A stretch of DNA of 64,000 nt from positions 7,440,001-7,504,000 of the forward strand of contig NC_013729.1 in NCBI RefSeq assembly GCF_000024345.1, written 5' to 3'. Below the pieces are notes generated by a model. It searched no databases. It saw only the letters and a program-made list of their open reading frames with translations, and was not told the DNA's origin. Both the position numbers and the translations under genes were made by a program. Shown piece by piece: positions 1 to 64,000 of this stretch. Position 1 is the stretch's first letter, and each line of letters starts with the position of its first letter. Origin of the DNA: Kribbella flavida DSM 17836 (GTDB taxonomy: Bacteria; Actinomycetota; Actinomycetes; Propionibacteriales; Kribbellaceae).

Positions 1-92
1 TGCCGGGCGAACGGGCTGGCGGGCAGCTGGACCAGCCCGGCCACCACGACCGCCACCACCACGCCGAGACCGGCGACCCTCAGCTTGCGCAT
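1..92 (-). CDS. N-terminus of a secreted or membrane-anchored protein (partial)
   Basis: Only the first 30 or so codons are in the window; the gene continues past the left edge. The ATG at 90-92 follows a good ribosome binding site (GAGGAG about 9 nt upstream on the minus strand). The peptide begins MRKLRVAGLGVVVAVVVAGL, a two-positive-charge n-region followed by a hydrophobic core, then QLPASPFA. This is a signal peptide or a single membrane anchor. Function cannot be told from this fragment. Confidence 0.55.
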   Translation of the reverse strand, partial: MRKLRVAGLGVVVAVVVAGLVQLPASPFAR

Positions 93-285
93 CCCACGAC
101 TCCTCACCGCGCCCGGGGCCGAACGCGTTCACACCCTGTTCTTGTCTGCAGGCCAGTTCCCCCTTCTCGGTTCCGCTCCCGTGCCGGGCAGAAGTTGTGA
201 TCCGGATCTGACGGGCCTGAGACGCCCTCGTGGGTTTCAGCCTCGGCAGCCTTGTCGCGGCGCCGGAGGTCGGCTTGGATCAGGT

Positions 286-1173
286 GTGACCGAGACGCCC
301 TGGACCCCGCCACCGGCCCACACCGTCCCGACACCGGACGGCCGGCAGGTCGGCTACTGCCTGTACGGCGAACCCGGCGGCGTCCCGGTGATCTTCCACA
401 GCGGCTCGCCGAGCACCCGGTGGAAGCGGCCGGACGTCGTTCGCGCGACCGAGCAGAGCGGGGTGCGGCTGCTGGTCGCCGACCGCCCCGGGTACGGCGA
501 CTCGACGCGGCAGCCCGGCCGCACGGTGGCCGACGTGGTCGGGGACGTGCGGCTGCTCGCGGACGCGCAGGGCTGGGACCGGTTCGCGGTGGCCGGAGGT
601 TCCGGCGGCGGTCCGCATGCGCTCGCCTGCGCTGCCCTGCTGCCGGACCGGGTGACCCGCTGTGCGGTGTCGGGCAGCATCGCTCCGCCGCTCGTCGACG
701 GCCCGGCACCGGGTGAGGACGAGCCGGACCCGCGGCGCAATCTCACCTCCTGGCTGGCGGCCCGGGGCGAGCACCGGTTGCGGCCGGAGATCGAGGCGGC
801 GGCGCGGCAGATCATGGCGCTGGTCGACGCCGGCGGCCCCGAGTTTCCGCCCGACCCGGAAGCGCCGGAGGTGGTTGCCCCGCCGGCCCGGGACAGCGCC
901 GCCTCGATGGCCCGGCTGCGGGCGACCTTCGTCGACAGTCACGACGGGTGGGTGGACGACAATCTCGCGTTCGCCCGGGACTGGGGCTTCGCGCTCGACG
1001 CGATCGACGGGCCGGTGAGCCTGTGGTTCGGCTCGAAGGACCTGCGCAGCCGGCGGCAGGCGGACCACCTGGCCGCGGCGATTCCCGGGGCGACGCGGCA
1101 CGAGTACGCCGGCGGCCACGTGCAGAACGAGGCGGCGTACCGGCGGATGCTCGGCTGGCTCGTCAACGCCTGA
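286..1173 (+). CDS. alpha/beta hydrolase
   Basis: Alpha/beta-hydrolase fold protein of about 295 residues. The nucleophile elbow is GGSGGG with Ser at about residue 106; the acid is probably in LWFGSKD and the base His in GGHVQNE near the C-terminus. The open frame extends upstream to 85, but that part is arginine/proline-rich and unlike a hydrolase, so I chose the GTG at 286 (VTETPW...). GGAGG lies about 16 nt upstream, a rather long spacing, so the start is uncertain. Substrate unknown; the loop pattern resembles peroxidase-like or esterase-type hydrolases of actinobacteria. Its 3' end overlaps the convergent GNAT gene by 11 bp. Confidence 0.8.
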   Translation: MTETPWTPPPAHTVPTPDGRQVGYCLYGEPGGVPVIFHSGSPSTRWKRPDVVRATEQSGVRLLVADRPGYGDSTRQPGRTVADVVGDVRLLADAQGWDRFAVAGGSGGGPHALACAALLPDRVTRCAVSGSIAPPLVDGPAPGEDEPDPRRNLTSWLAARGEHRLRPEIEAAARQIMALVDAGGPEFPPDPEAPEVVAPPARDSAASMARLRATFVDSHDGWVDDNLAFARDWGFALDAIDGPVSLWFGSKDLRSRRQADHLAAAIPGATRHEYAGGHVQNEAAYRRMLGWLVNA

Positions 1174-1645
1174 TGCGCAGCCGCTGCGTCGGGTAGCTGC
1201 TGTCGACGAAGCCGAGCGAGCGGTAGAGCGGTTCGCCGTCCTGGGTGGCGTGCAGCTCGACCTGGCCGACGTCGGTCTCGTCGCGGAACCAGTCGAGCAG
1301 GGCGATCACGCACAGCCGGGCCAGTCCGCGGCGGCGGAAGGCCGGCTCGGTGCTGACGTTGTAGAGGCTGCCGCGGCTGAGCGTCAGGTCCTTGGGGCCC
1401 GGTGGGTGCGGGTGGCAGTGGCCGGCCGCTCCGGCGACCACTCCGGCCGTGGGGTCGTCGACGACGAACGCCGCGAAGGTCTCCGGCGCGGCCAGCTGGT
1501 CGGCGAAGTAGCGCAACGAGACCTCGCGCCACGGCGCGTCCTCGCCGCCGACCTCGAGACCCATCGCCGCCAGCATCAGGCTGCGCAGCCGGACCAGGGC
1601 CGCGGCGTCGTCCGGCTTGGCTCGGCGTACCTGCAGATCGGTCAC
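1163..1645 (-). CDS. GNAT family N-acetyltransferase
   Basis: Transfers an acyl group from acetyl-CoA to an unknown amine. The 160-residue protein has the GNAT layout: an N-terminal strand-helix (LQVRRAKPDDAAALVRLR), the central strand LYNVSTEPAFRRRGLAR carrying the acetyl-CoA pyrophosphate-binding R-R-x-G-L/x-A motif A, and a C-terminal YRSLGFV motif B. The frame continues 19 codons upstream to an ATG at 1702, but similarity to the family starts at the GTG at 1645. Neither start has a strong ribosome binding site. Converges with the alpha/beta hydrolase. Confidence 0.82.
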   Translation of the reverse strand: MTDLQVRRAKPDDAAALVRLRSLMLAAMGLEVGGEDAPWREVSLRYFADQLAAPETFAAFVVDDPTAGVVAGAAGHCHPHPPGPKDLTLSRGSLYNVSTEPAFRRRGLARLCVIALLDWFRDETDVGQVELHATQDGEPLYRSLGFVDSSYPTQRLRIRR

Positions 1646-1746
1646 CGGGGAATTCTGCCGAACTTTCCGGCCACGGACTGAATCGAACCGGATGGACGCC
1701 ACCCGGGGAGGCGTCCACCCGCCCTGACCCCGGCACGAGTGGAGCC

Positions 1747-3255
1747 ATGTCCCCGAGCGCGACCAGAGCCCGCAGAGCGAGACCTCGCAGCCCCCGGCAA
1801 CGGACCGGCTTCGGCGCGCTCGCGATCGCCGTGCTCGGCACGCTGCTCCCCGGTACGGCGTACTTGGTGGCCGGGCGCCGACGGCTCGGCGCGGCGCTCA
1901 CCACCGTCGCGGTCCTGGGGTACGGCGCCACGGCGTACGTCGCGCTGGTCCGCCGCGACGACGCGATCGCCTGGGCCCTGGACCCGGACGTCCTGCTCGG
2001 CCTGACCGTCGGGCTCGCGGTGCTCGGCTTGGGCCTGGTCGTCGTCCTGGTCACGTCGTACAAGATGCTGCGGCCGCTGCACACGGGGATCGGGGGCCGG
2101 TTGGGCGGGGCGCTGGTGATCGGGCTGGTCTGCTTCTCGATCGCCTCCGGCTCGGCGCTCGGCGCGCACAACCTGGTCGCCCAGCGCAGCCTGGTGACGA
2201 AGGTGTTCGCGGGCGGCGAGGCCAAGAGCGGGACCCGCCCGAACGTCGACCAGAAGGACCCGTGGGCGAAACTGCCCCGGCTCAACGTGCTGCTGATCGG
2301 CGCCGACGACGGCGAGGGCCGCGAGGGCGCCCGGGCGGACAGCGTGCTTGTCGCGAGCATCGACACCCGGACCGGAACGACCGCGCTGATCTCGCTGCCG
2401 CGCAACTTCATGCGGATGCCGTTCCCGAAGGGCACGCCGCTGCACGCGAAGTATCCGACCGGCTACTGGGATCCGCGGGTCGACGAGGACCAGGAGCAGC
2501 CGGAGTACTACCTGGACGCGATGTTCCGGAACGTGCCGCGGGACGACGCCGAGCTGCTGGGTGAGTCCGACAACCGGGGCGCCGACGTGCTGAAGCTGTC
2601 CGTCGGCGAGGCGCTCGGGCTGCAGCTGCACTACTACGTGCAGGTGAACCTGTCCGGCTTCGAGAAGATGGTGCAGGCACTGGGCGGCATCACGGTCAAC
2701 ATCAACTACCCGGTCCCGGTCGGTGGCGACGACGACAAGGGCATTCCGCCGGGCCGCTACCTGGAGCCCGGCCCGAACCGCAAGCTGAACGGCTTCGACG
2801 CGCTGTGGTTCGCCCGCGGCCGGTACAAGGTGCCCGGCGCGGACGTCGCCCGGCAGGCCCGGCAGCGCTGCGTGATCAAGGCGATCGTCGAGCGCGCCAC
2901 GCCGCAGAACGTGCTGGCCAACTACCGGGACATCGCCGCCGCCGGCGAGCGGCTGATCCGCACCGACCTCCCGCAGACGCTGCTCGGCGACCTGGTCGGG
3001 CTGGGCGTCAAGGTGAAGTCCGCGAAGATCACCACGATCGACCTGAACAAGAAGAAGAACTTCCCGAACGGCCGCAACCCGAACTACCCGGCGATGCGCG
3101 CGCTGGTCGCGAAGGCGCTGGGCGGCCGCCCGGCGGCCGCCTCCACCCCGCGCCCGACGAGTCGCCCGACGACGACCCGCGGTACTCCGACCGTGAAGCC
3201 GTCCACCCCCACCGAGGACCTGTCCGACGCCTGCGCCTACCGCCCGACCGGCTGA
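1747..3255 (+). CDS. LytR-CpsA-Psr (LCP) family cell-wall ligase
   Basis: Membrane enzyme of 502 residues. LCP proteins transfer undecaprenyl-linked glycopolymers (teichoic acids, capsule, arabinogalactan) to peptidoglycan. An arginine-rich cytosolic tail is followed by three to four hydrophobic segments (about residues 20-145), then the extracellular LCP domain with LNVLLIGADD, RADSVLVASIDT, ISLPRNF, the lipid-binding LSGFEKMVQALGGI and the arginine-rich FARGRY...RQARQR motif. The tail is Thr/Pro/Ser-rich (residues about 465-495), as expected for a wall-spanning linker. Having several N-terminal membrane spans is more than the usual single anchor but is common in actinobacterial members. Start ATG at 1747 has GGAG just upstream. 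Confidence 0.9.
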   Translation: MSPSATRARRARPRSPRQRTGFGALAIAVLGTLLPGTAYLVAGRRRLGAALTTVAVLGYGATAYVALVRRDDAIAWALDPDVLLGLTVGLAVLGLGLVVVLVTSYKMLRPLHTGIGGRLGGALVIGLVCFSIASGSALGAHNLVAQRSLVTKVFAGGEAKSGTRPNVDQKDPWAKLPRLNVLLIGADDGEGREGARADSVLVASIDTRTGTTALISLPRNFMRMPFPKGTPLHAKYPTGYWDPRVDEDQEQPEYYLDAMFRNVPRDDAELLGESDNRGADVLKLSVGEALGLQLHYYVQVNLSGFEKMVQALGGITVNINYPVPVGGDDDKGIPPGRYLEPGPNRKLNGFDALWFARGRYKVPGADVARQARQRCVIKAIVERATPQNVLANYRDIAAAGERLIRTDLPQTLLGDLVGLGVKVKSAKITTIDLNKKKNFPNGRNPNYPAMRALVAKALGGRPAAASTPRPTSRPTTTRGTPTVKPSTPTEDLSDACAYRPTG

Positions 3256-3281
3256 CCGGCGGCAAGGTCGCTGACGACGGT

Positions 3282-4046
3282 TCAGGCGTAACGAATGCCC
3301 AGGCCGCCGTCGACCGCCCAATTCGCGCCGGTGACGAAGGCGGCGGCCGGAGAAGCCAGGAAGCAGACCACCTCGGCGACGTCCTCGGGGGTGCCGATGC
3401 GGCCGAGCGGATGCACGGCGAGCGCGGAGTCGCGGGCACCCGGAATGGTGTCGAAGAACTCCTCGAGCAGATCGGTGGCGATGAAGCCCGGGCTGACCGC
3501 GTTGACCCGGACGTCGTGCGGGGCGACGTCGAGGGCGAGGCTGCGGGTCATGCCGACCAGGCCGGACTTCGCCGCGGCGTACGGGAACATGCCGGCGGTG
3601 GTCAGGCTGGAGTGGATCGAGGCGATGTTGACGATCGCACCGCGGCGGCTCGCGATCATCGCCGGCAGCACCTGCCGGGCCATCAGCCAGGCGCCCTTGA
3701 GGTCGACGTCGAAGACGCTGTCCCACTCGGCCACCGTCATCGCGGTCGCGTCGGCGTACGCGTTCTTGCCGGCGTTGTTGACCAGCACGGTGACCGGGCC
3801 GAGCTGCCCGGTGACGTCGCCGACAGCGGTCCGCACCGAGTTCTCCTCGGTGATGTCGCCGACGACCGCGGCGACCCGGGCGCCGGTGGCGGCGATCTGC
3901 TCGGCGGTCGCGGTCAGCTCGCCGGGCAGGATGTCGAGCAGCGCGACGGCGGCGCCCTCCGCGGCGGCCTTGACGGCGATCGCGCGGCCGATTCCGCGCG
4001 CGGCGCCGGTCACCAGCACGACCTCGTCGGTCAGACGTCCAGACAC
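3282..4046 (-). CDS. SDR family NAD(P)-dependent oxidoreductase
   Basis: Classical short-chain dehydrogenase of 254 residues. It shows TGAARGIG (cofactor loop), NNAG, the Ser ... Y-x-x-x-K catalytic set (IASIHSS and YAAAKSG) and the PGFIATD segment. The start is GTG at 4046 because AAGGAGG sits 5 nt upstream; that Shine-Dalgarno overlaps an in-frame ATG (4061) which would otherwise be called. It lies 62 bp downstream of the TetR gene on the same strand, so the two are probably one transcript and the substrate may be related to the TetR inducer. Substrate not identifiable. Confidence 0.9.
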   Translation of the reverse strand: MSGRLTDEVVLVTGAARGIGRAIAVKAAAEGAAVALLDILPGELTATAEQIAATGARVAAVVGDITEENSVRTAVGDVTGQLGPVTVLVNNAGKNAYADATAMTVAEWDSVFDVDLKGAWLMARQVLPAMIASRRGAIVNIASIHSSLTTAGMFPYAAAKSGLVGMTRSLALDVAPHDVRVNAVSPGFIATDLLEEFFDTIPGARDSALAVHPLGRIGTPEDVAEVVCFLASPAAAFVTGANWAVDGGLGIRYA

Positions 4047-4108
4047 TACGGCCTCCTTCATCGGTGTAGAAGGCAGCCTAGGCGGTGCGGTCGCCGCCGG
4101 CGTAGCGG

Positions 4109-4705
4109 TCAGCGGGCGAAGGCGCCGGCCTTGGCGGCGGCGGCCGTGGCGCGCGCCAGCCAATCGGCGTCCGCGCGGGACATCGCCCGCCGGCGCAGGA
4201 CCAGCTGGTGGTAGATCGGCGACGTCGCCGCCATCACGACGTCCTCGGCCGCGGTGTCCGCGGGGATCTCGCCGCGCTCGGCGGCCCGGGTGACCAGCAC
4301 CGCGCTGCGCTCGTACCGGTCGTCCCAGAAGCGGGTCAACGCGGCGGCTGCCTGCGGCGTACGGAAGGAGGCCGCGATCACGGCGGTCGTGACGGAGGGC
4401 CCGCTCGCGAGGGCGGCATGCACCTCGCGGTTCAGCGCGATCAGGTCGGACTCCAGCGAGCCGGTGTCGGCCGGCGCCCAGTGGTCGTCGCGTCCGGCTT
4501 CGAGCAGGTCGGACAGCAGCCCGTCGACCGTCTTCCACCGGCGGTAGATCGTCGTGCGGTGCACGCCGGAGCGGGCGGCGACGGCGTCGATGGCGAGGCT
4601 TTCGTACCCGTGCTCGGCCAGCTCCTGCTCGGTCGCCCGCAGCACGTCGGAGCGGACCCGCGCGGTGCGGCCGCCGGGACGGGTTGCGAACTGCGGCGAG
4701 CTCAT
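4109..4705 (-). CDS. TetR/AcrR family transcriptional regulator
   Basis: 198-residue repressor. The N-terminal helix-turn-helix reads SLAIDAVAARSGVHRTTIYR followed by RWKTVDGLL, the TetR family signature; the C-terminal ligand domain (about residues 80-198) is family-typical but not diagnostic. The gene is divergent from the ABC-F gene and an imperfect palindrome (4714-4739) lies 9 bp upstream of its start codon, placing it well to repress itself, the downstream SDR and possibly the ABC-F/Vgb operon. The inducer is unknown. Confidence 0.9.
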   Translation of the reverse strand: MSSPQFATRPGGRTARVRSDVLRATEQELAEHGYESLAIDAVAARSGVHRTTIYRRWKTVDGLLSDLLEAGRDDHWAPADTGSLESDLIALNREVHAALASGPSVTTAVIAASFRTPQAAAALTRFWDDRYERSAVLVTRAAERGEIPADTAAEDVVMAATSPIYHQLVLRRRAMSRADADWLARATAAAAKAGAFAR

Positions 4706-4713
4706 GGCATCAT

Positions 4714-4739
4714 CTTAACGCAACATTCGTCGCATTAAG
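4714..4739. promoter_or_regulatory. inverted repeat, probable TetR operator
   Basis: Arms CTTAACGCAAC (4714-4724) and GTCGCATTAAG (4729-4739) with a 4-nt centre; 9 of 11 positions pair. It sits in the 121-bp gap between the divergent TetR and ABC-F genes, is A/T-richer than its surroundings, and overlaps the region where both promoters must lie. The right arm runs into an AAGGAG ribosome binding site. Assignment to the adjacent TetR is inference from position. Confidence 0.6.
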
Positions 4740-4798
4740 GAGCGCGCCCGTGATCCTCTGACCCGCCGCTGTTCCGGTGGCCCGCACCCGGCCCACCG
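4737..4798 (+). promoter_or_regulatory. possible attenuator leader with a 3-codon upstream ORF
   Basis: AAGGAG (4737-4742) is followed at 7 nt by GTG-ATC-CTC-TGA (4750-4761), encoding the tripeptide M-I-L. Downstream, CGGTGG and CCACCG (4775-4798) can form a stem. Short leader peptides upstream of ABC-F and other ribosome-protection genes are known to control them by drug-induced ribosome stalling. No T-rich terminator tail is visible, so this could act on translation or be accidental. Confidence 0.35.
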
Positions 4799-4826
4799 TT
4801 CGAACCCGCGTGTCAGGAGGACACCC

Positions 4827-6402
<1,576 letters not shown>

Positions 6403-6416
<14 letters not shown>

Positions 6417-7269
6417 AATCAGCATCGGCGCGCCCGGCGACGGCCCGTACGGCGTGACGCTGCGCGGCACCGAAGTCTGGACCACGCTGGTCCACGCGGG
6501 AGCGGTCGCGCGGCTCGCCGACGGCCAAGTGGAACGCTTCGACCTGGCGGCGGACGGCAGCCGGCCGAGCGTGATCGTGGCCGACCGGGACGACGTGCTC
6601 TGGTTCACCCGCAGCGGCGATCACCGGATCGGCCGGATCGGGGCGGACGGCACCGTCTCCGCCGTCGAGGTGCCGGGCGGTTCGCCGTACGGGGTGTGCG
6701 TCGGGCCGGACGGCGGGATCTGGTTCACGGTGATGGATGCGGACCTGATCGGCCGGATCGGGCCGGACGGCGCCGTCACCGAGCATCCGATCGGGACGCC
6801 GGGTGGCTTCCCGGCGCACATCACCAGCGCCGGGGAGGAGCTGTGGTTCACGCTGAACGCGGCGAACGCGATCGGGCGAATGACGGTCGACGGCCAGGTC
6901 AGCACGTACCCGCTGCCGACCGAGGGCGCCGGGCCGGTCGGGATCAGCGGCGGGCCGGCGGGCGTGTGGTTCGTGGAGATCCTGGCCGGGCAGGTCGGCC
7001 GGATCACGCCGGACGGCACGATCACCGAGTTCCCGCTGCCGGACCGCGACGCGAAACCGCACGCGGTGGTGGCGACGCCGGACGGCGGCTGCTGGGTCAC
7101 GTTGTGGGGCGCCGGCTCGGTGGTCCGCCTCGACGCCGCCGGGACGGTGGTGACGGCCGTTGCCCTGGGCGACGGGTCGGAGCCGCACGGCCTCGCGGTC
7201 GGGCCGGACGGGTCGGTCTGGGTGGCGCTGGAGCAGGGTTCCGTTGCTCACGTTCAGCCTCAGGAGTGA
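6403..7269 (+). CDS. vgb: virginiamycin B lyase (streptogramin B lyase)
   Basis: Vgb opens the ring of type B streptogramins by an elimination reaction at the ester bond, without water. The 288-residue protein is a seven-bladed beta-propeller: repeats of the form W-F-T/V followed by I-G-R-I/M and D-G are spaced about 42 residues apart. Residues corresponding to the known catalytic set are present: Tyr16, His220, His262 and Glu277, with the two histidines 42 apart as in the staphylococcal enzyme. The start is TTG at 6403, supported by AAGGAG upstream inside the end of the ABC-F gene, which it overlaps by 14 bp. Chromosomal Vgb homologues are common in actinobacteria; activity should not be assumed for all. 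Confidence 0.88.
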
Positions 7270-7325
7270 GGTGATTCCCCCGTCGGAGGGAGGCCCCGGC
7301 CGCCGCTGACGAGCAGTGTGGAGCC

Positions 7326-8231
7326 GTGACCACACTGGTGGCGGTTGAAGCTCGTCCGCGGCTGCGGGACGTGCTGGCGGTCGGTCGGCCGGCGTTCTGG
7401 ATCGTGTCGGTGGTGCCGTACTACGTAGGGATTCTGCTGGCGACGCACCGCTTGGTGCCGCCGGTGGAGCTGTGGCCGCGGCTGCTGGTCGGCGCGGTGG
7501 TGATGGGGCCGCTGCTCTGGCTGGCGGTGCTGGCGATCAACGACGCGTACGACCTGCCCGGCGACCTGCTGAACCCGCGCAAGTCCGCGTCGCCGCTGCT
7601 CGACGGGCGGGTTTCGGTGCGCCAGGCCAAGCAGCTCGCGGTCGGCGCGGGAGTTGCCGCGCTGCTGGTCGCCTGCTTCGTCGGCTGGGTGTTCACCGCG
7701 GGGGTGCTGCTGGCGCTGGTGCTCGGCTGGGCCTACAGCGTGCCGCCGGTCCGGCTGAAGACCCGCGCCGGCTTCGACGTCGCGTCGAACTCGCTGGCCC
7801 TCGGCGCCTTCGGCCCGCTGGCCGGCTGGGCCGCGGTGACGCCGGAGCTCGGCGGCTTCCCGTGGGTGATGGCCTTGCAGGGCACACTCGCGGCGATCGG
7901 CCTGTACCTGCCGACCACCCTCGCCGATCTGCCGGCTGACCGGGCCGCCGGCTACCGGACGATCGCGGTCCGGCTCGGCGCGAGTACGACGTACCGGCTC
8001 GGGTACGCCGCCTGGATCGCGGCGGCGACCCTGTCCGTGCTGCTGGCAGCCCTCGACATGGTGATCCCGCGCAGCATGCTCGCGCTGGAGATCGTGATGG
8101 TGCCGGTGCTCGTCGCGGCGTACGGCCGGCTGATCGGGCCAGGCCAGACCTTCCGCCAGGTGATCACGCTCGCCACCCTCTTTCTGATCCCGTGTGCGGC
8201 GTTCGCGCTCACCTACACGGGCGTTCTCTAG
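7326..8231 (+). CDS. UbiA family prenyltransferase
   Basis: Integral membrane prenyl transferase of 301 residues with about eight hydrophobic segments. The first aspartate-rich motif is NDAYDLPGD (N72, D73, D76, D80), matching N-D-x-x-D-x-x-x-D that binds Mg-diphosphate; the second is DLPADRAAGYRT (about residue 199 on). These motifs resemble the chlorophyll synthase/menaquinone branch of the family. The acceptor is unknown. GTG start at 7326 lies 56 bp after the lyase gene; it may be read through from that operon but has no obvious functional link. Confidence 0.87.
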   Translation: MTTLVAVEARPRLRDVLAVGRPAFWIVSVVPYYVGILLATHRLVPPVELWPRLLVGAVVMGPLLWLAVLAINDAYDLPGDLLNPRKSASPLLDGRVSVRQAKQLAVGAGVAALLVACFVGWVFTAGVLLALVLGWAYSVPPVRLKTRAGFDVASNSLALGAFGPLAGWAAVTPELGGFPWVMALQGTLAAIGLYLPTTLADLPADRAAGYRTIAVRLGASTTYRLGYAAWIAAATLSVLLAALDMVIPRSMLALEIVMVPVLVAAYGRLIGPGQTFRQVITLATLFLIPCAAFALTYTGVL

Positions 8232-8267
8232 CCCTCACGCCTCGGCGGCCCGGAGCGTTCCACAGTC

Positions 8268-8954
8268 ATGGACTTCGACTGGGACCAACTGGCCGACGAG
8301 CTCGACGCGGTCGGGTGTGCGCTGACTCCCCCGGTGCTCACCGCTGAGCAGTGCGCCGAGATCAGCAGTTGGTACGACGACGCCGAGCGGTTCCGCGCCA
8401 CGATCGACATGGCGCGCTACCGCTTCGGTTCCGGGCAGTACCGCTACTTCGCCTACCCGCTGCCCGCTGTGATCCGCGAGCTGCGGGAAGCGTTCTACCC
8501 GCGGCTGCTGCCGATCGCGCGTGAGTGGGCCGAGCGTCTCAGGCAGCCGGCGCCATGGCCTGATTCGCTGGCTGAATGGCTGGACGCCTGTCATCGGGCA
8601 GGGCAGGAACGCCCCACGCCGATCCTGCTGAAGTACCAGGCCGGCGACTGGAACGCGTTGCACCGGGACCTGTACGGCGACCTGGTCTTCCCGCTGCAGG
8701 TGGTGATCGGGCTGGACCGGCCCGGCGTCGATCACGACGGCGGCGAGTTCCTGCTGGTGGAGCAGCGGCCTCGGGCGCAGTCGCGAGCAACGGTGACCTC
8801 GTTGCCGCAGGGCCGCGGGCTGATCTTCACCACGCGCGACCGGCCGGTGCGGTCGACGCGTGGCTGGTCGGCGGCGCCGGTCCGGCACGGGGTGAGCACC
8901 GTGCGGTCAGGGACGCGGCGGACGCTCGGACTGGTTTTTCACGACGCTGCCTGA
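8268..8954 (+). CDS. 2OG-Fe(II) oxygenase
   Basis: Iron/2-oxoglutarate dioxygenase of 228 residues. Metal ligands are visible as H132-x-D134 (LHRDLYGD) and H207 (VRHGVS), and the 2-oxoglutarate-binding arginine is probably R217 in SGTRRTLGLVFHDAA, the typical C-terminal strand. The protein matches the COG3826-type hydroxylases rather than prolyl hydroxylases. Substrate unknown. Its last 48 bp overlap the convergent MarR gene. Confidence 0.85.
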   Translation: MDFDWDQLADELDAVGCALTPPVLTAEQCAEISSWYDDAERFRATIDMARYRFGSGQYRYFAYPLPAVIRELREAFYPRLLPIAREWAERLRQPAPWPDSLAEWLDACHRAGQERPTPILLKYQAGDWNALHRDLYGDLVFPLQVVIGLDRPGVDHDGGEFLLVEQRPRAQSRATVTSLPQGRGLIFTTRDRPVRSTRGWSAAPVRHGVSTVRSGTRRTLGLVFHDAA

Positions 8955-9419
8955 CAGCTCGGCGCCGGCGTGGTCGGCGATGCGCTGACGGAAGGGCTTG
9001 GTGGTGAGCGCGCTCTGGAGCTCGGCGAGGAAGTCGGCGAGCGGGTAGGGCAGCTCGCGGTCGAGGGAAGCCAGGGCGGCGGTGGTGGCGGTCCACTCGG
9101 CTTCGATGGCCGGAAGCAGCTCGCGGGTGCGGTCGGTGAGGTGCACGATGCGCTGGCGGGCGTCGGTGGGGCCGGGCTCCTGGGTGGTGAAGCCGGCCTT
9201 GGTGAGCTGGGCGACCGTCTGGCTCGCGGCCGAGTGGGTGACGCCGACGGCCAGTGCCAGCTCGCGCACCGACAACGGGCCTTGAGCAACCAGTGTGCGC
9301 ACGATCGGCGAGAACCGCGGCCGGTACTCGGCCAGGCCGAGGTCCCGGTAGACCTTGGCCACGTCCCCGTCGATCTGCTCGAGCAGATGCCGCAACTGGG
9401 TGCCGAGCGCGCCGTCCAT
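8907..9419 (-). CDS. MarR family transcriptional regulator
   Basis: 170-residue winged-helix regulator. The recognition region is PLSVRELALAVGVTHSAASQ followed by TVAQLTKAGF and the wing PGPTDARQRIVHLT with its family-typical D-x-R motif. Divergent from the prolyl aminopeptidase gene with only 44 bp between start codons. That gap holds a short perfect palindrome (9430-9443), so it probably regulates both genes. Ligand unknown. Confidence 0.9.
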   Translation of the reverse strand: MDGALGTQLRHLLEQIDGDVAKVYRDLGLAEYRPRFSPIVRTLVAQGPLSVRELALAVGVTHSAASQTVAQLTKAGFTTQEPGPTDARQRIVHLTDRTRELLPAIEAEWTATTAALASLDRELPYPLADFLAELQSALTTKPFRQRIADHAGAELSGSVVKNQSERPPRP

Positions 9420-9429
9420 GGGTACACTC

Positions 9430-9443
9430 TAACAGCGCTGTCA
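9430..9443. promoter_or_regulatory. palindromic MarR operator candidate
   Basis: Centre ACAGCGCTGT is a perfect 10-bp palindrome, extended to 14 bp as TAACAGCGCTGTCA with one mismatched pair. It lies between the divergent MarR and aminopeptidase genes; TACACT at 9423-9428 (plus strand) and TAGAGT on the minus strand are possible -10 elements flanking it. Binding by the adjacent MarR is inferred. Confidence 0.6.
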
Positions 9444-9463
9444 CATCTACCGGAAGGACGTTC

Positions 9464-10408
9464 ATGACCATCGAGCCGTACGACCACGGCCTGCTGGAGG
9501 TCGGCGACGGGCACCGCGTGTACTGGGAGGTCTGCGGCAACCCCGAGGGCAAGCCGGCGGTGGTCGTGCACGGCGGGCCCGGCTCGGGAGCAGGGCAGTT
9601 CTGGAAGAAGTACTTCGACCTGACGAAGTACAAGCTGGTGCTGTTCGACCAGCGCAACTGTGGTCGCAGCACGCCCGACGCGGGCGACCCGGAAGTGGAC
9701 CTGAGCACGAACACGACCTGGCACCTGATCGCGGACATGGAGCAGCTGCGCGAGCAACTCGGGATCGAGCGCTGGCTGGTGCTCGGCGCCTCCTGGGGCG
9801 CGACGCTGGGACTCGCGTACGCCGAGCAGCACCCGTCCGCGGTGTCGGAGATCGTGCTGTTCAGCGTCACCAACACCACGCGCCGGGAGGTCGAGTGGGT
9901 GACCCGGGAGATGGGCCGGGTGTTCCCGGCGGAGTGGGCGCGGTTCCGCGACGGCGTACCGGAGGCGGACCGGGACGGCAACCTCGCGCTCGCCTACAGC
10001 CGGCTGCTGCACGACCCGGACCCGGAGGTGCGGGACCGGGCGGCGCGCAACTGGTGCGCCTGGGAGGACACGCACGTCGCCACGCACGGGGCGGGGATCC
10101 AGCCCGATCCGCGGTACGACGATCCTCGGTTCCGGCTGCGGTTCGCCCGGCTGGTGTCGCACTACTGGGGCCATGCCGCCTGGTTGGAGGAGGGCGTGCT
10201 GGAACGCAAGGCGGACAAGCTGGCCGGGATTCCCGGCGTGCTGATCGTCGGCCGGCTCGACTTCAGCAGCCCGGTCGAGGCCGCGTGGAAGGTCGCCCAG
10301 CGCTGGCCGGACGCCGAACTGACAATCGTCGAACACGCCGGTCATGGCGCCGGGCCGGCGGTCGCCGAGCTGGTCACCGACGCGATCGCGACCTTCGCCG
10401 ACCGCTGA
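9464..10408 (+). CDS. pip: prolyl aminopeptidase (proline iminopeptidase)
   Basis: Peptidase of the S33 alpha/beta-hydrolase family, 314 residues, releasing N-terminal proline from peptides. Visible are the oxyanion HGGPG motif (residues 36-40), FDQRNCGRS, the nucleophile elbow GASWGATL with Ser110, the acid in VGRLDFSSP and the base in EHAGHG. The length equals that of bacterial monomeric/multimeric Pip. The ATG at 9464 follows GGAAGG; the frame extends upstream only as an antisense shadow of MarR. Probably controlled by the divergent MarR. Confidence 0.9.
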   Translation: MTIEPYDHGLLEVGDGHRVYWEVCGNPEGKPAVVVHGGPGSGAGQFWKKYFDLTKYKLVLFDQRNCGRSTPDAGDPEVDLSTNTTWHLIADMEQLREQLGIERWLVLGASWGATLGLAYAEQHPSAVSEIVLFSVTNTTRREVEWVTREMGRVFPAEWARFRDGVPEADRDGNLALAYSRLLHDPDPEVRDRAARNWCAWEDTHVATHGAGIQPDPRYDDPRFRLRFARLVSHYWGHAAWLEEGVLERKADKLAGIPGVLIVGRLDFSSPVEAAWKVAQRWPDAELTIVEHAGHGAGPAVAELVTDAIATFADR

Positions 10409-10531
10409 TCGACCCGCGCTGTTTACTGACGTTTCGTCTTCGACACGCCACGGTGCGTAACGCTGTGGGCGCGGCCGGTTCAGGCTGGTCGCACCCGACG
10501 CGTCCCTCAATCCGCCCCTTGAGGAGTTTCC

Positions 10532-11551
10532 GTGAAGCGTTTCGTGCTGGCTGCCGTGGTGGCGTTGACCGCGGCGTTCTCCCTGTCCCCCACCGCCCAG
10601 GCCGCGACCCGGGCCGATGCCTCGATCGCCGGAGTCACCGGCGTCGGCGTGCACAACGCCTACGTGCAGTCGACGTTCCCGTGGCTGGTCGACGCGCTGG
10701 AGTCGGGCGCGTCGATGCTCGAGCTCGACATCTGGCAGAACTTCCTCGGTTCCCGCGCCTACTGGGTCGGCCACGATCCGGGCAACGCCAACAACTGCTC
10801 GTCCGCGACCACCTTCGCCGCCCTGCGGTCCGGCTCCCGCAACCAGAGCCTGCCGGCCTGCCTGCGCAACCTCCGCCTCTGGCACGACCAGAATCCGAAC
10901 CACGCCCCGGTCATTCTCAAGCTGGAGCTGAAGAACGGCTTCGACGGCCGCAACGGCTTCGGGCCGGCCCAGTTCGACGCCCTGCTGACCAACGCCCTCG
11001 GCGCCGGCGCGATCCTGCGCCCGGCCGAGGTGAAGGGATCGGCCGCGACCCTGGACGCCGCCGTGCGCGCCAACGGCTGGCCGAGCCGGGAGAGCCTGCG
11101 CGGCAGGTTCGTCGTCCTGGTGGAGACCGGGGCGTTCGAGGCCGGCAACCCGCTCGACCACTACGACACCGATCTCGAGTACGCCGACCACCTGATCAGC
11201 CTGAACGCCGCCGGAAACCTGGCCGGCGCGACCATGTTCACCACCGTGAACGGCGCCTCCGCCACCGACCCGCGCACCGGCGAGCGCGGCGGCGCCCGGG
11301 CCCCGTGGTACGTGACCTTCGACGGCAACGCCAGCACCTGGTACGCCGGCTCGACCGCCTTCTACACGGCGAACAACTACCTGCTGGTCATGGTCGACGC
11401 CCACAACGTCGCCCCAGCCATCGACGCCCGTAACCCGACGGTCCAGCAGGCGACCGACCGGGTGCGGCAGCTCGCCGCCCACGGCGCCACCGTCGTCTCC
11501 AGCGACTGGACCAACCCCCAGATCGTCTCGCTCACCACGCCCCGAAGCTGA
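10532..11551 (+). CDS. secreted Ca2+-dependent phosphoinositide phospholipase C-type protein
   Basis: Exported 339-residue protein: signal peptide MKRFVLAAVVALTAAFSL...TAQA, cut after residue 24. The mature part is a PI-PLC/GDPD-like TIM barrel. HNAY (His41), LELDIW (E64, D66) and VGHDPG (His81) match the two catalytic histidines and calcium ligands of the PI-PLC C1 family. Cys residues in the NNCSSATT and PACLRN segments could form a disulfide. Start is supported by TTGAGGAG upstream. Expected to cleave phosphatidylinositol or glycerophosphodiester substrates outside the cell; specificity is not visible. Confidence 0.85.
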   Translation: MKRFVLAAVVALTAAFSLSPTAQAATRADASIAGVTGVGVHNAYVQSTFPWLVDALESGASMLELDIWQNFLGSRAYWVGHDPGNANNCSSATTFAALRSGSRNQSLPACLRNLRLWHDQNPNHAPVILKLELKNGFDGRNGFGPAQFDALLTNALGAGAILRPAEVKGSAATLDAAVRANGWPSRESLRGRFVVLVETGAFEAGNPLDHYDTDLEYADHLISLNAAGNLAGATMFTTVNGASATDPRTGERGGARAPWYVTFDGNASTWYAGSTAFYTANNYLLVMVDAHNVAPAIDARNPTVQQATDRVRQLAAHGATVVSSDWTNPQIVSLTTPRS

Positions 11552-11569
11552 GGCCCCGCCCTCACCGTG

Positions 11570-11601
11570 TCCTGACCTGGGCCCGCCCTCCCAGGTCAGG
11601 A
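11570..11601. terminator. bidirectional hairpin terminator
   Basis: Perfect 12-bp arms TCCTGACCTGGG (11570-11581) and CCCAGGTCAGGA (11590-11601) around an 8-nt loop, between the convergent PLC and WYL genes. The right arm includes the WYL stop codon (11596-11598). There is no T-run, as is common in high-GC actinobacteria. Confidence 0.75.
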
Positions 11602-12564
11602 CGCGGCGGCGGTGTACCGGGCGGCGAGCTGGGCCGCGGCCGCCTTCAGCTCCGGCGGGCCGACGAACTCCAGGTCGCACTCGAACATGCCGAAGGCCGC
11701 CGCCAGCCCGGTCCACGACCAGCCGGGCAGGATCAGCCGGCAGCTCGTCGGGGTGAGCTCCTCGACCACCGCCTCCCGGCCGGCCCAGCCCGCGATGTCG
11801 GCCGCCTTCGCCTGCAGGATCGCCTCGCCCCGGCAGGCCCACCGCGGCTGGCTGCTGAACCGGGAGGAGATGTACGTCGCGACATCCGGCGCGGGCAGGT
11901 CGCGCGGCGTGAAGCGCGGCCCGGCCGGCGACTTCGGCCGCATCCGGTCGACCCGGAACGTGCGCCAGTCCTTGCGCTCCAGGTCCCAGCCGACCAGGTA
12001 CCAGCGGCCGCCCCACGTCACCAGGTGGTGCGGCTCGACCTTGCGCGGCGGCACCCACTCGCCGGACTCCGCACCCGGCGACGCGTAGTCGAAGCGCAGT
12101 ACCTCGCGGGCGCGCACCGCCGTACCGACCGCGATCAGGATCTCGGAGTCGACCTTCGTGCGCGCGGAGCCGGCCCACCGGTCGACCGTCGTCACCTGCA
12201 GGGCGTCGACGCGTTGCCGCAGCCGGGCGGGCATCACCTGCCGGACCGTGGCGAGCGCCCGCAACGCGCCCTCCTCGATCCCGGTGACGGTGGTGGTCGC
12301 GGTCTGCAGCGCGACGGCGACCGCGATCGCCTGGTCGTCGTCGAAAAGCAGCGGCGGCAGGTCGGCCCCGGCGTCCAGCCGGTAGCCGCCGTCCGGGCCT
12401 TTGCTGGCCCGGACCGGGTAGCCGAGGTCGCGGAGCCGGTCCACGTCGCGGCGGACCGTGCGCGGACTCACTTCCAGCCGTTCGGCCAGCAGCGCACCGG
12501 GCCAGTCACGCCGGGCCTGGAGCAGGGACAGCAGCGCGAGCAGTCGAGCCGAGGTTTCGGACAT
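11596..12564 (-). CDS. WYL-domain (YafY-type) transcriptional regulator
   Basis: 322 residues: an N-terminal HTH_11/DeoR-like winged helix (LLALLSLLQ...LAERLEVSPRTVRRDVDRL) and a WYL ligand/nucleic-acid-sensing domain (about residues 140-215, with VEPHHLVTWGGRWYLVGWD and WRTFRVDRM), then a C-terminal WCX region. Divergent from the DrrAB-type exporter (88 bp gap), which is its likely target. A GGACATGTCC palindrome overlaps its start codon, suggesting autoregulation. Paralogous to the regulator at 24544-25506. Confidence 0.9.
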   Translation of the reverse strand: MSETSARLLALLSLLQARRDWPGALLAERLEVSPRTVRRDVDRLRDLGYPVRASKGPDGGYRLDAGADLPPLLFDDDQAIAVAVALQTATTTVTGIEEGALRALATVRQVMPARLRQRVDALQVTTVDRWAGSARTKVDSEILIAVGTAVRAREVLRFDYASPGAESGEWVPPRKVEPHHLVTWGGRWYLVGWDLERKDWRTFRVDRMRPKSPAGPRFTPRDLPAPDVATYISSRFSSQPRWACRGEAILQAKAADIAGWAGREAVVEELTPTSCRLILPGWSWTGLAAAFGMFECDLEFVGPPELKAAAAQLAARYTAAAS

Positions 12565-12604
12565 GTCCTCAGATTGCCAGAAGTGGCGGCCAGAACCTGT
12601 CCTC
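12559..12604. promoter_or_regulatory. TGTCCTC repeats between WYL regulator and exporter
   Basis: GGACATGTCC (12559-12568, perfect palindrome) overlaps the WYL start codon, and TGTCCTC occurs at 12564-12570 and again at 12598-12604, 34 bp apart (about three helical turns). The same heptamer occurs upstream of the second WYL gene at 24514-24520. Operator role is inferred. Confidence 0.5.
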
Positions 12605-12652
12605 TTCTCCTGGAAAGGTCGTTCTCACCAGCCCCGATGAAGGAGACACCCC

Positions 12653-13627
12653 GTGATCAGCACCCGAGAGCTCACCAAAGACTTCGTGGTGAGCCGTACC
12701 GAGACCGTGCACGCGGTCCGCGGCATCAGCCTCGACGTCGCACCCGGCGAACTGGTCGCCGTGCTCGGCCCGAACGGCGCCGGCAAGACCACCACGCTGC
12801 GGATGCTCACCACCCTGATCGCCCCGACCTCCGGCACCGCGACCGTCGCCGGGTACGACGTGCGCAGCGACCCGGCCCGGGTCCGCCGGCGGATCGGGTA
12901 CGTCGGCCAGGGCAACGGCGCCGGCCACTCGCAACGGGTCGGCGACGAACTGCTCGGCCAGGGCGCCATCTACGGGATGGACCGCCGGGCGGCGAAGCGG
13001 CGGACGGCGGAACTGCTGGAGAACCTGGAGCTGAAGGAGCTCGCCCAGCGCAAGGTGTCCGAGCTGTCGGGTGGGCAGCGGCGCCGGTTGGACGTCGCGA
13101 TGGGACTGGTGCACGCGCCCGGCCTGCTGTTCCTGGACGAACCCTCGACCGGCCTGGACCCGCAGAACCGGGCGAACCTGTGGCAGCACATCCTGCGGAT
13201 GCGCGAGCAGCACGCGATGACCATCGTGCTCACCACGCACTACCTGGACGAGGCCGACTCGATGGCCGAACGGGTGGTTGTGGTCGACCACGGCGAGGTG
13301 ATCGCCGACGACACCGCCGAGGTGCTGAAGACCCGGCTGGCCGGCGACCGGATCGTCCTGACGGTTGCTGCCAGCAACCACTCGCGGATCCAGGAGCTGG
13401 CCGAGCGGTTGCCCGGCGCCCGGGAGTTCACCAGCACCGGGGACCAGGTCAGCGTGCGGGTCACCGACGGACCCGGAGCGCTGCCGATCCTGCTCGGCGC
13501 GGCCCAGCAGGACGGCGTACCGGTGGCCGCGGCGCAGGTGCACCGCCCGACGCTCGACGACGTGTTCCTCAACCTGACCGGCCGCAGCCTGCGCGAGGCC
13601 GACACCGACGGAAAGGCCGCAGCATGA
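12653..13627 (+). CDS. ABC transporter ATP-binding protein, DrrA/CcmA type
   Basis: ATPase subunit of a drug- or lipid-export ABC transporter, 324 residues. Walker A is GPNGAGKTT, Q-loop YVGQGNGAG, signature LSGGQRRRLD, Walker B LLFLDEPSTGLD, H-loop TTHYLDEAD, followed by the C-terminal DUF4162-like extension typical of daunorubicin-resistance ATPases. GTG start at 12653 follows AAGGAG. Its stop overlaps the permease start (ATGA at 13624), so both subunits are made in equal amounts. Divergent from a WYL regulator. Confidence 0.93.
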   Translation: MISTRELTKDFVVSRTETVHAVRGISLDVAPGELVAVLGPNGAGKTTTLRMLTTLIAPTSGTATVAGYDVRSDPARVRRRIGYVGQGNGAGHSQRVGDELLGQGAIYGMDRRAAKRRTAELLENLELKELAQRKVSELSGGQRRRLDVAMGLVHAPGLLFLDEPSTGLDPQNRANLWQHILRMREQHAMTIVLTTHYLDEADSMAERVVVVDHGEVIADDTAEVLKTRLAGDRIVLTVAASNHSRIQELAERLPGAREFTSTGDQVSVRVTDGPGALPILLGAAQQDGVPVAAAQVHRPTLDDVFLNLTGRSLREADTDGKAAA

Positions 13628-14439
13628 GCACCCTGACTGTTTCCCCGGGGACGGCGACGCCGAGCGTCGAGGTCGCCGACCGCAATCTGCTGCGCGACAT
13701 CCGGATCGTGATGGGCCGTGAGCTGCGGCCGGTGCTGCGGGACCCGTTCACGCTGCTGTTCGGCATGATCCAGCCGCTGATCTTCCTGGGCCTGTTCGGG
13801 CCGCTGCTGGCCGGATCGATGGGCGGCACGCTGGACGGCGGGGTCTGGCAGTGGTTCGTGCCGGCGATCCTGGTGATGACGACGCTGTTCGGTACCTCGG
13901 CGACCGGGTCGAACCTGCTGATGGAGTTCCAGACCGGGGCACACGAGCGGATGCTGGTGACGCCGCTGTCCCGGTCGTCACTGCTGATCGGCCGGGCGCT
14001 GAAGGAGATGGTGCCGCTGTTCGGGCAGGCGGTGATCGTGATCGCCGTGATGGTGCCGTTCGGGTTCGAGCTGCACCTGGCCGGCGCGGTGGTCGGGCTG
14101 GCACTGCTGGCGGTCTTCGGGGTCGGGCTCGGCGCGTTCAGCTACGCGCTCGCGATCGCGGTCCGCAAGCAGGACTGGATGTTCTGGGTGGTCCAGCAGA
14201 CCTTCCTGTTCCCGCTGATGATCCTGTCCGGGATGCTGCTCCCGCTGGAGACCGGGCCGGGCTGGATGCGGGCCGCCTCGAAGTTCAACCCGCTGACGTA
14301 CCTCGTCGACGCGGAGCGCACGCTGTTCTCCGGCGACGTGCTGTCGGCGCCGGTCCTGTGGGGCTTCGTCGCCGCCCTCGTCACCGCCGCCCTCGGCCTG
14401 ACGGTCGGCATCCGGACGATGCTGCGGTCCGCGGACTGA
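13624..14439 (+). CDS. ABC-2 type transporter permease, DrrB family
   Basis: Membrane subunit of the exporter, 271 residues with six predicted spans. It has the ABC-2 signature region (GSNLLMEFQTGAHERMLVTP, PLSRSSLLIGRALKE) and an amphipathic N-terminus (LLRDIRIVMGRELRPVLRDP) before the first span. Overlaps the ATPase gene by 4 bp. Substrate unknown; DrrAB relatives export anthracyclines, other natural products or lipids. A strong hairpin follows the stop codon. Confidence 0.92.
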   Translation: MSTLTVSPGTATPSVEVADRNLLRDIRIVMGRELRPVLRDPFTLLFGMIQPLIFLGLFGPLLAGSMGGTLDGGVWQWFVPAILVMTTLFGTSATGSNLLMEFQTGAHERMLVTPLSRSSLLIGRALKEMVPLFGQAVIVIAVMVPFGFELHLAGAVVGLALLAVFGVGLGAFSYALAIAVRKQDWMFWVVQQTFLFPLMILSGMLLPLETGPGWMRAASKFNPLTYLVDAERTLFSGDVLSAPVLWGFVAALVTAALGLTVGIRTMLRSAD

Positions 14440-14450
14440 CCTGCGACCAC

Positions 14451-14490
14451 CGACAGGACCTCGAGCCCCCCCGGGCCCGAGGTCCTGTCG
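14451..14490. terminator. bidirectional hairpin terminator
   Basis: Perfect 13-bp arms CGACAGGACCTCG (14451-14463) and CGAGGTCCTGTCG (14478-14490), with a C-rich loop, between the convergent permease and erythromycin-esterase genes; 11 bp from one stop and 5 bp from the other. Confidence 0.8.
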
Positions 14491-14495
14491 GCGTC

Positions 14496-15890
14496 CTAGC
14501 GGAGGTGGGCGGCCGACACCTCGGCGAGATGGATCAGCACGTCGTACGACGCGCTGAGCGCGACCTTCGAGTCCGGCCACGGGTAGGCGGTACCGATGTC
14601 GCGGGTCGGTCGCTTCACCTGCAGCCAGGCCTTCGTGCTGCGCGGCAGCGTCCGCAGGTCGACGAAGTAGTCGCGGTAGGCGACCCGGTCCAGCGTGTGC
14701 TCGTTGTTGCCGGCCGCCGCCGGGCCGAGCGTGAAGCGGCGCATCGCGCCGTTCGGGTCGTTCACGTCCAGGGCGTTGAACGACCCGTGGTCGAAGCTCA
14801 GCCCGACCGCCACGTAGTCCTTGCCGAGCTGCTCCCGGAGGAACTGGCCCTGGATCTTCGGGTACTGCTCCGGCATCGAGGTCTCCAGCGCGATGTGACC
14901 GTTGTGCGCGGACAGCAGCGTCCGGGCTCCGGTCGTCCGGGCCCACCACGCGGTGTTCTCGGCCATCACCTGGTCGCGGAACCGCATCGCCGACGGCAGC
15001 ACCGCCGGGTCCTCGATGTCCATCGCGAAGAACTTCGCCACCTGCCAGATCGTGCGGGCGTGCTGCACCGTCCAGGTCCGTCCCGGGCTCGCCGGCAGCG
15101 ACTCCACCCGGGCGAGTGCCTGCCGGGTCGCCGCCTCGGTCTTCAGCCGCTCGGCCAGCGGCTTCGCGACGTACTGCGCGGTCCAGTCGGCGGCGTTCGC
15201 GCCGGACCGGATGCCGGCGTACAGGCGGGTGAGCTCGGGGACGAGCGCGGGCCGGACCTTGCCGGCGGACGCCGTGACCAGGTCGAGCAAGGCCGGGGAG
15301 ACGTAGCCGAGGTCGTTGCCGACGAAGTGCAGCTTGCGGGCGTGCGTCCGGTTGTAGTCGCGCATCCACTCGATCAGGTCGAGGTACTCCTCGGCGTTCC
15401 AGAACTGGTACGACCCCTGGAACTCGTGCTGCATGATCGCCCGCGGATCACCGACGCCGTGCACGACGTACCGGTCGAGGGCTACGCCGGTGCTCCAGCT
15501 GGCCTCCAGCGAGAAGGCGGTGAAGCCGCGCTGCTCGGCCAGGGCCCGGAAGAGCCGGTGCTTGAGAGTGAAGAACTCGCTCGAGCTGTGGGTCGCCTCG
15601 CCGACGCCGACCACCTGGGCGTTGCCAACCATCCGGACCAGCGGGCGCAGGTCGCGCAGCGGGCCGGTCGGGTCGGTGGACAGCAGGGGGTAGGCGGCGC
15701 GGTTCAGGGCCGGCACCGGGTTCTGGGTGGCGACGACCGCGCCGTACGGCGCGGTGGTCGACTGTCCATGCGCCGGCGCAGCGGTGTCGCTGCGCGGCGC
15801 AGCGCCGAGGGCGGTTGCCGCGGGCAACGCGGCGGTGGTCAGCAGGGCAGCGGCCGCCAGGGAGGCGGCGACGCGGCGGTTTCGCTTCAT
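14496..15890 (-). CDS. secreted erythromycin esterase family protein
   Basis: 464-residue protein with a clear signal peptide (MKRNRR then a hydrophobic core, cut near residue 29). The mature part matches the Ere/EreB family: VGVGEATHSSSEFFTLKHRL contains E98 and H101, equivalent to the catalytic Glu and His of EreB, and further family blocks SLEASWSTG, EEYLDLIEWMRDYN and NGHIALE are present. EreA/B hydrolyse the macrolide lactone, but they are cytosolic; an exported member may act on another ester, or on macrolide outside the cell. Family is clear, substrate is not. Confidence 0.85.
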   Translation of the reverse strand: MKRNRRVAASLAAAALLTTAALPAATALGAAPRSDTAAPAHGQSTTAPYGAVVATQNPVPALNRAAYPLLSTDPTGPLRDLRPLVRMVGNAQVVGVGEATHSSSEFFTLKHRLFRALAEQRGFTAFSLEASWSTGVALDRYVVHGVGDPRAIMQHEFQGSYQFWNAEEYLDLIEWMRDYNRTHARKLHFVGNDLGYVSPALLDLVTASAGKVRPALVPELTRLYAGIRSGANAADWTAQYVAKPLAERLKTEAATRQALARVESLPASPGRTWTVQHARTIWQVAKFFAMDIEDPAVLPSAMRFRDQVMAENTAWWARTTGARTLLSAHNGHIALETSMPEQYPKIQGQFLREQLGKDYVAVGLSFDHGSFNALDVNDPNGAMRRFTLGPAAAGNNEHTLDRVAYRDYFVDLRTLPRSTKAWLQVKRPTRDIGTAYPWPDSKVALSASYDVLIHLAEVSAAHLR

Positions 15891-15991
15891 CGGAGATCCT
15901 TCGCAGAGTCGGAATCAAGTGACTCCCACCCTTCCGCGCACGGCCGCACGACCCCATCCCGCAGAGGCCCGAAGCGATGGTGGAGCCAGCT

Positions 15992-16849
15992 CTACCCCGC
16001 GCTGGTCACCGCCAGGATGGCCGGGACGGCGGTGTCCCAGGTCGGCTCGGGCAGTTCGTGACCGGCGCCGCCGAGCAGGACCAGCCGCGCATCGGGAATC
16101 TCGCGGGCGAGCGCCTCGCCGTGCGCGGGCGGGAAGAGCGGGTCCTCGGTCCCGTGCAGGACCAGCACCGGCACCCTGATCTCGCCGAGGCGGGGACGCA
16201 GCGGCGGGGTGTCGTCGTCGGGAAGGATCCAGTGGTTGGTCATCGCCGACTCCAGGTCCGTCGTGCGGGCGATCATCGCGCGGACCAGGGCGCGGCGGGC
16301 CGGTTCGTCGTACGGGAGGGTGCCGGCGTACAGCTTCTCCGCGGCGATCAAGGCGTCGACGGCCGCGTCCGGGTCGGACCAGTCGGTCGGTGTTGCCTCG
16401 GTCGCGAAGGCGGCCTTGATCCGGTCGGCGGCCGGTGGCAGGTCGTCGCCGAGCGGGCTGGTCGCGATCAGCGTCAGGCTGCGGACCCGGTCGGGGAAGT
16501 CGAGCACGAGTTGCTGGGCGATCCCGCCGCCCATCGAGAGACCGGCGACGTGCGCCCGGCCGATGCCGAGGGCATCCAGAATGCCGACCGGGTCGCGGAC
16601 CAGATCGGTCCCGGTGTACCCCGGCTTGCCCGGCGGGTAACTGACCGAGCGGCCGGTGTCGCGGTGGTCGTACCGGACGACGTACCGCGGACCGGCGGCC
16701 AGCAGCTCGCAGAACGCGGTCTCCCAGTAGTCCATCGAGGCCGCCGCCCCGTGGATCAGCAGGATCGGCGGGTCGGCCGGGTCACCGAAGGTCTCGACGC
16801 ACAGCTCGACGCCGTGCACGTTCAGCAGCTGCTCGGACAACCCGCTCAC
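15992..16849 (-). CDS. alpha/beta fold hydrolase
   Basis: 285 residues counted from the GTG at 16849 (VSGLSEQLLNVHG). Oxyanion region LLIHGAAAS, nucleophile elbow GLSMGGG, acid in LHGTEDPLFPP and base in GGAGHELPEP form a full triad. The pattern is that of aclacinomycin-methylesterase-like or epoxide-hydrolase-like enzymes. The frame extends 11 codons further to an ATG at 16882 without an obvious ribosome binding site, whereas GAGG precedes the GTG. It lies 45 bp downstream of the DUF1772 gene on the same strand and may share its transcript. Confidence 0.85.
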   Translation of the reverse strand: MSGLSEQLLNVHGVELCVETFGDPADPPILLIHGAAASMDYWETAFCELLAAGPRYVVRYDHRDTGRSVSYPPGKPGYTGTDLVRDPVGILDALGIGRAHVAGLSMGGGIAQQLVLDFPDRVRSLTLIATSPLGDDLPPAADRIKAAFATEATPTDWSDPDAAVDALIAAEKLYAGTLPYDEPARRALVRAMIARTTDLESAMTNHWILPDDDTPPLRPRLGEIRVPVLVLHGTEDPLFPPAHGEALAREIPDARLVLLGGAGHELPEPTWDTAVPAILAVTSAG

Positions 16850-16894
16850 CTCACCTCGTCGACGGTGAACCCAGTAGAGCATCCGGCCGGTGCG

Positions 16895-17440
16895 TCACCG
16901 GCCGGCCGGCTGCTGCCACCCGGGACCGGTTGCGCCTTCGGACGCCGGCGCGGCCTTCGCGTCGGCGCCGCCGGCCAGAGCCAGCCCGAAAGCCAGGACG
17001 CCGAGGGCGCAGGCGACCGCGCGCAGGTTGTTGGCCGGGTTCCACTTGGCCAGGTAGGCCGACCACTCGGCCGCGCCGGCCGCCGACGCCGGATCGACGG
17101 CGGCCAGCTGGTCGTTGAGCGGGATGTTGATCGCGAAGCTGACCACGACCACCCCGATCAGGTAGAGCGCGGCGCCGGCGACCAGCCACCATCGGCCGGG
17201 AGTGTCCCGGACGAAGGCCAGCACGGCCAGCGCCAGACAGACCAGGGCGGTGCCGACGAACACCAGCAGGAACAGCGGGTTCTGGATGCGGACGTTGATC
17301 AGGTTCATCGCCGTCGCGCCCTGCCCGGCCGGCATCCGCTGCAGTGACCCCATCACGGCGGTGCCGAAGGCGAAGAACACCCCGCCCATCAGCGCCGTAC
17401 CGAGCAGGGCGGCCAGGGTGAGGATCCGGGTGACGGTCAT
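16895..17440 (-). CDS. DUF1772 (anthrone-oxygenase-like) membrane protein
   Basis: 181-residue protein with four hydrophobic segments. The DUF1772 pattern is visible: an N-terminal membrane span with GGVFFAFGTAVMGSLQRMP, the NPLFLLVF segment, and the conserved F-A-I-N-I-P-L-N-D-Q-L followed by W-x-x-Y/W-x-x-x-N. Some fungal members act on anthrones in polyketide pathways; bacterial ones are uncharacterised. Its ATG overlaps the stop of the NAD(P)-binding protein (ATGA at 17437-17440), so the two are coupled. The tail is Ala/Gly-rich. Confidence 0.8.
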   Translation of the reverse strand: MTVTRILTLAALLGTALMGGVFFAFGTAVMGSLQRMPAGQGATAMNLINVRIQNPLFLLVFVGTALVCLALAVLAFVRDTPGRWWLVAGAALYLIGVVVVSFAINIPLNDQLAAVDPASAAGAAEWSAYLAKWNPANNLRAVACALGVLAFGLALAGGADAKAAPASEGATGPGWQQPAGR

Positions 17441-18285
17441 GCCGACCACACCCCGGTCCGCGCGGTCTCCCGGGCCCAGTCGGTGAAGTCCCGCGGAGCG
17501 CGACCGAGGACCTCGCGCACCCCGTCGTCGGACAGGTACTCCGACCGGTGGTGCCGGATCACCGCGAACAGGTCGCGGACCGACTCGGCGTCCTCCCGCG
17601 GCAGCCCGATGCCCATCAGCTCGGTGACGTGCTGCTCGGGGTCCAGGTCGGCGTACCGGATCTCGCGGCCGGTCGCCGCGGACAGCTCGGCCGCGACCTC
17701 GGCCATCGTCAGCGTGCGCGGCCCGGACAGCGAGTAGATCCGGCCGGTGTGCGACGGGTCCAGCAGGACGGTTGCCATCACGTCGCCGATGTCGTCGGCG
17801 TCGATCCATGCCTCCGCTCCGGTGCCGGCCGAGACGCGCAGCTCGCCGGCCAGTACGTGGTCGACCAGGAAGTCCTCGCTGAAGCCCTGCATGAACCACG
17901 CGGGCCGCACGATCGTCCAGTCGGCGCCGCTGTCCTTGACCGCCTGCTCCAGCTCGACGCTGCTCTCGTAGACGGCGAACTCCCGCTCCGGGCTGCCGAC
18001 GCCGCGGCCGGACAGCAGCACCACCCGACGCAGCCCCTCGGCCGCCGCCTGCCGGACGAAGCGGCCCGCCTGCGCCAGCCCGGCCGGCCCGACCGGGGGT
18101 GCGAGGTACGCCGTCTTGCTGCCGGCCACCGTGCCCGCCCACGTGCTCTCGTCGTACCAGTCGAAGCGCTGCTCGCTCGATCGCGAGGCCGTCCGGACCG
18201 GTACGCCGCGTGCCGCGAGCTGCTGCACCACGCGCCGGCCGGTCTTGCCCTTACCACCCAGGATCAGAATCGGTGTTGTTGTCAT
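17437..18285 (-). CDS. NmrA-like NAD(P)H-binding protein (atypical SDR)
   Basis: 282 residues. Starts with the Rossmann motif ILGGKGKTGRRVVQQL, followed by VLLSGRGVG, the atypical catalytic region YESSVELEQAVKDSGADWTIVRPAWFMQ and DADDIGDVMATVL, as in NmrA/QOR2-like proteins that sense or reduce with NAD(P)H. Co-transcribed with DUF1772 and divergent from an AraC regulator; an inverted repeat lies between, so AraC is the probable regulator. Similar AraC/NmrA/DUF1772 sets occur in actinobacteria; their purpose is not known to me. Confidence 0.87.
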   Translation of the reverse strand: MTTTPILILGGKGKTGRRVVQQLAARGVPVRTASRSSEQRFDWYDESTWAGTVAGSKTAYLAPPVGPAGLAQAGRFVRQAAAEGLRRVVLLSGRGVGSPEREFAVYESSVELEQAVKDSGADWTIVRPAWFMQGFSEDFLVDHVLAGELRVSAGTGAEAWIDADDIGDVMATVLLDPSHTGRIYSLSGPRTLTMAEVAAELSAATGREIRYADLDPEQHVTELMGIGLPREDAESVRDLFAVIRHHRSEYLSDDGVREVLGRAPRDFTDWARETARTGVWSA

Positions 18286-18308
18286 GGCTTCAGTCCACCG
18301 TTCTCAGG

Positions 18309-18356
18309 TGAGACAAACCATGGCTGCGCGACGCATTTCCATGTTTGAGAGTCTCA
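18309..18356. promoter_or_regulatory. inverted repeat in the NmrA/AraC divergent promoter region
   Basis: TGAGACAAACCATGG (18309-18323) and CCATGTTTGAGAGTCTCA (18339-18356) are near-perfect inverted copies (AAAC-ATGG core with GAG/CTC flanks). Separation of the centres is about three helical turns, consistent with binding of a dimeric AraC-type protein. Role inferred from position. Confidence 0.5.
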
Positions 18357-18371
18357 GCTAGGGTCTCTGGT

Positions 18372-19310
18372 ATGGATGTGCTCGACGATCTGCTCGCCGG
18401 CGCCCGTGCCCGGGGCGGAGTGTTCAACCTGACCGTGCTCGACCCGCCGTGGGGTCTGCACATCGTCGACGAGGCACCGCTGGCCCTGGCCACCCTGGTC
18501 CGCGGCGCGGGCTGGATCCTGCGCGGTGACCAGCCGCCGGTCCGGCTGGACCGAGGCGACGTCGCGGTGCTCAGCGGCCCCGAACCGTACGTCGTCGTGG
18601 ATGCGCCGGACACCGCGCCGCAACTGCGGATCCATCCCGGCGGCCGCTGCGAACCGTTGCCCGGGGCACCTGTCGACTACAGCGCCCGGCTCGGTGTTCG
18701 CACCCACGGCGGCCGGCCCGAGGGCGAGGCGATGATCGTCAGCGGGACCTACCAGCTGGAGGGCGACGTCAGCCGCCGGTTGCTGGCCGCCCTGCCGCCG
18801 GTGCTCGTGGTGCCGGCCGACGAGGTGGCCGGGCCGGTGATGGAGATGGTGCTCGGCGAGATCCAGCGCGACGAGCCCGGCCAGCAGAGCGTGCTCGACC
18901 GGTGGCTCGACCTGGCCCTGATCACCACTCTGCGGGCCTGGTTCGCCCGGCCGGAATCGCACGCCCCTGGCTGGTACCAGGCGCAGGCCGACCCGGTGGT
19001 CGGGCTCGCGCTCCGGCTGCTGCACGAGGACCCCGCCCATCCGTGGAGCGTCGTCGAGCTGGCGAACCGGACCGGCGTCTCCCGCGCCAGCCTGGCTCGC
19101 CGTTTCACCGCCCTGGTCGGCGAGGCCCCGATGTCGTACCTGACCGGCTGGCGCATCACGCTCGCGGCCGACCTGCTGCGCGAGACCGGCGACACCGTCG
19201 AGTCGATCGCCCGCCGGGTCGGCTACGCGAACGCGTTCGCGCTGTCCGTCGCCTTCAAACGCGTCCGCGGCACCAACCCGACCGCCCACCGCAGGGCGAC
19301 GGCGGCCTAG
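18372..19310 (+). CDS. AraC family transcriptional regulator with cupin domain
   Basis: 312 residues. The N-terminal half is a cupin sensor (VFNLTVLDPPWGLHI, LVRGAGWI, LDRGDVAVL); the C-terminal about 100 residues hold two helix-turn-helix units (WSVVELANRTGVSRASLARR and VESIARRVGYANAFALSVAF) ending in the AraC signature F-K-R-V-R-G-T-N-P. Start is the ATG at 18372; nine further upstream codons are open but without ribosome binding site. Divergent from the NmrA/DUF1772 operon, which it likely controls. Confidence 0.9.
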   Translation: MDVLDDLLAGARARGGVFNLTVLDPPWGLHIVDEAPLALATLVRGAGWILRGDQPPVRLDRGDVAVLSGPEPYVVVDAPDTAPQLRIHPGGRCEPLPGAPVDYSARLGVRTHGGRPEGEAMIVSGTYQLEGDVSRRLLAALPPVLVVPADEVAGPVMEMVLGEIQRDEPGQQSVLDRWLDLALITTLRAWFARPESHAPGWYQAQADPVVGLALRLLHEDPAHPWSVVELANRTGVSRASLARRFTALVGEAPMSYLTGWRITLAADLLRETGDTVESIARRVGYANAFALSVAFKRVRGTNPTAHRRATAA

Positions 19311-19329
19311 GCTGTTGGTCGACACGCCC

Positions 19330-20025
19330 CTAGCGGGTTGTCGTCTCGAGAAAGGCCAGGGCCTGCGGCCACGCCAGCTGGAACGCCTCGGCGTTGGCCG
19401 GCTTGTCATGCCGGCCCCGGTCGGAGAAGCCGTGGTCCGCGCCGGGGTGGAACAGGCTGACGGTGGCCCCGCGCTGACGGGACTGCAACGACGCCTGCAA
19501 CGCCTCGAAGTCGGCGACCGGGACGAGCGTGTCGGCGCTCGGGTACGCCACCATCACCGGCGCGGTGATCGCGGCGGCCTCGGCGATGGCGTCGTACGTG
19601 TGCTGGGGCGCCAGGTCCGACGGGACCGTCGGATGCAAGGCGGCGACCCCGGCCAGCCGGTGTTCCCTTGCCGCGAGCAACAAAGCTAGCCGGCCACCCA
19701 GGCACCAGCCGAGAACTCCGGCCGCGCGGCAACCGAGCTCGCCGAGCAGATGGTCGAGCAACGTCCGGTGCTCGGCGAGAACGGTGTCGTCGTCCATCGC
19801 CAGCAGCAGGCGGCTCAGCTCGTCGATGCTGGTGTCGTCGCTGCTGGGTCCGTGGAACGGGTCCCAGACCAGTGCGGTGATCCCCCGCCCGGCCAGCTCG
19901 TCGGCCCAGTCCCGGACCTGCGCTCCGATACCGGTGATCATCGGCAGCATCAGCGTCCCGGCGCCACCTGCCGCTCCCCGGGCCAGGTACGCGGTCAACT
20001 CTGCGACGGTGACGGTTTCTCCCAT
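19330..20025 (-). CDS. dienelactone hydrolase family protein
   Basis: 231 residues. The dienelactone-hydrolase triad is visible: Cys108 in GWCLGG, Asp165 in YPSADTLVPV and His198 in PGADHGFSDRGR. These enzymes open lactone rings in chlorocatechol degradation, but many genomic copies hydrolyse other esters. The frame stays open to 20238, but translation before the ATG at 20025 is arginine-rich and unlike the family. Converges (19-bp gap) with the AraC gene. Confidence 0.87.
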   Translation of the reverse strand: MGETVTVAELTAYLARGAAGGAGTLMLPMITGIGAQVRDWADELAGRGITALVWDPFHGPSSDDTSIDELSRLLLAMDDDTVLAEHRTLLDHLLGELGCRAAGVLGWCLGGRLALLLAAREHRLAGVAALHPTVPSDLAPQHTYDAIAEAAAITAPVMVAYPSADTLVPVADFEALQASLQSRQRGATVSLFHPGADHGFSDRGRHDKPANAEAFQLAWPQALAFLETTTR

Positions 20026-20040
20026 GGACCGCCACGGTAC

Positions 20041-20061
20041 CCACCGCTTCCGGAGCGGTGG
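20041..20061. repeat. short hairpin upstream of the dienelactone hydrolase gene
   Basis: CCACCGCT and AGCGGTGG, perfect 8-bp arms with a 5-nt loop, 16 bp upstream of the hydrolase start codon on its coding strand. Could be an operator or a 5' leader structure; no further evidence. Confidence 0.35.
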
Positions 20062-20128
20062 CCGACCAGGTCCGTCCTGCCGACCCTGGGGGGAATGCGC
20101 GATCCATCGGTGGCGTTCTTGTCCATGA

Positions 20129-20150
20129 CTTTGATGACTCGTCACCAAAG
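20129..20150. promoter_or_regulatory. operator-like inverted repeat upstream of the sugar-ABC ATPase
   Basis: CTTTGATGAC (20129-20138) and GTCACCAAAG (20141-20150), 9 of 10 pairs matching around a TC centre, in the 206-bp gap between divergent genes and about 80 bp upstream of the ATPase start. The size and symmetry suggest a site for a LacI- or GntR-type sugar repressor; no such regulator gene is adjacent. Confidence 0.45.
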
Positions 20151-20231
20151 TGCGGACACCCAGGTCCTGGGCGCCTGGTGCGGAGGATCGTCCCGGCCCG
20201 AACCCGGCCGGCGGAGGAAAGGAACTGCGTG

Positions 20232-21308
20232 ATGGCAACCGTCTCGTTCAAGGGTGCGACCCGGGTCTACCCAGGCAGCGACACCCCTGCCGTGAACCAG
20301 CTCGACCTGGACATCGCCGACGGCGAGTTCATGGTCCTGGTCGGCCCGTCCGGCTCCGGCAAGTCGACCGCGCTGCGCATGCTCGCCGGGCTGGAGGAGG
20401 TCAACGACGGCGCGATCTTCATCGGGGACCGGGACGTGACCGACCGTCCGCCGAAGGAGCGGGACATCGCGATGGTGTTCCAGAACTACGCGCTGTACCC
20501 GCACATGTCGGTCGCCGACAACATGGGCTTCGCGCTGAAGATGCAGGGACTCGGCAAGGACGAGCGGGCCAAGCGCGTCGCCGAGGCGGCCAAGCTGCTC
20601 GGCCTGGAGCAGTACCTGGACCGCAAGCCGAAGGCGCTGTCCGGCGGTCAGCGGCAACGTGTCGCGATGGGCCGGGCGATCGTGCGCGACCCGCAGGTCT
20701 TCCTGATGGACGAGCCGCTGTCGAACCTCGACGCGAAACTCCGGGTCCAGACCCGCACCCAGATCGCCGAGCTGCAGCACCGGCTGGGCGTCACCACGGT
20801 GTACGTCACGCACGACCAGATCGAGGCGATGACGATGGGCGACCGGGTCGCGGTCCTCAAGGACGGCCTGCTCCAGCAGGTCGACACCCCGCTGAACCTG
20901 TACGACGCCCCGAAGAACAAGTTCGTCGCGGGCTTCATCGGCTCGCCGGCGATGAACCTGATCGAGGCCGAGATCGTCGACGGCGGCGCGAAGATCGGCG
21001 ACTACGTGGTCCCGATCGAGCGGGCCCTGCTGGCGCAGGCCGGTGACGACCGCACGCTGACGCTCGGCATCCGGCCGGAGGCGTTCCACCTCGCCGACGA
21101 GGGCCTGCCGGTCAAGGTCTCGGTGGTCGAGGAGCTCGGCTCCGACGCGTACCTCTACGGCACCGCCGAGCACACCACGAACCAGCAGGTCATCGCGCGC
21201 ATCGGCACCCGGACCCGGAGCGAACCCGGCCAGGTCGTCCACCTGGCGCCGCAGCCCGACAAGCTGCACCTGTTCTCCACCTCCACCGAGGAACGGCTGA
21301 CCGCCTGA
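20232..21308 (+). CDS. sugar ABC transporter ATP-binding protein, UgpC/MsmK/MsiK type
   Basis: 358-residue ATPase. Walker A is GPSGSGKST, Q-loop VFQNYALYPHM, signature LSGGQRQRVAMGRA, Walker B VFLMDEPLSNLDAKLR, H-loop YVTHDQIEAMT, then a C-terminal MalK-like TOBE regulatory domain (residues about 240-350). No permease or binding-protein genes are next to it, as for the multitask ATPase MsiK of Streptomyces that energises several sugar importers; that role is plausible here. Both GTG (20229) and ATG (20232) follow AAAGGAA; I use the ATG. Confidence 0.92.
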   Translation: MATVSFKGATRVYPGSDTPAVNQLDLDIADGEFMVLVGPSGSGKSTALRMLAGLEEVNDGAIFIGDRDVTDRPPKERDIAMVFQNYALYPHMSVADNMGFALKMQGLGKDERAKRVAEAAKLLGLEQYLDRKPKALSGGQRQRVAMGRAIVRDPQVFLMDEPLSNLDAKLRVQTRTQIAELQHRLGVTTVYVTHDQIEAMTMGDRVAVLKDGLLQQVDTPLNLYDAPKNKFVAGFIGSPAMNLIEAEIVDGGAKIGDYVVPIERALLAQAGDDRTLTLGIRPEAFHLADEGLPVKVSVVEELGSDAYLYGTAEHTTNQQVIARIGTRTRSEPGQVVHLAPQPDKLHLFSTSTEERLTA

Positions 21309-21319
21309 CCTCCCGATTC

Positions 21320-21387
21320 CGTAGTACGGCCTTCGGCTCGACACGTACTACGCCCCCGGCCCCGAGCGGCTCGCCCGCCCGGGGCCG
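21320..21387. terminator. double hairpin terminator region
   Basis: Two consecutive inverted repeats: CGTAGTACG/CGTACTACG (21320-21328 and 21344-21352) and CGGCCCCG/CGGGGCCG (21357-21364 and 21380-21387). They fill the gap between the convergent ATPase and DksA-like genes. Confidence 0.65.
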
Positions 21388-21406
21388 TGGTGGTCGAGAA
21401 GCCCTG

Positions 21407-21757
21407 TCAGGTGGCGCAGTCGATGCAGGTATGGGTGGTGGGGCGAGCTTGAAGCCGACCCGTCGCGATCGGCTCACCGCAGCGCTCGCAGCGTCCGTAC
21501 GCGCCGGCGGAAAGCCGAGCCAACGCGTCATCGAGCGCCATCAGGTGCTGGTGCGAACTCTCCAGCAACGCAGCGGTCTGCGAGCGCTCAAAGGCGATCG
21601 TGGCCCCTTCGGGATCATGCTCGTCATCGGTGGCGACGAGCCGGGCAGCCTCGACGATCGCCTCCAGGTCGCGGCGAAGCGAGGTCATCCGTTCCGTCGT
21701 GGCGGCCCGGTCCGCCGTCAGCAGTTCACGGAGTTCTCGATCCCTGTCGGCGGCCAT
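21407..21757 (-). CDS. DksA/TraR family C4 zinc-finger protein
   Basis: 116-residue protein: an N-terminal coiled-coil of two long helices (about residues 1-80) and a C-terminal zinc finger C90-x2-C93 ... C111-x2-C114 (RCERCGEPI and CIDCAT). DksA-type proteins enter the RNA polymerase secondary channel and modulate initiation, sometimes with ppGpp. Actinobacterial copies are less studied. No operon partner. Confidence 0.88.
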   Translation of the reverse strand: MAADRDRELRELLTADRAATTERMTSLRRDLEAIVEAARLVATDDEHDPEGATIAFERSQTAALLESSHQHLMALDDALARLSAGAYGRCERCGEPIATGRLQARPTTHTCIDCAT

Positions 21758-21875
21758 TGCTCCACGATGCCACGAGCGCCGGGCCGGCTCGTCCCCGCCG
21801 GGTTGCGGTGGGGACGAGCCGAGCGTGCGCCGTCAGCGCGAGGTGATCGCGGGGCCGGCGTTCACCGTGGTGTCG

Positions 21876-22616
21876 TCAGCGGATGGTGACAGCGCTGCCG
21901 GCGTCCCAGCTGATCGGCGTCGAGTACAGCACGAAGCGGTAGTCCCGGAGCTTGCTGTACCGGTAGGACAGCTGCACCTCGCCCTTGCCGTTGGTCCGGA
22001 CGCCGGCCTTCAGCGTCCGCCACACCGTGGATCCCCTCTCCCGGAACTGGAAGGCGCCGGGCGCCGACCGCTTGAAGTAGGTGTTGGCGGAGGTCGAGTA
22101 CAGCAACGACGTGCCCTTCAGCGTCACAACGTCTCCCGTCCGCGATGACGCAATCCAGGCACGAGCGGCCAGCTTCACCGTGACACCGACCTGGTTCTGG
22201 ACGTTGACCGAGTCCTCCTCCTGGTCCTCGTTGTAGCTGCCCAGACCGCGGAAGACCTGGTAGCCGATCGCGTGCGTGTCCGGCACCCGCCAGCGGCCGT
22301 CGCCGGTCGGGTAGTTCACGTCGAAGACGATCTGGTTGACGCCACCCAGGCTCGGGTGCCTCAGCACCCACCCCGACGCCGATTCGGGCGACTTGCATCG
22401 GCCGCTCACCGACCCGAACAGCGTCCGGTACGGCCGGTCGATCGCCACCCGGGTGGGGACCCACAGGTGGCAGGTGCCGTCGATGTCGGCCTCGGCGGCC
22501 TTGGTCGGAGGAGCCCACGACGGATCGGGGGCAGGGCCGGCGGCCGAGGCCGCCAGCGGTGTCACGGCCGCGAGGCCGAGAGTGGCCACCGCAGCCGTGA
22601 GGGTACGAAGCTTCAC
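21876..22616 (-). CDS. secreted protein of unknown function
   Basis: 246 residues from the GTG at 22616, chosen because AAGGAG lies 7 nt upstream; the longer ATG at 22643 would put the ribosome binding site inside the coding region. A signal peptide (VKLRTLTAAVATLGLAAVTP...ASA) ends near residue 27. The mature protein has paired cysteines (DGTCHLW and SGRCKSP), a WRVPDTHAIGYQVF segment and an all-beta composition. I do not recognise the family. A perfect 9-bp inverted repeat lies just upstream. Confidence 0.7.
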   Translation of the reverse strand: MKLRTLTAAVATLGLAAVTPLAASAAGPAPDPSWAPPTKAAEADIDGTCHLWVPTRVAIDRPYRTLFGSVSGRCKSPESASGWVLRHPSLGGVNQIVFDVNYPTGDGRWRVPDTHAIGYQVFRGLGSYNEDQEEDSVNVQNQVGVTVKLAARAWIASSRTGDVVTLKGTSLLYSTSANTYFKRSAPGAFQFRERGSTVWRTLKAGVRTNGKGEVQLSYRYSKLRDYRFVLYSTPISWDAGSAVTIR

Positions 22617-22638
22617 GACGTACTCCTTCTCTCGATGG

Positions 22639-22660
22639 AGCACTGACTACTGTCAGTGCT
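22639..22660. promoter_or_regulatory. perfect inverted repeat upstream of the secreted-protein gene
   Basis: AGCACTGAC (22639-22647) and GTCAGTGCT (22652-22660) around TACT. It begins 23 bp upstream of the GTG start of the minus-strand gene, so it could be an operator over the transcription start or an mRNA hairpin just upstream of the ribosome binding site. Confidence 0.5.
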
Positions 22661-22788
22661 TGTCACGAGACTGACGGTAATTGCGTCGTGCGTTACCCGC
22701 CACATGTCACAACGTCCCGGCGTGTCTTGGCAGCACCGGCCGCGAAACTCGATTGACCGGCGTGCGGCCGGTGACTTTGGGTGGGGTG

Positions 22789-23187
22789 GTGACCATCGAG
22801 CGGACCAATCCCCCAGCGCTGCACCCGACCCCCGGCTACCACCACGTGACCACGGTGGAGGCATCGCGGCTGGTCTTCCTGGCCGGTCAGTGCCCGCTGG
22901 ACTCGGCGGGTGAGCTGGCTTCGGGCGAGCTGGGCGGGCAGACCACGCAGGTGATCAGCAACATCCTGACCGCGCTGGAGTCGGCCAACGCCCGCCCCGA
23001 GGACGTCGTCCGCACGGTGATCTACGTGGCCAGCCCGGTCCGCGAGGACCTCGCCGCCGTCTGGACTCAGCTGAACGACTCCGAGCTCGCCCCGGCGTTC
23101 ACCACCGCCAGCACGCTGCTCGGCGTCGCCCAGCTCGGCTTCCCCGGCCAGCTCGTCGAGATCGACGTCACCGCTGCCCTGGGTTAA
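22789..23187 (+). CDS. RidA family (YjgF/YER057c/UK114) protein
   Basis: About 132 residues. RidA enzymes deaminate reactive enamine/imine intermediates from PLP enzymes. Typical features: an N-terminal strand ending GYHHV, LVFLAGQCPLD, the QTTQVISNILTALESANARPEDVVRTVIYV helix-strand unit and the C-terminal LVEIDVTAAL. The usual catalytic Arg of the RidA subfamily (C-x-R near residue 105) is not evident, so it is probably one of the Rid1-7 subfamilies. Start among GTG codons at 22771, 22786 and 22789 is not resolved. Its stop overlaps that of the convergent oxidoreductase by 4 bp. Confidence 0.85.
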   Translation: MTIERTNPPALHPTPGYHHVTTVEASRLVFLAGQCPLDSAGELASGELGGQTTQVISNILTALESANARPEDVVRTVIYVASPVREDLAAVWTQLNDSELAPAFTTASTLLGVAQLGFPGQLVEIDVTAALG

Positions 23188-24479
23188 AGCGGGTGATTCG
23201 GCTGGAGCAGGCCCGTCGGGTCGAGCTCCTGCCGCAACCGCCGGAGCCGGGCGTACGCCGACGGTTCGTACGCCTGCGCCACCTCCGCACTGGTGAGCGG
23301 GGCGAAGCTGAAGTTCAGGCTGCGGCCGATCCCGTACGGCGCCCACGGCGCCACGATTTCTTCGAGCAGCGCCGTCACGTCCTCCGCGGTCACTGACAAC
23401 GCAGTCAGCGAGTACAACGCGTCGCGGTGGCCGATCGCGTTCGGCGTCGCCGGCGGGCGGGACATCGCGCCGCCGAGGTGACGGATCGCGACCAGGGTCA
23501 TCACCGGCGCATCTGATCCGGTCAGCTTCGGCACAGTCGCGAGTGCTGCGGGTTCCAGGTCACGCAGCAGCACGTTGCGCGAGCGGTAAGGGCTCGGCCC
23601 GTCGGGCTCGGCGAAGATCCGGTGCGACTCGGTGAACGGGAGCTCGCCGACGGTGTCGAGCAGCGGCTCGCCTTCGGCGCGGAGCTCGGCGATCAACCGC
23701 TCCGCCTCATCCAGGCCGGTGAGCATGCTGAGCTGGAGCTGCGCGACGTGCTTGCCGCGCAACGGCGCGGGGACCGGCTGGATGTCGGGAAAGGCCAGGA
23801 CCGCGACGGCTGAGGTCACCTCGTCCGGGACGCTCCGGGTCCACTCGTGCCAGGTCGCGAGCACGTCGGGCGCCGCCGCGAGGTCGTAGTACAGGCTGCC
23901 GCCGGCGAGGGTGGGCACCTCGAAGAGGTCGACCTCCAGTGCGGTCACGATGCCGAAGTTGCCGCCACCGCCGCGCAGCGCCCAGAACAGGTCCTCCTGC
24001 TCGGGTGTCACGGTGCGAAGCTCGCCGTCCGGGGTGACTAGTTCGAGGCGGCGCACGTGGTCGGCCGCGAATCCGTAGCGCCGCGCCATCAGGCCGGTGC
24101 CGCCACCGAGCGTGTACGAGACCGCGCCGACGCCCGGGAAGCTGCCGGACAACGGAGCCAGCCCGTACGGCGCGGCCGCGTCGATCACCTGCTGCCAGGT
24201 CGCTCCCGGCTGAATCGCCGCCGTACGCCGTCGCGGGTCGACCGAGACGCCGGCGAAGGCCCCGGTGGTGATGAGCACGCCGTCAGTCGGCGTGGTGTGG
24301 CCGTGCCCGCGGCCCTGGACCGCGACGCGCAAGGCGTGATCGCGGGCGTACCGGACTGCCTCCTGGACGTCGGTGGCGCTCGTGACGCCCGCGATCCAGG
24401 CGGGGCGGTGGGGATCGAGGCGCTGGATGCCGAGGCGCTGGTCGTCGTAGCCGTCGGTCGTAGGTGTCCATGTCTGCAT
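23184..24479 (-). CDS. FAD-binding oxidoreductase (berberine-bridge type)
   Basis: 431-residue oxidase/dehydrogenase. FAD-binding PCMH domain: QGRGHGHTTPTDGVLI holds the His (59 or 61) used for 8-alpha covalent FAD attachment, followed by PGATWQQV, GVGAVSYTLGGGTGLMARRYG and WALRGGGGNFGIVT. The C-terminus RLRRLRQELDPTGLLQPNHPL carries the BBE signature. The second covalent-link Cys of bicovalent family members is absent. Translation probably starts at ATG 24479; 11 upstream codons look non-coding. Divergent from a WYL regulator that may control it. Confidence 0.9.
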   Translation of the reverse strand: MQTWTPTTDGYDDQRLGIQRLDPHRPAWIAGVTSATDVQEAVRYARDHALRVAVQGRGHGHTTPTDGVLITTGAFAGVSVDPRRRTAAIQPGATWQQVIDAAAPYGLAPLSGSFPGVGAVSYTLGGGTGLMARRYGFAADHVRRLELVTPDGELRTVTPEQEDLFWALRGGGGNFGIVTALEVDLFEVPTLAGGSLYYDLAAAPDVLATWHEWTRSVPDEVTSAVAVLAFPDIQPVPAPLRGKHVAQLQLSMLTGLDEAERLIAELRAEGEPLLDTVGELPFTESHRIFAEPDGPSPYRSRNVLLRDLEPAALATVPKLTGSDAPVMTLVAIRHLGGAMSRPPATPNAIGHRDALYSLTALSVTAEDVTALLEEIVAPWAPYGIGRSLNFSFAPLTSAEVAQAYEPSAYARLRRLRQELDPTGLLQPNHPL

Positions 24480-24503
24480 GCCGACGACGCTAGAGATGCT
24501 TCC

Positions 24504-24520
24504 GGACAGCACTTGTCCTC
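24504..24520. promoter_or_regulatory. GGACA/TGTCC inverted motif before the second WYL gene
   Basis: GGACAGCACTTGTCC (24504-24518), arms GGACA/TGTCC around a 5-nt centre, continuing to TGTCCTC (24514-24520). It lies in the 64-bp divergent gap between the FAD oxidoreductase and WYL genes and shares the heptamer with the other WYL locus at 12564 and 12598. Confidence 0.5.
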
Positions 24521-24543
24521 AAGCTGTGGATATCTTTGTGGAC

Positions 24544-25506
24544 ATGAACGACCTGCCGGGCCGGCTGCTGCGCCTGCTGTCGCTGCTGCAGAGTCGGCGG
24601 GAGTGGTCAGGAGCCGAACTGGCCGAGCGTCTCGGTGTCACCGACCGGACCATCCGGCGCGACATGGACCGGCTGCGGGCGCTCGACTACCCGGTGACCG
24701 GGACCACGGGTACCGCGGGCGGGTACCGGCTGGGGTCCGGGCGGAACATGCCGCCGCTGGTGCTGTCGGACGAGGAGGCCGTCGCGGTGGCGGTCGGCCT
24801 GGCCGGAGCCGGTAGCGGAGGGGTCGCCGGCCTGCACGACAACTCGATGAGCGCGCTGGCGAAGCTGTCGCAGGTGCTGCCGCCGCGGCTTCGTCCACAG
24901 GTCGCCGCGGTCGGCGCGACGTCCGTGGTCGGGCGAGAGGACCAGCCGCAGCTGGATCCGGCCCGGCTGGCCGTGCTGGCCGCGTGCTGCCGCGATCGGG
25001 AGATCGTTGCCTTCGACTACGAGTCGCGTGGCGGCGAGAGCAGCGCCCGCCGGGTCGAGCCGCACCGGCTGGTCGCGCTGCAGGGCAACTGGTACCTGGT
25101 CGCGTTCGATCCCGGCCGGGACGACTGGCGGACCTTCCGGGTCGACCGGATCACCGATGTGCGACCGACCCGGCACCGGTTCACCGCGCGCGACCTGCCG
25201 GCGCCGGACGCGGCGACGTACCTGACCGAGTCGTTCGCGACCGCGACGTACCGGCACTGGGCGACTCTGCGGGTGCAGCTGCCGGCGGACGAGGTCCGCG
25301 CGGGGTTCTACGGGCGCTGGCTGCCCGGCCGGGTCGAGCCGGCCGGGGCGGACGCCTGCGTGGTTCACCTGACGGCGGAGTCTCCGCAGCTGCTGGTGCA
25401 GTACCTCGCCGGGGTCGTTGCCCTGGGCGCGGAGTTCACGCTGGAGGCCGCCGAGGAGACCGCGGAGGTCATCCGCCGGGTGGGCAGTGCGTTGGTCACC
25501 GGCTGA
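24544..25506 (+). CDS. WYL-domain (YafY-type) transcriptional regulator
   Basis: 320 residues. N-terminal winged helix (LRLLSLLQSRREWSG, LAERLGVTDRTIRRDMDRLRAL), then a WYL domain (about 135-210, RVEPHRLVALQGNWYLVAFD, DWRTFRVDRI) and a C-terminal extension. Same organisation as the protein at 11596-12564. ATG at 24544 is preceded by TTGTGGAC only, no strong ribosome binding site, so it may be leaderless. Likely regulates the divergent FAD oxidoreductase. Confidence 0.9.
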   Translation: MNDLPGRLLRLLSLLQSRREWSGAELAERLGVTDRTIRRDMDRLRALDYPVTGTTGTAGGYRLGSGRNMPPLVLSDEEAVAVAVGLAGAGSGGVAGLHDNSMSALAKLSQVLPPRLRPQVAAVGATSVVGREDQPQLDPARLAVLAACCRDREIVAFDYESRGGESSARRVEPHRLVALQGNWYLVAFDPGRDDWRTFRVDRITDVRPTRHRFTARDLPAPDAATYLTESFATATYRHWATLRVQLPADEVRAGFYGRWLPGRVEPAGADACVVHLTAESPQLLVQYLAGVVALGAEFTLEAAEETAEVIRRVGSALVTG

Positions 25507-25561
25507 CCAGTGGGTTGCGCGGGTTGGTCAGGATTCTGATCAGCGGCCCCGTGGTGACGGA

Positions 25562-25972
25562 TCACGCGGTGATCAGGCCGATGCCGAGGGTCAGGACGCC
25601 GAGGGCGAGCACGGCGGCGCCGAGCCAGAGGATCCAGACGAACTGGTTCGGCCGGCTGCGGCCGGGGCCGGCGGACGAGGTGAAGAAGCCACCGGACATC
25701 AGGATCGCCGCGACCGGCAGCGCGAGCCGGCCGATCCACAGCCAGCTCCCGCTCAGGCTGGTCGCGTCGACGTAGAGCAGGCCGACCAGGCTGAGAATGA
25801 CCAGCACGCCGGCATGTCCGTGACCGGCCCGGGCGAACGACCTCTGGAAGTCGGTCATCGGGACCTGGCCGCGCACGATCCTGGTCAGGAACCACCCGCC
25901 GAACTGGATCGTCACGATCGTGAGCAGGACGGCGCCGGCGATGATTCTCGACGGCTCACTCAACGCGGTCAT
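25562..25972 (-). CDS. small integral membrane protein, unknown function
   Basis: 136 residues with four hydrophobic segments (roughly residues 10-30, 50-70, 79-95, 112-134). Conserved-looking cytosolic/loop motif FARAGHGHAGVLVILSLV, which is seen in uncharacterised actinobacterial membrane proteins. It follows the DoxX-like gene by 27 bp on the same strand and is probably in its operon under MerR control. Confidence 0.7.
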   Translation of the reverse strand: MTALSEPSRIIAGAVLLTIVTIQFGGWFLTRIVRGQVPMTDFQRSFARAGHGHAGVLVILSLVGLLYVDATSLSGSWLWIGRLALPVAAILMSGGFFTSSAGPGRSRPNQFVWILWLGAAVLALGVLTLGIGLITA

Positions 25973-25999
25973 GGGTGGAACTCCTCCTGGGTCAGGGGG

Positions 26000-26581
26000 T
26001 CAGCGGACGGACTCGGGCTCAGCCTGGGGCTTGGCTTCAGGCTCGGGCTGGGGCTTGGCTTCGGGCTGGGGCTGGAGGGTGGCGGCCGGGTGCAGGAGCC
26101 GGCGGATCGGCGTACGGGGAGCGGAGCGGGCGGCCCAGACCGCGACCGCGAGGTAGAGGACCTGCTCCGGGATGCGCTGCCACAGCGGCGTCGCCGGCGC
26201 GCCGTTCGCGAACGCGACCTGCTCGGTCGCCGCGTAGACGTTGGCCGGAAGCATCACCACGAACAGCGTCGCGAGCGACCACCCGGCCGCCCATCTCGTT
26301 GCCGTCAGCACCAGTCCGAGCGCACCGAGCAGCTCCAGCACGCCGGTCAGGTAGACCATCGCGTCGGCGTACGGGACGAACGGCGGCACGATCCGCACCA
26401 GATCCGCGTGATTGGGCATCACGGTCACACTCGCCGGCACGAAGTGCGCGCTCGCGGTCAGCAGCAGCATCACCGCCAGCCCGTGCGCCGCGCTCACCGC
26501 CCAGCTCGCGAACCGCCGGACTCCGAGCCCGCCCAGACCGCGCAGTACCAGCGTCGCCGCGATCAGCACCCCAACGATCAC
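26000..26581 (-). CDS. DoxX-like membrane protein
   Basis: 193 residues with four spans. The DoxX pattern is visible (VYLTGVLELLGALGLVLTATRWAAGW, LFVVMLPANVYAA). The last about 25 residues are an unusual Pro-Gln-Glu-Ala-Lys repeat, PQPEAKPQPEPEAKPQAEPE, likely a flexible cytosolic tail. Start is GTG at 26581; AGGAGGAGG lies 9-18 nt upstream. Divergent from a MerR gene. Confidence 0.8.
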   Translation of the reverse strand: MIVGVLIAATLVLRGLGGLGVRRFASWAVSAAHGLAVMLLLTASAHFVPASVTVMPNHADLVRIVPPFVPYADAMVYLTGVLELLGALGLVLTATRWAAGWSLATLFVVMLPANVYAATEQVAFANGAPATPLWQRIPEQVLYLAVAVWAARSAPRTPIRRLLHPAATLQPQPEAKPQPEPEAKPQAEPESVR

Positions 26582-26624
26582 CAGGATCCACCTCCTCCTG
26601 TTTGGATAGTGACACTAGCCGTTA

Positions 26625-26645
26625 ATGGATACTGCTACTATCCAT
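26625..26645. promoter_or_regulatory. MerR operator candidate
   Basis: Perfect 7-bp arms ATGGATA (26625-26631) and TATCCAT (26639-26645), with another half-site TGGATAGT at about 26603. The A/T-rich patch stands out between the divergent DoxX and MerR genes. MerR proteins bind such palindromes between -35 and -10. Confidence 0.6.
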
Positions 26646-26670
26646 CACGAATCGACGGAAGGCAAGCGGC

Positions 26671-27342
26671 ATGCGGATCGCAGAGTTGAGCCGGCAGTCC
26701 GGAGTCCCGGTGCCGACCATCAAGTACTACCTGCGGGAGGGCCTGCTGTTCCCCGGCGAGCTCACCAGCCCCAACCAGGCCAGCTACGGCGAGGCTCATC
26801 TCCGCCGCCTCCGCCTGATCCGCGCGCTGATCGACCTCGGCCAGGTCCCTGTCGCCCGGGTCAAGGAGATCCTCGAGGGCCTCGACTCCCCCGACCTCTC
26901 CCTGCACCACCAGATCGGCCGCGCCCACCGCGCCATCACCCGAACCCGCACGATGCCCGACCAACTGCCGACCGCCGAGTCGGCCGCGACCCCCGACGCC
27001 CGCACTCTCGCCGCCCAGCAGATTGAGGACCTGCTCGCCGCCCGCGGCTGGACGGTCGAGCCCGACGCCCCCGCCCTCACCACCCTGATCGACACCGTCG
27101 CCACCCTGCGCGCCCTCGACCAGGACCACCTCGTCGCCCACCTCGACACCTACGCCGAAGCCGTCGAGACCTTCACCCACCTCGAGATCGCCGCCGTCAC
27201 CCAGCGCACCACCCCCGACCAGATCGCCGAGTCCGTCGTCATCGGCACCATCCTGGGCGAAACCCTGCTCACCTCGCTGCGCCTGCTCGCCCAGGAGTCC
27301 ATCTCGGCCCAGCACTGGCGCAGCGGAGGAGCTGGCGATTGA
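26671..27342 (+). CDS. MerR family transcriptional regulator
   Basis: 223 residues. N-terminal MerR DNA-binding domain (MRIAELSRQSGVPVPTIKYY, LREGLLFPGE, ASYGEAHLRRLRLIRALIDLG), a dimerisation helix and a long C-terminal domain of unknown ligand, rich in Thr/Leu/Asp. Divergent from the DoxX/membrane-protein pair with a palindrome between them. Following bases 27343-27456 contain no gene that I can support. Confidence 0.9.
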   Translation: MRIAELSRQSGVPVPTIKYYLREGLLFPGELTSPNQASYGEAHLRRLRLIRALIDLGQVPVARVKEILEGLDSPDLSLHHQIGRAHRAITRTRTMPDQLPTAESAATPDARTLAAQQIEDLLAARGWTVEPDAPALTTLIDTVATLRALDQDHLVAHLDTYAEAVETFTHLEIAAVTQRTTPDQIAESVVIGTILGETLLTSLRLLAQESISAQHWRSGGAGD

Positions 27343-27456
27343 GGTACTAGGACGCGGCCGGCTCGAAACCGGCGAGAGCTGCTCCAGCGCGTGCTCCTCG
27401 GCTCACGGGAAGCACGTCTTGACGGGCCGTCGACCACCTGGGCAGCAGGGCGGAGC

Positions 27457-28116
27457 TCAGGTGACCAGACCGCGCCGGTAGGCGTAGACAACCGCCTGGA
27501 CGCGGTCGCGCAGGTCGAGCTTGGTGAGGATGCGGGACACGTAGGTCTTGACGGTCTCGTGGCTGATCACCAGGGTGGCGGCGATCTCGCTGTTGGACAG
27601 ACCGTCCGCCATCAGCAGCAGCACCTCCAGCTCGCGCGGAGTCAGCGGGACCTCGGCCGGTGCGTTCTCCGCGGGCCGGACGCGGGCGGCGTACCGGCCG
27701 ACGAGCTGGCGGGTCACCTCGGGAGCCAGCAGAGCGGCGCCGCCGGCAACGGTCCGGATGCCCTGCAGCAACTGCGATGCCGGCGCGTCCTTGAGCAGGA
27801 ACCCGCTGGCTCCCGCGCGCAGCGCCTCGTACACGTACTCGTCCAGGTTGAACGTCGTCACCACGAGCACCTTGACCGGCCGGGCGACCCCCTCGCCGGC
27901 GAGCAGCCGGGTCGCCTCGATGCCGTCCAGGACCGGCATCCTGACGTCCATCACCACCACGTCCGGCTGCAGCCGGACGGCCAGGTCCACCGCTGCCCGG
28001 CCGTCCCCGCACTCGCCGACGACCTCGAGGTCGGGCTGCGCGTCGATGATCGTCGCGAACCCGGTGCGGATCAGCGCCTGGTCGTCGCAGACCAGCACCC
28101 GCACCGGCGCGGTCAC
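27457..28116 (-). CDS. NarL/LuxR-type response regulator
   Basis: 219 residues. Receiver domain with acidic pocket DD (11-12), phosphoacceptor Asp57 (VVMDVRMP), Thr and Lys in VVTTFNLDEY and FLLKDAP; C-terminal GerE-type helix-turn-helix (LTPRELEVLLLMADGLSNSE...ETVKTYVSRILTKL). The GTG start at 28116 overlaps the kinase stop codon (GTGA), so kinase and regulator are translationally coupled. Output genes unknown. Confidence 0.92.
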   Translation of the reverse strand: MTAPVRVLVCDDQALIRTGFATIIDAQPDLEVVGECGDGRAAVDLAVRLQPDVVVMDVRMPVLDGIEATRLLAGEGVARPVKVLVVTTFNLDEYVYEALRAGASGFLLKDAPASQLLQGIRTVAGGAALLAPEVTRQLVGRYAARVRPAENAPAEVPLTPRELEVLLLMADGLSNSEIAATLVISHETVKTYVSRILTKLDLRDRVQAVVYAYRRGLVT

Positions 28117-29264
28117 GACGGGCTCCCGGACGGGATGCACGCCCGGACGACGAAGCCGCCGTCCCGGCGTACAGCGCTGAACTCGCCGCCCAGCACGGCC
28201 ACCCTCTCCCGCAGCCCGGCCAGACCCCGGCCGCTTCCACCGGGAGACGCCGGATGGGTGCCGGACCCGTCGGTGCGGACCTCCACGGTGATCTCCCGCT
28301 CGCCATGCCGCACGTACACGCTGGTGCGGCTGCCATAGGCGTGCTTGAGCGCGTTCGTCAGCGCCTCCTGCACCACCCTGTACGCCGTGACTCCGGCGCT
28401 GCCGGCGGTCGCCATCGGTTCACCCTGCTCGGTCAGCTCGACCGGTTGACCGGCCCGGCGCACCTGCTCCACCAAGGCGTTCAGCTCGCCGAGGGACGGT
28501 GTTCGCGGCTCGGTGCTGTGGTCCGGGTTGAGCAGGCCGAGCAGGTGCCTCAGGTCGGTGACAGCCCGCCGGCCGGTGTCGGTGATGGCGGTCAGCGTCT
28601 GCTCGAGGCGTTCGGGTGAGGCGGTGAGGTACCGCGCAGCTTCGGCCTGCACCACCATCGCTGTCACGTGGTGCGTCACGACATCGTGCAGTTCTCGGGC
28701 GACCCGGGTGCGTTCCATCGTCAGGGTGGTCTCGGCGACATGGCGGCGCCGCTCGGCCTCAGCCGCCCGGGAGAGGCGTAGCCAGGCACCGATGCCCCAG
28801 GCAAGCGCCAGGGCGAGGTAGAACGTCACGTAGCCGGTGATGCCCTCGGCCGAGCCTTGCCGATCCAGCCCGACGGCGAGTGGCACGTAGGCGGCCGACG
28901 CCACGACCATCGTCGTCCGCCGGTACCGGTCGAGGTGCGCGGCCGTGCTCAGCAACGCGATGGGCAACGCCGTACCGGCGACCGTGTGGTAGCCGCGAAG
29001 CTGGTCGGCGGCGAAGCCGATCGACACCAGCGCCAGGCAGACCGTCGGCCACTTCCGGCGTACGGCGAGCGGAGCGCACTCGAGCGCGACCACCGCGAGC
29101 GCCAGGGCGTCCATCGGGCGGGTCGGCAGGTCACCGAGCTGGGTCCCGTTGCTGCGCAGCGCCGGCACCAGCGAGGACAGGGCGAGCGCCAGCGCCAGCG
29201 GGGCGTCCCGGACCGTGACGTCGGACCGCCGCCACAGGTCCTGGACCCGCCGCAGGTCGATCAC
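28113..29264 (-). CDS. sensor histidine kinase, HisKA_3 (NarL-partner) type
   Basis: 383 residues. Four to five N-terminal membrane spans (about 22-160), then the dimerisation/phosphoacceptor box RVARELHDVVTHHVTAMVVQ with His193, and an HATPase domain (VVQEALTNALKHAYG N-box, GSGRGLAGLRERVAVLGG G-box). No extracytoplasmic sensor domain is visible, as in intramembrane-sensing kinases. GTG at 29264 overlaps the stop of the CPBP protease gene. Confidence 0.92.
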   Translation of the reverse strand: MIDLRRVQDLWRRSDVTVRDAPLALALALSSLVPALRSNGTQLGDLPTRPMDALALAVVALECAPLAVRRKWPTVCLALVSIGFAADQLRGYHTVAGTALPIALLSTAAHLDRYRRTTMVVASAAYVPLAVGLDRQGSAEGITGYVTFYLALALAWGIGAWLRLSRAAEAERRRHVAETTLTMERTRVARELHDVVTHHVTAMVVQAEAARYLTASPERLEQTLTAITDTGRRAVTDLRHLLGLLNPDHSTEPRTPSLGELNALVEQVRRAGQPVELTEQGEPMATAGSAGVTAYRVVQEALTNALKHAYGSRTSVYVRHGEREITVEVRTDGSGTHPASPGGSGRGLAGLRERVAVLGGEFSAVRRDGGFVVRACIPSGSPS

Positions 29265-30088
29265 TGAACGAGGGTAGCGGCCGGCGCGCCACGGCGAGGG
29301 CGGGGCAGCAGGGTGCCGCGGCGACGAGCCAGCCACAGGAACACCACGGTCAGCACCACGCCGGCCACGACCGCGGCGACGCTGGCCTCCGGCCCGAACT
29401 CACCGCCGCTGAGCGCAACCGATCCCGACGTCACGCCGTCCAGCAAGCCTTCCGGCGCACTTGTGCCGGACACGTCGGTGCCGAAGATGGCCGCCTCGGC
29501 GAAGTTCCAGCCGAAGTGCAGGCCGATCGGGACCCAGAGGGTGCGGGTGGCCGCGTAGGCGGCGCCGAGCATGCCGCCGGCCTGGATCGCGATGGCGATC
29601 GTGCTCCACAGGGTCGCGTGCGGGTTGAACAGGTGCGCCAACCCGAACAGCAGGCTGGTCAGCGCCAAGGCCAGCCCGGTGCCGATGCGGCCTTCGACGA
29701 TGCGGAACAGGATGCCGCGGAAGATCAGTTCCTCCGTCACCGCGGCCGCCGCCGTGAAGCCGAGCAGTGCCACCGCGCCCGACGCCGATCCCCAGCCGAC
29801 CACCTGGTAGCCGCCGAGCACGGCGATCGTCGCGATCACCGCCGCGAACAGCGCGACGCCGATCAGGACGCCGCCTCCGACCCTGGTGACAGCTCCGGTC
29901 CGAGCCAGCTCCACCGGCGTACGGCGTTCTGTCCGCCGCACGATCCAGCGGTAGGCCAGCAGCGCCAGCACCGCCGTCGCGACGCCGATAACGAGAGTCA
30001 GCGGCGTGTTCCACTGCGCCGCGCCGACAGCCAGACTGCCGGCGAACGCCACCACTGCCACGACGACCAACTGCTGCACCAGACGCAT
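29261..30088 (-). CDS. CPBP family intramembrane metalloprotease
   Basis: 275 residues with about eight spans. Conserved ABI/CAAX-protease motifs are complete: EE at 119-120 with R124 (VTEELIFRGILF), His152 (FGLAHLFNP) and H191/N195 (LHFGWNFAEA). ATG at 30088 has AAGGAG 7 nt upstream. It heads a three-gene unit with the kinase and response regulator joined by two GTGA overlaps, suggesting that the protease (or its substrate) is part of the signalling path. Confidence 0.9.
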   Translation of the reverse strand: MRLVQQLVVVAVVAFAGSLAVGAAQWNTPLTLVIGVATAVLALLAYRWIVRRTERRTPVELARTGAVTRVGGGVLIGVALFAAVIATIAVLGGYQVVGWGSASGAVALLGFTAAAAVTEELIFRGILFRIVEGRIGTGLALALTSLLFGLAHLFNPHATLWSTIAIAIQAGGMLGAAYAATRTLWVPIGLHFGWNFAEAAIFGTDVSGTSAPEGLLDGVTSGSVALSGGEFGPEASVAAVVAGVVLTVVFLWLARRRGTLLPRPRRGAPAATLVQ

Positions 30089-30242
30089 GTCCACTCCTTC
30101 GCGAGATCCCCGCGAACGAAGCGCCGCGGCCACCTCGAACGCTAGGGATTCTGCGCGCCGGAATCGTCACCGTGCGGTGGACACCTGCGGTAGCTCGCAC
30201 GGGGGACAAATCGGCCCCCGGTTGGTGCGAAACGATCGGTGC

Positions 30243-33200
30243 TCAGCCGTCGTGGGCCATGTCGACGAAGCGGGAGTAGTGGCCCTGGAAGGCGACGACC
30301 ACGTCGGCGGTGGGGCCGTTGCGGTGCTTGGCAACGATGAAGTCGGCTTCGCCGGGCCGGGTGGACTCGCGCTCGTACGCGTCCTCACGGTGCAGCAGGA
30401 TGACGACGTCGGCGTCCTGCTCCAGCGAGTTGTGGGTGGCGATGCCTTCAGCGACGAAGTTGTGCGTGCCCATCACGGTGGCGTCGTAGACCTCTTGCTC
30501 CCCGAGGCTCTCGATCGACGTGACGGCGTCCCAGAAGATGTCGTTGGTCGCGAGCACTTCCAGGTCAGCATCGCCCAGCACATCAGCGACCTCGGCAAGG
30601 CGCTGACGGCTGGGGGCGTGCTTCCACAGGGCCGAGCCGGAGAACTGGGTGCCCATTGCGGCGGCGAACTCACGATGGGTCACCTGCTGGTCGGTCAGCA
30701 CTTCGCGCACCCGCGACCAGACTTCCTTCGGCACGGTGTCGAGGTTCGGGTTGGCACGGAGATCGCGCAATGCGGTTGCCACCTCGAGCGCTTGCAGCCC
30801 ACGCACACCGTGGACACCGATCTCGTCGCAGAACCGGAGCTGGTTCTCGGCGCCGTAGATGTGCAGGTGGTAGCCGTCGCGGTAGCCGGTTTTCCGCGCC
30901 ACCTCGATCCTGCTGAAGATGTTGAAGCGCAGCAGCAATCGGGCCAGGTCGTCCACCAGACGCCGACTGGTCGAGGCGTAGTGGATGCGCGCCTGCCCTG
31001 CCTTGTCGTCCCAGCGGACCGAGCCGTCTGTTGCCCACAGATGCCGGATGAAGGAGCCGACCTGCTCCTTCGGCAGGCCGAAGACACCGGGAGGAACGAA
31101 TTTCTCGTGGCTGCGCAGGCCGAACAGTCCGAGACCGTCCAGCCACTCGGCGATCGGGTTCCGCCGACCGCGAGCAAGCCGGTACGGCGCCGGCAGACGA
31201 AGCGTGGTGACCCGCGCGGCGGCGTACTCGTCGCGCACCGGCGTGATCCCGAACCTCCGACGGGCCGCGGCGCCGACTGCCTCGAGATTGTGCTCGTCGA
31301 TGCTGGCGTAACGGATCGGCTGCCGTCGTACGAACGAGCCGTCGCCGAGCAGGTGGGCCAGCAGGACCACCTCGTCGTCGTTCCACGCCTTGATGTTCAG
31401 CGGGGGCGGAACATGCCGCAAAGACCCGAGCCGCTGGCCCGGAACCAGATCACCCAGCGGCTTCCAGCCGTCGTAGGTCAGGAAGGGATGGTTCGCGGTC
31501 GCCTTGATCTCGCGGCCCGAGGCGAGCTTGAGCCGGAAGACCTCTTTCACCCCGCTCGGGAACACGTGGGTCATCGTGCGCGGTACCAGCTTGAGGCGGT
31601 CGTCCAGGGACCAGACCGGAACGTCCTTCGCATCGTCCGCGAGCAGCTCGCCCAGGGAAATCTCCGCACCGGTGTCCGCCCGCAGCAGACGCGTGTCCGC
31701 GGTGAGGCAGCCCGACTCGCGCAGGTCGGAGGCCATCGGGCGTTTGTCGGAGCGCTGCTCGGAGCCTCGGTTGAGCTGGCAGATGGCGACGACGGGCAGC
31801 TCGAGCTCCTTGGCGAGCAGCTTGATGGAGCGGGAGAACTCGGAGACCTCGAGCTGGCGGGACTCGACCTTCTTGCCGGACGTCATCAGCTGGAGGTAGT
31901 CGATGACGATCAGGCGCAGGTCGTGCCGCTGCTTCAGGCGGCGGGCCTTGGCGCGGATCTCCATCATCGTCAGGTTCGGCGAGTCGTCGATGAACAGTGG
32001 CGCCTCGGACACCTCGCCCATCTTGCGGGCCAGCCGGGCCCAGTCCTCGTCGGTCATCTTGCCGTTGCGCATGTGGTGCAGCGGCACCTTCGCCTCGGCC
32101 GAGAGCAGTCGCATGGTGATCTCGTTGCGGCTCATCTCCAGCGAGAAGATGCACGAGGCCAGGCCGTGCTTGATCGACGCCGAGCGGGCGAAGTCCAGGC
32201 CGAGGGTGGAGTTGTGGGTCGGCACCATCGACTTGCCGGCCAGGTACAGGTGGTCGGGGTTGTCCACCTCGACGCAGCGCACCGGCACGCTCGGCACCGG
32301 CTCGACCAGCTCGACCCGGCGGTCGGGCTCGCCCAGCACCCCGGTGGTGACGCCGTGGCCGGAGATCTCGCGCGGCGCCGACTTCGGCACCGCCGGGGTC
32401 AGGCCCGGGTACGCCGTCATCGCGCTGTGCAGGTCCGCGGTGGTGCAGACGACCGGCTGGCCGCCGTCCTCGACGACCCACTGGTGCTCGGCGTCGGCGA
32501 CCAGCGTGGTGCCGTCGGAGAAGGTGAGCCGGAAGCAGGGCCGGTCGAGCAGCACGTCGGTCGCCGCGACCACCCGGGTCGGCCGGCCGTCGGCGTCGAG
32601 CAGCACGTCGCCGGTGGCGACCTCGCCCATCGTCGTCCAGCCCGACGGCGTCGGCAGCGGAGTGTCCAGCGCGAGCGCCTTGCCCATCGCCGGCCGGGCC
32701 GCGACGATGATCATCTGGCCCGGGTGCAGCCCGTTGGTCAGCTCGTCCAGGTCGGTGAACCCGGTCGGTACGCCGACCATCGCGTCGCCGCGGGAGTCGA
32801 TCGCCTCGATCTCGTCGAGGGCGCCCTCCATGATGTCCTTCAGCGGGGCGTAGTCCTCGGTGGTCCGCTTCTCGGTGACCTGGTAGATCTCCGCCTGCGC
32901 CTCGTCGACGACGTCGTCGACCTCACCCTCGCCGGCGTAGCCGAGCTGCACGATCTTGGTGCCGGCCTCGACCAGCCGGCGCAGGATCGCCTTCTCCCGG
33001 ACGATGTGCGCGTAGTAGCTCGCGTTCGCCGCGAGCGGGACCGAGGCGACCAGCGTGTGCACGTACGGCGCGCCGCCGATCCGGGCCATCTCGCCCCGGC
33101 GGGTCAGCTCGGCGGCGACGGTGATCGCGTCGGCCGGCTCACCCCGGGCGTACAGGTCGGTGATCGCGTCGAAGACCGACTCGTGGGCCGGGCGGTAGAA

Positions 33201-33377
33201 GTCGGTGCCGCGCAGGGTCTCGATGCAGTCGGCGATCGCGTCCTTGCTGAGCATCATCGCGCCGAGCACGCACTGCTCGGCGGCCAGGTCCTGCGGTGGG
33301 GTGCGGTCGAAGCCCATCGCCGGGTTGCGTTCCTCGTTCCCGCCGTCCTGCCCCCCGCGGAACTCCGCAACGCTCAC
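30243..33377 (-). CDS. dnaB: replicative DNA helicase DnaB containing two inteins
   Basis: The primary product is 1044 residues; removal of two inteins (156 and 427 residues) leaves 461, the normal DnaB length. Extein features: N-terminal primase-interaction domain (PPQDLAAEQCVLGAMM), RecA-like domain with P-loop RPAMGK/ST split exactly by intein 1, Walker B LIVIDYLQLM, and SDLRESG/SLEQDAD split by intein 2. C-terminus has VAFQGHYSRF. DnaB unwinds DNA at the fork. Start: GTG at 33377 (VSVAEFRGG) with GAGGAGG upstream; the open frame before it is arginine-rich and outside the family. Helicase activity must depend on splicing since both inteins interrupt catalytic motifs. Confidence 0.95.
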   Translation of the reverse strand: MSVAEFRGGQDGGNEERNPAMGFDRTPPQDLAAEQCVLGAMMLSKDAIADCIETLRGTDFYRPAHESVFDAITDLYARGEPADAITVAAELTRRGEMARIGGAPYVHTLVASVPLAANASYYAHIVREKAILRRLVEAGTKIVQLGYAGEGEVDDVVDEAQAEIYQVTEKRTTEDYAPLKDIMEGALDEIEAIDSRGDAMVGVPTGFTDLDELTNGLHPGQMIIVAARPAMGKALALDTPLPTPSGWTTMGEVATGDVLLDADGRPTRVVAATDVLLDRPCFRLTFSDGTTLVADAEHQWVVEDGGQPVVCTTADLHSAMTAYPGLTPAVPKSAPREISGHGVTTGVLGEPDRRVELVEPVPSVPVRCVEVDNPDHLYLAGKSMVPTHNSTLGLDFARSASIKHGLASCIFSLEMSRNEITMRLLSAEAKVPLHHMRNGKMTDEDWARLARKMGEVSEAPLFIDDSPNLTMMEIRAKARRLKQRHDLRLIVIDYLQLMTSGKKVESRQLEVSEFSRSIKLLAKELELPVVAICQLNRGSEQRSDKRPMASDLRESGCLTADTRLLRADTGAEISLGELLADDAKDVPVWSLDDRLKLVPRTMTHVFPSGVKEVFRLKLASGREIKATANHPFLTYDGWKPLGDLVPGQRLGSLRHVPPPLNIKAWNDDEVVLLAHLLGDGSFVRRQPIRYASIDEHNLEAVGAAARRRFGITPVRDEYAAARVTTLRLPAPYRLARGRRNPIAEWLDGLGLFGLRSHEKFVPPGVFGLPKEQVGSFIRHLWATDGSVRWDDKAGQARIHYASTSRRLVDDLARLLLRFNIFSRIEVARKTGYRDGYHLHIYGAENQLRFCDEIGVHGVRGLQALEVATALRDLRANPNLDTVPKEVWSRVREVLTDQQVTHREFAAAMGTQFSGSALWKHAPSRQRLAEVADVLGDADLEVLATNDIFWDAVTSIESLGEQEVYDATVMGTHNFVAEGIATHNSLEQDADVVILLHREDAYERESTRPGEADFIVAKHRNGPTADVVVAFQGHYSRFVDMAHDG
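30429..31709 (-). other. DnaB intein 2: class 1 intein with LAGLIDADG homing endonuclease
   Basis: 427 residues inserted at ESG/SLEQ, the dnaB-a site also used by the Synechocystis DnaB intein. Canonical splice residues: Cys1 (CLTADTRLL), block B TANH at 71-74 (ATANHPFLT), C-terminal GIATHN with His-Asn and +1 Ser in the extein. The insert between blocks B and F carries two dodecapeptides, LLAHLLGDGS (about 116-125) and FIRHLWATDGS (about 220-230), each with the catalytic acid, so the homing endonuclease looks intact. Confidence 0.92.
32211..32678 (-). other. DnaB intein 1: class 3 mini-intein in the Walker A motif
   Basis: 156 residues inserted between the P-loop Lys and Ser (AMGK/STLG), the dnaB-b site. 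It starts with Ala (ALALDTPLP) rather than Cys/Ser, so it cannot use the standard N-terminal acyl shift. The class 3 W-C-T triplet is present: Trp67 (DAEHQW), Cys135 (VRCVEVDNPDHLYLAG, block F) and Thr154 (MVPTHN, block G), with terminal Asn156 and +1 Ser. In class 3 inteins the block F Cys attacks the N-terminal splice junction directly. No endonuclease domain is present. Confidence 0.9.
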
Positions 33378-33814
33378 TTCGTCCGACCTCCTCGTCCGCC
33401 CAGCCGACCCGCACGCACGCAGACCCGCACCCGCCCGGGTCCGCCGGCCGGCGGATCCGGGAACCAGCCACGGATCGAACACGTGATCGAACCGTATCCG
33501 GCACCGCCGACAAGTTTCCGCGACCCCGTCCGCAGGCGGACTCGCCCCCGAGACTGCGGGCGGACGGTGTCGTCACGCGACCGTACGCCCCTCCCCCCGG
33601 ACCCGGGTAGCCGGACATCCACAGGGGGTGTGGACGACCTGTGGGAAACTCCGGCCGCGGGTGTGCACAGGTTGGGTACATCCCTGTGGATATCTGGGGA
33701 CAAACTTCCACAACCGTGCTCTGACCTGCGATTTTGTCTTCCCACAGCTGTGGAGGAGAAAAACATTCGAGACGTTCGGGTCCGGTGCTCTGTGCACAGA
33801 TCACGCCAGGCACA
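33378..33814. other. non-coding region upstream of dnaB
   Basis: No gene is supported here. The first 220 bp (33378-33600) are GC-rich leader sequence of dnaB on the minus strand. From about 33600 the base composition drops and short stretches of A/T appear (for example GATTTTGTCTT at 33730-33740), together with a cluster of TGTGGA/TCCACA words listed separately. The dnaB promoter should lie in this interval, but I could not single out a -10/-35 pair. Confidence 0.5.
33616..33757. promoter_or_regulatory. cluster of DnaA-box-like nonamers
   Basis: Seven words resembling TT(A/G)TCCACA or its complement within 142 bp: CATCCACA (33616), TGTGGACGA (33629; complement TCGTCCACA), TGTGGGAAA (33640), TGTGGATAT (33685; complement ATATCCACA), ACTTCCACA (33704), CTTCCCACA (33738) and TGTGGAGGA (33749). 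Two have one mismatch to the actinobacterial consensus, others two or three. The cluster lies between dnaB and the MATE gene. Such density suggests DnaA binding, possibly control of dnaB. Confidence 0.45.
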
Positions 33815-33916
33815 ATGAAGCCCATGCCCCTTACCAGCCCGCGGCACCGGGACCACGACGACCGGCCGGAAGCCCGCACCGGAACCAGCGGCACCACCGG
33901 AGCACAGCCGGCGTGA
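33815..33916 (+). CDS. possible small leader ORF coupled to the MATE gene
   Basis: Starts ATG at 33815 and reads MKPMPLTSPRHRDHDDRPEA... for 33 residues, ending TGA at 33914-33916, which overlaps the GTG start of the MATE gene (GTGA). The peptide is His/Asp/Arg-rich and resembles nothing I know. Only a weak AGG precedes the ATG. It could serve translational coupling or be an accident of an open frame. Confidence 0.3.
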   Translation: MKPMPLTSPRHRDHDDRPEARTGTSGTTGAQPA

Positions 33917-35217
33917 GCAGCCAGGACCGGGAGATCCTCCGGCTCGCCGTACCGGCGTTCTTCGCCCTCGTCTCCGAGCCGCTGATGCTGCTGGCGGACT
34001 CGGCGATCGTCGGGCACCTGGGCACCCCGCAACTCGCCGCGCTCGGCATCGCCGGCACCATCCTGCAGACGCTGGTCGGCATCTGCGTCTTCCTCGCCTA
34101 CGGCACCACCTCGGCCGTCGCCCGCCGGATCGGGGCCGGGGACCACCGCGGCGCCCTGGCCCAGGGCATCGACGGTCTCTGGCTGGCGCTGCTGCTGGGC
34201 GTCGTCCTGGCGGTCGCCGGCGTCCTGCTCGCACCGGCCGCGATCGGCGCGTTCGACCCGTCCCCCGACGTCGCCGACCACGCCGTCGTCTACCTGCGGA
34301 TCTCCTGCCTCGGCATCCCGTCGATGCTGCTGCTGCTCGCGGCCACCGGCGTACTGCGGGGGCTGCAGGACACCAAGACGCCGATGATCGTCGCGATCAG
34401 CGCGAACCTGGTCAACATCGTGCTCAACCTCGTACTGGTCTACGGCCTCGGCCTGGACATCGCCGGCTCCGCCCTCGGTACGGCGCTCGCGCAGACCGCC
34501 GCCGGGGTCGCCCTCGTCGTCGTGGTCGTCCGCGGGGCCCGCCGCGACGGCGCCAAGCTGCGCCCGGACCGACCCGGCATCCTGGCCTCGGCCCAGGCCG
34601 GCGTCCCGCTGGTGGTCCGCACGCTGACGCTGCGGGTCGCGATCATCCTGGCCACGTTCGTCGCCACCTCGCTCGGTACGACGTCCGTCGCGGCGCACCA
34701 GGTCGCCTTCACGCTCTGGTCGTTCCTCGCGCTGGCCCTGGACGCGATCGCGATCGCCGCGCAGGCGCTGACCGGCCGGGCCCTCGGCGCGGGCGACGTC
34801 GAAGGCACCCGCGCGATCACCCGCCGGATGATGTGGTGGGGCCTGTGGTCGGGCGTCGGCGGCGGGCTCGCGCTGTGGGGCCTGCACACGTTCTACGTGC
34901 CCTGGTTCACCGCTGACCCGGAGGTGCGGCACACGCTCGCCGCCGTGCTGCTGGTCGCCGCGTTGTGGCAGCCGGTGAACGGTGTGGTGTTCGTGCTGGA
35001 CGGCGTCCTGATCGGCGCGGGCGACGGCCCGTACCTGGCGGTCGCCGGGGTGGTCGCGCTGGTGCTCTACGTGCCGCTGGCGCTCAGCGTGATCTGGTTC
35101 GACGGCGGGATCGTGGCGCTGTGGTGGGCGTTCGGCGGGTTCATGTTGTTCCGCCTGCTGACGCTGCTCACCCGGGAGCGCCGCGACGCCTGGATGGTCA
35201 CCGGCGCGGTCCGCTGA
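33913..35217 (+). CDS. MATE family efflux transporter (DinF-like)
   Basis: 434-residue membrane protein with twelve predicted spans in two related halves. MATE signatures: LRLAVPAFFALVSEPLMLLADSAIVGHLGTPQLAALGIAG at the start (N-terminal pore with conserved Asp), RGLQDTKTPM in the loop between TM5/6 and the equivalent V-F-V-L-D-G-V-L-I-G-A-G-D in the second half. MATE transporters export cationic drugs with Na+ or H+. GTG start at 33913 chosen as the first start before similarity; the longer frame upstream is histidine/proline-rich. Confidence 0.9.
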   Translation: MSSQDREILRLAVPAFFALVSEPLMLLADSAIVGHLGTPQLAALGIAGTILQTLVGICVFLAYGTTSAVARRIGAGDHRGALAQGIDGLWLALLLGVVLAVAGVLLAPAAIGAFDPSPDVADHAVVYLRISCLGIPSMLLLLAATGVLRGLQDTKTPMIVAISANLVNIVLNLVLVYGLGLDIAGSALGTALAQTAAGVALVVVVVRGARRDGAKLRPDRPGILASAQAGVPLVVRTLTLRVAIILATFVATSLGTTSVAAHQVAFTLWSFLALALDAIAIAAQALTGRALGAGDVEGTRAITRRMMWWGLWSGVGGGLALWGLHTFYVPWFTADPEVRHTLAAVLLVAALWQPVNGVVFVLDGVLIGAGDGPYLAVAGVVALVLYVPLALSVIWFDGGIVALWWAFGGFMLFRLLTLLTRERRDAWMVTGAVR

Positions 35218-35247
35218 CCCTGTCCCCCCTGGCACGCCGACTCTGAT

Positions 35248-35320
35248 GGGTCAACCCATCAGACGCATGGTTGGACCATCAGATTCTGGTGGGCCAACCA
35301 TGCGTCTGACGGGTTGACCC
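35248..35320. terminator. 73-nt near-perfect hairpin downstream of the MATE gene
   Basis: Two 27-nt arms (35248-35274 and 35294-35320) pair with a single mismatch; pairing continues inward to leave a 3-nt loop at 35283-35285. The outer part of each arm is itself near-palindromic (GATGGGT/ACCCATC at 35244-35259), so the element can also fold as a cruciform with side arms. It lies 31 bp after the MATE stop and before the convergent trpS; probable bidirectional terminator or a palindromic repeat element. Confidence 0.65.
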
Positions 35321-35342
35321 GCGAGAGGCGGCGGTACGCGGG

Positions 35343-35443
35343 ATGGGGCGGGGGCCGGCGGTAAGGCCGGGGCGGGGCGGCGCTAAGGCCGGGGCCGGCC
35401 AGGCCGGCCGGGGCGGGGCGGGGCGGGGCCGGGGCAGGCGGGG
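35343..35443. repeat. G-rich low-complexity tract next to trpS
   Basis: About 100 bp built from GGCCGGGGC, GGGGCGGGGC and TAAGGCCGGGG units with almost no other bases, ending at the trpS stop codon. The plus strand has runs GGGGCGGGGCGGGGCGGGG capable of forming a G-quadruplex; on the trpS transcript it is C-rich. No coding potential. Confidence 0.6.
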
Positions 35444-36466
35444 TCAGACGATGCCGACGGCCTCGCGGACGCGGTCGACGACGACCCGGGCCCGGGCGCG
35501 GGCACGCTCGGCGCCGGCGTCCAGCAGGGCGTCGAGATCGCTGTCCGGCGCCATCAGTTCCTCGTACCGGGCGCGCAGCGGGCCGATCTGGTCGTTGATG
35601 ACCTCGAACAGCTGGTTCTTCAGGTCGCCCCAGCCCATCCCGCCGGCCTCGAGCCGCTTGCGGGTCTCGGCCAGCTGCTCCGGCGAGGCGAACTGCTCGT
35701 ACAGCTGGAACGCCGAGGAGCTGTCCGGGTCCTTCGGCTCCTCCACCGGCGTGCTGTCGGTGGCGATCCGGCGGACCAGCTTCTTCAGCTGGTTCTCCGG
35801 CGCGAACAGCGGGATCGTGTTGCCGTAGCTCTTGCTCATCTTGCGGCCGTCGATGCCGGGCAGCGTCTTGGCGGCGTCGTCCTCCGGCAGTACCAGCCGC
35901 GGCACCTTGAGTTTGTCCTCGCCGAAGAGGTGGTTGAACGTACCGGCGATGTCCGCGGCGTACTCGACGTGCTGCGACTGGTCCTTGCCGACCGGGACCA
36001 CGTCGGAGTCCATCAGCAGGATGTCGGCCGCCATCAGCACCGGGTAGTTGTACAGGCCCATGTTGACGCCCGCGTCCAGGTCCGACTTGCCGGCTTCGGC
36101 GTTCTTGTCCCGGGCCGCCTTGTAGGCGTGGGCCCGGTTCATCAGGCCCTTGGCGGACACGCAGGACAGCACCCAGTGCAGCTCGAACGTCTCCGGGACG
36201 TCGGACTGGCGGTACATCGTGATCCGGTTGGTGTCCAGACCGGCCGCGATCCAGGTCGCCGCCACCGAGCGGGTGTAGTACCGCATCTGCTCGGGATCGC
36301 GCAGCACCGTCAGCGCGTGGTAGTCGGCGATGAAGTACATCGCGTCGTAGCTGTCGGCGAGCTGCAGGGCCGGCCGGATCGCGCCGATCAGGTTGCCCAG
36401 GTGCGGGTCGCCGGTCGGCTTGATCCCGGTCAGCGACACCGGACGTGCGGGCGATTGCGTAGCCAT
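35444..36466 (-). CDS. trpS: tryptophan-tRNA ligase
   Basis: 340-residue class I aminoacyl-tRNA synthetase charging tRNA-Trp. Class signatures: GDPHLGNLIGA (HIGH-like motif, about residues 19-29) and KMSKS (in GRKMSKSYGNT). Tryptophan-pocket segments YFIADYHALT, YNYPVLMAADILL and VPVGKDQSQHVE are typical. The length is usual. It is the last gene of the leftward cluster that includes the secretion genes (34-bp gap after DUF4913). Confidence 0.95.
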   Translation of the reverse strand: MATQSPARPVSLTGIKPTGDPHLGNLIGAIRPALQLADSYDAMYFIADYHALTVLRDPEQMRYYTRSVAATWIAAGLDTNRITMYRQSDVPETFELHWVLSCVSAKGLMNRAHAYKAARDKNAEAGKSDLDAGVNMGLYNYPVLMAADILLMDSDVVPVGKDQSQHVEYAADIAGTFNHLFGEDKLKVPRLVLPEDDAAKTLPGIDGRKMSKSYGNTIPLFAPENQLKKLVRRIATDSTPVEEPKDPDSSSAFQLYEQFASPEQLAETRKRLEAGGMGWGDLKNQLFEVINDQIGPLRARYEELMAPDSDLDALLDAGAERARARARVVVDRVREAVGIV

Positions 36467-36500
36467 GGTCCTATCCTCCCAGAGCCGTGCCGGACCGGAC

Positions 36501-36881
36501 TCAGAGGCTGCGCAGCTCGGGGTCGCGCTGGTCGAAGAACAGGCCCTCCGGCGGCGTGACGGTGGCCAGCGGCGGGGCGGTGTACTCGCTGTGCTGGCCC
36601 CGGCAGCCCGCGAACGGGCCGTCCGGGCTCAGCAGCACCATCATGTGCGGGTCGGCGTGGTCCCGCCACCAGACCGACATCCCGGTGGCCGGGTCGAGCC
36701 GCAGGTGCTCCCAGGCCCGCCAGATCGAGTCCAGCCGGCTCAGCGCCTCGGCGTGCCGGAACCACTCCGGGCACCACACGTACGTCTGGCCGAGCCGGCG
36801 GGAGTACAGGTACACCAGCCGGTCCTCGACGAAGGCCGCGACATGCGGGTAGTACAGCTCCATCGCGTCGTCGTCGTCCAT
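36501..36881 (-). CDS. DUF4913 family protein
   Basis: 126 residues, soluble, acidic N-terminus (MDDDDAMELYYPHVAAFVED). Aromatic-rich motifs WCPEWFRHAEALSRLDSIWRAWEHLR and MSVWWRDHADPHMMVL are those of DUF4913, a family found next to conjugation/secretion ATPases in actinobacteria. ATG at 36881 has AGGAG 8 nt upstream. It follows the VirD4-like gene by 82 bp and is probably the last gene of the secretion operon; biochemical role unknown. Confidence 0.8.
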   Translation of the reverse strand: MDDDDAMELYYPHVAAFVEDRLVYLYSRRLGQTYVWCPEWFRHAEALSRLDSIWRAWEHLRLDPATGMSVWWRDHADPHMMVLLSPDGPFAGCRGQHSEYTAPPLATVTPPEGLFFDQRDPELRSL

Positions 36882-36963
36882 CACTTCACTCCTCGCCGGG
36901 GCCAACCTGGTCAAGCAAGCGGCGCGGTCCGGGTGGACCGCGCCGCTCAGCGCACGAGCATTG

Positions 36964-38889
36964 TCACCCGCGGCGGTCGTTCGGGTTCGGCGGGCTCCAC
37001 TGGGCCTGGCCCCACTGCTGCTGGGGCTGGGACGGTTGCTGGGGCGGTGGCTGCGGCGGCTGCTGCTGGGCCGGCCAGGTGACCTGCGCCGGGCCGAGCG
37101 GGTTGTGCTGGGCCTTCTGGCCGGCCGCGACCCACGGGTTCGCCGACGCGCCGGCCGGACCCGCGGTGGACGCCGCGCCCGGGTCGTACTGCGCCAGCGA
37201 GGCGCGGACCGCGCCGGCGTCCGGCCGGGCCATCCACGGGATCGTCCGGATCATCGTCGCCGGCGTACCGGAGGCGAACACGATCGCCCGGCCCGGCGGC
37301 ATCGAGGTCAGGTCCGAGACCTCCATGATGCTGTGCCGCTGGATCTGGCTGCTGTGCGAGCGCTCGCCCTTCTGGTACGAGACCGAGTTCGACCGGATGT
37401 CGTACTCGCCGATCAGCTTGCTCAGCCGCTCCAGGAAGTTCGCGTCGGACACACCACCGCCGTACACCCGGATGTTCGCGGACGACCAGAGCTTCTCGAT
37501 GCCGTGCTCGCCCCAGCACTCCACGCCCTGCGCCCAGGACTGCAGGATCGTCATCAGCACGATGCCGCGGGAGCCGAAGTGGCTGTACAGGTCGGGCAGG
37601 TCCTTCCAGCGGCAGACGTTCGCCGCCTCGTCCAGGACGCCGACCAGCGGGGTGGGCAGGCGGCCCATCGGGCAGGTCTTGGCGTAGTCCTCGGCCGCCT
37701 CGACGATGGCCACCGTGAGCGCGGCGACCAGCGGGCCCGCCGTACCGGTGCCCTCCTTGGACAGGCTGTACAGGGTGCCGCCGCGGCGGATGAAGTCCTG
37801 CGGGCTGAACTGCGGCCGGTTGTCGGACGGACCGTTCGGGTTGACCCAGCGGGCGACCTGGCGGTTGAGCAGGAACTGCACGTTCGGCTGGGCGCTGCCG
37901 AAGACACCGGCGCGCTGCTTGTCCGGCAGGCTGTAGAGGCTGGCCATCTGCTGCGCCGCGAGCTCGTACCCCGGAGCGTTGTCGAGGATCCGGGCCGGCT
38001 CGTCGTTCAGCTGGTCGCTGAGCCACAGGTAGACCTGGGTGATCGGCCGCTTGGCCAGCGCGGCCGCCAGCAGCAGCCCGGCGAGCAGGTCGGTCGCCAC
38101 GGTGTCGAAGTAGGCGTCCGAGCGGGCGCCCTCCCGGCGCTGGCTGTTGACGATGTGGTCGGCGAACTGCTTGGCCTTCACCTCGCTGGTGACGTAGGTC
38201 AGCGGGTTCCACCACCAGGTCGGCTCCTCGTCGGCGACGCCCTGGGGGTCGAACACCCAGACCGGGCCCTTCGCCGTCCGCGGGCCGCGGGTGGCGTCGA
38301 CGATGTCGCGCTTGTTCGAGGTGGCGATCACCGCGCCCGGCGCGTCCAGGATGGCCGGCACCGCGCGGGTGGTCGTCTTACCGGTCCGCGGGCCCCAGAT
38401 GTCGATGTGCATGTCCTCCCAGGAGCCGAACAGCTCGAGGTCGTCGCGCACCGTACGGCCGATGAAGACGCCCGGACCGGCGTGCCCGGCGCCGAGCCGG
38501 TTCGCGGTCTCCTGGGCCCCTTCGCGCAGGATCTTGCGCAGGTCGCGGCGGTTCGACATCAGGTCGGCGTGCCGGTCCACCCGGGACCGGCTGCCCCGCC
38601 GGCGGCGCAGCAGCAGGAAGACCCCGACCACCAGCGCCACCACGATCGCCAGCTCGGCGATCAGCACCGCGGTCGCGGCCGGCGGCCACTCGTAGTCGCC
38701 GGTGGCCAGCTCGATCAGCACGCTGAGCGGGTTGCCGGTCGGCTTCTTCACGCCGCTGATCGACGCCCCGACCGAGGCGGCGATCCAGGTGCCGAACGAG
38801 GCGAACCCGACCAGTCCGATCAGCGCGAACAGCCCCATCGCCTCCGGCGACAGCGAGTTCGGTCCGGTGCTCTTCCTGCCTTGCGCCAT
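36964..38889 (-). CDS. VirD4/TraG-like coupling ATPase of a type IV secretion-like system
   Basis: 641 residues. Two N-terminal membrane spans (about 18-40 and 72-95), then the T4CP domain with Walker A GPRTGKTT (166-173), ATSNKRDIV, VWVFDPQG, and a Walker B region TPLVGVLDEAANVCRWKDLP followed by the QSWAQGVECWG helix, all typical of TraG/TraD coupling proteins. The last 70 residues are Gln/Pro-rich (WPAQQQPPQPPPQQ), a likely flexible tail. Coupling proteins bring DNA or protein to the secretion channel. ATG overlaps the upstream gene's stop (TGATG). Confidence 0.92.
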   Translation of the reverse strand: MAQGRKSTGPNSLSPEAMGLFALIGLVGFASFGTWIAASVGASISGVKKPTGNPLSVLIELATGDYEWPPAATAVLIAELAIVVALVVGVFLLLRRRRGSRSRVDRHADLMSNRRDLRKILREGAQETANRLGAGHAGPGVFIGRTVRDDLELFGSWEDMHIDIWGPRTGKTTTRAVPAILDAPGAVIATSNKRDIVDATRGPRTAKGPVWVFDPQGVADEEPTWWWNPLTYVTSEVKAKQFADHIVNSQRREGARSDAYFDTVATDLLAGLLLAAALAKRPITQVYLWLSDQLNDEPARILDNAPGYELAAQQMASLYSLPDKQRAGVFGSAQPNVQFLLNRQVARWVNPNGPSDNRPQFSPQDFIRRGGTLYSLSKEGTGTAGPLVAALTVAIVEAAEDYAKTCPMGRLPTPLVGVLDEAANVCRWKDLPDLYSHFGSRGIVLMTILQSWAQGVECWGEHGIEKLWSSANIRVYGGGVSDANFLERLSKLIGEYDIRSNSVSYQKGERSHSSQIQRHSIMEVSDLTSMPPGRAIVFASGTPATMIRTIPWMARPDAGAVRASLAQYDPGAASTAGPAGASANPWVAAGQKAQHNPLGPAQVTWPAQQQPPQPPPQQPSQPQQQWGQAQWSPPNPNDRRG

Positions 38890-40499
38890 CAGTCGTCAAC
38901 TCCCGTACGGGCGACCACGCGGGTCGTCGGGTCGGGCGGCGGCAGCAGCGACGGGTCGTCGAAGCTGTACTGCTCGACGACCTCCTCGGTCCCGTCGTCG
39001 GCGATCTCCACCTTCAGCGGCGTCCCGTCGGCGCCGGTCTTCCACAGCTTGTTCGTGTCGTTGATCTCGCGCTCGACCGAGGTCAGCCCGACGTGCACCG
39101 GGATGCCCGGCCGGCCGCCGACCTTGATCAGGAAGTTTCCACGGCCCGGGGGCGCGGCCTCCTCACCGGTCGCCGGGTCCCACGCGGGCGGGTCCTGCCA
39201 GCCGATCAGCATGTTCTGCTCCTCGCCCGACAGCGGGACGACAGCGGTCAGGTTCTCCATCTCGGCCCGCGGCAGCCCGCCGCAGATCACCATGCCGGAC
39301 CGCTCGACGAAGCCCTTGGCCTTCATCCGGTCCTCGGGGTGCTCCAGCGCGAGCAGGTCGGACATGGTGTGCGAGATCATCGCCATCCCGACACCACGCT
39401 GCCGGTTCAGCCGGGTCAGCGCGTCGACCCGGTCGACCAGGCCGCGGCCGGCCCGCAGTACCCGCCAGAGCTCGTCCAGGATGACGAAGTAGTGCCGCCG
39501 CGGCTCGAGGCCGGCGTCCGCCAGCGCCTGCGAGACCGCGACCGCGCCGAACCCGTACGACCAGCAGGCCAGCAGGACGGCGGCCTGCAGGTTCGTCTCC
39601 GAGTCGTCGATGTTGGACACGTCGAACACGACCGGACGGTCCATCTGCATCGGGTTGTCGGTCTGCTCGGAGAAGATCTCGCCGAGCCGGCCACCGCCGA
39701 CCAGACCGATCAGCGACGCCTCCAGACCCTCGGTGATCTGGCGGTAGCGGTCCAGGCTGCCGCGGTCCAGGGCGACGTTGCGGACCCGGTCCGGCGCGTC
39801 CTGGACCACCTTGAGCAGGTCGCGCAGGACCGGCGTTCCGTCGTGCCGCTCGTCGAGGACCTTGAGGGCCTCGTCGATGATGGTCTCCTCGCGGTCCGAC
39901 GGCGGCGCCGAGCGCATGATCGAGATCAGCGCCGAGACCATCGTCTGCCGGCGGCCGTGCGCGTCGGCCTGGATCGCCTGGCGGGCGCTGCCGGTCAGCC
40001 GGAGCGCGGCCTTGCGGGACTCGCCCGGGTCCAGCACGTTCAGGTGCCCTCGGCCACGACCGAGCTCGATCACCTGGCCGCCGAGCGCCAGGATCAGGTC
40101 CTTGTAGTCGGGCTTGAGGTCGCCCAGCACCAGCGGCTGGATGCCGTAGCCGGCGAGGCCGAGCGCCATCCGCCGAGTGATCGTCGACTTGCCCAGACCC
40201 GGCTTGCCGAGCACGAACATCGACGGGTTCGAGATCAGCTTGGCCCGCATGAACCAGCTGATCGGGTCGCAGCACATGGTGGCGCCGGAGAGGATGTTGC
40301 GGCCGATCGGGACGCCGACCATCGGGCTGCCGGTGCCGGCCGCGAACGGCCACATGCCGCAGACCTGCACCGTCGTACCGCGCCACTCCGCCGGTGCCTG
40401 CAGGTACGTCGAGTAGCCGCCGCCCATCCCGGGCCAGCCACGGGGCATCGGGCGGCGGCCACCCTTGCTCGGGTCGACCGGCTTCTTCTTCTTGCTCAC
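38889..40499 (-). CDS. VirB4-like secretion ATPase
   Basis: 536 residues, soluble. Walker A GKPGLGKST (98-106), LVLGDLKPDYKDLI, GRGRGHLNVLDPG and Walker B RRHYFVILDELWRVLR match the C-terminal ATPase half of VirB4/TrbE proteins; TRLNRQRGVGMAMISHTMSD is the motor-domain sensor region. The N-terminal VirB4 half is missing and is probably supplied by the neighbouring SCO6880-like protein. Gap to that gene is 16 bp. Confidence 0.9.
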   Translation of the reverse strand: MSKKKKPVDPSKGGRRPMPRGWPGMGGGYSTYLQAPAEWRGTTVQVCGMWPFAAGTGSPMVGVPIGRNILSGATMCCDPISWFMRAKLISNPSMFVLGKPGLGKSTITRRMALGLAGYGIQPLVLGDLKPDYKDLILALGGQVIELGRGRGHLNVLDPGESRKAALRLTGSARQAIQADAHGRRQTMVSALISIMRSAPPSDREETIIDEALKVLDERHDGTPVLRDLLKVVQDAPDRVRNVALDRGSLDRYRQITEGLEASLIGLVGGGRLGEIFSEQTDNPMQMDRPVVFDVSNIDDSETNLQAAVLLACWSYGFGAVAVSQALADAGLEPRRHYFVILDELWRVLRAGRGLVDRVDALTRLNRQRGVGMAMISHTMSDLLALEHPEDRMKAKGFVERSGMVICGGLPRAEMENLTAVVPLSGEEQNMLIGWQDPPAWDPATGEEAAPPGRGNFLIKVGGRPGIPVHVGLTSVEREINDTNKLWKTGADGTPLKVEIADDGTEEVVEQYSFDDPSLLPPPDPTTRVVARTGVDD

Positions 40500-40515
40500 G
40501 ATGTCTCCCGTCGAC

Positions 40516-42036
40516 TCACAGGGCTTCCCGCAGGCCGGCCGGAACCGACAGGTGGCTCTGCATCACGATGCCGAGCGGCAGCCCGGCGACGAAGGCGGAG
40601 TCCTGCGACCCGTACGCCGGCCGCAGCAGGACGCGGGCGGTGGCGCCGAGGTTGTCGATGGCGGCGACCATGTCCGGCAACTGCTCGGCCGACATCACCG
40701 TGCCGGTGACGACCATGCCGAAGTTGACCAGACCGGCGCCGCGGGCCTCCTCCTGCGCGGTCCGCTCCGCCGCCCGGGCCTCGGCCATCGACCGGGCCGA
40801 CGGACGGGCGGAGGCGGTGGCCCGGAACGAGGCGTTGCGCTTGTCGGCCTCGACCATCCGGGCCGCGGTGGCCGCGTCGAGCGGCCGGTAGAGCAGGGTG
40901 ACGCGCTTGCGGTCGATGTCGGGGTGCGGCCCGACCAGCTGGGACAGCACCGACGAGAACACCTCACCGCGAGGCGCCTGCGTCATCTGCCAGGTGATCG
41001 ACCAGGCGCTGTCGTGCCGGTACTTGTCCCAGAACGCCTGGGCGCCGGCCGGGCCGACGTCGGTCCACTGCAGCTCGGGCGAGATGCCCTGGCTGCGCGC
41101 CTCGTCGATCAGCACCGCGGCGGCCGGGTCGTAGGCGATCCGGACGGTCTCGCACAGCTCCTGCGCGGCCACCGGACGCGCGGCACCGGCACCGGTGGAG
41201 TTCAGGCTCTGGGTGAGCGCGGGCAGCCGGGACGCCAGCTCGCGGCCCATATCGTCTTCCTTGCGGCGCTTGCCGTTGCGGTCGGTGCCCTTGAACGTCA
41301 GCGCGACCCGGGCCGACACCAGCGCCGACCCCTCCGGGTAGGTCTGGATGACCTCGGCCAGCATCGCGCGCGCGATCGCGGGGCTGCCGTCCTGCATGTT
41401 GTGCGACACCTCGCGGCGCAGCCGGATCCCGGTGTCCGGCGCGGTCTCGACGGTGACCGAGGCGGCGACGATGCCCGGCTCGTGGCCGAGCGAGGCGAGC
41501 CACTGACCCCAGTGCGCGACCCAGACGTCGACCTGGTCCTCGTCGACCAGCGACGCACCGTCCGGCTCGGCGTTGATCACCACGGTGAAGTGCCGGGTGC
41601 TCGGGTAGAACAGCAGCGCGAACGGCCGCCCGTAGGAGTCCTGGTACTCGCTGAGCTGGGAGGCGGCGGCCAGGCCGGGCAGCTGGAACTTGCCCCACGC
41701 CGTACGGCCCAGTGGTCCGGATCGGTAGATGTTGTGCCTGGCCATCTTCGCTCGCTGCCATCCAATTCGGGTCGAGAGCCTCTGCAGGGCGGAGTGCCCG
41801 TGCTTGTCCTTGGTCATCAGCAGCAGCAGGATCGTGCCGACGATCATCAGCGACACCAGGGCGCCGGCCACACCGCTGGCCAGCGTGGCGATCATCGTGA
41901 TCACCAGGCCGAACATCATGATGACGGTGCCGAGCATGCCCATCCCGGCGATTCCCGCCGAGGCGGGCGCCCGCCAGTTCCCGTACGTCCTGGGAGCCGT
42001 TCGTACGTTGTCAGCCGCTGCCACTTGGTCCCTCAT
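40516..42036 (-). CDS. SCO6880 family protein (VirB3/VirB4-N-like)
   Basis: 506 residues. Two hydrophobic segments at about residues 30-75 with the PrgI/VirB3-like layout are followed by a long soluble alpha/beta region (NIYRSGPLGRTAWGKFQLPG, SYGRPFALLFYP...HFTVVINAEPDG, LLYRPLDAATAARMVE). The protein belongs to the SCO6880 family found with VirB4/VirD4 genes in actinobacteria and probably corresponds to VirB3 fused to the N-terminal VirB4 domain. Its start overlaps the TrbL-like gene by 26 bp. Confidence 0.82.
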   Translation of the reverse strand: MRDQVAAADNVRTAPRTYGNWRAPASAGIAGMGMLGTVIMMFGLVITMIATLASGVAGALVSLMIVGTILLLLMTKDKHGHSALQRLSTRIGWQRAKMARHNIYRSGPLGRTAWGKFQLPGLAAASQLSEYQDSYGRPFALLFYPSTRHFTVVINAEPDGASLVDEDQVDVWVAHWGQWLASLGHEPGIVAASVTVETAPDTGIRLRREVSHNMQDGSPAIARAMLAEVIQTYPEGSALVSARVALTFKGTDRNGKRRKEDDMGRELASRLPALTQSLNSTGAGAARPVAAQELCETVRIAYDPAAAVLIDEARSQGISPELQWTDVGPAGAQAFWDKYRHDSAWSITWQMTQAPRGEVFSSVLSQLVGPHPDIDRKRVTLLYRPLDAATAARMVEADKRNASFRATASARPSARSMAEARAAERTAQEEARGAGLVNFGMVVTGTVMSAEQLPDMVAAIDNLGATARVLLRPAYGSQDSAFVAGLPLGIVMQSHLSVPAGLREAL

Positions 42037-43639
42037 CCGTCGAGTCGTTGTCGACCGCTTCGTTGCCTAGCGCTTGGGCGCCATCGACGGCCCCCTTGGC
42101 GACCGCAGCCGCCGCCGCGGCGGTGGCCACGACCGCGACACCGACCGGTCCGGCCGCGGCACCCGCGCCGGCGGCCGCACCGCCTGCTGCCGCACCACCT
42201 CCGGCTGCCGCACTACCTCCGGCGGCAGCACCGCCGGCCGCGGCGCCACCACCGGCAACTGCACCGCCGCCGGCCGCACCTCCAGCACCGGCACCAGCAC
42301 CGGCACCCGCACCGCCGCCTGCCCCGGCGCCGCCACCACCGGCGCCACCGCCACCGCCACCACCACCGCCTGTACCGCTGCGACCGGCACTGCTGCTGGC
42401 GCCGCTCCGACCACCGCCGCCACCGCCGCCACCGCCGCCACCGCGACCGCCACCGCCACCGCCGGCACCGCTACCGGACGGGGAGGAGGAGTTCTGCGAT
42501 CCTCTCGGGCCGGAGTTCTGCGACGACGAATTGCTGGGGCGGCCGACGTTCCGGGCGCCGCTCGGGCCGTCGCTCTCGCTCGAGGTGCTCTCGGACGCCT
42601 TGTCGGCGAGCTTGTCCGCACCCACCAGCTTCGCCGCCAGCCCGCCGGCTCCGGCGCCACCCGCGGTCGCCGACACCATCGGCGCGATGAAGCGCATCAG
42701 CGCGGGCATCGCGAACAGCGCGAGCACCAGCATGGTGACGCCGGTGACCATGTTCATGATCGCCGGCCCGGCCTCCTGGCTGGTGAACGCCAGCGGTCCG
42801 TTGCGCTCACCCTCCTCGAAGGCCGCACCGGTCAGCTTGATCGCGGTGGCGTAGATCAGCGCCGCCACCGGCTTGTAGAGGATGAAGGCGGTCAGCCAGG
42901 ACAGGATCCGCAGGAACCAGCCCTTGCCCATCTCCGTGTTGGTGGCGGCCGCCGCCACCGGCAGCACCCCCAGCAGCAGGATGAGCATCGCGTAGCGGAT
43001 CACCATCAGCACGATCTGGATCACCGACGCGAGCAGCGTGATCACCGCGATGGTGATCATCAGCCCGACGCCGAGGGTGCCGGCCGACGCGACCGACAAC
43101 CCCAGCATCACCGTCATCGCGTCGCCGAACGCCTGCGGGTTCGCGTCGCCGAGCGAGCAGGTCCAGCCGGTGGTCCGGTCGGTGTCCAGCGCGGTCGCGA
43201 CGATGCACTTGGAGAAGGTGTCGCCGATGCTGATCAGCAGCTGGGCGATACCGATCGCCAGCGTCGACGCGACGGCGAGCGTGAGCAGCGACCGGAGCAG
43301 GTCCCGGGCCGAGTCGCCGCGCTGCGACCAGGCCATCTGGACACCGGCCACGATCACGCCGATGATCGCCGCGAAGACCGCCAGCCAGCTGGTGTGCTGC
43401 CACAGCCAGCCGACCGTGGCGCTGGCCGGTTCCCCTTGGGCATTGCCCACCGCAGGGGTGTCGACGAAGACCCAGAAGGTGCCGATGGTCGCCATCAAGG
43501 CGCCGATGGCCTCGGCGAGCGCACTGAGAATCGGATCGAAGATCAACGCTATCAACGCCTCGACTGCGGGGGTGAGTGCCTCGAGCAGGAAGTCCCGGAT
43601 GCAGGCGTCCCAACCGTCGTCGCACAGGAGCGCCAGCAC
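42011..43639 (-). CDS. TrbL/VirB6-like channel protein with Gly/Ala-rich tail
   Basis: 542 residues. The first about 325 hold seven or eight membrane spans with the VirB6/TrbL polytopic layout (TVGWLWQHTSWLAVFAAIIG, VIRYAMLILLLGVLPVAAAA, WLTAFILYKPVAALIYA). The remainder is low complexity: Ser-rich, then long runs of Gly and Ala, then an acidic end. GTG start at 43639 has GGAGG 6 nt upstream and lies 1 bp after the paralogous gene. VirB6 forms the inner-membrane conduit; the tail may extend through the wall. Confidence 0.85.
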   Translation of the reverse strand: MLALLCDDGWDACIRDFLLEALTPAVEALIALIFDPILSALAEAIGALMATIGTFWVFVDTPAVGNAQGEPASATVGWLWQHTSWLAVFAAIIGVIVAGVQMAWSQRGDSARDLLRSLLTLAVASTLAIGIAQLLISIGDTFSKCIVATALDTDRTTGWTCSLGDANPQAFGDAMTVMLGLSVASAGTLGVGLMITIAVITLLASVIQIVLMVIRYAMLILLLGVLPVAAAATNTEMGKGWFLRILSWLTAFILYKPVAALIYATAIKLTGAAFEEGERNGPLAFTSQEAGPAIMNMVTGVTMLVLALFAMPALMRFIAPMVSATAGGAGAGGLAAKLVGADKLADKASESTSSESDGPSGARNVGRPSNSSSQNSGPRGSQNSSSPSGSGAGGGGGGRGGGGGGGGGGGRSGASSSAGRSGTGGGGGGGGGAGGGGAGAGGGAGAGAGAGAGGAAGGGAVAGGGAAAGGAAAGGSAAAGGGAAAGGAAAGAGAAAGPVGVAVVATAAAAAAVAKGAVDGAQALGNEAVDNDSTDEGPSGSG

Positions 43640-43640
43640 C

Positions 43641-44516
43641 TCAGCCTCCGGTCTTCGGTGAGACGAACCGCAGGATGGCCGGCAGGGCGACGACGGCCAG
43701 CATCATCATGGCGACACCGGTGATCACGGCCAGCGTCTTGTCCGGCGCCCCTTGCGGGGTGCCGATCAAGGTGATGGCGGCCGCGTAGATGATCGCCGCG
43801 ATCGGCTTGTAGAGGATGAAGCCGGCCAGCCAGGCGACCGCCCGCTTGAACCACATCATGCCGGCCTCGGTGTTGGTGGCCGCCGCGGTCAGCGGCAGCA
43901 CCCCGACGAGCAGGATCAGCATCCCGTACCGGATCACCATCAGGGCCAGCTGGACCAGCGACGTGATCACCATCAGGATGCCCATCACGATCACCAGCAT
44001 CAGCCCGACGCCCTCGGTCTTGAGCGGGTTGACCAGGATCTCGCCGATCCGGGTGGAGAAGTTCGACTGGCCGATCGCCTCGTCGACGATCCACTCGGAG
44101 AACGCGTCGGCGATCTGGATCAGGGCGGTGGCGAACGCGACCCCGCCGGTGGAGACGACGACCATGGTGAGCAGGCTCTTGATGATGTCGCGGACCGCCT
44201 CGCCGCGCTGGGCGATCGCCATCCGGACGCCGCCGATGATCATCGCGATGGTGGCGACGAAGATCAGGATGAACAGGGTCCGTTCCTGCAGGAACGCGAC
44301 CGCGCTGTTGCCGCCGAGGTCGGGGGTGTCGATGTCGATCCAGAGCGTGCCGACCGCCTTCATCACCGCCTCGACCGCCTTGATCACCACGAACTTGATC
44401 GCGTCGAAGATCAGCTTGAACAGGCTGCCGATCGCCCACTCGAGCGCGTCGCCGAGGTACTGCGAGATGCAGTCGCCCCAGTCCCAGGGCGCCCAGGAAC
44501 AGCCCAGCGGGATCAT
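43641..44516 (-). CDS. TrbL/VirB6-like membrane protein
   Basis: 291 residues, about seven spans, clearly paralogous to the neighbour at 42011-43639 (shared FILYKPIAAIIYA, VIRYGMLILLVGVLPLTAAATNTE and AMIIGGVRMAIAQRGEAVRD versus GVQMAWSQRGDSARD). It lacks the long tail. Starts ATG at 44516 overlapping the upstream stop (TGATG). Two different VirB6-like subunits in one operon may form a hetero-oligomeric channel. Confidence 0.85.
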   Translation of the reverse strand: MIPLGCSWAPWDWGDCISQYLGDALEWAIGSLFKLIFDAIKFVVIKAVEAVMKAVGTLWIDIDTPDLGGNSAVAFLQERTLFILIFVATIAMIIGGVRMAIAQRGEAVRDIIKSLLTMVVVSTGGVAFATALIQIADAFSEWIVDEAIGQSNFSTRIGEILVNPLKTEGVGLMLVIVMGILMVITSLVQLALMVIRYGMLILLVGVLPLTAAATNTEAGMMWFKRAVAWLAGFILYKPIAAIIYAAAITLIGTPQGAPDKTLAVITGVAMMMLAVVALPAILRFVSPKTGG

Positions 44517-45361
44517 CAGGCGCCCCCGAACCGGACGTAGCCCTCGAGCGACTGCAGCACGTCCGGGGCCACCTCGCCGTTGAAGCTGCCGTCGGCCTGC
44601 AGGACCAGCTTCCAGTCGCCGCCGGTCCACAGCAGGGTGACCGGCAGGCCGGCCACCTTCTGGCTGTCCAGCCGGACCGCGACCGAGACGATCGCCCGGT
44701 TCGGCAGGTAGTCGACCACCTTGAAGCCGGCGAACTGCGAGGTCTGGCCGGTGTTGCGGGGGGTCGGCGACGTGCGGGTCGCGGCGAGCGCGCGGGTCCG
44801 CCCCGGGCCGGGGGCGATCCGGTTGCGCAGTACCGCCTCGGTCAGCTCGGGGTTGCGGATCTGGCCGAGCGTCACCATCGCGGCCAGCACGGCGCCGGTC
44901 GGCGAGTGGGCGAAGCAGTGCCGCAGCCCGTTGGCGTCCTCGAGGGCCGGTCCACCCTGCCGCTGCAGCGGGATGAGCATGTTGGTCTCGAACTGCCAGC
45001 TGACCGCGCTCGGCGCCTCCCGGGGGATGCGCTGGTCGGGGTTCTTGGTCCGGCACCCGCCGACGCCGCTGGGCCGCACCGGGGCGGTCGGCGTACTGGC
45101 CGTCGGGTCCGGGGTGGCCGGAGGTTCAGTGGACTCGTCGGTCGGGTCGTCCGTCGGCCCGGCCAGGGTGGGAGTCGCCGTGGGCGCCGGCTGGGTGGAC
45201 GGGTCGTCGGACCCCCCGACCACCAGCCAGACCGCGGCGCACACGGCGACAGCGCCGAGCACGATCGCCGAGGCGACGACGCCCCGGCTCTCCCACGGAG
45301 AGCCGGCTGCGGTGCCGTCGTCCTCGGCCCCGGATGAGTCGCGTCCACTGAACCAGGCCAT
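44516..45361 (-). CDS. single-span protein with VirB8/TcpC-like extracytoplasmic domain
   Basis: 281 residues: short cytosolic N-terminus, one span (about 28-50), Thr/Pro-rich linker (about 52-98), then a domain from about residue 100 to the end. The segments HSPTGAVLAAMVTLGQI and VVDYLPNRAIVSVAVRLD...TLLWTGGDWKLVLQADG read like an NTF2-like alpha+beta fold as in VirB8/TcpC scaffolds. Two cysteines (GGCRTKN, LRHCFAH) may be disulfide linked. Assignment to VirB8 is an inference from topology and position. Confidence 0.7.
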   Translation of the reverse strand: MAWFSGRDSSGAEDDGTAAGSPWESRGVVASAIVLGAVAVCAAVWLVVGGSDDPSTQPAPTATPTLAGPTDDPTDESTEPPATPDPTASTPTAPVRPSGVGGCRTKNPDQRIPREAPSAVSWQFETNMLIPLQRQGGPALEDANGLRHCFAHSPTGAVLAAMVTLGQIRNPELTEAVLRNRIAPGPGRTRALAATRTSPTPRNTGQTSQFAGFKVVDYLPNRAIVSVAVRLDSQKVAGLPVTLLWTGGDWKLVLQADGSFNGEVAPDVLQSLEGYVRFGGA

Positions 45362-45412
45362 GCGGTCAGCCCCGGGACGAGCCGTGCAGGGCGGTGCGCG
45401 GTGTCGTCGTCA

Positions 45413-45676
45413 TCAGACGATGGCGTTGACCAGCGCCGACGCCGTACCGATGACGATGCAGCCCGCGAGGACCCAGCCGAGGCGGGCCGCGTGCTCGCCG
45501 CCCTCGCCCCGCCGCTGACCGATGGCCATCATGGCGCCGGCGACGATGACACCGAGGATGCAGATCGAGATCGAGATCGTGGTCACCCAGCCGACCACCG
45601 TCTCGACCTTGTTCTGGACCTCGTTCGGCAGAGCGTCCCCGAGCGGGACGAGCAGGTGGGTGAACTTAGCCAACAT
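45413..45676 (-). CDS. small two-span protein, VirB2/TrbC-like pilin candidate
   Basis: 87 residues with two hydrophobic segments (about 27-50 and 64-86) joined by a short basic/Gly loop GQRRGEGGEHAARLGW. Size, two spans and place before the VirB6/VirB4 genes match VirB2/TrbC subunits that form the conjugative pilus or channel lining. No signal peptide distinct from the first span. Confidence 0.65.
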   Translation of the reverse strand: MLAKFTHLLVPLGDALPNEVQNKVETVVGWVTTISISICILGVIVAGAMMAIGQRRGEGGEHAARLGWVLAGCIVIGTASALVNAIV

Positions 45677-45688
45677 GGAAAGAGCCTC

Positions 45689-46324
45689 TCAGTACGGGGC
45701 GGGGTAGTCCGCTGGATTTGACGCGCGAAGAGCGTAAATGGATTCGAGAACTTCGAAAACCTCGTCAGGGGTGTTGTCGGGCGTGGGATCCTCCCCCCTT
45801 CGCCACTCCTCGATCCAGGGGATGTCCCAGACTCTGGGCACACCGCCGCCGACGATGTCGGCGAAGTCGTCGAGCACCCGCGGCAGCCGGCCGGGAGCGT
45901 CCGCGATCAGCACGAGGCCGAGCACCGCGACGCCCTGGACCACCCCGGAGGCCCACTCGATCGCAGCCCGCTGTGCGGCGCGCAGGCCCGATCCGTGGGT
46001 CCGCGCGACCAGCACGACCGGCGTCGGCACCGGTGGCGGAGGGATCGGCCAGCGGTGTCCCGCCGCGCGCGTGCCGGGCAGCAGCTGCGCCATCGTCGAC
46101 TCGCCCGCTCCGCCGTGCACGCCGACCCACCACAGGGTGTCGGCGGCGGGGATGGCGAACTTCGGCAGCCGCTGGTCCTCGGCCGGGGCCGGTACGCCGT
46201 GCTGGGGTGCCGACGGCCCGCGAGGGGACAGGTCGGGCAGGCCCGGCGGGGGGCCTGGAACCGGCTGCGGCCCGGGCGGCAGTGGCTGCTGCGTCGTCCA
46301 CGGGTTGTGCTGCGGTTGCGTCAT
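45689..46324 (-). CDS. DUF6668-type protein with degenerate P-loop
   Basis: 211 residues. Pro/Gln-rich N-terminus (1-50), then a ParA/MinD-like nucleotide-binding core beginning WWVGVHGGAGESTMAQLL: the P-loop Lys is replaced by Glu (GGAGEST), so normal ATP hydrolysis is unlikely. Later strands LVARTHGSGLRAAQRAA and AVLGLVLIADAPGRLPR follow the fold. First gene of the leftward secretion operon, 12 bp before the pilin-like gene. Family named from memory of NCBI usage; treat as tentative. Confidence 0.65.
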   Translation of the reverse strand: MTQPQHNPWTTQQPLPPGPQPVPGPPPGLPDLSPRGPSAPQHGVPAPAEDQRLPKFAIPAADTLWWVGVHGGAGESTMAQLLPGTRAAGHRWPIPPPPVPTPVVLVARTHGSGLRAAQRAAIEWASGVVQGVAVLGLVLIADAPGRLPRVLDDFADIVGGGVPRVWDIPWIEEWRRGEDPTPDNTPDEVFEVLESIYALRASNPADYPAPY

Positions 46325-46568
46325 GGCCCCTCCTCTCGCGGCGTGTCACGGGCTGTCGCCCACAGTATTGTCTCGCTCTTCGCGTACACCGGTTTGACCC
46401 ATCCACAGGCGAGGATGTTTCTACCCCCTTGTCGGGGTCAGACGAGCCGGACGGCTCGCGGTTCGGCATGCCTGGGCGGCAGCACGTGTTCGGGCGGTCG
46501 CCATGCTAGAACGAGAGTCCGTGAAGCCGACGATCGAGGGAGTTCCGTGGCGCGGATGAGTGGTGACC
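46325..46568. promoter_or_regulatory. divergent promoter region of the secretion operon and the propeller gene
   Basis: About 240 bp without a supported long gene. TTGACC at 46395 on the plus strand is a possible -35. An AT-richer patch lies around 46360-46395. A nine-codon ORF GTG GCG CGG ATG ... TGA (46547-46576) with GAGGGAG 4-5 nt upstream overlaps the start of the propeller gene in another frame and could be a leader peptide. Confidence 0.35.
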
Positions 46569-47963
46569 GTGGCTGACAAGGGCATCCCGTCCTGGCCGAA
46601 GGTCACGATCCGGCTGTACGACGACCACAACGCCGAGGTGAAGATCGCCGGGCGCAGCCACCCGGTGAACCACCACGACCCGCGGCAGGCGGCGCTGGCG
46701 CTGGTCGCCGAGCGGGCCGGTCAGCTGGGCCGGCCGGTGAAGGCGACGGCCGTCGAGGCGGACGGCTCGTCGTGGCCGCTGGTGATCCACCCGGACGGCC
46801 AGGTGGACGCGATCGAGGTGGCCGCCAAGCGCAAGCCGATCTGGCCGATCCTCGTGGCGGCCGGGCTGGCGATCGTGCTGGTCGGCGGCACCACGGCGTA
46901 CCTGCTGCTGGGGCGTGAACCGGCCACCCCGAAGCCGCCGGCGGTGAACAAGCTGCCGGAGCTGCCGGCGCCGAGGATCGTGCCGGACCAGTTCATCGCC
47001 CGGCCGGCCCCGCCGGGCTGGGCCGCCAGCGCAAGCTGGACGCTGGACATCGCCGAGGGCTCGGCGCCGGCCGTGTCCACCGACGGCAGCGAGGTCGCCG
47101 TCCTCACCGAGGACCAGAAGCTGGTGGTCCTGGACAGCGGCGGCAAGGTGCTCTGGCAGGACGAGGTGCCGAAGAACGCCGGCGATCCGGTCTACACCAC
47201 CATCGACTCCCAGCAGGTGCTCGCCGTCGCCACCCCGAAAAAGCTGTTGTACTGGCCGGGCGACGGGTTCGAGCGGACCGAGATCGAGCTGCCCGACGGC
47301 GCGGACGTGCAGTTCTTCGGCAGCTCGCCGCTGGTCACGTTCGGCGACGACGGCGCGAGCGTGGTGAGCAACGGCGCCCTGCAGACGGTGCAGAACCAGC
47401 CCCGCTTCTCGACCGTGCTGCTGGCCGAGGGCGACAAGGCCCTGATCGCCCGGTACGCCGGACCGCTGTACTGGAGCCAGCCCGGTAAGGAACTGCAGGA
47501 GCGGGCACTCAAGCCACCGGCCGGTGCGACCAGCGTGAACCACATCGCGATGGCCAGTCCGGGGCGCGCGATGGTGATCTGGAACACCAAGAACCCCTCC
47601 GAGGTGATCCCGACGGTGAACTCCACCGCGGACGGGTCGGTGGCAGCGACCTGCCCGAAGGTGGATCTGCTCCGGGTGCAGAACTGGAAGTGGGTGCCGG
47701 ACCAGACCGGCAAGGTCGCGGCGTACGGCGAGTGCGTGATCGACTTCATCGGTCGCAAGACCAGCTTGATCCAGGATTTCGACCCGCTGTCGGTCACCGG
47801 CACGACGATCTACGCGAACGTCGCGGGCAGCCTGTCGTCGATCGTGCCCGGCGGCGGCAAGCTCACCGCCCTGCCCGCAAACGCGGCGCGCCCGTGGGGT
47901 GTCGCCGGCAACCGGGCCATCGTCGTGCACGACACCGTCCTCTACGCCCTGGACAAGAAGTGA
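46569..47963 (+). CDS. membrane-anchored beta-propeller (PQQ-like) protein
   Basis: 464 residues. A cytosolic domain of about 88 residues (KVTIRLYDDHNAEVKIAGR...) is followed by one span (about 91-115), a Pro-rich linker, then an extracytoplasmic region with repeated beta blades (PAVSTDGSEVAVLTEDQKLVVLDSGGKVLWQDEV) that resemble PQQ-like propeller repeats. It is divergent from the secretion operon and co-transcribed with a small secreted protein; a role as an accessory surface component is possible. Start uncertain between GTG 46560, 46563 and 46569. Confidence 0.75.
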   Translation: MADKGIPSWPKVTIRLYDDHNAEVKIAGRSHPVNHHDPRQAALALVAERAGQLGRPVKATAVEADGSSWPLVIHPDGQVDAIEVAAKRKPIWPILVAAGLAIVLVGGTTAYLLLGREPATPKPPAVNKLPELPAPRIVPDQFIARPAPPGWAASASWTLDIAEGSAPAVSTDGSEVAVLTEDQKLVVLDSGGKVLWQDEVPKNAGDPVYTTIDSQQVLAVATPKKLLYWPGDGFERTEIELPDGADVQFFGSSPLVTFGDDGASVVSNGALQTVQNQPRFSTVLLAEGDKALIARYAGPLYWSQPGKELQERALKPPAGATSVNHIAMASPGRAMVIWNTKNPSEVIPTVNSTADGSVAATCPKVDLLRVQNWKWVPDQTGKVAAYGECVIDFIGRKTSLIQDFDPLSVTGTTIYANVAGSLSSIVPGGGKLTALPANAARPWGVAGNRAIVVHDTVLYALDKK

Positions 47964-48271
47964 TCCCCGTCCGGCGCCGGCAACCTCCAGGCGCGGGAAG
48001 GGATGATCGCCAGGCGTCGCAGTACGGAGCTCGGCGGTGGGTGCTGGCCGGGCTGGTCTCGGCGGTGCTGGCTCTGGCGCCGGCGTCCGCGGGAGCGGCC
48101 GGGCTGGACAACGAGCCGCAGCCGACGAACTGGCCGACGGTGGACAAGCCGACCGGGTCGGTCAGCCAGTCGGACCCGAGGCCGGTGAGCCGGCCGACGG
48201 TCGCCAAGCCGGAGCCGGGGCAAGGCAACGACCCACGCCCGCTGAGCTGGCCGGCCCCCGACAAGCAGTAG
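47960..48271 (+). CDS. small secreted repeat protein
   Basis: 103 residues. GTG at 47960 overlaps the stop of the propeller gene (GTGA). Basic N-terminus (VIPVRRRQPPGAGRDDRQ), hydrophobic core VLAGLVSAVLALAPASAGA with cleavage near residue 47, then a mature part of about 56 residues made of three related units: NWPTVDKP, SRPTVAKP and SWPAPDK, each preceded by PxP. No Cys. I do not recognise it. Confidence 0.6.
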   Translation: MIPVRRRQPPGAGRDDRQASQYGARRWVLAGLVSAVLALAPASAGAAGLDNEPQPTNWPTVDKPTGSVSQSDPRPVSRPTVAKPEPGQGNDPRPLSWPAPDKQ

Positions 48272-48308
48272 CCCGCGCGGAGGAACCAGCAAGGGCGGAG
48301 AAGCAGCG

Positions 48309-48337
48309 ACGGCCCGGACTCCTGGAGTCCGGGCCGT
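48309..48337. terminator. strong bidirectional hairpin terminator
   Basis: Perfect 13-bp arms ACGGCCCGGACTC (48309-48321) and GAGTCCGGGCCGT (48325-48337) with a 3-nt loop, between the convergent small secreted-protein gene and rplI, 21 bp after the rplI stop. Confidence 0.85.
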
Positions 48338-48358
48338 GCTGGTGTTGCGGGGTGGTCG

Positions 48359-48805
48359 TCAGCTGGCGACAACCTCGAGGCGGACCGTGGCGGCCACCTC
48401 GGGGTGCAGCTGGACCGAGACCTGGTGCTTGCCGGTGGTCTTGATCGGCGAACCGATCGCGATCGCCCGCTTCTCCACCAGCGGACCGCCGGCGGACTTG
48501 ATCGCACCGGCGATGTCCGCCGGGGTGACCGAGCCGAACAGGCGGCCGGTGTCGCCGGCCTTCACGTTCAGGGTGACGCCGAGCTGCTCGAGCTGGTTCT
48601 TGACCTCGCTCGCGTGCTCCTTGCCCTGGATCGCCCGGGCGTCGCGCGCCCGCTTGATCGTCTGGATCTGCTTCTCGGCGCCCCGGGTCCAGCCGATGGC
48701 CAGGCCGCGCGGCACCAGGTAGTTACGGCCGTAGCCGTCCTTCACCTCGACGATGTCGCCGGGGTTGCCGAGGCCTTCGACCTCCTGCGCCAGGATGAGC
48801 TTCAT
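48359..48805 (-). CDS. rplI: 50S ribosomal protein L9
   Basis: 148 residues, standard length. N-terminal rRNA-binding domain [32 protein letters not shown] (family signature G-D-x-V-x-V-x-x-G-Y-x-R-N-Y-L), a long connecting helix and the C-terminal domain ending [16 protein letters not shown]. Last gene of rpsF-ssb-rpsR-rplI; 14 bp after rpsR. Confidence 0.97.
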
Positions 48806-48819
48806 GTCTCAGACCTCCC

Positions 48820-49053
48820 TCAGCGAGCCGTGCTCGTGTACGGCAGCAGGGCCACCTCACGAGCGTTCTTGATGGCGGTGGCGACGTCGCGCTGGTGCTG
48901 CACGCAGTTCCCGGTCACCCGGCGGGCGCGGATCTTGCCGCGGTCCGAGATGAACTTGCGCAGCAGCGCGGTGTCCTTGTAGTCGACGTACGTCGCCTTG
49001 TCCTTGCAGAAGCCGCAGACCTTCTTCTTCGGCTTCCGGATGATTTTGGCCAT
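48820..49053 (-). CDS. rpsR: 30S ribosomal protein S18, zinc-binding form
   Basis: 77 residues. Contains [17 protein letters not shown] and [19 protein letters not shown]: the C-x2-C and later Cys make this the zinc-ligand (C+) form; zinc-free paralogs lacking these Cys exist in many actinobacteria. Partner of S6 in the platform of the small subunit. 77 bp after ssb in the same operon. Confidence 0.96.
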
Positions 49054-49130
49054 TGTGGTGCTCTCCTCCTAGCAGAGCCCGGCACGACTGCCGGAATGGT
49101 CACTGTTTCAGTGCTGGATACCCCGACCGG

Positions 49131-49709
49131 TCAGAACGGAGGCTCTTCCATCGAGCCGCCGCCCTGGCTCGCCCAGGGGTCGTTCTGCGGGGCGGCGGAC
49201 TGACCGCCGCCACCACCCTGCGGGGCCGCCCAGGGGTCGTTCGCCGGGGCCGCGTTGCCGCCGCCACCGCCGAACCCGCCACCGGAGTTGCCACCGCCAC
49301 CCCCGAAGCCACCGCCACCGCCACCTTCGCCGCCGGGGCCCGAACGCATCGTCCGGGTCACCTTGGCGGTGGCGCTGCGCAGGCTCGGGCCGACCTCGTC
49401 GACGTCGATCTCGAAGACCGTGCGCTTGTTGCCCTCACGGTCGTCGTAGGTGCGCGACTTCAGCCGGCCCTGCACGATCACGCGCATGCCGCGCTGCAGC
49501 GACTCGGCCACGTTCTCCGCGGCCTGCCGCCAGACGGCGCAGCTCAGGAACAGCGACTCGCCGTCCTTCCACTCACCGGACTGCCGGTCGTACGTCCGCG
49601 GCGTCGACGCGATCCGGAAGTTCGCGACGGCGGCACCGGACGGGGTGAACCGCAGTTCAGGGTCGTCGACAAGGTTGCCGACCAGTGTGACGACGGTTTC
49701 GCCTGCCAT
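49131..49709 (-). CDS. ssb: single-stranded DNA-binding protein
   Basis: 192 residues. OB fold (about 1-115: [51 protein letters not shown]) followed by a long Gly-rich tail with GGGG-F/N repeats and two NDPWA motifs, ending in the acidic-hydrophobic tip MEEPPF that recruits repair and replication proteins. Placement between rpsF and rpsR is the conserved actinobacterial order. Confidence 0.97.
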
Positions 49710-49801
49710 TACCGTTCCTCCTGCTTTCGGGTGTGACTGTGTCCACAGCTATCAGTAGCGGCTGCCGCCGACAGAACCGATGCTGCTGACGACCCCAGGG
49801 G

Positions 49802-50092
49802 TCAGTGCTGGTCCGGCCGGATGACCTTGGTGCGGAGGATCGACTCGTTCAGCGTGAGCTGACGGTCGAGCTCCTTCACCACCGCCGGCTCGGCGGTCAG
49901 GTCGATGACGGCGTAGATGCCTTCGGCCTTCTTCTTGACGTCGTAAGCGAGCTTGCGACGGCCCCAGATGTCGAGCTTCTCGACCGTGCCACCTTCCTTG
50001 CGGACGATGTTCAGGTACTGGTCGAGGGACGGCTCCACGGTGCGCTCTTCGAGCTCAGGGTCGAGGATCACCATGACTTCATAACGACGCAT
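49802..50092 (-). CDS. rpsF: 30S ribosomal protein S6
   Basis: 96 residues. [17 protein letters not shown] at the start and [23 protein letters not shown] are S6 signatures. ATG at 50092, with AAGGAGG 13-18 nt upstream and GGAG closer. First gene of the rpsF-ssb-rpsR-rplI operon; a stable hairpin in the leader (50123-50141) may be a S6:S18 feedback site. Confidence 0.97.
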
Positions 50093-50122
50093 GCGCGAAC
50101 TCCACCTCCTTCGGACTTGGCG

Positions 50123-50141
50123 GCCACGGTCTCTCCGTGGC
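50123..50141 (-). promoter_or_regulatory. hairpin in the rpsF leader
   Basis: GCCACGG and CCGTGGC with a 5-nt loop, about 31 nt upstream of rpsF. In other bacteria the S6:S18 dimer binds a leader structure with an exposed CCG to repress this operon; whether this hairpin is that element is not shown. A second stem GCCGAC/GTCGGC lies at 50167-50185. Confidence 0.4.
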
Positions 50142-50197
50142 AGGAGGGCGATGCGGGGTGCTCCCGGCCGACAATTGCCGTCGGCGTCAAGCAAGCA

Positions 50198-50217
50198 GCC
50201 CGGTCGATGGACCGGGC
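50198..50217. terminator. hairpin terminator after the MFS gene
   Basis: GCCCGGTC (50198-50205) and GACCGGGC (50210-50217) with a 4-nt loop, 31 bp beyond the MFS stop; on the minus strand it is followed by TGCTTGCTTG. Probably separates the MFS transcript from rpsF. Confidence 0.65.
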
Positions 50218-50247
50218 CACAGCAGAAGAATACCAGCGTCGGGACGC

Positions 50248-51465
50248 TCAACCGACCATATCCACAGGCTCACCGCGGGGGTGTTCGATGCCGTTCGACG
50301 CCTCCGGACGCCCGGCAACCGGCTTCCGCGCGGCGACCACTGCCAGCAGCGGAACGGCCAGCGCGAGCGACACGGTGGTCACCAGCGGGAAGCCGCCGGC
50401 GGCGAACAACAGCGTCGAGGCCGCGGTCGCCAGCGCCGACACGCCCCAGACCCACGCCTCCACCCGACTCTCCCGGCGGGATCGAGCAGCTGCTGAGCCG
50501 GCCGGCTGGCGAGCCAGCGACGCGCTGCCGCCGAGATAGCAGAGGTTCCAGCCGTACCCGAGCAGGAACAGCGCCGGCGTCAACGTCCAGCCGAGCGGGA
50601 GGGCCACAGCGAGCGCAGCTCCGGCCAGCGTCGCCAGACCGGCCAGCATCACCGGCCTCGGCTGCCAGCGATCGATCAGCCACCCGGTCACCGGAGCCAG
50701 CGCGAACATCCCGAACGTGTGGGCCGACAGCATCGCCCCCAGCATGGTCATCCCCTGGCCGTGCTGATGGACGTGGACCGGGACCGCTGTCATCAGGGCC
50801 ACCATCGCCAACTGCCCGACGATCATCACGGCTGCCGCGATCACCGTCGTACTGCGATCAGCTCTGCCCGGTTCCGGCTCGCCAGCCACCGGTACGCCGG
50901 ACTGCCCGGACCCGGTCGGCTTGATCCGGCTCGCGGCCATCACTGCGCCGAACGCCGCAACCACAGCAAGCAGGAACGCCCCGGAGATCGCCGGAAGCCC
51001 CATGGAACCTGCAACGCGCCCGGCTGGCTCCAGCAAGAACGGCCCGCCGACCGCACCCGCAGTACTGGCCCAGACGACCGCGCTCATCGCTCTGGCCTGA
51101 CGGGCCGGATCGACCGCGTCCGCGGCGGCATAGCGCGACAGGAGGCTTGCTGCGTTCCCCGCACCGAGCAGGAGCATGCCGATGAACAGCAGCGCGACGT
51201 GTGCTCCCACAGCGGAGAGTGTGGTCAGCGCTGCGCCACACACTGCGACGGCGTAACCCACGCGCAGGGCGTGGGCCCGTCCACTCCGAGCACTGAGGCG
51301 ACCGACGGCGACTGCTCCCGCCGCCGTGCCCAGTACGCCGGCTGTGTTGGGCAGACCGCCCAGCGCAGGAGCCAGTTCGTCGGCGACCAGGATCGTGCTC
51401 ACCGCGCTGGCGGCGACCATTGCGGCGTTCATCGCGGCGGCGGCCAGGACGAGGGGAATCAGCAT
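50248..51465 (-). CDS. MFS transporter
   Basis: 405 residues, twelve predicted spans. MFS signs include the TM2-3 loop [16 protein letters not shown] and the central loop rich in charged/Gly residues ([25 protein letters not shown]). Homologues are drug or metabolite exporters; substrate unknown. ATG at 51465. Divergent from an Lrp/AsnC regulator with a short inverted repeat in the gap, so amino-acid-responsive control is possible. Confidence 0.88.
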
Positions 51466-51538
51466 GCCCACAACGCTAGAAAAGTCGCACCGACGGCTGA
51501 AGGCGAAACGAACGGCGTACCGGCTTGCGCGACCGCGA

Positions 51539-51561
51539 TCTGCAAGGTGTTCTGGGCAGAT
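51539..51561. promoter_or_regulatory. weak inverted repeat before the Lrp gene
   Basis: ATCTGC (51539-51544) and GCAGAT (51556-51561) flank 11 bp; the right arm reaches the Lrp start codon. A possible autoregulatory site; six-base arms can occur by chance. Confidence 0.3.
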
Positions 51562-52060
51562 GACCTTGCAGCCGCGCGAACCGGACTCCACCGACTGGCA
51601 GATCCTGGCCGCGCTGCAGGCCGACGGCCGGTTGTCGTTCAACCAGCTCGGCAAGCGGGTCAACCTGTCCCCGCCTGCGGTCGCCGAACGCGTTCGCCGG
51701 CTGGAGGAGGCCGGCATCATCACCGGGTACCACGCCCAGGTCGACGCGGTGCGGGCCGGTCAGCCGCTGTCGGCGTTCGTCCAGATGCGCTGCACCACCG
51801 GGCGCTGCCTGCTCAAGACGACCCGCGCGGAGGACTTCCCCGAGGTGCTCGAGATCCACAAGCTGAGCGGCAACGTGTGCTCGATGCTGCGCGTCCGGGT
51901 CACCTCGATGCGGCACCTGGAGGGCCTGTTCGAACGCCTCGGCGAGCACGGCGAGATGAACACGCACGTGGTGCTGTCCACCGAGTTCGAGGGGCGGCCG
52001 GTCCAGCCGCCGGCCGGCGAGGTCCGCCCGGTCACCCGCTCGGCCGGCTGGTCCCGCTGA
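51560..52060 (+). CDS. Lrp/AsnC family transcriptional regulator
   Basis: 166 residues. N-terminal helix-turn-helix (DSTDWQILAALQADGRLSFNQLGKRVNLSPPAVAERVRRLEEAG) and C-terminal RAM/AsnC effector domain (SAFVQMRC, LEIHKLSGNVCSMLRVRV, STEFEGRPVQ). Effector probably an amino acid. Divergent from the MFS gene, which may be its target exporter (an LysE-like logic, but here with MFS). Confidence 0.92.
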   Translation: MTLQPREPDSTDWQILAALQADGRLSFNQLGKRVNLSPPAVAERVRRLEEAGIITGYHAQVDAVRAGQPLSAFVQMRCTTGRCLLKTTRAEDFPEVLEIHKLSGNVCSMLRVRVTSMRHLEGLFERLGEHGEMNTHVVLSTEFEGRPVQPPAGEVRPVTRSAGWSR

Positions 52061-52111
52061 CCGCCCGCCCGGCGTCGGCGCTTGTCGGTGGCCGGTTCTA
52101 GGGTGGCCGGT

Positions 52112-52915
52112 ATGAGTCTGAAGCTTGGGGCGCACGTCGATCAGGAAGACCCGCCGGCGGAGGCCGCCGACCGGGGTGCCGACCTGGTGCAGTTCTTCCT
52201 CGGGGACCCGCAGGGCTGGAAGGGCCCGAAGGTCTCGTACGCCGACGGCGCGGAGGCGCTGAAGGAGCGGGCCGAGGCCGTCGGTGTCGACCTGTACGTG
52301 CACGCGCCGTACGTGCTCAACGTGGCGACGCTGAACAACCGGATCCGGATCCCGAGCCGCAAGCTGCTGCAGCAGACGCTGGACAAGGCCGCCGAGATCG
52401 GCGCCCGGGGCGTGATCGTGCACGGCGGGCACGTCGGCAAGGGCGACGACCCGGAGGCCGGGTTCGACAACTGGCGCAAGTGCATCGAGCGCTCCGAGCT
52501 GCCGGTCCCGCTGCTGATCGAGAACACGGCCGGCGGCGACAACGCGATGGCCCGCCACCTGGACCGGATCGGCCGGCTGTGGCAGGCCGTGCAGGACTCG
52601 GGCAACGAGCACGTCGACCGGGTCGGCTTCTGCCTGGACACCTGCCACTTCCACGCCGGCGGCGAGGAACTGGCCACGGTGGTGGACAAGGTGCGGGCGA
52701 TCACCGGCCGGATCGACCTCGTGCACGCGAACGGTTCGCGCGACGCGTTCGGCTCCGGCGCCGACCGGCACAGCAACTTCGCCGAGGGTGAGATCGACCC
52801 GGCCGACATCGTCGCGGTGGTGAAGACGGCCGGCGCCCCGGTCGTCGTCGAGACCCCGAACGCCGAGCACGGCCAGAAGGCCGACATCGACTACTTGCGC
52901 GCACACCTGGGCTAA
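52112..52915 (+). CDS. endonuclease IV-like TIM-barrel protein (deoxyribonuclease IV)
   Basis: 267 residues. Xylose-isomerase-like barrel with the AP-endonuclease 2 metal ligands: His in YVHAPYVLNVA, HGGHVGKG, IENTAGG, CLDTCHFHAGGEE (D and H ligands), HANGSRDAFGSGADRHSNFAEGEI and ETPNAEHGQ. Endonuclease IV cuts the backbone 5' of abasic sites. ATG at 52112 gives family length (about 280). Followed by a hairpin terminator. Confidence 0.87.
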   Translation: MSLKLGAHVDQEDPPAEAADRGADLVQFFLGDPQGWKGPKVSYADGAEALKERAEAVGVDLYVHAPYVLNVATLNNRIRIPSRKLLQQTLDKAAEIGARGVIVHGGHVGKGDDPEAGFDNWRKCIERSELPVPLLIENTAGGDNAMARHLDRIGRLWQAVQDSGNEHVDRVGFCLDTCHFHAGGEELATVVDKVRAITGRIDLVHANGSRDAFGSGADRHSNFAEGEIDPADIVAVVKTAGAPVVVETPNAEHGQKADIDYLRAHLG

Positions 52916-52926
52916 CGGGTCCCGAT

Positions 52927-52950
52927 CCGGCGCTCTGGAGCGAGCGCCGG
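52927..52950. terminator. bidirectional hairpin terminator
   Basis: CCGGCGCTC (52927-52935) and GAGCGCCGG (52942-52950) around a 6-nt loop, with further GGTCC complementarity outside, between the convergent endonuclease and serine-hydrolase genes. Confidence 0.75.
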
Positions 52951-53007
52951 ACCGGGGTCCACAGCCAGCCCGGCTTTGTCGGCGGGCGTGCGTTCAGCGA
53001 GCTGAGC

Positions 53008-54168
53008 TCAGCGGGCCGGGCGGCACAGCTCCGCGTCCACCAGCGCCTGCACCGCGTTACCGGCACGGCCCAGCCCCCAGGTGGTGGAGACCGTGATCTG
53101 CCGCTGGTTGTCCGGGGAGACGAACGTCATGCCCGAGTAGCCCGGCGCGTCGCCGTCCTTGCCCCACGCGTCGCCGCAGGGCAGCTCGCGCTTGATCACT
53201 CCCAGGCCGAACCGGGACTCCAGCGGTGTCGTCCGCAGCTCCCGCATCAGCGACCGGGGCAGCAGCTCGCCGGCCAGCAACGCCGCGAAGAAGCGGTTCA
53301 GGTCCTCGGTGGTGGAGATGATGTCGCCGCCGGCATTCATGATCGACGGGTTGATCCGGGTGATGTCGACCAGCTGCGGTACGCCGTCCCGCTCGACCGG
53401 CAGGTACCCGGAGGCGTGCGGACCCGGAATGCGCGTCCTGGTCCCCGGCAGCGAGGTGCCGTGCAGGTGCAGCGGCCGGATGATGCGCCGCTTGATCTCC
53501 TGGGCGTAGGACCGGCCGGTCAGCCGTTCGACGATCATGCCCAGCACCAGGTAGCCGGTGTTCGAGTACTTCGCGACCGTGCCGGGTGCGAAGTCCAGCG
53601 GTTTCGCCGTCGCGCGGGCGACCAGCTCGGCCGTCGTCCAGGTCCGCCACCGGAGCTGGAGGAACTCCTCCGACCGCGGCGACGGCAGCGTGGCCAGCAC
53701 CTCGTACAGGCCGCTGGTGTGGTTGAGCAGCTGCCGCACGGTGATCCGGTGACCGTCCGGTACGACGCCGGGCAGGCGGCGCTCGACCGTGTCGTCGAGC
53801 CGGAGCCGGCGCTCGGCGACCAGCTGCAGCACGACCGTGGCGAGGAACGTCTTGCTCTCGCTGCCGATCCGGAACCGGGCGTTCGCCGGCACCGGCCGGT
53901 CGGACCCGATCGACGCCACCCCGCTGGTCGCACGCACCGTCCGGCCCGCTGAGCGGATCTCCGCGGTGGCGCTGGTCGCACCGGCCGCCACGACGGCGTC
54001 CAGCGCGCGCCGCAACTCCTGCTCTGTCGGCTCCGTCGGCCGGCCGGCGGTTTCCTGCCGGTCGGCCGGTCCCGCTGACGGCCGTACTGCCGATGCCGTT
54101 GCTGTTGTCAACGACATCGCCACCACGACCGCAATGCCTGCTACCCAAACACGTCGTCTCGTCACCAC
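53008..54168 (-). CDS. secreted serine hydrolase, beta-lactamase class C/DD-carboxypeptidase family
   Basis: 386 residues, signal peptide (RRRVWVAGIAVVVAMSLTTATASA). Catalytic SxxK is Ser103-ESK106 (RIGSESKTFLA), the Y-x-N motif is Y201-SN203 (AKYSNTGYLVLG); the third motif is probably GKDGDAPGYSG (in place of HTG/KTG). Resembles Streptomyces R61-type DD-peptidases and esterases of this fold; activity on beta-lactams is not implied. Start GTG 54168 or 54165. Cys in LPCGDAW and at ELCRPAR. Confidence 0.87.
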   Translation of the reverse strand: MVTRRRVWVAGIAVVVAMSLTTATASAVRPSAGPADRQETAGRPTEPTEQELRRALDAVVAAGATSATAEIRSAGRTVRATSGVASIGSDRPVPANARFRIGSESKTFLATVVLQLVAERRLRLDDTVERRLPGVVPDGHRITVRQLLNHTSGLYEVLATLPSPRSEEFLQLRWRTWTTAELVARATAKPLDFAPGTVAKYSNTGYLVLGMIVERLTGRSYAQEIKRRIIRPLHLHGTSLPGTRTRIPGPHASGYLPVERDGVPQLVDITRINPSIMNAGGDIISTTEDLNRFFAALLAGELLPRSLMRELRTTPLESRFGLGVIKRELPCGDAWGKDGDAPGYSGMTFVSPDNQRQITVSTTWGLGRAGNAVQALVDAELCRPAR

Positions 54169-54264
54169 ATGCCCCTCTGTCAGGTCTGTGGCCTTACCCT
54201 GCCGCCGGACGACCGGCGGCAGGAACCAGGAAGTCCCTGGGTTCCGGCTCAGGGCTGCCCCGAT

Positions 54265-54672
54265 TCAGGCCTGACCGTCGGACGAGGACCGCGGGGAACT
54301 GTCGAGGTTGTGCAGCCAGTACGTGATGCCCCACGGCAGCAGCAGAGCCAGCGAGCCGGTGTCGCGGTCGGGGATCAGGATGTCGGCGCCGACCGCCGCC
54401 ACCACGCACAGGGTGGAGAGGTGGAAGAGCGTCAGGCTGCTGACCACGACCTGGCTCAGTTGGAGCCGGCCGCGGGCGCACGCGGCGTACAGGGCGGTCA
54501 GGGCGAGGATCAGGACGGTGACGAGCCCGACACCGACCCAGGCAGCGCCGCCGTACTTGCTGCTCGACTGCGCGACGTCCGCAGCGAGCATCAGGGCGAC
54601 GATCAGGCACAGGATCGCGCACATCCCGTAGAACCGGGGGGTGCGATCGGTGTTCGGTTCGGGAGCCGCCAT
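54265..54672 (-). CDS. small membrane protein, unknown function
   Basis: 135 residues with four hydrophobic segments (about 16-32, 44-65, 73-95, 100-117). The C-terminus is Ser/Asp-rich (LDSSPRSSSDGQA). No family recognised. Lies 39 bp downstream of the MFS gene on the same strand and is probably co-transcribed. Confidence 0.65.
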   Translation of the reverse strand: MAAPEPNTDRTPRFYGMCAILCLIVALMLAADVAQSSSKYGGAAWVGVGLVTVLILALTALYAACARGRLQLSQVVVSSLTLFHLSTLCVVAAVGADILIPDRDTGSLALLLPWGITYWLHNLDSSPRSSSDGQA

Positions 54673-54711
54673 GCGCGGGACGGTACCGCAACCGCCGAGG
54701 CGGTCCCGCGC

Positions 54712-55935
54712 TCAGGCGGCCTCGGGCAGCGGTTCCGGCCCGGCGCTCTGCCAGGGCAGGGCGATCGCGCTGAGCAGGCAGAAGACGCCGGCGATCAGCA
54801 ACGTCGACCGCAGCCCGACCAGTCCGGCGAGAATGCCGCCGACGGCCATGAACGCCGGTTGCACCGACCGCGAGCTGATCGACCAAGCGGTGAAGACCCG
54901 GGCCATGAAGCCGTCCTCGGTCACCTCCATCCGGTACGTCGCGAACGAGGGGTTGAACGCGCCGGCCGCGAGCAGCAGCGCCGTTTCGGCGACGACCAGC
55001 AGAACGAAGCCGTCGACGCCGGGCGTCGCCAGCGGGAACAGCAGCAACCACGGCGCCCGCAGTACGCCGAACACCAGCAGCATCCGGTGCAGCCCGAGCC
55101 GCCGGGTCAGCCGCGGCGCCATCCACGCACCGACGAAGCCACCGGCACAGGGCAGCCCGAGCACCAGCCCGTACTGCCAGGGCGACATCCCGAGGTCGCG
55201 CAGCATGAACACCGCCAGCAGCGGCGAGGTCATCATCACCGGACCGCCGAACAACTGGGAGTTCAGGAAGAGCGTGCGCAGACCGCGGTGCCGCCAGATG
55301 TAGCGCCAGCCGACAGTGAGGTCACGCTTGTCCTGGCGGCGCACCGGCTCGGGCTCGGGCCGGCGGACCCGGCTGATGCCGAACGCCGACAGCAGGAACG
55401 ACACCGCGTCGATCGCCAGCGTGAACGTCGCGCCGACGAGACCGACCAGCGCACCTCCGACCGGCGGTCCGACGCTGAGCGTGACCCAGGTGGTCGACTC
55501 GAACCGGCTGTTCGCCTCGGCGCGCTGCTCAGCTGGTACCAACGCCTTGAGGTGGGCACCACTCGCGGCAGTGAAGGCAATCAGCGCGGCGGCGTGCAAG
55601 ATTCCCACCAGGCAGAGCTGGACGTAGCTGAGCAGGTCGAGAGCCGCGGCGACCGGGATGCTGATCAGTACGCCGAACCGGACCAGGTCCGCAGCGATCA
55701 TCACCGGCCGCTTGCGCCGCTGCTCGATGAAGTCGCCCATCGGCAGGGCGAGCGCGGCGCCCGCGACCGCCGACAGCGCGGCCAGCATCGAGACCTGGAA
55801 GGTGCTGACGTCCAGCACCAGCACGGCGATCAGCGGCAACGCGCCGAAGCCGATCGCGCTGCCCGCCGCACTCACCGTGTAGGCGCTCCACAGACGACGG
55901 AAATCCGGACCCAGCGACGAAGCACGCGACGGCAT
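54712..55935 (-). CDS. MFS transporter (MFS_3-like)
   Basis: 407 residues, twelve spans. The TM2-3 motif LPMGDFIEQRRKRPVMIAADLVRFG and central loop SRVRRPEPEPVRRQDKRDLTVGWRYIWRHRGLRTL are typical of actinobacterial MFS exporters of the tetracycline/macrolide-efflux kind. Substrate unknown. Starts ATG at 55935. Confidence 0.9.
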   Translation of the reverse strand: MPSRASSLGPDFRRLWSAYTVSAAGSAIGFGALPLIAVLVLDVSTFQVSMLAALSAVAGAALALPMGDFIEQRRKRPVMIAADLVRFGVLISIPVAAALDLLSYVQLCLVGILHAAALIAFTAASGAHLKALVPAEQRAEANSRFESTTWVTLSVGPPVGGALVGLVGATFTLAIDAVSFLLSAFGISRVRRPEPEPVRRQDKRDLTVGWRYIWRHRGLRTLFLNSQLFGGPVMMTSPLLAVFMLRDLGMSPWQYGLVLGLPCAGGFVGAWMAPRLTRRLGLHRMLLVFGVLRAPWLLLFPLATPGVDGFVLLVVAETALLLAAGAFNPSFATYRMEVTEDGFMARVFTAWSISSRSVQPAFMAVGGILAGLVGLRSTLLIAGVFCLLSAIALPWQSAGPEPLPEAA

Positions 55936-55980
55936 CCGGCGATCGTAGAACCGGCCACCGACAACGCCGGCCGTCCAGGC

Positions 55981-56700
55981 TCAGCGCAGGTTGAGTCCTC
56001 CGTCGAGCAGGATCACCTCACCGGTCAGGTAGTCGCTCGCCACGATCGCGGCGATCAGGCCGGCGACGTCCTCCGGCCGGGCCGCGCGGCGCATCGGGCT
56101 CGAGCTTTTCCACAGCTCCTGCGCCGCGGTCCAGGACGCCGTCATCGGGGTGTCGACAAGGCCGGGCGCCACCGCGTTGACCCGGACGTCGGGTCCGAGC
56201 GCGGCCGCGAGCAGCTTGGTGACGTGGTTCAGCGCCGCTTTGCTGGCGGCGTACGCGATCGAGCTGCCCTTCGGCCGTACGCCGGCATGGCTGGTGACGT
56301 TGACCACGCAGCCGCCCGTCGCGCGCAACGCGGGCAGCGCCGCCGTGCAGAGCAGCCACGGCGCGATCAGGTTGACGTCGAGCAGCTTGCGCCAGTCGGC
56401 CGCGGTCAGTCCGTCCAGGTCGGTGTGCGGGACCGGCCAGCTGATCCCCGCGTTGTTCACCAGTACGTCGAGACGCCCGTGCTCGGCCAGTACCCGCGGC
56501 ACGAGTCCGGCCGCCTGCTCGTCGTCCGCGAGATCCGCCTGCAGGTAGCTGCCGCTAAGCTCCGCCGCCAGCGCCTCCCCGGCGTCCCGGCTCGACCGCG
56601 AGTGCACCACCACGGTCATCCCGTCGGCGGCGAACCGCCGGGCCGTCGCCGCGCCGATCCCGGACGCGGACCCCGTCACCAAAGCCACTGGCTGTGTCAT
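55981..56700 (-). CDS. SDR family oxidoreductase
   Basis: 239 residues from ATG at 56700 (MTQPVALVTGSASGIGAATARR). TGSASGIG, NNAG (LVNNAGISW), Ser in NVTSHAGV, YAASKAA and PGLVDTPM are the classical SDR set. Three codons upstream an in-frame TTG (56709) is also possible. Lies 34 bp after a TetR gene on the same strand, the second TetR-SDR pair in this window. Confidence 0.9.
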   Translation of the reverse strand: MTQPVALVTGSASGIGAATARRFAADGMTVVVHSRSSRDAGEALAAELSGSYLQADLADDEQAAGLVPRVLAEHGRLDVLVNNAGISWPVPHTDLDGLTAADWRKLLDVNLIAPWLLCTAALPALRATGGCVVNVTSHAGVRPKGSSIAYAASKAALNHVTKLLAAALGPDVRVNAVAPGLVDTPMTASWTAAQELWKSSSPMRRAARPEDVAGLIAAIVASDYLTGEVILLDGGLNLR

Positions 56701-56734
56701 GCCCGCCAACGTAAACCGCGGGCCGTCGGAGGGC

Positions 56735-57313
56735 TCAGCTCGGTGGGCGGTAGCGGAGACCGCACATCAGCAGATCCAGCAGTCGGCCGGCCTGCTCGCG
56801 GTTCGCACCGGTAGCCAGGGCGACGCCGGACACGCTGATCAGCACGTCCTCCGGGCTCACGTCGGCCCGGAGCTCACCGGCTGCGGCGCCGGCGTCCAGC
56901 AGCGGCCGGATCGCGCCGACCAGCAGCTCGAAGCTGTGCGCGTACGGATCGGCACCGGTCGCGATCACCGCCCGGAGCGCGTCGGCCATGCCGATCTTGC
57001 GGGTCATGTAGTCGAGGAACCGGTCCATCCAGGCCCGGGTCGCGTCGGCCGGCGGCATCGTCGCGAGCAGTTCGCCCGCCGCCGCGCAGACCACCGCCAG
57101 CTCGTTGCGGTACGCCGCCTCGACCAGCGCCTCCCGGGTCGGGAAGTGCCGGTAGAGCGTGCCGATGCCGACCCCGGCGTGTTTCGCGATCGCGTCCAGC
57201 GGCGCGTCCGGCCCGCACTCGGAGAACACCTGCACGGCCGTGGACAGCAGCCGGTCCCGGTTGCGCTGCGCGTCCGCCCGCAGCGGCCGGTCGCTCGTCG
57301 TACCCACCGCCAC
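56735..57313 (-). CDS. TetR/AcrR family transcriptional regulator
   Basis: 192 residues. TetR helix-turn-helix: PLDAIAKHAGVGIGTLYRHFPTREALVEAAY, complete family signature; C-terminal domain of the SbtR/TetR_C_49 kind (ATMPPADATRAWMDRFLDYM). Start is GTG at 57313 or the in-frame GTG at 57307. Co-directional with the SDR gene and divergent from femX-like gene 57432 (118-bp gap). Confidence 0.88.
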   Translation of the reverse strand: MAVGTTSDRPLRADAQRNRDRLLSTAVQVFSECGPDAPLDAIAKHAGVGIGTLYRHFPTREALVEAAYRNELAVVCAAAGELLATMPPADATRAWMDRFLDYMTRKIGMADALRAVIATGADPYAHSFELLVGAIRPLLDAGAAAGELRADVSPEDVLISVSGVALATGANREQAGRLLDLLMCGLRYRPPS

Positions 57314-57431
57314 CCCCTCGCCGGTCGCACTCGCCCTGATCCCGAAAACCTAGCGGACCGCCCACCGGCCGATCACCGGCGAATCTCCGTCGGCTACGGT
57401 CTGGCGCTCCGGCCCGGTAACCTGACCGACC

Positions 57432-58562
57432 GTGAGTGACTTGAGCATCCGGACCATCTCCGCCGAGCAGCACGCCGCGTACCTGGCGGCCCAGCCGTCG
57501 GCGAGCTTCCTGCAGACCCCGGGGTGGGCGGCGGTGAAGAGCGAGTGGAAGGCCGAGTCACTGGGCTGGTACGACGCCGCCGCGCCGGACGAGCTGGTCG
57601 GGGTCGCGCTGGTGCTCTACCGGCAGATGCCGAAGGTCAAGCGCTACCTGGCCTACCTGCCGGAGGGCCCGGTGATCGACTGGGACGCGATCGACCTCGG
57701 CCGCTACCTGCGCCCGCTGGCCGCGCACGCCCAGGAGCAGGGCGCGTTCGGGCTGCGGATGGGACCGCCGGTGGCGACCCGGCGGTGGTCCGCGAAGACG
57801 ATCAAGGACGCGATCGCCGGCGGGCAGCAGCCGAAGCTGGGCGACGTCCGGCCCGACGTGATCGAGCCGTCCGGCGCCACCGTCGCCGCGCAGCTGCGGG
57901 CGCTCGGCTGGAAGGCGCCGCGGACCGGCGAGGGCTTCGCCGCCGGTCAGCCGCAGTACGTGTTCCAGGTGCCGCTGGCCGGCAAGACCCAGGACGACCT
58001 GCTCAAGGGCATGAACCAGCTCTGGCGGCGCAACATCAAGAAGGCCGACAAGCTCGGCGTCGAGGTCAGCCTCGGCACGCCCGAGGACCTGAAGGCCTTC
58101 CACCAGCTGTACGTCGAGACGGCCGAGCGGGACCACTTCACCCCGCGGCCGCTGCCGTACTTCGTCAAGATGCAGGCGGCGATGGCGCACCAGCCGGCCG
58201 ACGTCTGCGACTTCCGGCTCTACAACGCCCATCACGAGGGGGACCTGGTCGCGTCGACGATCTGGGTCCGGGTGGGCGGTCACTCCTGGTACTCCTACGG
58301 AGCCAGCTCGACCGCCAAACGAGACGTCCGTGGATCGAACGCGATCCAGTGGCGGATGATGTCGGACGCGCTCGCCGCAGGCGCGTCCGTGTACGACCTA
58401 CGGGGCATCACCGACACCTTGGACCCGAACGACCCGCACGTCGGGTTGATCCAGTTCAAGGTCGGCACCGGCGGCGAGGCCGTCGAGTACGTCGGTGAGT
58501 GGGATCTGCCGTTGAACAAGGCGCTCTACACCGCATTCGACCTCTACATGAGACGGCGTTGA
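57432..58562 (+). CDS. FemAB/FemX-like peptidoglycan bridge aminoacyltransferase
   Basis: 376 residues. FemABX enzymes add amino acids from aminoacyl-tRNA to the lipid II stem peptide. Two GNAT-like subdomains: N-terminal SFLQTPGWAAVKSEWKAESLGWY, VKRYLAYLPEGPVIDW, and C-terminal QLWRRNIKKADKLGVEV, FHQLYVETAERDHFTPRP, HSWYSYGASSTAKRDVRGSNAIQWRMMSDA and YDLRGI. All are hallmark FemAB blocks. GTG start at 57432. Directly followed (4 bp) by an alanine-racemase-like gene. Confidence 0.92.
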   Translation: MSDLSIRTISAEQHAAYLAAQPSASFLQTPGWAAVKSEWKAESLGWYDAAAPDELVGVALVLYRQMPKVKRYLAYLPEGPVIDWDAIDLGRYLRPLAAHAQEQGAFGLRMGPPVATRRWSAKTIKDAIAGGQQPKLGDVRPDVIEPSGATVAAQLRALGWKAPRTGEGFAAGQPQYVFQVPLAGKTQDDLLKGMNQLWRRNIKKADKLGVEVSLGTPEDLKAFHQLYVETAERDHFTPRPLPYFVKMQAAMAHQPADVCDFRLYNAHHEGDLVASTIWVRVGGHSWYSYGASSTAKRDVRGSNAIQWRMMSDALAAGASVYDLRGITDTLDPNDPHVGLIQFKVGTGGEAVEYVGEWDLPLNKALYTAFDLYMRRR

Positions 58563-58566
58563 CACC

Positions 58567-59568
58567 ATGCCCCTGATCCTGCACATCGACTCCGATCGAT
58601 GGCGCGACCATCTCCGTTCCACCTGGACTCCCGACATCGTTCCGGTCGCCAAGGGCAACGGGTACGGCGTGGGCAACCCGCGGCTGCTGGCCGAGTCCCG
58701 CGCGCTCGGCGCCAGGACGGTCGCGGTCGGCACGTACACCGAGGTACCGCCGGACCACAAGGACGACGTGGTCGTGCTCTCCCCGTGGCGGCCGTTCCTG
58801 GAGGTCCCGCAGGGCAAGAACGTGATCCACACGGTCAGCCGGCTGGCCGACCTGGTCTCCATTCCGGCCGGCAGCCGGGTGCTCATCGAAGTGCAGACCT
58901 CGATGCGCCGGCACGGCATCGGCGCCCGCGAGCTGCGACACACGATGCTGCTGAACGCCCTGGACCGGATCAAGTTCGAGGGCTGGTCCCTGCACTTCCC
59001 GATGGGCGCGGGCGGTACGTCCGCGAACATCCGGGAGGCCCAGGAGCTCGGCAAGGCCGCTCGCGCCGTCCGGCCCGGTCCGCTCTGGGTATCCCACGTG
59101 CCGCCGCAGAAGCTGGCCGACCTCGGCGAGAACGTCAAGCTCCGGATGGGCACCGGCCTGTGGCTGGGCGACCGCGGCGCGTTCAGCGTCCGGGCGACCG
59201 TGCTGGACGTGCACTCGGTCCGCCGCGGCGAGCGGGTCGGCTACCGGCAGCGCCGCGTCTCCGGCGACGGCCACATCCTGGTGGTCTCGGGCGGCACCGC
59301 GCACGGTGTCGGCCTGGAGGCTCCGACCGCGGCCGCGAGCGTGCGGCAGCGGGCGATCGCGATGGCCAAGGGCAGCCTGGACGCGGCCGGCATGGCGCTG
59401 TCGCCGTTCACCATCGAGGGCAAGCAGCGCTGGTTCGCCGAGCCGCCGCACATGCAGGCCAGCATGCTGTTCCTGCCGTCGTCGGTGGCGCCGCCCGCGG
59501 TCGGCGACGAGGTGGGCGTCGACGTGCGCTACACCACCACGACCTTCGACAAGGTGTCGATGGACTGA
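58567..59568 (+). CDS. alanine-racemase-like PLP barrel protein
   Basis: 333 residues. N-terminal PLP barrel with the Schiff-base lysine Lys29 in VPVAKGNGYGVG, RVLIEVQTSMRRHGI (Arg/His of the barrel) and SLHFPMG; C-terminal domain LWLGDRGAFSVRATVL, GYRQRR, MLFLPSSVAPPAVGDEV as in Alr/decarboxylase-like folds. Slightly shorter than housekeeping alanine racemases (about 370). Its coupling to femX suggests it makes the D-amino acid, or handles the amino acid, used in the cross-bridge. Substrate is not proven. Confidence 0.85.
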   Translation: MPLILHIDSDRWRDHLRSTWTPDIVPVAKGNGYGVGNPRLLAESRALGARTVAVGTYTEVPPDHKDDVVVLSPWRPFLEVPQGKNVIHTVSRLADLVSIPAGSRVLIEVQTSMRRHGIGARELRHTMLLNALDRIKFEGWSLHFPMGAGGTSANIREAQELGKAARAVRPGPLWVSHVPPQKLADLGENVKLRMGTGLWLGDRGAFSVRATVLDVHSVRRGERVGYRQRRVSGDGHILVVSGGTAHGVGLEAPTAAASVRQRAIAMAKGSLDAAGMALSPFTIEGKQRWFAEPPHMQASMLFLPSSVAPPAVGDEVGVDVRYTTTTFDKVSMD

Positions 59569-59622
59569 CCCGTACGCCGTCCGCCTGCCGCGCGCCGGCG
59601 GGCGGCGAACCGGTCACCGTTG

Positions 59623-59642
59623 ACTTCAGGTCCACCTGAAGT
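59623..59642. promoter_or_regulatory. perfect palindrome upstream of the methyltransferase gene
   Basis: ACTTCAGGTCCACCTGAAGT: 9-bp arms around CC. It begins inside a -35-like TTGACT (59620-59625), and a CAGCGT at 59645-59650 would give a 19-bp spacer, the unusual spacing of MerR-activated promoters whose palindrome sits between -35 and -10. A MerR-type regulator is therefore the best guess; none is adjacent. Confidence 0.55.
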
Positions 59643-59657
59643 TGCAGCGTAGTGTGC

Positions 59658-60389
59658 ATGGCTGAACCGACTTTCCTGGATCGGATCGAGCAGACCCCCG
59701 ACGCCGCTGCCCTGCGGGGCGCGTCGTACCGGCTGCTCGCACTCACTGCCGGTGACACCTGCGTCGATGTGGGCTGCGGTGCCGGGCACGCCGTCGCGGA
59801 GCTGATCGACGCGCGAATCAAGGCAATCGGCGTCGACGCGGACCCCGCCGCCGTTGCCATCGCCCAGGCCCGGACACCGGACGCCGTCTTCCACACAGCC
59901 CCGTCGGACCAGCTACCGCTCGAGGACGAATCGGTCGACGGCTACCGCGCCGCCCGCCTGTTCCACCTGCTCGCCGACCCGCTGCCGACGATCACCGAAG
60001 CCCGCCGTGTACTCCGCCCGGGCGGCCGCGCCGTCCTCGTCGGCCAGGACTACGGCTTCCTGCTGATCGACAGCACCGACCAGGACCTGACCGACGTCAT
60101 CCTGCTCGGCCTCGAGTCCCGCTCTGTCGCCCCTCGCGCGGCCCGCAGCTTCCGCGACTGGCTGCTCGACGCGGGCTTCCACGACGTCGAGGTCGTCGTC
60201 CACAACCAGGTCGTCACCGACCACCGAACCCTCGTCCCCCAACTGCAAACCGCCGCCACCGCCGCCGTCGACAAGGCCCTGATCACCCGCGCCGACGCCG
60301 ACAACTGGCTCGCCGAACAATCCACCCGAGCCCACACCGACCGCTTCCTCGCCATCATCCCGACCCTGCTGGCGGCCGCGACGAAATAG
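59658..60389 (+). CDS. SAM-dependent class I methyltransferase
   Basis: 243 residues. Motif I CVDVGCGAGHAVAEL, acidic end of strand 2 AIGVDADP, motif around HTAPSDQLPLEDESVDGYRAARLFHLLADP (UbiE/Methyltransf_11 pattern) and RVLRPGGRAVLVGQDYG. Substrate unknown. ATG at 59658; a GTG two codons upstream (59652) is also possible. Preceded by a palindrome and promoter-like elements of MerR type. Confidence 0.88.
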   Translation: MAEPTFLDRIEQTPDAAALRGASYRLLALTAGDTCVDVGCGAGHAVAELIDARIKAIGVDADPAAVAIAQARTPDAVFHTAPSDQLPLEDESVDGYRAARLFHLLADPLPTITEARRVLRPGGRAVLVGQDYGFLLIDSTDQDLTDVILLGLESRSVAPRAARSFRDWLLDAGFHDVEVVVHNQVVTDHRTLVPQLQTAATAAVDKALITRADADNWLAEQSTRAHTDRFLAIIPTLLAAATK

Positions 60390-60440
60390 CTCGGTGGACT
60401 CCGTGGGCCGCAGATGACGGGAACTGAGTGCAACGAACTC

Positions 60441-60469
60441 TTGACCGGGCGTGATGCGGTAGGGAGGAT
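60441..60469 (+). promoter_or_regulatory. promoter candidate for the GH92 gene
   Basis: TTGACC (60441-60446) and GAGGAT (60464-60469) separated by 17 bp, 110 bp upstream of the mannosidase start. The -35 fits the consensus; the -10 is weak. Confidence 0.4.
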
Positions 60470-60578
60470 CACTCCGGAACGCGGGCTGACAACCTTGTCA
60501 TCGGGGCCGCGTCACCATCCCTTCGGTGCGCGGCGCAGAACGGGGCGCCGGGTGCCGTCCGCCGTGCAAGGAGCGTAG

Positions 60579-63500
60579 ATGAAACTCCGCCGCCCACTGG
60601 GGCTCGTCACGTCTCTCGCGCTTGTTGTGACAATGTCTGCCATGACGTCAGCGAGCGCCTCTGTTCCCGCCACCGACCGGACACCCCAGGAGCCGGTCGT
60701 GAGTGGGACTTCCTTCTTCACTTCCTTCGAGCCGGGACAGCCGCAGCCCGGGTACACCGACGCCGTCGAGACCGGGCCGGACGGTACGCCCCGCGCCGAC
60801 GGTGTGCGCGGGCCGACGCCGACCGGCATCGGTGGCAGCGAGATGGACAAGGTCACCAAGGTGACCGCGAACGGGGAGAACACCGGCTCCGGTGAGATCG
60901 CCTCGAACGCCGCCGACGGCGACAAGTTCACCAAGTGGCTGGTCTTCGCGCCGACCGGCTGGCTGGTCTACCAGACCTCGCAGCCGGTGACGATCCGCAA
61001 GTACGCGCTCACCTCGGCCAACGACGCCGAGGGCCGCGACCCGCGGAACTGGACGATCTCCGGCTCGAACGACGGCACCACCTGGACCACGCTGGACACC
61101 CGGACCGGCGAGTCGTTCGAGAACCGGTTCCAGACCAAGGAGTACACGCTCGCCAACGACACGGCGTACACGTACTTCAAGCTGGACATCACCCAGAACC
61201 ACGGAGACGGCATCGTCCAGCTCGCTGACTGGTACCTGTCGAACGGCGCGCCGCTGCCGCCTCCGGGCGAGACCGCCGAGTCGCGGCTGGACTCCGGTCC
61301 GACCAGCGCCTACAACGCACGGGCCCGGGTCGGTTTCACCGGCGTGAAGTCGTTCCGGTACGCCGGTCACCAGTCCGCCGAGGGCCGCGGCTACACCTGG
61401 AACAAGATCGCCGACGTGGATCTGCGGATCGGCCGGAGCACCCGGCTGTCGTACAAGATCTTCCCCGAGCACATCGAGGGCGATCTCAGCTACCCCAGCA
61501 CGTACGCCGCGGTCGACCTCGCCTTCTCGGACGGCACGTACCTGAGCGACCTGAAGGCCAAGGACCACCACGGCTTCGGTCTCAGCCCGCGCGGCCAGGG
61601 CGACGCCAAGGGCCTGTCCACCAACCAGTGGAACAACATCGAAGCCGACCTCGGCAAGGTCGCGGCCGGCAAGACGGTCCGGCGGATCCTGGTCGGCTAC
61701 GACAAGCCCGAGGGCCCGGCCGACTTCCGCGGCTGGATCGACGACATCCGGATCGCCAAGGCCGAGAACCCGGACGCCGCCGCGCGCAGGACCGCGGCCA
61801 AGCACCCGTCCGACCTGGCGATCACCACCCGCGGCACGAACTCGACCGGCGGCTTCTCCCGCGGCAACAACATCCCGGCGACGGCGGTGCCGCACGGCTT
61901 CAACTTCTGGACCCCGGTGACGAACGCCGGCTCGACGTCCTGGCTGTACGACTACGCCAAGGGCAACAACGAGCAGAACAAGCCGGAGCTGCAGGCGCTG
62001 TCGATCAGCCACGAGCCGAGCCCGTGGATGGGTGACCGGCAGACCTTCCAGGTGATGCCCCAGGTCGTACCGGCCGACGGCAAGCCGACCGCGAACCGCA
62101 AGGCGCGGGCCTGGGCGTTCAGCCACGACAACGAGACCGCGCTGCCGTACTACTACGGCGTCACCTTCGACAACGGCAACGCGCTCGAGGTCGCGCCGAC
62201 CGATCACGCGGCGATGCTGCGGTTCTCGTTCCCGGCGGGCAAGGCGTCGCTGGTCTTCGACAACGCCAACAACAACGGCGGCCTGACGCTCGACGCCGAG
62301 ACCGGGGTGGTGACCGGCTTCAGCGACGTCAAGAGCGGCCTGTCCACCGGTGCCGGCCGGTTGTTCGTGTACGGCGTGGTCGACCAGAAGGTGGTTGCCT
62401 CCGGCAAGCTCAGCGACGGCGGCGGCGCGAACGTCGGCGGCTACTTCTCCTTCGGCCCGCAGACCCAGCAGGTGCAGCTGCGGATCGCCACCTCGCTGAT
62501 CGGCACCGCCCAGGCGAAGAAGAACCTGGAGCTCGAGCTCGGCGCGGACAGCAAGTTCGACAAGGTGAAGTCGGCCGCGCGCAAGCTCTGGGACGCCAAG
62601 CTGCGCACGATCGAGGTCGAGGGTGCCACCGCGGACCAGCTGACCACGCTCTACTCCAACCTGTACCGGCTGTTCCTCTACCCGAACAACGGCTCGGAGA
62701 ACACCGGTACGGCGAAGAAGCCGGTGATCACCTACGCGTCGCCGGTCTCGCCGAAGGTCGGCGTCGACACCCCGACGACCACCGGCTCGAAGATCGTCGC
62801 CGGGCAGACCTACGTGAACAACGGCTTCTGGGACACCTACCGGACCGTGTGGCCGGCGTACGCGCTGTTCGCGCAGGACTCCGCCGACGACCTGGTGAAC
62901 GGGTTCGTCCAGCAGTACAAGGACGGCGGCTGGATCTCGCGCTGGTCCTCGCCGGGCTACGCGAACCTGATGGTCGGCACCAGCTCCGACGTCGCCTTCG
63001 CCGACGCCTACCTCAAGGGGGTCAAGGGCATCGACGTGCAGGCGGCCTACGACGCGGCGCTGAAGAACGCCGCCGTCCGGCCGCCGACCGAGAACGTCGG
63101 CCGCAAGGGCCTGGACCGGGCGACCTTCAACGGCTACACGGCCAACAGCACGGCCGAGGGCTTCAGCTGGTCGATGGACGGCTACATCAACGACTTCGGC
63201 ATCGCCAACATGTCGAAGGCGCTGTACGACGCGGCGAAGAAGAGCGACCCGCGCAAGCAGGAGTACCTGGACAACTACCACTACTACCTGAACCGGGCGC
63301 GCAACTACGTCACGCTGTTCGACCCGGCGATCGGCTTCTTCCAGGGCAAGGACGCCGACGGGGTCTGGGGCCACTCGCCGACCACGTTCGACCCGCGCGA
63401 CTGGGGCCACGACTACACCGAGACCAACGCGTGGAACATGGCGTTCTCCACCCCGCAGGACGGCGCCGGCCTGGCCGCCCTGTACGGCGGTCGCGACGGG

Positions 63501-64000
63501 CTGGCGAAGAAGCTCGACGAGTTCTTCTCCACGCCCGAGGACGCCACGCACGTCGGCGGCTACGGCGGCACGATCCACGAGATGCTCGAGGCGCGGGACG
63601 TCCGGATGGGCCAGTACGGCCACAGCAACCAGCCGTCGCACCACATCCCGTACATGTACAACTTCGCCGGGCAGCCGTTCAAGACGCAGGAGAAGGTCCG
63701 GGAGGTGCTGAGCCGGTTGTACCTCGGCTCGGAGATCGGCCAGGGCTATCCCGGCGACGAGGACAACGGCGAGATGTCGGCCTGGTACCTGTTCAGCATG
63801 CTGGGCTTCTACCCGCTGCAGGTGGGTGCGCCGACGTACGCGATCGGGTCGCCGTTGTTCACCAAGGCGACGGTCAACCTGCCGGGCGGCCGGAAGCTGG
63901 TGGTCAGTGCGCCGAAGAACAGCGCGAAGAACATCTACGTCAAGGGCGTCCGGGTCAACGGCAAGAAGTGGACCTCGACCGCGCTGCCGCACGACCTGAT
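60579..64000 (+). CDS. secreted GH92 family alpha-1,2-mannosidase (3' end outside the window)
   Basis: At least 1140 residues; the gene runs off the right edge. Signal peptide MKLRRPLGLVTSLALVVTM...SASA, then a F5/8-type carbohydrate-binding domain (about 90-220: NAADGDKFTKW, LTSANDAEGRDPRNWTISGS, YFKLDITQNHGDGIVQLADW), then a GH92 N-terminal beta domain (SRGNNIPATAVPHGFNFWTP) and the (alpha/alpha)6 catalytic domain (NNGFWDTYRTVWPAY; GYPGDEDNGEMSAWYLFSML near residues 1057-1077 with the catalytic Glu/Asp). GH92 enzymes are Ca2+-dependent exo-mannosidases acting on yeast/fungal or N-glycan mannans. ATG has CAAGGAG 6 nt upstream. Confidence 0.93.
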   Translation, partial: MKLRRPLGLVTSLALVVTMSAMTSASASVPATDRTPQEPVVSGTSFFTSFEPGQPQPGYTDAVETGPDGTPRADGVRGPTPTGIGGSEMDKVTKVTANGENTGSGEIASNAADGDKFTKWLVFAPTGWLVYQTSQPVTIRKYALTSANDAEGRDPRNWTISGSNDGTTWTTLDTRTGESFENRFQTKEYTLANDTAYTYFKLDITQNHGDGIVQLADWYLSNGAPLPPPGETAESRLDSGPTSAYNARARVGFTGVKSFRYAGHQSAEGRGYTWNKIADVDLRIGRSTRLSYKIFPEHIEGDLSYPSTYAAVDLAFSDGTYLSDLKAKDHHGFGLSPRGQGDAKGLSTNQWNNIEADLGKVAAGKTVRRILVGYDKPEGPADFRGWIDDIRIAKAENPDAAARRTAAKHPSDLAITTRGTNSTGGFSRGNNIPATAVPHGFNFWTPVTNAGSTSWLYDYAKGNNEQNKPELQALSISHEPSPWMGDRQTFQVMPQVVPADGKPTANRKARAWAFSHDNETALPYYYGVTFDNGNALEVAPTDHAAMLRFSFPAGKASLVFDNANNNGGLTLDAETGVVTGFSDVKSGLSTGAGRLFVYGVVDQKVVASGKLSDGGGANVGGYFSFGPQTQQVQLRIATSLIGTAQAKKNLELELGADSKFDKVKSAARKLWDAKLRTIEVEGATADQLTTLYSNLYRLFLYPNNGSENTGTAKKPVITYASPVSPKVGVDTPTTTGSKIVAGQTYVNNGFWDTYRTVWPAYALFAQDSADDLVNGFVQQYKDGGWISRWSSPGYANLMVGTSSDVAFADAYLKGVKGIDVQAAYDAALKNAAVRPPTENVGRKGLDRATFNGYTANSTAEGFSWSMDGYINDFGIANMSKALYDAAKKSDPRKQEYLDNYHYYLNRARNYVTLFDPAIGFFQGKDADGVWGHSPTTFDPRDWGHDYTETNAWNMAFSTPQDGAGLAALYGGRDGLAKKLDEFFSTPEDATHVGGYGGTIHEMLEARDVRMGQYGHSNQPSHHIPYMYNFAGQPFKTQEKVREVLSRLYLGSEIGQGYPGDEDNGEMSAWYLFSMLGFYPLQVGAPTYAIGSPLFTKATVNLPGGRKLVVSAPKNSAKNIYVKGVRVNGKKWTSTALPHDL

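Follow-up and report, generated by a model that had tools for sequence, protein, structure and literature searches.

The replicative helicase gene dnaB of the soil bacterium Kribbella flavida, located within the 64,000-nucleotide stretch of DNA analysed here (the window), is interrupted by two in-frame inteins, the first of which (intein 1) splits the Walker A motif of the helicase. With a probability of roughly 93%, intein 1 is a chromosomal class 3 intein that lacks an endonuclease, occupies site b of the sole dnaB gene and would splice by the route set out below. The relevant coordinates are collected in Table 1. The start of dnaB was assigned by homology to the ATG at 33317, and the predicted spliced DnaB comprises 441 residues. 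A search of the K. flavida genome, a single contig of 7,579,488 bases, revealed one dnaB locus. An open frame of 1270 residues was also observed antisense to dnaB (30006-33818, plus strand) and is most likely a shadow cast by the high-GC coding sequence.

Table 1. Features of dnaB, its inteins and neighbouring conjugation-like genes (positions within the window).
Feature	Position	Strand	Basis
dnaB, replicative helicase precursor with two inteins	30243..33317	-	TIGR00665 DnaB 3.5e-154, NF005852
DnaB N-extein, C-terminal end ARPAMGK (Walker A Lys)	32679..33317	-	translation, empty alleles
Intein 1: class 3 mini-intein, 156 residues, DnaB site b, counterpart of M. smegmatis DnaBi1	32211..32678	-	
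Ala1, no N-terminal nucleophile	32676..32678	-	
Cys48, counterpart of M. smegmatis redox-switch partner of the catalytic Cys	32535..32537	-	PMC6195587
His65, block B (B:10)	32484..32486	-	
Trp67, W of W-C-T (B:12)	32478..32480	-	
Linker, residues 71-125, where full-length sister inteins hold a LAGLIDADG endonuclease	32304..32468	-	
Cys135, C of W-C-T (F:4), predicted initiating nucleophile, equivalent to M. smegmatis Cys118	32274..32276	-	
Thr154, T of W-C-T (G:5)	32217..32219	-	
His155-Asn156, C-terminal cleavage pair	32211..32216	-	
+1 Ser, doubling as Walker A Ser	32208..32210	-	
DnaB middle extein, 167 residues	31710..32210	-	
Intein 2: 427 residues, Cys1, LAGLIDADG_3 and intein-splicing domains, HN/S end, class 1 type, DnaB site a (DnaBi2 type)	30429..31709	-	
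DnaB C-extein	30246..30428	-	
VirD4/TraG-like gene	37072-38892	-	
VirB4-like gene	38892-40496	-	
SCO6880-family gene	40516-42036	-	

The original prediction, which had placed a 156-residue in-frame insert beginning with Ala at exactly 32211-32678, agrees with the minus-strand translation, and the Trp67, Cys135, Thr154, Asn156 and +1 Ser that it named are all present. The translation also contains Trp14, and its cysteines are Cys48, Cys78 and Cys135. The proposed split of the DnaB Walker A motif, between its Lys and Ser, was borne out by the flanking residues, ARPAMGK/STLGLDF, and by intein-free alleles in three genomes of the same genus (G003, G007 and G030), in which this motif is uninterrupted and the exteins are identical to those of the window at 353-355 of 367 aligned residues. 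Since these sister alleles run straight through the junction, the boundary is exact. No upstream Cys or Ser junction, the outcome named beforehand as counting against the assignment, was found, the three empty alleles being uninterrupted. The minus strand, the second intein at 30429-31709, Cys48 and the published M. smegmatis architecture did not figure in that prediction.

The class 3 assignment it proposed is likewise supported, given that position 1 is not Cys, Ser or Thr, Trp67, Cys135 and Thr154 occupy B:12, F:4 and G:5, Ser+1 follows a His-Asn pair, and both the predicted HINT fold and the nearest relatives are those of class 3 inteins. In a phmmer search against the PDB, intein 1 matched M. 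smegmatis DnaBi1 (6bs8, E 3.1e-45) over residues 1-156 and the M. chimaera intein (6rix, E 5.1e-45) over its full length; the pattern is not one of chance. An AlphaFold2 model built from an input alignment of 34 unmodified sequences had a pLDDT of 91.4 and a pTM of 0.86, with lower confidence in the part of the linker around residues 100-119, and a Foldseek search with this model placed 6bs8 and 6rix on top (E 3e-16, target TM 0.89-0.94). Within the linker, a helix is predicted at residues 80-89, followed by the loop of lower confidence. The Walker A Lys/Ser site and the lack of an endonuclease are features of DnaBi1-type inteins, and a second Cys is present at position 48, as in the DnaBi1 redox switch. 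No Pfam match was obtained for the 156 residues of intein 1, endonuclease families included, and NCBIfam matches were weak; the element is therefore missed by generic intein models.

Experiments on relatives (PMC6195587, PMC7360933, PMC5222942) provide the basis on which we infer that intein 1 splices through a branched intermediate and is reversibly inhibited by oxidants, via a Cys48-Cys135 disulfide, or by zinc. Here, Cys135, activated by His65, would attack the Lys(-1)-Ala1 peptide bond to give a branched thioester at block F, after which the N-extein would pass to Ser+1 and Asn156 would cyclise; a shift from ester to peptide bond would then restore the Walker A motif of DnaB. Before splicing the P-loop is split and binding of ATP by DnaB would not be expected, so that maturation of the helicase would hinge on intein 1 as well as intein 2. 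On sound grounds, replication would be conditional on splicing, because one dnaB was found in the genome search and the unspliced M. smegmatis DnaB precursor has been termed nonfunctional (PMC7360933). The rate and regulation of splicing in K. flavida may differ from those of the mycobacterial inteins, since the linker (residues 71-125) exceeds that of the characterised mycobacterial examples in length and residues 100-119 are modelled with lower confidence.

Site b was compared across 38 Kribbella species, of which 33 carry a mini-intein (all of 156 residues), two a full-length intein of 413 residues and three an empty site; a same-genus search with the intein returned a match in 36 of the 38 genomes. 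The two full-length elements (L024:4521-5759 and L025:4128-5366) are class 3 inteins of dnaB that carry, besides a Cys-rich (CxxC) insert, an endonuclease of the LAGLIDADG type. Ala1, Cys48, Asp62, His65, Trp67, Cys135, His143, Thr154 and Asn156 are invariant in the 33 minis, and Cys78, which sits in the linker, is found in 31 of them. A tree of the splicing blocks (107 columns, with many forks unresolved) recovered the 35 Kribbella inteins as a clade (95/93), with the 33 minis nested in it as a single group (94/96) and the two full-length forms lying outside that group. Most simply, the Kribbella minis would descend from a single loss of the homing endonuclease, and alignment revealed that the mini linker retains a TT-centred stretch that in full-length forms precedes the endonuclease. 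In a related family (f3), site-b minis fall at several separate points among the full-length inteins of the tree, a scatter that suggests, with no formal count, several further endonuclease losses.

Matches were obtained in 81 of 397 genomes of the order (threshold 1e-6) and in 96 of 395 of the class (1e-20). Those read closely lay mostly at the RPxxGK/S motif of DnaB, and outside Kribbella full-length inteins were commoner than minis. The best match among plasmids was a Mycobacterium dnaB, at 55% over the full length, and phage matches comprised terminases and other proteins, none with a single stretch spanning 80% of the query; a plasmid or phage copy was rejected as the closest relative on these results. 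Among the papers searched, none combined Kribbella and intein. Two further arrangements were observed among the matches. One open frame in a genome of the same order (L082, genome G059) contains two class 3 type inteins of 457 and 574 residues, one of them after a Walker A Lys, and at L084, L086 and L087 class 3 type inteins that start with Gly1 occupy a non-P-loop site, RVVDYK/TGK, in what is possibly a RecB-like nuclease.

The two inteins of dnaB have different histories. On the Kribbella extein tree, the state of site b changes four times, always in early-branching species, and every one of the 31 species in the main clade carries the mini. Intein 2 is present in 26 species and absent from 12, with 10 presence/absence changes on the same tree; with three outgroup rows included there were 12 changes, compared with 12.5 for shuffled labels, and hence no phylogenetic clustering. 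DNA distances for intein 1 and the extein were correlated (Mantel r 0.74, with none of 2000 permutations as high), and dN/dS was 0.29 for intein 1 (0.20-0.25 in the blocks, 0.28-0.39 in the linker) and 0.08 for the extein. Taken together, the distances, change counts and dN/dS values indicate that intein 1 has descended along with dnaB under selection to remain functional and that intein 2 behaves like a mobile element, its scatter being what active homing and loss would produce. Such inheritance alone is no demonstration that the cell benefits. A peak of codon divergence was also seen in the 15 codons after site b (32166-32210, minus strand), where empty alleles and the main mini clade differ by 0.69, compared with ~0.22 elsewhere; within the main mini clade the value for these codons is ~0.3, and site a shows no peak. 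This peak could stem from co-conversion that accompanies homing or from local freedom in codon choice.

The second cysteine bears on whether splicing is regulated. In M. smegmatis DnaBi1, Cys118 and Cys48 form a disulfide under H2O2, every Cys48 mutant tested failed to splice, and the authors label Cys48 'non-conserved' (PMC6195587). Cys48 was found in all 66 site-b inteins examined from the order and in all 40 sampled across the class, that is, in 106 of 106 class 3 inteins of the DnaB type, the 40 having been picked by similarity to the intein of the window and nine of them being represented by sequence that leaves out the extein and so the insertion site. The published label is thus corrected, the residue being present in every intein of the DnaB type examined. 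In a separate class 3 clade from other host proteins this position is Val, Leu or Ala; Cys48 is therefore conserved in the DnaB type yet dispensable for class 3 chemistry generally. Given that Cys48 mutants do not splice, its conservation can be accounted for by splicing activity alone and is no proof of a redox switch; it is as compatible with a switch as with a plain requirement for activity. The zinc ligands of DnaBi1 are C118, V119 and Y128 (PMC7360933), the K. flavida equivalents of which are C135, V136 and Y145.

Retention of the mini is probably neutral, with a once-mobile class 3 intein that has shed its endonuclease persisting only because exact deletion is rare. The 413-residue LAGLIDADG versions at the same site in two sister species are consistent with this origin, as are the same-site minis found in several parts of the tree for related genera, and the retention and dN/dS of intein 1 are compatible with it. 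The constraint on the linker (dN/dS 0.28-0.39 and a constant 156 residues in 33 species) is unexplained by neutral persistence alone and may be structural.

It is unlikely that Kribbella has instead domesticated the mini to serve as a replication checkpoint gated by redox state or zinc, with Cys48 and possibly Cys78 as sensors, and has retained it since a pause in DnaB maturation during oxidative stress helps the cell. Cys48, Cys135, Val136 and Tyr145 do match the residues that form the disulfide pair and bind zinc in M. smegmatis (PMC6195587, PMC7360933), dN/dS is well under 1, and the presence of an endonuclease-less mini throughout the 31 species of the main clade contrasts with the 10 changes of intein 2. 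However, purifying selection and retention are equally expected of any intein in an essential protein that must splice and is not precisely deletable, and Cys48 is required for splicing itself. If true, such a checkpoint would extend the mycobacterial model of conditional splicing to a second, non-pathogenic lineage and would explain endonuclease-free retention in 31 species of one clade.

A splicing-dead or cleavage-only pseudo-intein has a class 3-like precedent in Arthrobacter Arth_1007 (PMC3196547), but that element is without the F:4 Cys that the K. flavida intein has; with catalytic residues intact and invariant in 33 species, and an essential host gene for which one locus was found, this explanation is very improbable. 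Least credible is a class 1 intein with a misplaced boundary and an upstream Cys or Ser, which is contradicted by the junction in the empty alleles and by the occurrence of Cys or Ser at position 1 in 0 of 66 site-b inteins of the order and 0 of 40 of the class.

In some sister species, conjugation-like genes close to dnaB provide further insertion sites for class 3 inteins. In the window, the Walker A motifs of the VirD4-like, VirB4-like and SCO6880-family genes are intact, with empty junctions at 38376/38377 and 40187/40188. Among the 38 sister species, a class 3 intein with an endonuclease was found at the Walker A Lys/Ser of the VirB4-like gene in five and at Lys/Thr of the VirD4-like gene in one (loci L026-L030 cover the VirB4/VirD4 cases). 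The possibility that the dnaB mini arose recently from the class 3 intein that interrupts the VirB4-like gene of sister species was considered and rejected, because the clade of the VirB4-like inteins sits on a separate long branch.

Insertion into a P-loop is a recognised habit of inteins (PMC5050341), and a Lys/Thr P-loop insertion has been described for TerL1-a (PMC5050341, cited for the site and not the class). The class 3 inteins of phage terminases (TerL1 sites) and of Burkholderia IcmO share the class 3 signature with intein 1 but reside in other host proteins, many with an endonuclease; in the IcmO intein, the +1 residue is Cys and the flanks differ (PMC5222942). Residues 1-72 of intein 1 are also matched by PHROG terminase profiles (5.6e-17). 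By its published description, the M. leprae DnaB intein is also a class 3 element at site b with no endonuclease; it is the only intein of that gene and has extra non-catalytic cysteines, C-81 and C-110 (PMC8557812). The M. chimaera DnaB1 intein (6rix, 6riy) is alike in class, with Foldseek E values of 3e-16 to 8e-16, but differs in having 145 residues and Cys124 as the catalytic Cys.

The closest parallel is M. smegmatis dnaB, in which Kelley et al. (PMC6195587) described a class 3 intein without an endonuclease in the P-loop (DnaBi1, site b) and a class 1 intein with one (DnaBi2, site a). DnaBi1 (6bs8, 6own) resembles intein 1 in its Lys/Ser site, W-C-T triplet, Ala1, Cys48, Asp62, HINT fold and missing endonuclease, as well as in the numbering of Trp67 (PMC6195587) and in being accompanied by an endonuclease-bearing partner. 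It has 139 residues compared with 156 in K. flavida, the latter having a longer 71-125 linker and a third Cys (Cys78). Given that this identical two-intein layout is already published, the K. flavida intein belongs to a known kind. Kribbella offers a useful natural comparison, because a single gene, followed across 38 species, combines an immobile intein of class 3 with a mobile one of class 1 and shows empty, mini and full-length states at one site, so that it becomes testable whether conditional DnaB splicing is general or confined to mycobacteria.
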